Shown here: positions 1 through 7,222 of the stretch, one piece after another
Layout of the letters: each line of letters opens with the position of its first letter
How positions within the stretch are numbered: position 1 is the first letter of the stretch
Assembly: GCA_002825515.1 (NCBI GenBank)
Contig: PJET01000082.1
Span: 1-7,222 of the forward strand
DNA length: 7,222 nt
Source of the DNA: Candidatus Thorarchaeota archaeon MP11T_1
GTDB lineage: Archaea > Asgardarchaeota > Thorarchaeia > Thorarchaeales > Thorarchaeaceae
Direction of reading: 5' to 3'
Position numbers and translations under genes: made by a program
Notes under the pieces: model-generated
Seen by the model: only the letters and a program-made list of their open reading frames with translations
Databases searched by the model: none
What the model was told of the DNA's origin: nothing

Positions 1-1
1 A

Positions 2-190
2 TAAATCACAAGCTGACACACATCCAAAGAGATCGCCAACATCGACTAATGTAGAGTAAGCATCTTCCAGAACACCTGCGGCTTGAGTGTAGAGCCTTTT
101 ATCATTCAATACACCTCCTCTTACAACCAGAGTCCAACCTACAACACTTTGCATCTCTTTGTCTCGGGGATATTCCTCAGCAAGTAGTAG
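2..190 (-). pseudogene. In-frame continuation of the TPR gene beyond an internal TGA; runs off the window
   Basis: Reading on past the TGA at 191-193 in the same minus-strand frame gives 63 open codons to the window edge. They begin LLLAEEYPRDKEMQSVVGW and go on to an alanine- and leucine-rich stretch (TQAAGVLEDAYSTLVDVGD). The composition and roughly 40-residue helical spacing match the TPR repeats upstream, so this is most likely the C-terminal part of the same gene cut off by a nonsense change. If it is translated separately, the first ATG is at 152-154, but no good ribosome binding site precedes it. The gene's true end lies outside the window, so its full length is unknown. That the two parts are one gene is inferred from frame and repeat phase; which event caused the break cannot be told from here. 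Confidence 0.6.
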
Positions 191-571
191 TCACCTGATC
201 CACTGACGTTCAGCGTTTGTAATATCACCAGCATTTAGGAAACCATTACCCAAAGACAGCAGTGCTCTAGCTACCTGTACATCACTTCCAGAAGTTTCTG
301 CCAGTGTCAATGCTTCAGTAGTCCTATCCACACTCCATTCATTATCTCCAAGGCCAACATATGCATGATCAATTCGGAGTAGACATTGAGAGAGTGTTCT
401 CCTCCTATGTTTCTCTAAAATCGGATCGAGTTTGGAAAGCCCCTCCAATATGATCTTTGCTTCAGCACAAAGAGTGAGCTCGCTTTTGAAATCCTGTTCG
501 TACGTACCCCTCCAGATAGCTTGATTTATCAATTCTTCAGCATCTAGGATTGCTCTTTCAGGACTGACCAA
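191..571 (-). CDS. TPR-repeat protein, N-terminal 126 residues, ended by a premature TGA
   Basis: This encodes an alpha-helical protein with tetratricopeptide repeats, which usually act as protein-binding scaffolds; no specific partner can be read from it. One repeat covers roughly residues 59-92 (GLGD turn at 73-76, A87, A91). The next starts near 101 with L107, G108, F111, A120 and W124 at consensus TPR positions 7, 8, 11, 20 and 24. The TGA falls at consensus position 27, normally a small residue, and the repeat resumes with LLLAEE. No ATG fits the N-terminus. The start is TTG at 569-571, preceded 5 bases upstream by GGAAGTGAT, a near-perfect Shine-Dalgarno match, while an in-frame TGA at 578-580 blocks a longer start. 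The gene follows the longin/Roadblock gene by 46 bases on the same strand, so the two are probably cotranscribed. There is no signal peptide or membrane segment. Confidence 0.6.
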   Translation of the reverse strand: MVSPERAILDAEELINQAIWRGTYEQDFKSELTLCAEAKIILEGLSKLDPILEKHRRRTLSQCLLRIDHAYVGLGDNEWSVDRTTEALTLAETSGSDVQVARALLSLGNGFLNAGDITNAERQWIR

Positions 572-576
572 AGAGA

Positions 577-585
577 ATCACTTCC
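577..585 (-). promoter_or_regulatory. Ribosome binding site fixing a TTG start for the TPR gene
   Basis: On the minus strand GGAAGTGAT differs by one base from the ideal GGAGGTGAT and lies 5 bases before TTG at 569-571. It supports the TTG start, because no ATG or GTG is available between the in-frame TGA at 578-580 and the conserved part of the protein. Confidence 0.5.
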
Positions 586-617
586 AAACAGATATGCATG
601 GTAGCTGAATAAAACTG

Positions 618-1355
618 CTACGACAGGCTCTCGTTCAAAGTAAATGCAATCTCACCAACAGCACTCACAGCATGTAGATTGCTTTCACTCGGTTGAGAAG
701 CAACTACTACTGTCAAAGAGTTAACCTTCAGCATTTGCAGGATATGGTCACCAGCACTGATTGTAGATGGTACAATATCTATAACTGGTTTTATCACGCC
801 TTGTGAGATTTCAACCTGAATTCTAAAAAGATAGAGATCAGGAACATTACCAGCGATAATCAATCCCTCAGAATCGAAAACACCAACAATAGCTATCTCA
901 GGTTGCTTCAGAGTTTTGTTAACAAGATTCTCAATTATCCTCTGAACTTTGGCAGATGGACGATTCAGGTCAAGTGCTACATAGTTGTCTATCAGTGAGT
1001 TCATTTCAACAATATCGCTCATACTGCCATTCCAATTCTCAATCATCTCTCCAAACTGATGGTCTAACGCACGTCCAAGAGATGACATTATGTTCTTCAA
1101 TTGTGATATTGATTGATCTCTGGAAGTCATTGAAACCAGAGCAAAGGAATGAAAGAAAGAATAAGCCCATACACAATCATCCAGCTCCAAAGTATATACC
1201 CTATCAGATGTGGTTCTTGAACTGGATTGCATCATTGTCACAGAATTTCGTACGAGCGATGGGAGTGAGGTTGGGTCAAGAGACACATCATCTTCAATTG
1301 AACGTCCAAACAAGGGGTCTCCGTCGTTTTTGACCATGTATAATTGTCGAATCAT
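618..1355 (-). CDS. Longin-like plus Roadblock/LC7-like two-domain protein
   Basis: This is a 245-residue soluble protein with no signal peptide or transmembrane segment. Residues 1-128 follow the longin order: strands at 2-20 (RQLYMVKNDGDPLFGRSI), a helix at about 31-46, strands at 52-67 and 71-77, then two helices at about 82-128. Residues 130-243 follow the Roadblock/LC7 order: helix 134-149, a strand pair at 153-169 with VFDSEGLIIAGN, a middle helix region, strands around 204-220, and a final helix 225-243. Both folds are platforms that bind or regulate small Ras-like GTPases (MglB, LAMTOR/Ragulator, Mon1-Ccz1) and are abundant in Asgard archaea. A GTPase-control or membrane-identity role is therefore inferred; no GTPase lies in the window. 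ATG at 1353-1355 is preceded by GGGAG at 5 bases. An in-frame TGA at 1377-1379 precludes starts further upstream. A TPR gene follows by 46 bases. The domains are read from residue pattern only; the longin half is the less certain. Confidence 0.6.
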   Translation of the reverse strand: MIRQLYMVKNDGDPLFGRSIEDDVSLDPTSLPSLVRNSVTMMQSSSRTTSDRVYTLELDDCVWAYSFFHSFALVSMTSRDQSISQLKNIMSSLGRALDHQFGEMIENWNGSMSDIVEMNSLIDNYVALDLNRPSAKVQRIIENLVNKTLKQPEIAIVGVFDSEGLIIAGNVPDLYLFRIQVEISQGVIKPVIDIVPSTISAGDHILQMLKVNSLTVVVASQPSESNLHAVSAVGEIAFTLNESLS

Positions 1356-1360
1356 CGTAG

Positions 1361-1365
1361 CTCCC
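1361..1365 (-). promoter_or_regulatory. Ribosome binding site of the longin/Roadblock gene
   Basis: GGGAG on the minus strand lies 5 bases before the ATG at 1353-1355. It selects that start over the second methionine of the protein (residue 7). Confidence 0.45.
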
Positions 1366-1428
1366 GACTCAGTGAATCAGTGCGTGTTTTCCATGTCATA
1401 AGGATTGTTGGTCGATAGTGAGAGGAGC

Positions 1429-1436
1429 AGAATATA
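1429..1436 (+). promoter_or_regulatory. Possible TATA element in the divergent intergenic region
   Basis: The 139-base region 1356-1494 separates divergent genes and must hold promoters for both. GAATATAG at 1429-1436 is the best AT-rich element for the plus-strand winged-helix gene and would place the transcript start near 1460. Its complement CTATATTC could instead serve the minus-strand gene. No clear purine-rich BRE flanks it, so direction and function are uncertain. Confidence 0.25.
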
Positions 1437-1479
1437 GCCGGGGACATTACATTCATATCCTGATTCATGCAGGCTCACT

Positions 1480-1484
1480 GGAGG
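1480..1484 (+). promoter_or_regulatory. Ribosome binding site of the winged-helix gene
   Basis: GGAGG ends 10 bases before the ATG at 1495. The spacing is slightly long, but this is the only strong match nearby and supports that start. Confidence 0.4.
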
Positions 1485-1494
1485 CCTGCGTAGA

Positions 1495-1821
1495 ATGTCA
1501 GATGAAGCACCTAAGAAGAAGAGAAAGAAGAAAGAGCTTCAGAAACGTACTCGCTATGATATCTATGCAGAGTTACTTCGTGTAATCTACATCTGGGGAT
1601 TTTGCCCACTGACACGTGCAGCTCGGTCAACAAACATGCCAGTTGACCGCGCAAAAGAGTCAATTACCGAACTGGTAGGGCGAGGTCTTCTTGAGGAAGA
1701 CGATGATGATGGTATGCGGGTCTACAAAGTAACTGTCCGAGGGCATCAGTATCTTGAATTATACAAGAGGATGGCAGGACTTGTGGGAATTCCAATTCCT
1801 GAACCAATCATTGGGATGTGA
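1495..1821 (+). CDS. Small winged-helix DNA-binding protein (archaeal HTH_45-like)
   Basis: This 108-residue protein is probably a transcription regulator. After a lysine/arginine-rich N-terminal tail (residues 7-13, KKKRKKK) comes a winged helix: helix 1 at 21-33, helix 2 at about 38-46 (PLTRAARST), recognition helix at 50-63 (VDRAKESITELVGRG), and the beta wing at 64-80. The wing carries an acidic tip (EEDDDDG, 67-73) and ends in YKVTVRGHQYLELY, close to the 'yklTekG' ending of the archaeal HTH_45 winged-helix family. A C-terminal helix to about residue 93 could mediate dimerisation. No ligand or metal site is visible, and the target is unknown. The gene stands alone between a divergent gene and the bactofilin-like gene, which has its own TATA box 60 bases past this stop. 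Autoregulation or control of its neighbours is possible but is inference. Confidence 0.7.
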   Translation: MSDEAPKKKRKKKELQKRTRYDIYAELLRVIYIWGFCPLTRAARSTNMPVDRAKESITELVGRGLLEEDDDDGMRVYKVTVRGHQYLELYKRMAGLVGIPIPEPIIGM

Positions 1822-1848
1822 GAACTCAGCATGAGTATTCACAAGATA

Positions 1849-1863
1849 GTCACATCAAGTGAC
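1849..1863 (+). promoter_or_regulatory. Perfect inverted repeat GTCAC-N5-GTGAC
   Basis: GTCAC (1849-1853) and GTGAC (1859-1863) form an exact dyad with a 5-base spacer. It lies 27 bases past the winged-helix stop and 18 bases before the TATA box of the next gene. It could be an operator for a dimeric regulator such as the adjacent winged-helix protein. Alternatively it could be a weak hairpin terminator, since TATTTTGT follows closely. A 5-bp arm can also arise by chance. Confidence 0.3.
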
Positions 1864-1881
1864 CCTATTTTGTGGCCCCGC

Positions 1882-1889
1882 TTTATATA
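1882..1889 (+). promoter_or_regulatory. TATA box of the bactofilin-like gene
   Basis: TTTATATA lies about 48 bases before the ATG at 1937. A transcript start 24-28 bases downstream would fall near 1908-1917, leaving a leader of about 20-30 bases that includes the Shine-Dalgarno site. The upstream flank GGCCCCGC is not a typical purine-rich BRE. Confidence 0.55.
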
Positions 1890-1921
1890 TCAAATTTGAG
1901 GGAAATAAATTAGAAATGCAC

Positions 1922-1928
1922 AAGGTGA
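1922..1928 (+). promoter_or_regulatory. Ribosome binding site of the bactofilin-like gene, inside a six-codon leader ORF
   Basis: AAGGTGA ends 8 bases before ATG 1937, which is good spacing. It sits within a tiny ORF, ATG at 1916-1918 through TAA at 1934-1936 (MHKVKA), whose stop abuts the start codon of the main gene. If the transcript begins before 1916, translation of that mini-ORF would run over this site. Confidence 0.5.
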
Positions 1929-1936
1929 AGGCCTAA

Positions 1937-3253
1937 ATGGCAGATAAATTCGAAATAAAGAATCAGGATTTGGTTGAACTCACCTCTGTTGTGGAAGGTG
2001 ATGTCATTATTCGAAATTGCAGAACGCTGACCAATCCTGAAGGTGATAAAATCGTAATTAGAGGAACACTCCATGTTATTGATGAACTCGAGGTCGATGG
2101 TACACTTGAATGTGGAAGACTCGAGTCCAAATCAAGGGAGTGTATCACTGTCAACGGAGACCTCAAGGTTGAGAGGTCTGTCAGCATTCCTAGAGGTAGT
2201 CTAAGTGTTGAGGGTAATGCTGAGGCACGGGATATTGAAGTTGGTTCGTCACTTGTTATCAGGGGCAATCTAGAATGTGTTTCCGCCAAAGCAGGTGGAT
2301 CAGTCAAGGTCGTAGGTGATGCAAAAGCTCAGAGAATAACAGGCGGCGGTTCAGTCAAGATTGAAGGAAATGTAGAGGTTGATAGAGTGACTGGTGGCGG
2401 TTCAGTCGGTATCTATGGAAATATCAAAGCAGAAGAATTTGATGCAGGTGGTGCAGGAAAGACTGCTACAGGTTACATCCAAAAAGTTTCAGTCGGTGGT
2501 AGTTTCAAGGCAACCGGAGCTATTGAGATTGAAAGTCTTGATGTAGGAGGTACTGCAAAAGTCGGACCAGGTTCCAAAATTAGCTCAGTTGATATCGGAG
2601 GAACTTTCAAGGCTGGAGATGACCTTACGTTTGGTGAAATCGATGTTGGTGGCACCGTGAAAATTGAGGGAAAGGCTTCCGGCCGATCAATCGATGTTGG
2701 TGGCACCGTTAAGACTGAGGGAGACTTGGAAGTCACTGAAGGTTTGGAAGTTGGTGGCACTGTTGCTGTTGGGGGCAATCTAAAGAGTGAAGGGAAAATC
2801 AAAGTCGGTGGAACAGTACGAGTAGAGGGAAGAATAGATACATTTCGTATAATTGTAGGTGGCTCGATTAGAGCCGATTACATTAAGGCCACTGATGGAT
2901 TTCGACTTGGTAAGAGAGCTGAGGTTGATGGATTCGTAGAGTCAAGTGAAATCTTGATTCGTGAAAGAGCAAGAACAGGCTCACTTTATGGTACTGATAT
3001 CCGAATCGAGGAACGCGCTCGAGTTGGTAGTGTTTATGGTGAAACCATTTACATAGAGCGGGATGCTATAGTTGAAGGTGAGGTACTCTATACTGATAGT
3101 CTTGAATCAGAAGATGGAGTAACATTCAGACAAGAACCAAAGAAAGTGGATCAGCTACCACCCCCAAATCCATCTAAGTCCTCACGCACTTCTACGGACC
3201 GTCCTGAACCTCCCGAACCCCCGGAACCTCCTGAACCAATAGATTTGGATTAG
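1937..3253 (+). CDS. Bactofilin-like polymer-forming beta-helix protein with Pro-rich tail
   Basis: This 438-residue protein is built almost wholly of short beta-strand rungs, typical of the bactofilin/polymer-forming cytoskeletal group (DUF583-like). Residues 17-118 are less regular rungs (GDVIIRN, ITVNGDLKVE, SLVIRGNLE). Residues 120-324 hold twelve repeats of 16-18 residues centred on GG[ST]xK. Residues 325-389 hold three RA-containing rungs, two of them near-identical with ERARxGSxYG at 16-residue spacing. Residues 423-434 are a PEP/PPEP tail ending in acidic IDLD. It lacks a signal peptide, membrane helix and catalytic motif. Bactofilins normally have one core of about 110 residues, so this is a much longer helix. 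A cytoplasmic scaffold or filament role is inferred from fold; a surface or adhesin-like role is less likely without a signal peptide. It has its own TATA box and Shine-Dalgarno site and is followed by a terminator hairpin. Confidence 0.7.
   Translation: MADKFEIKNQDLVELTSVVEGDVIIRNCRTLTNPEGDKIVIRGTLHVIDELEVDGTLECGRLESKSRECITVNGDLKVERSVSIPRGSLSVEGNAEARDIEVGSSLVIRGNLECVSAKAGGSVKVVGDAKAQRITGGGSVKIEGNVEVDRVTGGGSVGIYGNIKAEEFDAGGAGKTATGYIQKVSVGGSFKATGAIEIESLDVGGTAKVGPGSKISSVDIGGTFKAGDDLTFGEIDVGGTVKIEGKASGRSIDVGGTVKTEGDLEVTEGLEVGGTVAVGGNLKSEGKIKVGGTVRVEGRIDTFRIIVGGSIRADYIKATDGFRLGKRAEVDGFVESSEILIRERARTGSLYGTDIRIEERARVGSVYGETIYIERDAIVEGEVLYTDSLESEDGVTFRQEPKKVDQLPPPNPSKSSRTSTDRPEPPEPPEPPEPIDLD
2294..2908 (+). 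repeat. Twelve tandem coding repeats of about 51 bp
   Basis: These encode the Gly-Gly rungs of the beta-helix. The first glycine of each pair falls at residues 120, 137, 154, 171, 187, 204, 221, 238, 255, 273, 291 and 308, giving spacings of 16-18 and mostly 17. Most repeats have diverged at DNA level. One pair is nearly fresh: CGATGTTGGTGGCACCGT occurs at 2641-2658 and again at 2692-2709, exactly 51 bases apart, which suggests duplication of whole rungs. Confidence 0.8.
3203..3238 (+). repeat. Nine-base repeat encoding a PEP/PPEP tail
   Basis: Four copies of a CCN-GAA-CCN unit encode residues 423-434 of the bactofilin-like protein (PEPPEPPEPPEP). Proline/glutamate tails of this kind are unstructured and often serve as flexible linkers or docking segments. 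The short unit makes this stretch prone to copy-number change. Confidence 0.7.
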
Positions 3254-3286
3254 TTGCTGAAAGAGTCTTCACCTCCTTATTTTATA

Positions 3287-3313
3287 GAGAGGGATCTTGT
3301 TCCAGTCCCTCTC
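3287..3313. terminator. Perfect 8-bp hairpin between convergent genes
   Basis: GAGAGGGA (3287-3294) pairs exactly with TCCCTCTC (3306-3313) around an 11-base loop. It lies 33 bases past the bactofilin-like stop and 5 bases past the methyltransferase stop on the other strand. T-rich stretches flank it on the plus strand (TTATTTTATA at 3278-3287 and CTTATTTTC at 3318-3326), as expected for U-tract-dependent archaeal termination. On the minus strand there is no comparable T-run after it. Confidence 0.5.
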
Positions 3314-3318
3314 AATGC

Positions 3319-4107
3319 TTATTTTCGTAGAATGAATATCCTGCGACCTGAGTCTAATGTGAAAGAATTCCTTTCGAAGTCACCATATTCTTCCTCAATC
3401 TGAAGACCTGATTCTTTGATAAGAAACTCTACATCTTGATTGAAAATTAGAGCTGCTTCAGAAACTACATTTATTTCATCAATCGTAACACCTTCAGAGT
3501 CTTCAACAAGATACCTAAGTTCGACGCGCATTATTTTCCTGTCAAAATCAGATGTGATTACTCCAAACCTGGTGACGATTCTGCCATCTGCTAAAGCCGT
3601 TGGTACATCTTGAAATTTGGCATTCTCGTACTGATGTTCTCCAGGAAAGATATCAAGAACGAAGATTCCTTCATCGGTCAGATGTTCTTTCACGCAGAGA
3701 AGCATCGATAGTTGGTCCTCACGTGTCATTAGGTGGCCAAAAGAGTTGGGCACTATCGCAAGAGCGAATTTCCGATCCAGAGAGAACTTGCTCATTGTTC
3801 CTTTTATCAACTCAATTCTACTACAAACTTCTTCTGGAGCGGATTCTAATTTCTCTCGAGCAACTGCAAGCATTGACTCTGATTGTTCGAGTGCAACGAC
3901 TTCAAATCCTTCTTGGGCAAGTGCGAATGTGATTCTACCAGTTCCAGCCGCTAAGTCAAGTACTGGAGACCCTGCTCTTTTTGCACACTCTATGAAGAAG
4001 GGAATATCGGAATTATCAGCGAAGAGGTCATAGAACTCTCCTACGCCGTCATAGCCCAGTGATAGGTTTTCGAATGGATCTTCATCATTTGGTGACAAGA
4101 CTGGCAC
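3319..4107 (-). CDS. Class I SAM-dependent methyltransferase, substrate unknown
   Basis: This 262-residue protein has a Rossmann-type methyltransferase fold. Motif I is VLDLAAGTGRIT (residues 49-60), which binds S-adenosylmethionine. The acidic residue after strand 2 is E74 (VVALEQSESML), motif IV is around 115-126 (ALAIVPNSFGHL), and LTDEGIFVLDIF (143-154) is the strand-5 region. The C-terminal third (about 175-260) is a beta-rich extension (GVITSDFDRKIMRVELRYL) seen in Methyltransf_25-type enzymes, where it shapes the substrate pocket. The substrate cannot be deduced. The start is GTG at 4105-4107, because no ATG fits, and the nearest Shine-Dalgarno-like AAAGG is weak and only 3 bases away. 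The gene begins 13 bases after fwdA ends and is probably the last gene of that operon. A role in modifying a C1 cofactor or the Fwd complex is possible but rests only on location. Confidence 0.8.
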   Translation of the reverse strand: MPVLSPNDEDPFENLSLGYDGVGEFYDLFADNSDIPFFIECAKRAGSPVLDLAAGTGRITFALAQEGFEVVALEQSESMLAVAREKLESAPEEVCSRIELIKGTMSKFSLDRKFALAIVPNSFGHLMTREDQLSMLLCVKEHLTDEGIFVLDIFPGEHQYENAKFQDVPTALADGRIVTRFGVITSDFDRKIMRVELRYLVEDSEGVTIDEINVVSEAALIFNQDVEFLIKESGLQIEEEYGDFERNSFTLDSGRRIFILRK

Positions 4108-4120
4108 TAGCCTTTGATTA

Positions 4121-5863
4121 TTAAGCTGGTACCGAACTCGAATCGACCAAGACTTTCGTTTCTAGATGAGCACGATACCTCTCAGGTACAGGATAGTTGT
4201 AGAAGGAGTGTGAATACCAGTCATTCATCATGACCTCGAGTTCTTTGTTAATGCGTGCCCAAAGATCCTCATTCAATTCTGGATGAAGTGTCCAGACTTT
4301 TCGGTCTTCTGTACCTTTTACCACTCCTTTCTTGGACACCTGCTGGCCTCGAAGGAATGTCAGATAGGAGGTAGAGAAGGTCTTAATGATACGTTCCGGG
4401 TCCTTAGCAAAATCCACCTTTGTGGTGTCAACATCGTAGACGGAAATGTCTGCATCAGCACCAACACCGAGATGACCTTTCACTGAGTCAATACCAAGTA
4501 TTTTCGCAGGAGCGGCTCTTGTAGAGATTGCTATTTCATAGAGGCTCCATTCACGTTCAATGGTCGGGAGAACGGTCCGCTCATGCGCAAATTTGTGCAT
4601 ATCCTCCATCCAGAGGTCGCGTTGTTTCTTACTCATCAACCACGACAAGACAAGGGGATACTTGGTGAATGGTCCAGCATTAGGATGATCGGTACTCATA
4701 ATACAACGCCAGACGTCATCGACACTAAGCGCAAACTCTAGAGGTATTGCCCATTGTACTGAGTTTCCTGCTGCCTTTGGTGAGTATGTGTAGGGGACTA
4801 TTCCAGCACCTCCAGGAAGTTCCACATCTACTGCGATGTTTACCCACTTTCCTCCAGTAAGCTGATAGAGATAGAACTCAAATGGACCATCACCAGTCAT
4901 AGTTGTAGCTGGTCCGAAGGTGATTTGTCCCATATCAGCTGTGAAATGCTTGTTCTTGTTGAAGTACTTCGCAAACTCTAAGCCGCCTGATTGAATATCC
5001 TTCCAATCATGTCCACCACCTTCTACACTACTCAGTGTTTCAAAGGACATGTGTGTAAGATGTGCAATATGCTTGCGGCCACCGTGACCTTTGATATCAC
5101 GGATAGAATCAAGCTGTTGAATTGTAGTTTCAAGGTTGCCAACCCGACCAAGATTATTCGGATGGAAGTGCATCATATGAGGAAGACCTAATGATTCGAC
5201 TGCTTGACACAGCCCTCGTGTGACCTCCTTGGGAGAAATGTCCCAACCGGGAATTTCACCTTCGGGGTCTCTGAGATCTACACCATGAGCCCACGCATAG
5301 GTGCCTCCAGGATTCACAACCTTGACACCAAGACCTCCAACCTTCTGAAGAATCCATGCGATGTATGCTGCTAATCCGCTGGGGTCTCCTTCTTTCACAT
5401 AGTGAAATGTAATCATGCTGTTACAAAACAATGGAAGTAATCCCGAGTCCAGATTGTGCAAATCTTCCATCTCCTCCCAAGACCCTAGAGCTTTGAGAGC
5501 TGGGAGAGCTGGCTCGATGACCGTTGTGTATCCCATAGCCGAATATCGATACCCGATGACATACGAGTTGGGCATAGTATAACCAACTCCTGACCGAGTA
5601 TGCTTTGTTTTTGGAACTGGGTCTTTCCGATGGTCTTCAGGGCAGATTGACCTTCCAACACCTACTTTGGACCCCACAATGTGAGAGTGCATATCGACCC
5701 CTCCAGCCATCACAAGACGGCCCTTGAGGTCTATTTTCTTAGCAGACCCTTCGACGCTTTCGACAATCTTTCCATCTGAGATGCAGATGTCCTTGATTTC
5801 TCCATCGATGCCATTCATTGGATCGTAGATCCGACCGTTTGTGAGAATTGTCTGCTTGCTCAT
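4121..5863 (-). CDS. fwdA: Formylmethanofuran dehydrogenase subunit A
   Basis: This 580-residue amidohydrolase-fold subunit is close to the usual family length of about 570. It condenses formate, produced by FwdB, with methanofuran to give formylmethanofuran, or hydrolyses it in reverse, at a binuclear zinc site in the cytoplasmic complex. The visible metal residues are H59 and H61 in DMHSH, K181 in GVKVVNPGG (the carboxylated-lysine position), H232 and H234 in MHFHPNN, H268 and H271 in AHLTHMSF, and D392 in STDHPN (the catalytic aspartate position). The N- and C-terminal beta parts of the amidohydrolase composite domain are present (LTNGRIYDP near residue 7; GADADISVYDVD near 468). Its ATG overlaps the fwdB stop by four bases (ATGA), with a strong AAGGAGGT site 7 bases upstream, so the two are translationally coupled. 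All expected catalytic residues are kept, so it should be active. Confidence 0.96.
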   Translation of the reverse strand: MSKQTILTNGRIYDPMNGIDGEIKDICISDGKIVESVEGSAKKIDLKGRLVMAGGVDMHSHIVGSKVGVGRSICPEDHRKDPVPKTKHTRSGVGYTMPNSYVIGYRYSAMGYTTVIEPALPALKALGSWEEMEDLHNLDSGLLPLFCNSMITFHYVKEGDPSGLAAYIAWILQKVGGLGVKVVNPGGTYAWAHGVDLRDPEGEIPGWDISPKEVTRGLCQAVESLGLPHMMHFHPNNLGRVGNLETTIQQLDSIRDIKGHGGRKHIAHLTHMSFETLSSVEGGGHDWKDIQSGGLEFAKYFNKNKHFTADMGQITFGPATTMTGDGPFEFYLYQLTGGKWVNIAVDVELPGGAGIVPYTYSPKAAGNSVQWAIPLEFALSVDDVWRCIMSTDHPNAGPFTKYPLVLSWLMSKKQRDLWMEDMHKFAHERTVLPTIEREWSLYEIAISTRAAPAKILGIDSVKGHLGVGADADISVYDVDTTKVDFAKDPERIIKTFSTSYLTFLRGQQVSKKGVVKGTEDRKVWTLHPELNEDLWARINKELEVMMNDWYSHSFYNYPVPERYRAHLETKVLVDSSSVPA

Positions 5864-7140
5864 TTCTTCAACCTCCTTAATTCATCGTATATCATTCTCA
5901 GGACATCTCTGTCTGGAAGTATACCCTCTGGGGGATCAACAACTTTCTTGAGATATAATGGGAGTCCATCCATTCGAGTAGCTGCTCCATCAGATTCGAT
6001 GCCTGCGATTGCAGTCTGAATATTGACCTCAGCTAGAAGCGATGTCATGTTGCGTTTGGGATCTATGTTGATTACTGGAATGCTCGCTAAGTGCTTCACT
6101 GCTTCCTTCGGAAAGTGCGCAGCTGGGTCAGCAGCGATGTTGAGAACTGCATCAGCCTCACCCCTCACAAGCATGTCAACTGCTGTGAATTCACCTGGTT
6201 GATACCTAGGATAGCCGCGAGCGTAGTCTACAGCATATGGATAGCCAGTCTGCCATGTAGATGTTTTGTTTGCACCTGCTACATTGTAGTGTCCACGCAT
6301 GGGCAACATGCTCCACTTTGTGAAGTGGTTCATATCTTGAATCAACCTGATTGCTGCATCGATATTTCTGTGACGTCCCTTGGATTGAGTTAGACCCAAA
6401 CCAAAGAAGAGGGTTCCATATTTGGCATTCTTCATGGTTTCCACGAGTTCAGTGAGCTCGTCGATCGAGAGTCCACCAACCTCATCCACTTCTAGAATCT
6501 TGTCACGTGCAATTGCACGAAGTGCAGATATGACCTCTAGATCGGATCCAGGTTTGATCTTGACAAATTTGTCAGCCACGCCAGCGCTAATGGTTTTTCT
6601 AACATCGACAACCCAGATTTTTCGATCTTTCTTTCCGTCTTTGATGTAAAGACCATCAGCTCTCGTGTAACGACTCATATGTCGAGGATGTGCAAACTGT
6701 GGGTTTGAGCCCCAGTAGATGACAAGATCTGCTCTATGCCGGGTTTCAGCGAGAGCTGCAATTGCTTCCCCAGATTCCTGTCCACCCAAGATGGTGGGTC
6801 CATGACAAACAGATGATGTGTTGTCAACAACTCCACCCGCTTCCTCTGCTATCTTGTAGGCTTCTCTGTGGGCATCATTTTCCGTTGAGCTTAGACCATA
6901 AACCAATAGTCGCTTGGAATTAGCAATTATCTCTGCTGCTCTTTTGACTAGATCCTCTAAGGGCGCTTTCATTTCAAGTCGATCATCATGATGATTCAGA
7001 AATTTTGCCTTACTAATCGAACAGCCATTCTTGTTGTCGGTTATCTGAGTACCTTCTATATCAATCATGATATCATCACAAAGGCAGCCACAGAAGGGAC
7101 CCACAATATTCTCTTTCATCCCAGAATCTTCAGTCATCAT
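5860..7140 (-). CDS. fwdB: Formylmethanofuran dehydrogenase subunit B (tungsten/molybdenum-pterin subunit)
   Basis: This 426-residue subunit, close to the usual length of about 430, belongs to the molybdopterin oxidoreductase fold. It reduces CO2 to formate at a bis-pterin tungsten or molybdenum centre. C112 in NTSSVCHGP is at the metal-ligand position, cysteine here rather than the selenocysteine of some methanogens. Pterin-binding stretches include VIYWGSNPQFAHPRH (140-154), VVDVRKT (177-183), and GHYNVAGANK (283-292). The N-terminal iron-sulfur motif reads GPFCGCLCDDI (14-24) with a fourth cysteine at C40. The family usually has CPFCGxLCDD, so the first cysteine is glycine here, while an extra cysteine sits at C19. 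Gene order is upstream gene, fwdB, fwdA, with 4-base overlaps on both sides. ATG at 7138-7140 is preceded by GGAG at 5 bases; a second ATG follows immediately. FwdC, FwdF and FwdG are not in this window. Confidence 0.95.
   Translation of the reverse strand: MMTEDSGMKENIVGPFCGCLCDDIMIDIEGTQITDNKNGCSISKAKFLNHHDDRLEMKAPLEDLVKRAAEIIANSKRLLVYGLSSTENDAHREAYKIAEEAGGVVDNTSSVCHGPTILGGQESGEAIAALAETRHRADLVIYWGSNPQFAHPRHMSRYTRADGLYIKDGKKDRKIWVVDVRKTISAGVADKFVKIKPGSDLEVISALRAIARDKILEVDEVGGLSIDELTELVETMKNAKYGTLFFGLGLTQSKGRHRNIDAAIRLIQDMNHFTKWSMLPMRGHYNVAGANKTSTWQTGYPYAVDYARGYPRYQPGEFTAVDMLVRGEADAVLNIAADPAAHFPKEAVKHLASIPVINIDPKRNMTSLLAEVNIQTAIAGIESDGAATRMDGLPLYLKKVVDPPEGILPDRDVLRMIYDELRRLKK
5871..5878 (-). 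promoter_or_regulatory. Strong ribosome binding site of fwdA inside the fwdB end
   Basis: AAGGAGGT on the minus strand lies 7 bases before the fwdA ATG and within the last codons of fwdB. It fixes the fwdA start at 5863 and allows initiation coupled to termination at the ATGA overlap. Confidence 0.75.
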
Positions 7141-7222
7141 GCTCTCTCCACTATCTGTTTTAATAGCTCCTCCACCTCGAGAACTTTCTCATCTTTTGCT
7201 GCAAACAGTTGCGCTGTTACAC
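7137..7222 (-). CDS. C-terminal 27 residues of an upstream operon gene, possibly fwdD
   Basis: The minus-strand frame entering from the right edge encodes VTAQLFAAKDEKVLEVEELL and then KQIVERA before TGA at 7137-7139. That stop overlaps the fwdB ATG by four bases (ATGA), the same coupling as between fwdB and fwdA, so it is real coding sequence in the same operon. The pattern of a strand followed by 'KVLEVEELL' resembles the end of the small molybdopterin-dinucleotide-binding subunit FwdD, which commonly sits directly before fwdB. With only 27 residues this identity is a guess based on position and general pattern. Confidence 0.7.
   Translation of the reverse strand, partial: VTAQLFAAKDEKVLEVEELLKQIVERA
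7146..7149 (-). promoter_or_regulatory. Ribosome binding site of fwdB
   Basis: GGAG on the minus strand, 5 bases before the ATG at 7138-7140, lies inside the end of the upstream gene. It supports use of the first of the two tandem ATG codons. Confidence 0.5.

Follow-up and report, generated by a model that had tools for sequence, protein, structure and literature searches.

A conserved two-domain longin-Roadblock protein of Thor-type Asgard archaea

Eukaryotic traffic and nutrient signalling repeatedly make use of longin and Roadblock domains as platforms for GTPases; members of both families dimerise through their central helices and bind the GTPase on one layer. The two kinds of domain also exist without a GTPase partner. 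A stretch of 7,222 nucleotides from an uncultured Asgard archaeon (the window, that is, the whole DNA that was analysed) carries a gene whose product was read in an initial annotation as a longin-like N-terminal half joined to a Roadblock/LC7-like C-terminal half, and the questions are whether both domains are present in the one chain, how widely such a chain is distributed and whether it may act on a small GTPase. The gene, its domains and its neighbours are arranged as follows.

618..1355, minus strand: longin-Roadblock protein gene, 245 codons plus stop, ATG start (ORF scan, homologues)
978..1355, minus strand: longin domain, residues 1-126, b1b2 a1 b3b4b5 a2 a3
954..977, minus strand: linker, residues 127-134, helix and strand absent in the model
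621..953, minus strand: predicted Roadblock-type domain, residues 135-245, a1 b1b2 a2 b3b4b5 a3
191..571, minus strand: first part of a TPR-repeat gene, downstream, ending at the in-frame stop 191-193
1495..1821, plus strand: winged-helix gene (HTH_45, Pfam 8.4e-7), divergent, conserved neighbour
1937..3253, plus strand: bactofilin-like gene (Pfam Bactofilin 6.7e-14), beyond the winged-helix gene, conserved
3319-4107, minus strand: methyltransferase gene, flanking
4121-5863, minus strand: formylmethanofuran dehydrogenase subunit A gene, flanking
5860-7140, minus strand: formylmethanofuran dehydrogenase subunit B gene, flanking

The reading frame of 245 residues is real, as shown by its homologues and its conservation in its class, and the longin-Roadblock observation holds beyond chance. 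When 5.8 billion proteins were searched, 113 homologues passed E<=1e-3, and all organisms named among them are Thorarchaeota or Promethearchaeota; the GTDB contigs gave 6 loci, every one titled Thorarchaeota. The alignment A1 consists of 87 rows, namely the window protein and 86 of the 113 homologues; the 27 others are mostly fragments and near-copies, some of them dropped without a fixed rule. Its profile matches 91 of the 227 genomes of the phylum at E<=0.01, over the full length in 43 of those genomes and partially, mostly inside the N-terminal half, in the others. Within the Thor-type class the gene is present as a single copy in 43 of 47 genomes (E<=1e-20), and one of the four genomes without it is a 0.6-Mb assembly. 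In addition, conservation is near-equal in both halves (mean scores 0.547 and 0.565, calculated from the 49 of 117 sequences retained below 80% identity), which fits two working domains. Longin homologues have been named for Loki and Odin, and these folds are recorded in all Asgard phyla (excerpts of PMC10933270); the Thor-type class adds a concrete case, a longin protein that nearly all of its genomes carry.

The structure model is confident for both topologies and the two domains fill it entirely; how they pack against each other is uncertain at its pTM of 0.65. The N-terminal half has the longin topology bbabbbaa and residues 135-244 have the Roadblock topology abbabbba, so the reading of both folds in one chain is backed by the model and by structure search. 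A separate profile search of the N-terminal half likewise gave a longin match: Thor N-halves against 16 Asgard single-domain longins (16 of the 19 loci fetched for comparison) reached 85.5% in hhalign, with a reversed control of 0.3%. Pfam Fuz_longin_1 matches 61 of the 87 A1 members at E<=10; the best match has 1.8e-6, and the window protein by itself, at 0.027, stays below the cut-off. This match was rejected as proof of Mon1/FUZ kinship, because the model also catches single-domain Asgard longins; ten of these were checked, nine of which had been chosen by the same model and hence give no independent count. Of 227 Asgard genomes, 170 have a PF19036 match at E<=0.001, in many cases on a single-domain longin, and 104 have one above the model's own cut-off, against 0 of 14 control genomes. 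Counting against the main reading, dCache_1 matches 17 of the 87 members (best 1.5e-4), and bacteriophytochromes occur among the weaker Foldseek rows. The longin half rests on both sequence and structure, and the single-domain Asgard longins resemble it at the profile level.

Some long proteins (L040 24-2186, L042 1-1839, L045 976-2175 and L049 1820-4093) have a longin-type domain at their C-terminal end or close to it and look by eye membrane-anchored from their hydrophobic stretches, and a longin followed by an apparent winged-helix region, again judged by eye, occurs in L057-L062, L046 and L050 from several Asgard genomes.

The assignment of the Roadblock half of the Thor lineage is mainly structural. 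The Pfam scan of the 87 members gave no Robl_LC7 match for the C-terminal half, and Thor C-halves reached just 2.8% in hhalign against 24 Asgard Roadblocks (24 of the 30 loci fetched), with a reversed control of up to 2.1%. Against the C-halves of Loki-type relatives they reached 7.5-18% (reversed control again up to 2.1%), and the Loki-type C-half in turn matches Asgard Roadblocks at 94.8-97.9%. MglB, the Roadblock regulator of MglA, is a single Roadblock domain, and the C-terminal half described here differs from it in having no detectable Robl_LC7 match. The Thor Roadblock 7f8m and the MK-D1 Roadblocks have the same folds in single-domain chains, unlike the present chain, in which the pair of domains is conserved across lineages.

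The two-domain architecture is present in other Asgard lineages too, for example in the Loki-type relatives, and is therefore widespread in Asgard archaea, beyond one contig. Separate fusion events in the Thor-type and Loki-type proteins, and hence a convergent architecture, are possible but less likely than not. In the tree of the longin half the Thor rows stand on a long branch (2.34), unjoined to the Loki-type clade, in a weakly supported placement; however, the AU test rejects neither a tree that unites the Thor and Loki types (p-AU 0.304) nor one joining the Thor type with single-domain longins (p 0.298), and the Thor and Loki-type profiles align collinearly through the fusion point.

The same order within a single chain, first a longin and then a Roadblock-type domain, is found in the tri-longin RabGEFs (Mon1/Ccz1, and the start of Mon1/Fuzzy), whose chains were the best whole-chain Foldseek matches. 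In Mon1/Ccz1, LD1 is a canonical longin, LD2 is of Roadblock type and LD3 is of lamtor type, completed by helix aX of the LD1-LD2 linker, and the aX-bX motif is described as unique to and defining for these RabGEFs (excerpts of PMC8833172). The initial annotation proposed a possible ancestor-type arrangement, an idea that the LD1-LD2 order makes more specific, but other features differ: the Asgard chain stops after the second domain, at residue 245, its residues 127-134 have no helix or strand in the model in place of the aX-bX linker, and the predicted packing differs, with an rmsd of about 10 A over both domains. Without LD3 and the linker element the protein is not a member of the tri-longin RabGEFs, which moreover are heterodimers with Rab exchange activity, whereas the Asgard protein is known here from sequence and model. 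The Foldseek rank alone is no evidence of specific kinship since RabGEF chains carry tandem longin-type domains, and the ranking was rejected as proof on the rmsd just given. The Loki-type relative has one short helix (127-132) and no strand in its modelled linker; it superposes on RabGEF chains with an rmsd of 4.9-5.2 A in three of the rows shown, which span chain residues 8-418 and perhaps involve LD3 instead of LD2, and of 15.5-16.1 A in three others.

A tentative and rather improbable scenario is that the LD1-LD2 core of the tri-longin RabGEFs survives among prokaryotes in the Asgard longin-Roadblock proteins: the Asgard ancestor would have had a homodimer, with a longin-longin and a Roadblock-Roadblock layer, as the regulator of an Arf/Rag-like GTPase, and in early eukaryotes the chain would have been duplicated into two partners, acquiring the aX-bX linker and a third domain. 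As a hypothesis that can be tested, this link bears on how multi-longin RabGEFs arose, and the protein is a concrete archaeal candidate for probing the origin of the switch machinery. The protein, conserved, single-copy, small, apparently soluble and of LD1-LD2 order, is a defined target to pair with Asgard GTPases, and the Loki-type relative, with its clearer sequence links to both domain families, makes a comparison with Mon1/Fuzzy possible. Longins and Roadblocks are known in Asgard archaea as fusions with GTPases: MK-D1 GTPases are fused to longin, to Roadblock, or placed between both, Heimdall has an N-terminal longin with TRAPPC3 (excerpts of PMC10933270), and Loki longins and Roadblocks are fused to GTPases (PMC4917890, in part). 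The present chain has the same domain types as the MK-D1 proteins and differs from them in having no GTPase domain, and no prior description of such a GTPase-free longin-Roadblock protein was found in the literature searched, which consisted mostly of non-subscription papers and partial texts.

The best explanation, and a fairly probable one, is a soluble two-domain longin-Roadblock protein that is dimeric and acts on a small Ras-like GTPase; dimerisation and GTPase binding are here projected from the two families, and the role is plausible. Each domain would pair with itself or with a partner via its central helix and edge strand, like longins and Roadblocks, and the resulting dimer would have one longin layer and one Roadblock layer. 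In one layer a groove would receive a small GTPase of the Ras-like kind (Arf-, Rag- or Rab-like) and assist its nucleotide exchange or hydrolysis; the other layer would serve as the anchor, holding the assembly to a further protein or to a partner bound to a membrane. Where the genome has the TPR gene, the linked TPR protein is a candidate partner.

The gene order around the longin-Roadblock gene is very stable (window 618-3253, L001-L036 and L127-L138). The survey covered 33 of the 43 Thor-type genomes with the gene (48 loci counting duplicates), and the winged-helix gene lies divergently 123-188 bases away in 33 of 33. Beyond it the bactofilin-like gene was found in 32 of 33 (31 in a recount and one from the longer locus L131), the 33rd locus starting at a contig end; its gap is 1.0-1.2 kb in two of the genomes. 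Downstream on the same strand, the first queried gene is a TPR gene in 12 of the 33 genomes, an FMN reductase gene in 17 and a CobO gene in 4, at a distance of 45-185 bases despite protein identity falling to 31%, and a methylmalonyl-CoA mutase gene follows downstream in 12 of 12 long-flank loci (L127-L138). Pfam on the L001 copies confirmed FMN_red, CobO (2.9e-55) and the mutase (4.9e-224), and put TPR_12 in the TPR gene just under the cut-off. In the TPR gene of the window (2-571, minus strand) a single in-frame stop lies at 191-193, and the frame resembles the L001 TPR protein on both sides of the stop, to base 2 (85% over 190 residues); the stop may be a sequencing error, decay or a true truncation.

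The bactofilin-like protein of the window has many repeated GG-type units and its gene adjoins the locus of the Roadblock protein. In Myxococcus, bactofilins and a small GTPase help to position polarity proteins.

The metabolic operon context is the strongest counter-signal to the GTPase mechanism. The same folds could serve, without a GTPase, as a scaffold or small-molecule sensor for the linked redox/B12-type gene cluster, a reading that we consider rather unlikely; the constant downstream genes (33 of 33 genomes, and the mutase in every long-flank locus) speak for it, as does the membership of longins in a broader PAS/GAF-like group of folds, ligand-binding domains among them (excerpts of PMC3521125 and PMC4917890), although many of this group interact with GTPases (PMC4917890, in part). 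Against it, longin-half relatives occur elsewhere fused to GTPases (L038 longin-Arf, L043 longin-Ras), and the Loki-type relatives are located in other neighbourhoods, where 6 of 16 copies have an Arf- or Ras-family gene within 4 kb.

Those genes came from a survey of 13 Thor-type loci of 13-21 kb and 16 Loki-type loci. In the Thor-type loci the motif scan found no GTPase ORF, and in the profile scan the sole Ras-like ORF was a partial Arf-like one at the L133 edge, about 6 kb away (3.2e-4, just below the cut-off); a translation factor in L128 was also matched. The motif scan was not used alone, since it missed two Ras genes which the profile scan found. Among the Loki-type loci, 4 of 9 in group I encode, 3.5-3.7 kb downstream, an Arf-domain protein (5.7e-37 to 6e-33) of about 298 residues, and in both group-III loci a gene of the Ras family (1.1e-35, 1.8e-36) lies upstream at a distance of about 3.2 kb.

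L141 663-1562, L144 9400-10296, L145 235-1131, L146 9423-10319: Arf-family GTPase genes near Loki-type genes
L151 85-600, L152 8619-9143: Ras-family GTPase genes near Loki-type genes

These are natural candidate partners and a lead, not proof; because there are dozens of small GTPases per Asgard genome (74 related sequences in MK-D1, as given in excerpts of PMC10933270) and the Loki-type loci are related, the neighbours may be due to chance or to one event. The second half of the Arf proteins of about 298 residues looks longin-like by eye.

As for the fold of the C-terminal half, structure prediction and fold search gave the longin and Roadblock folds that the initial annotation had named, with the reservation that the VIA-align Z to MglB (11.7) is tied with the profilin folds 4qwo_A (11.6) and 4x1m (10.9). 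Profilins exist in Asgard archaea (PMC10933270, in part), and yet a profilin-like domain in place of a Roadblock is very improbable: the model of this half shows five strands and a central helix of 13 residues without a break, and no sign of the 3-strand motif that replaces the second half of that helix in profilin (PMC10933270, in part); sequence similarity ties the Loki-type C-half to Asgard Roadblocks, and the 50 entries shown of its match list contain MglB, LAMTOR and Asgard Roadblocks and no profilin (a VIA list does not exclude the families that it leaves out); and the Profilin family is absent among the 22 Pfam families matching the 87 members.

A confident match of the whole chain to an unrelated family was sought in Pfam, NCBIfam and PDB and none was found (best 0.027 for Fuz_longin_1 and 0.023 for NusA, both weak), an internal duplication was rejected on a profile comparison of one Thor half with the other (no match, at most 1.4%), and a viral origin was rejected on two scans of viral contigs with zero relatives. 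The Pfam and NCBIfam matches of the window protein included no GTPase family, and the PDB sequence search gave nothing convincing for it (best 0.19) or for A1 (0.075). With the Loki-type alignment the best PDB sequence row was the TRAPP 23-kDa subunit (0.016), and BET5 (0.2) and MglB (1.1) appeared lower, in the expected halves but weak. Besides these, the methyltransferase at 3319-4107 matches a daptide-type RiPP methyltransferase strongly (1.8e-35) though below the cut-off (122.6 bits vs 175), and a further Asgard protein of 245 residues (L126 265-1002), retrieved via Robl_LC7, looks by eye like a tandem of two Roadblock-type units and not like a longin-Roadblock chain.
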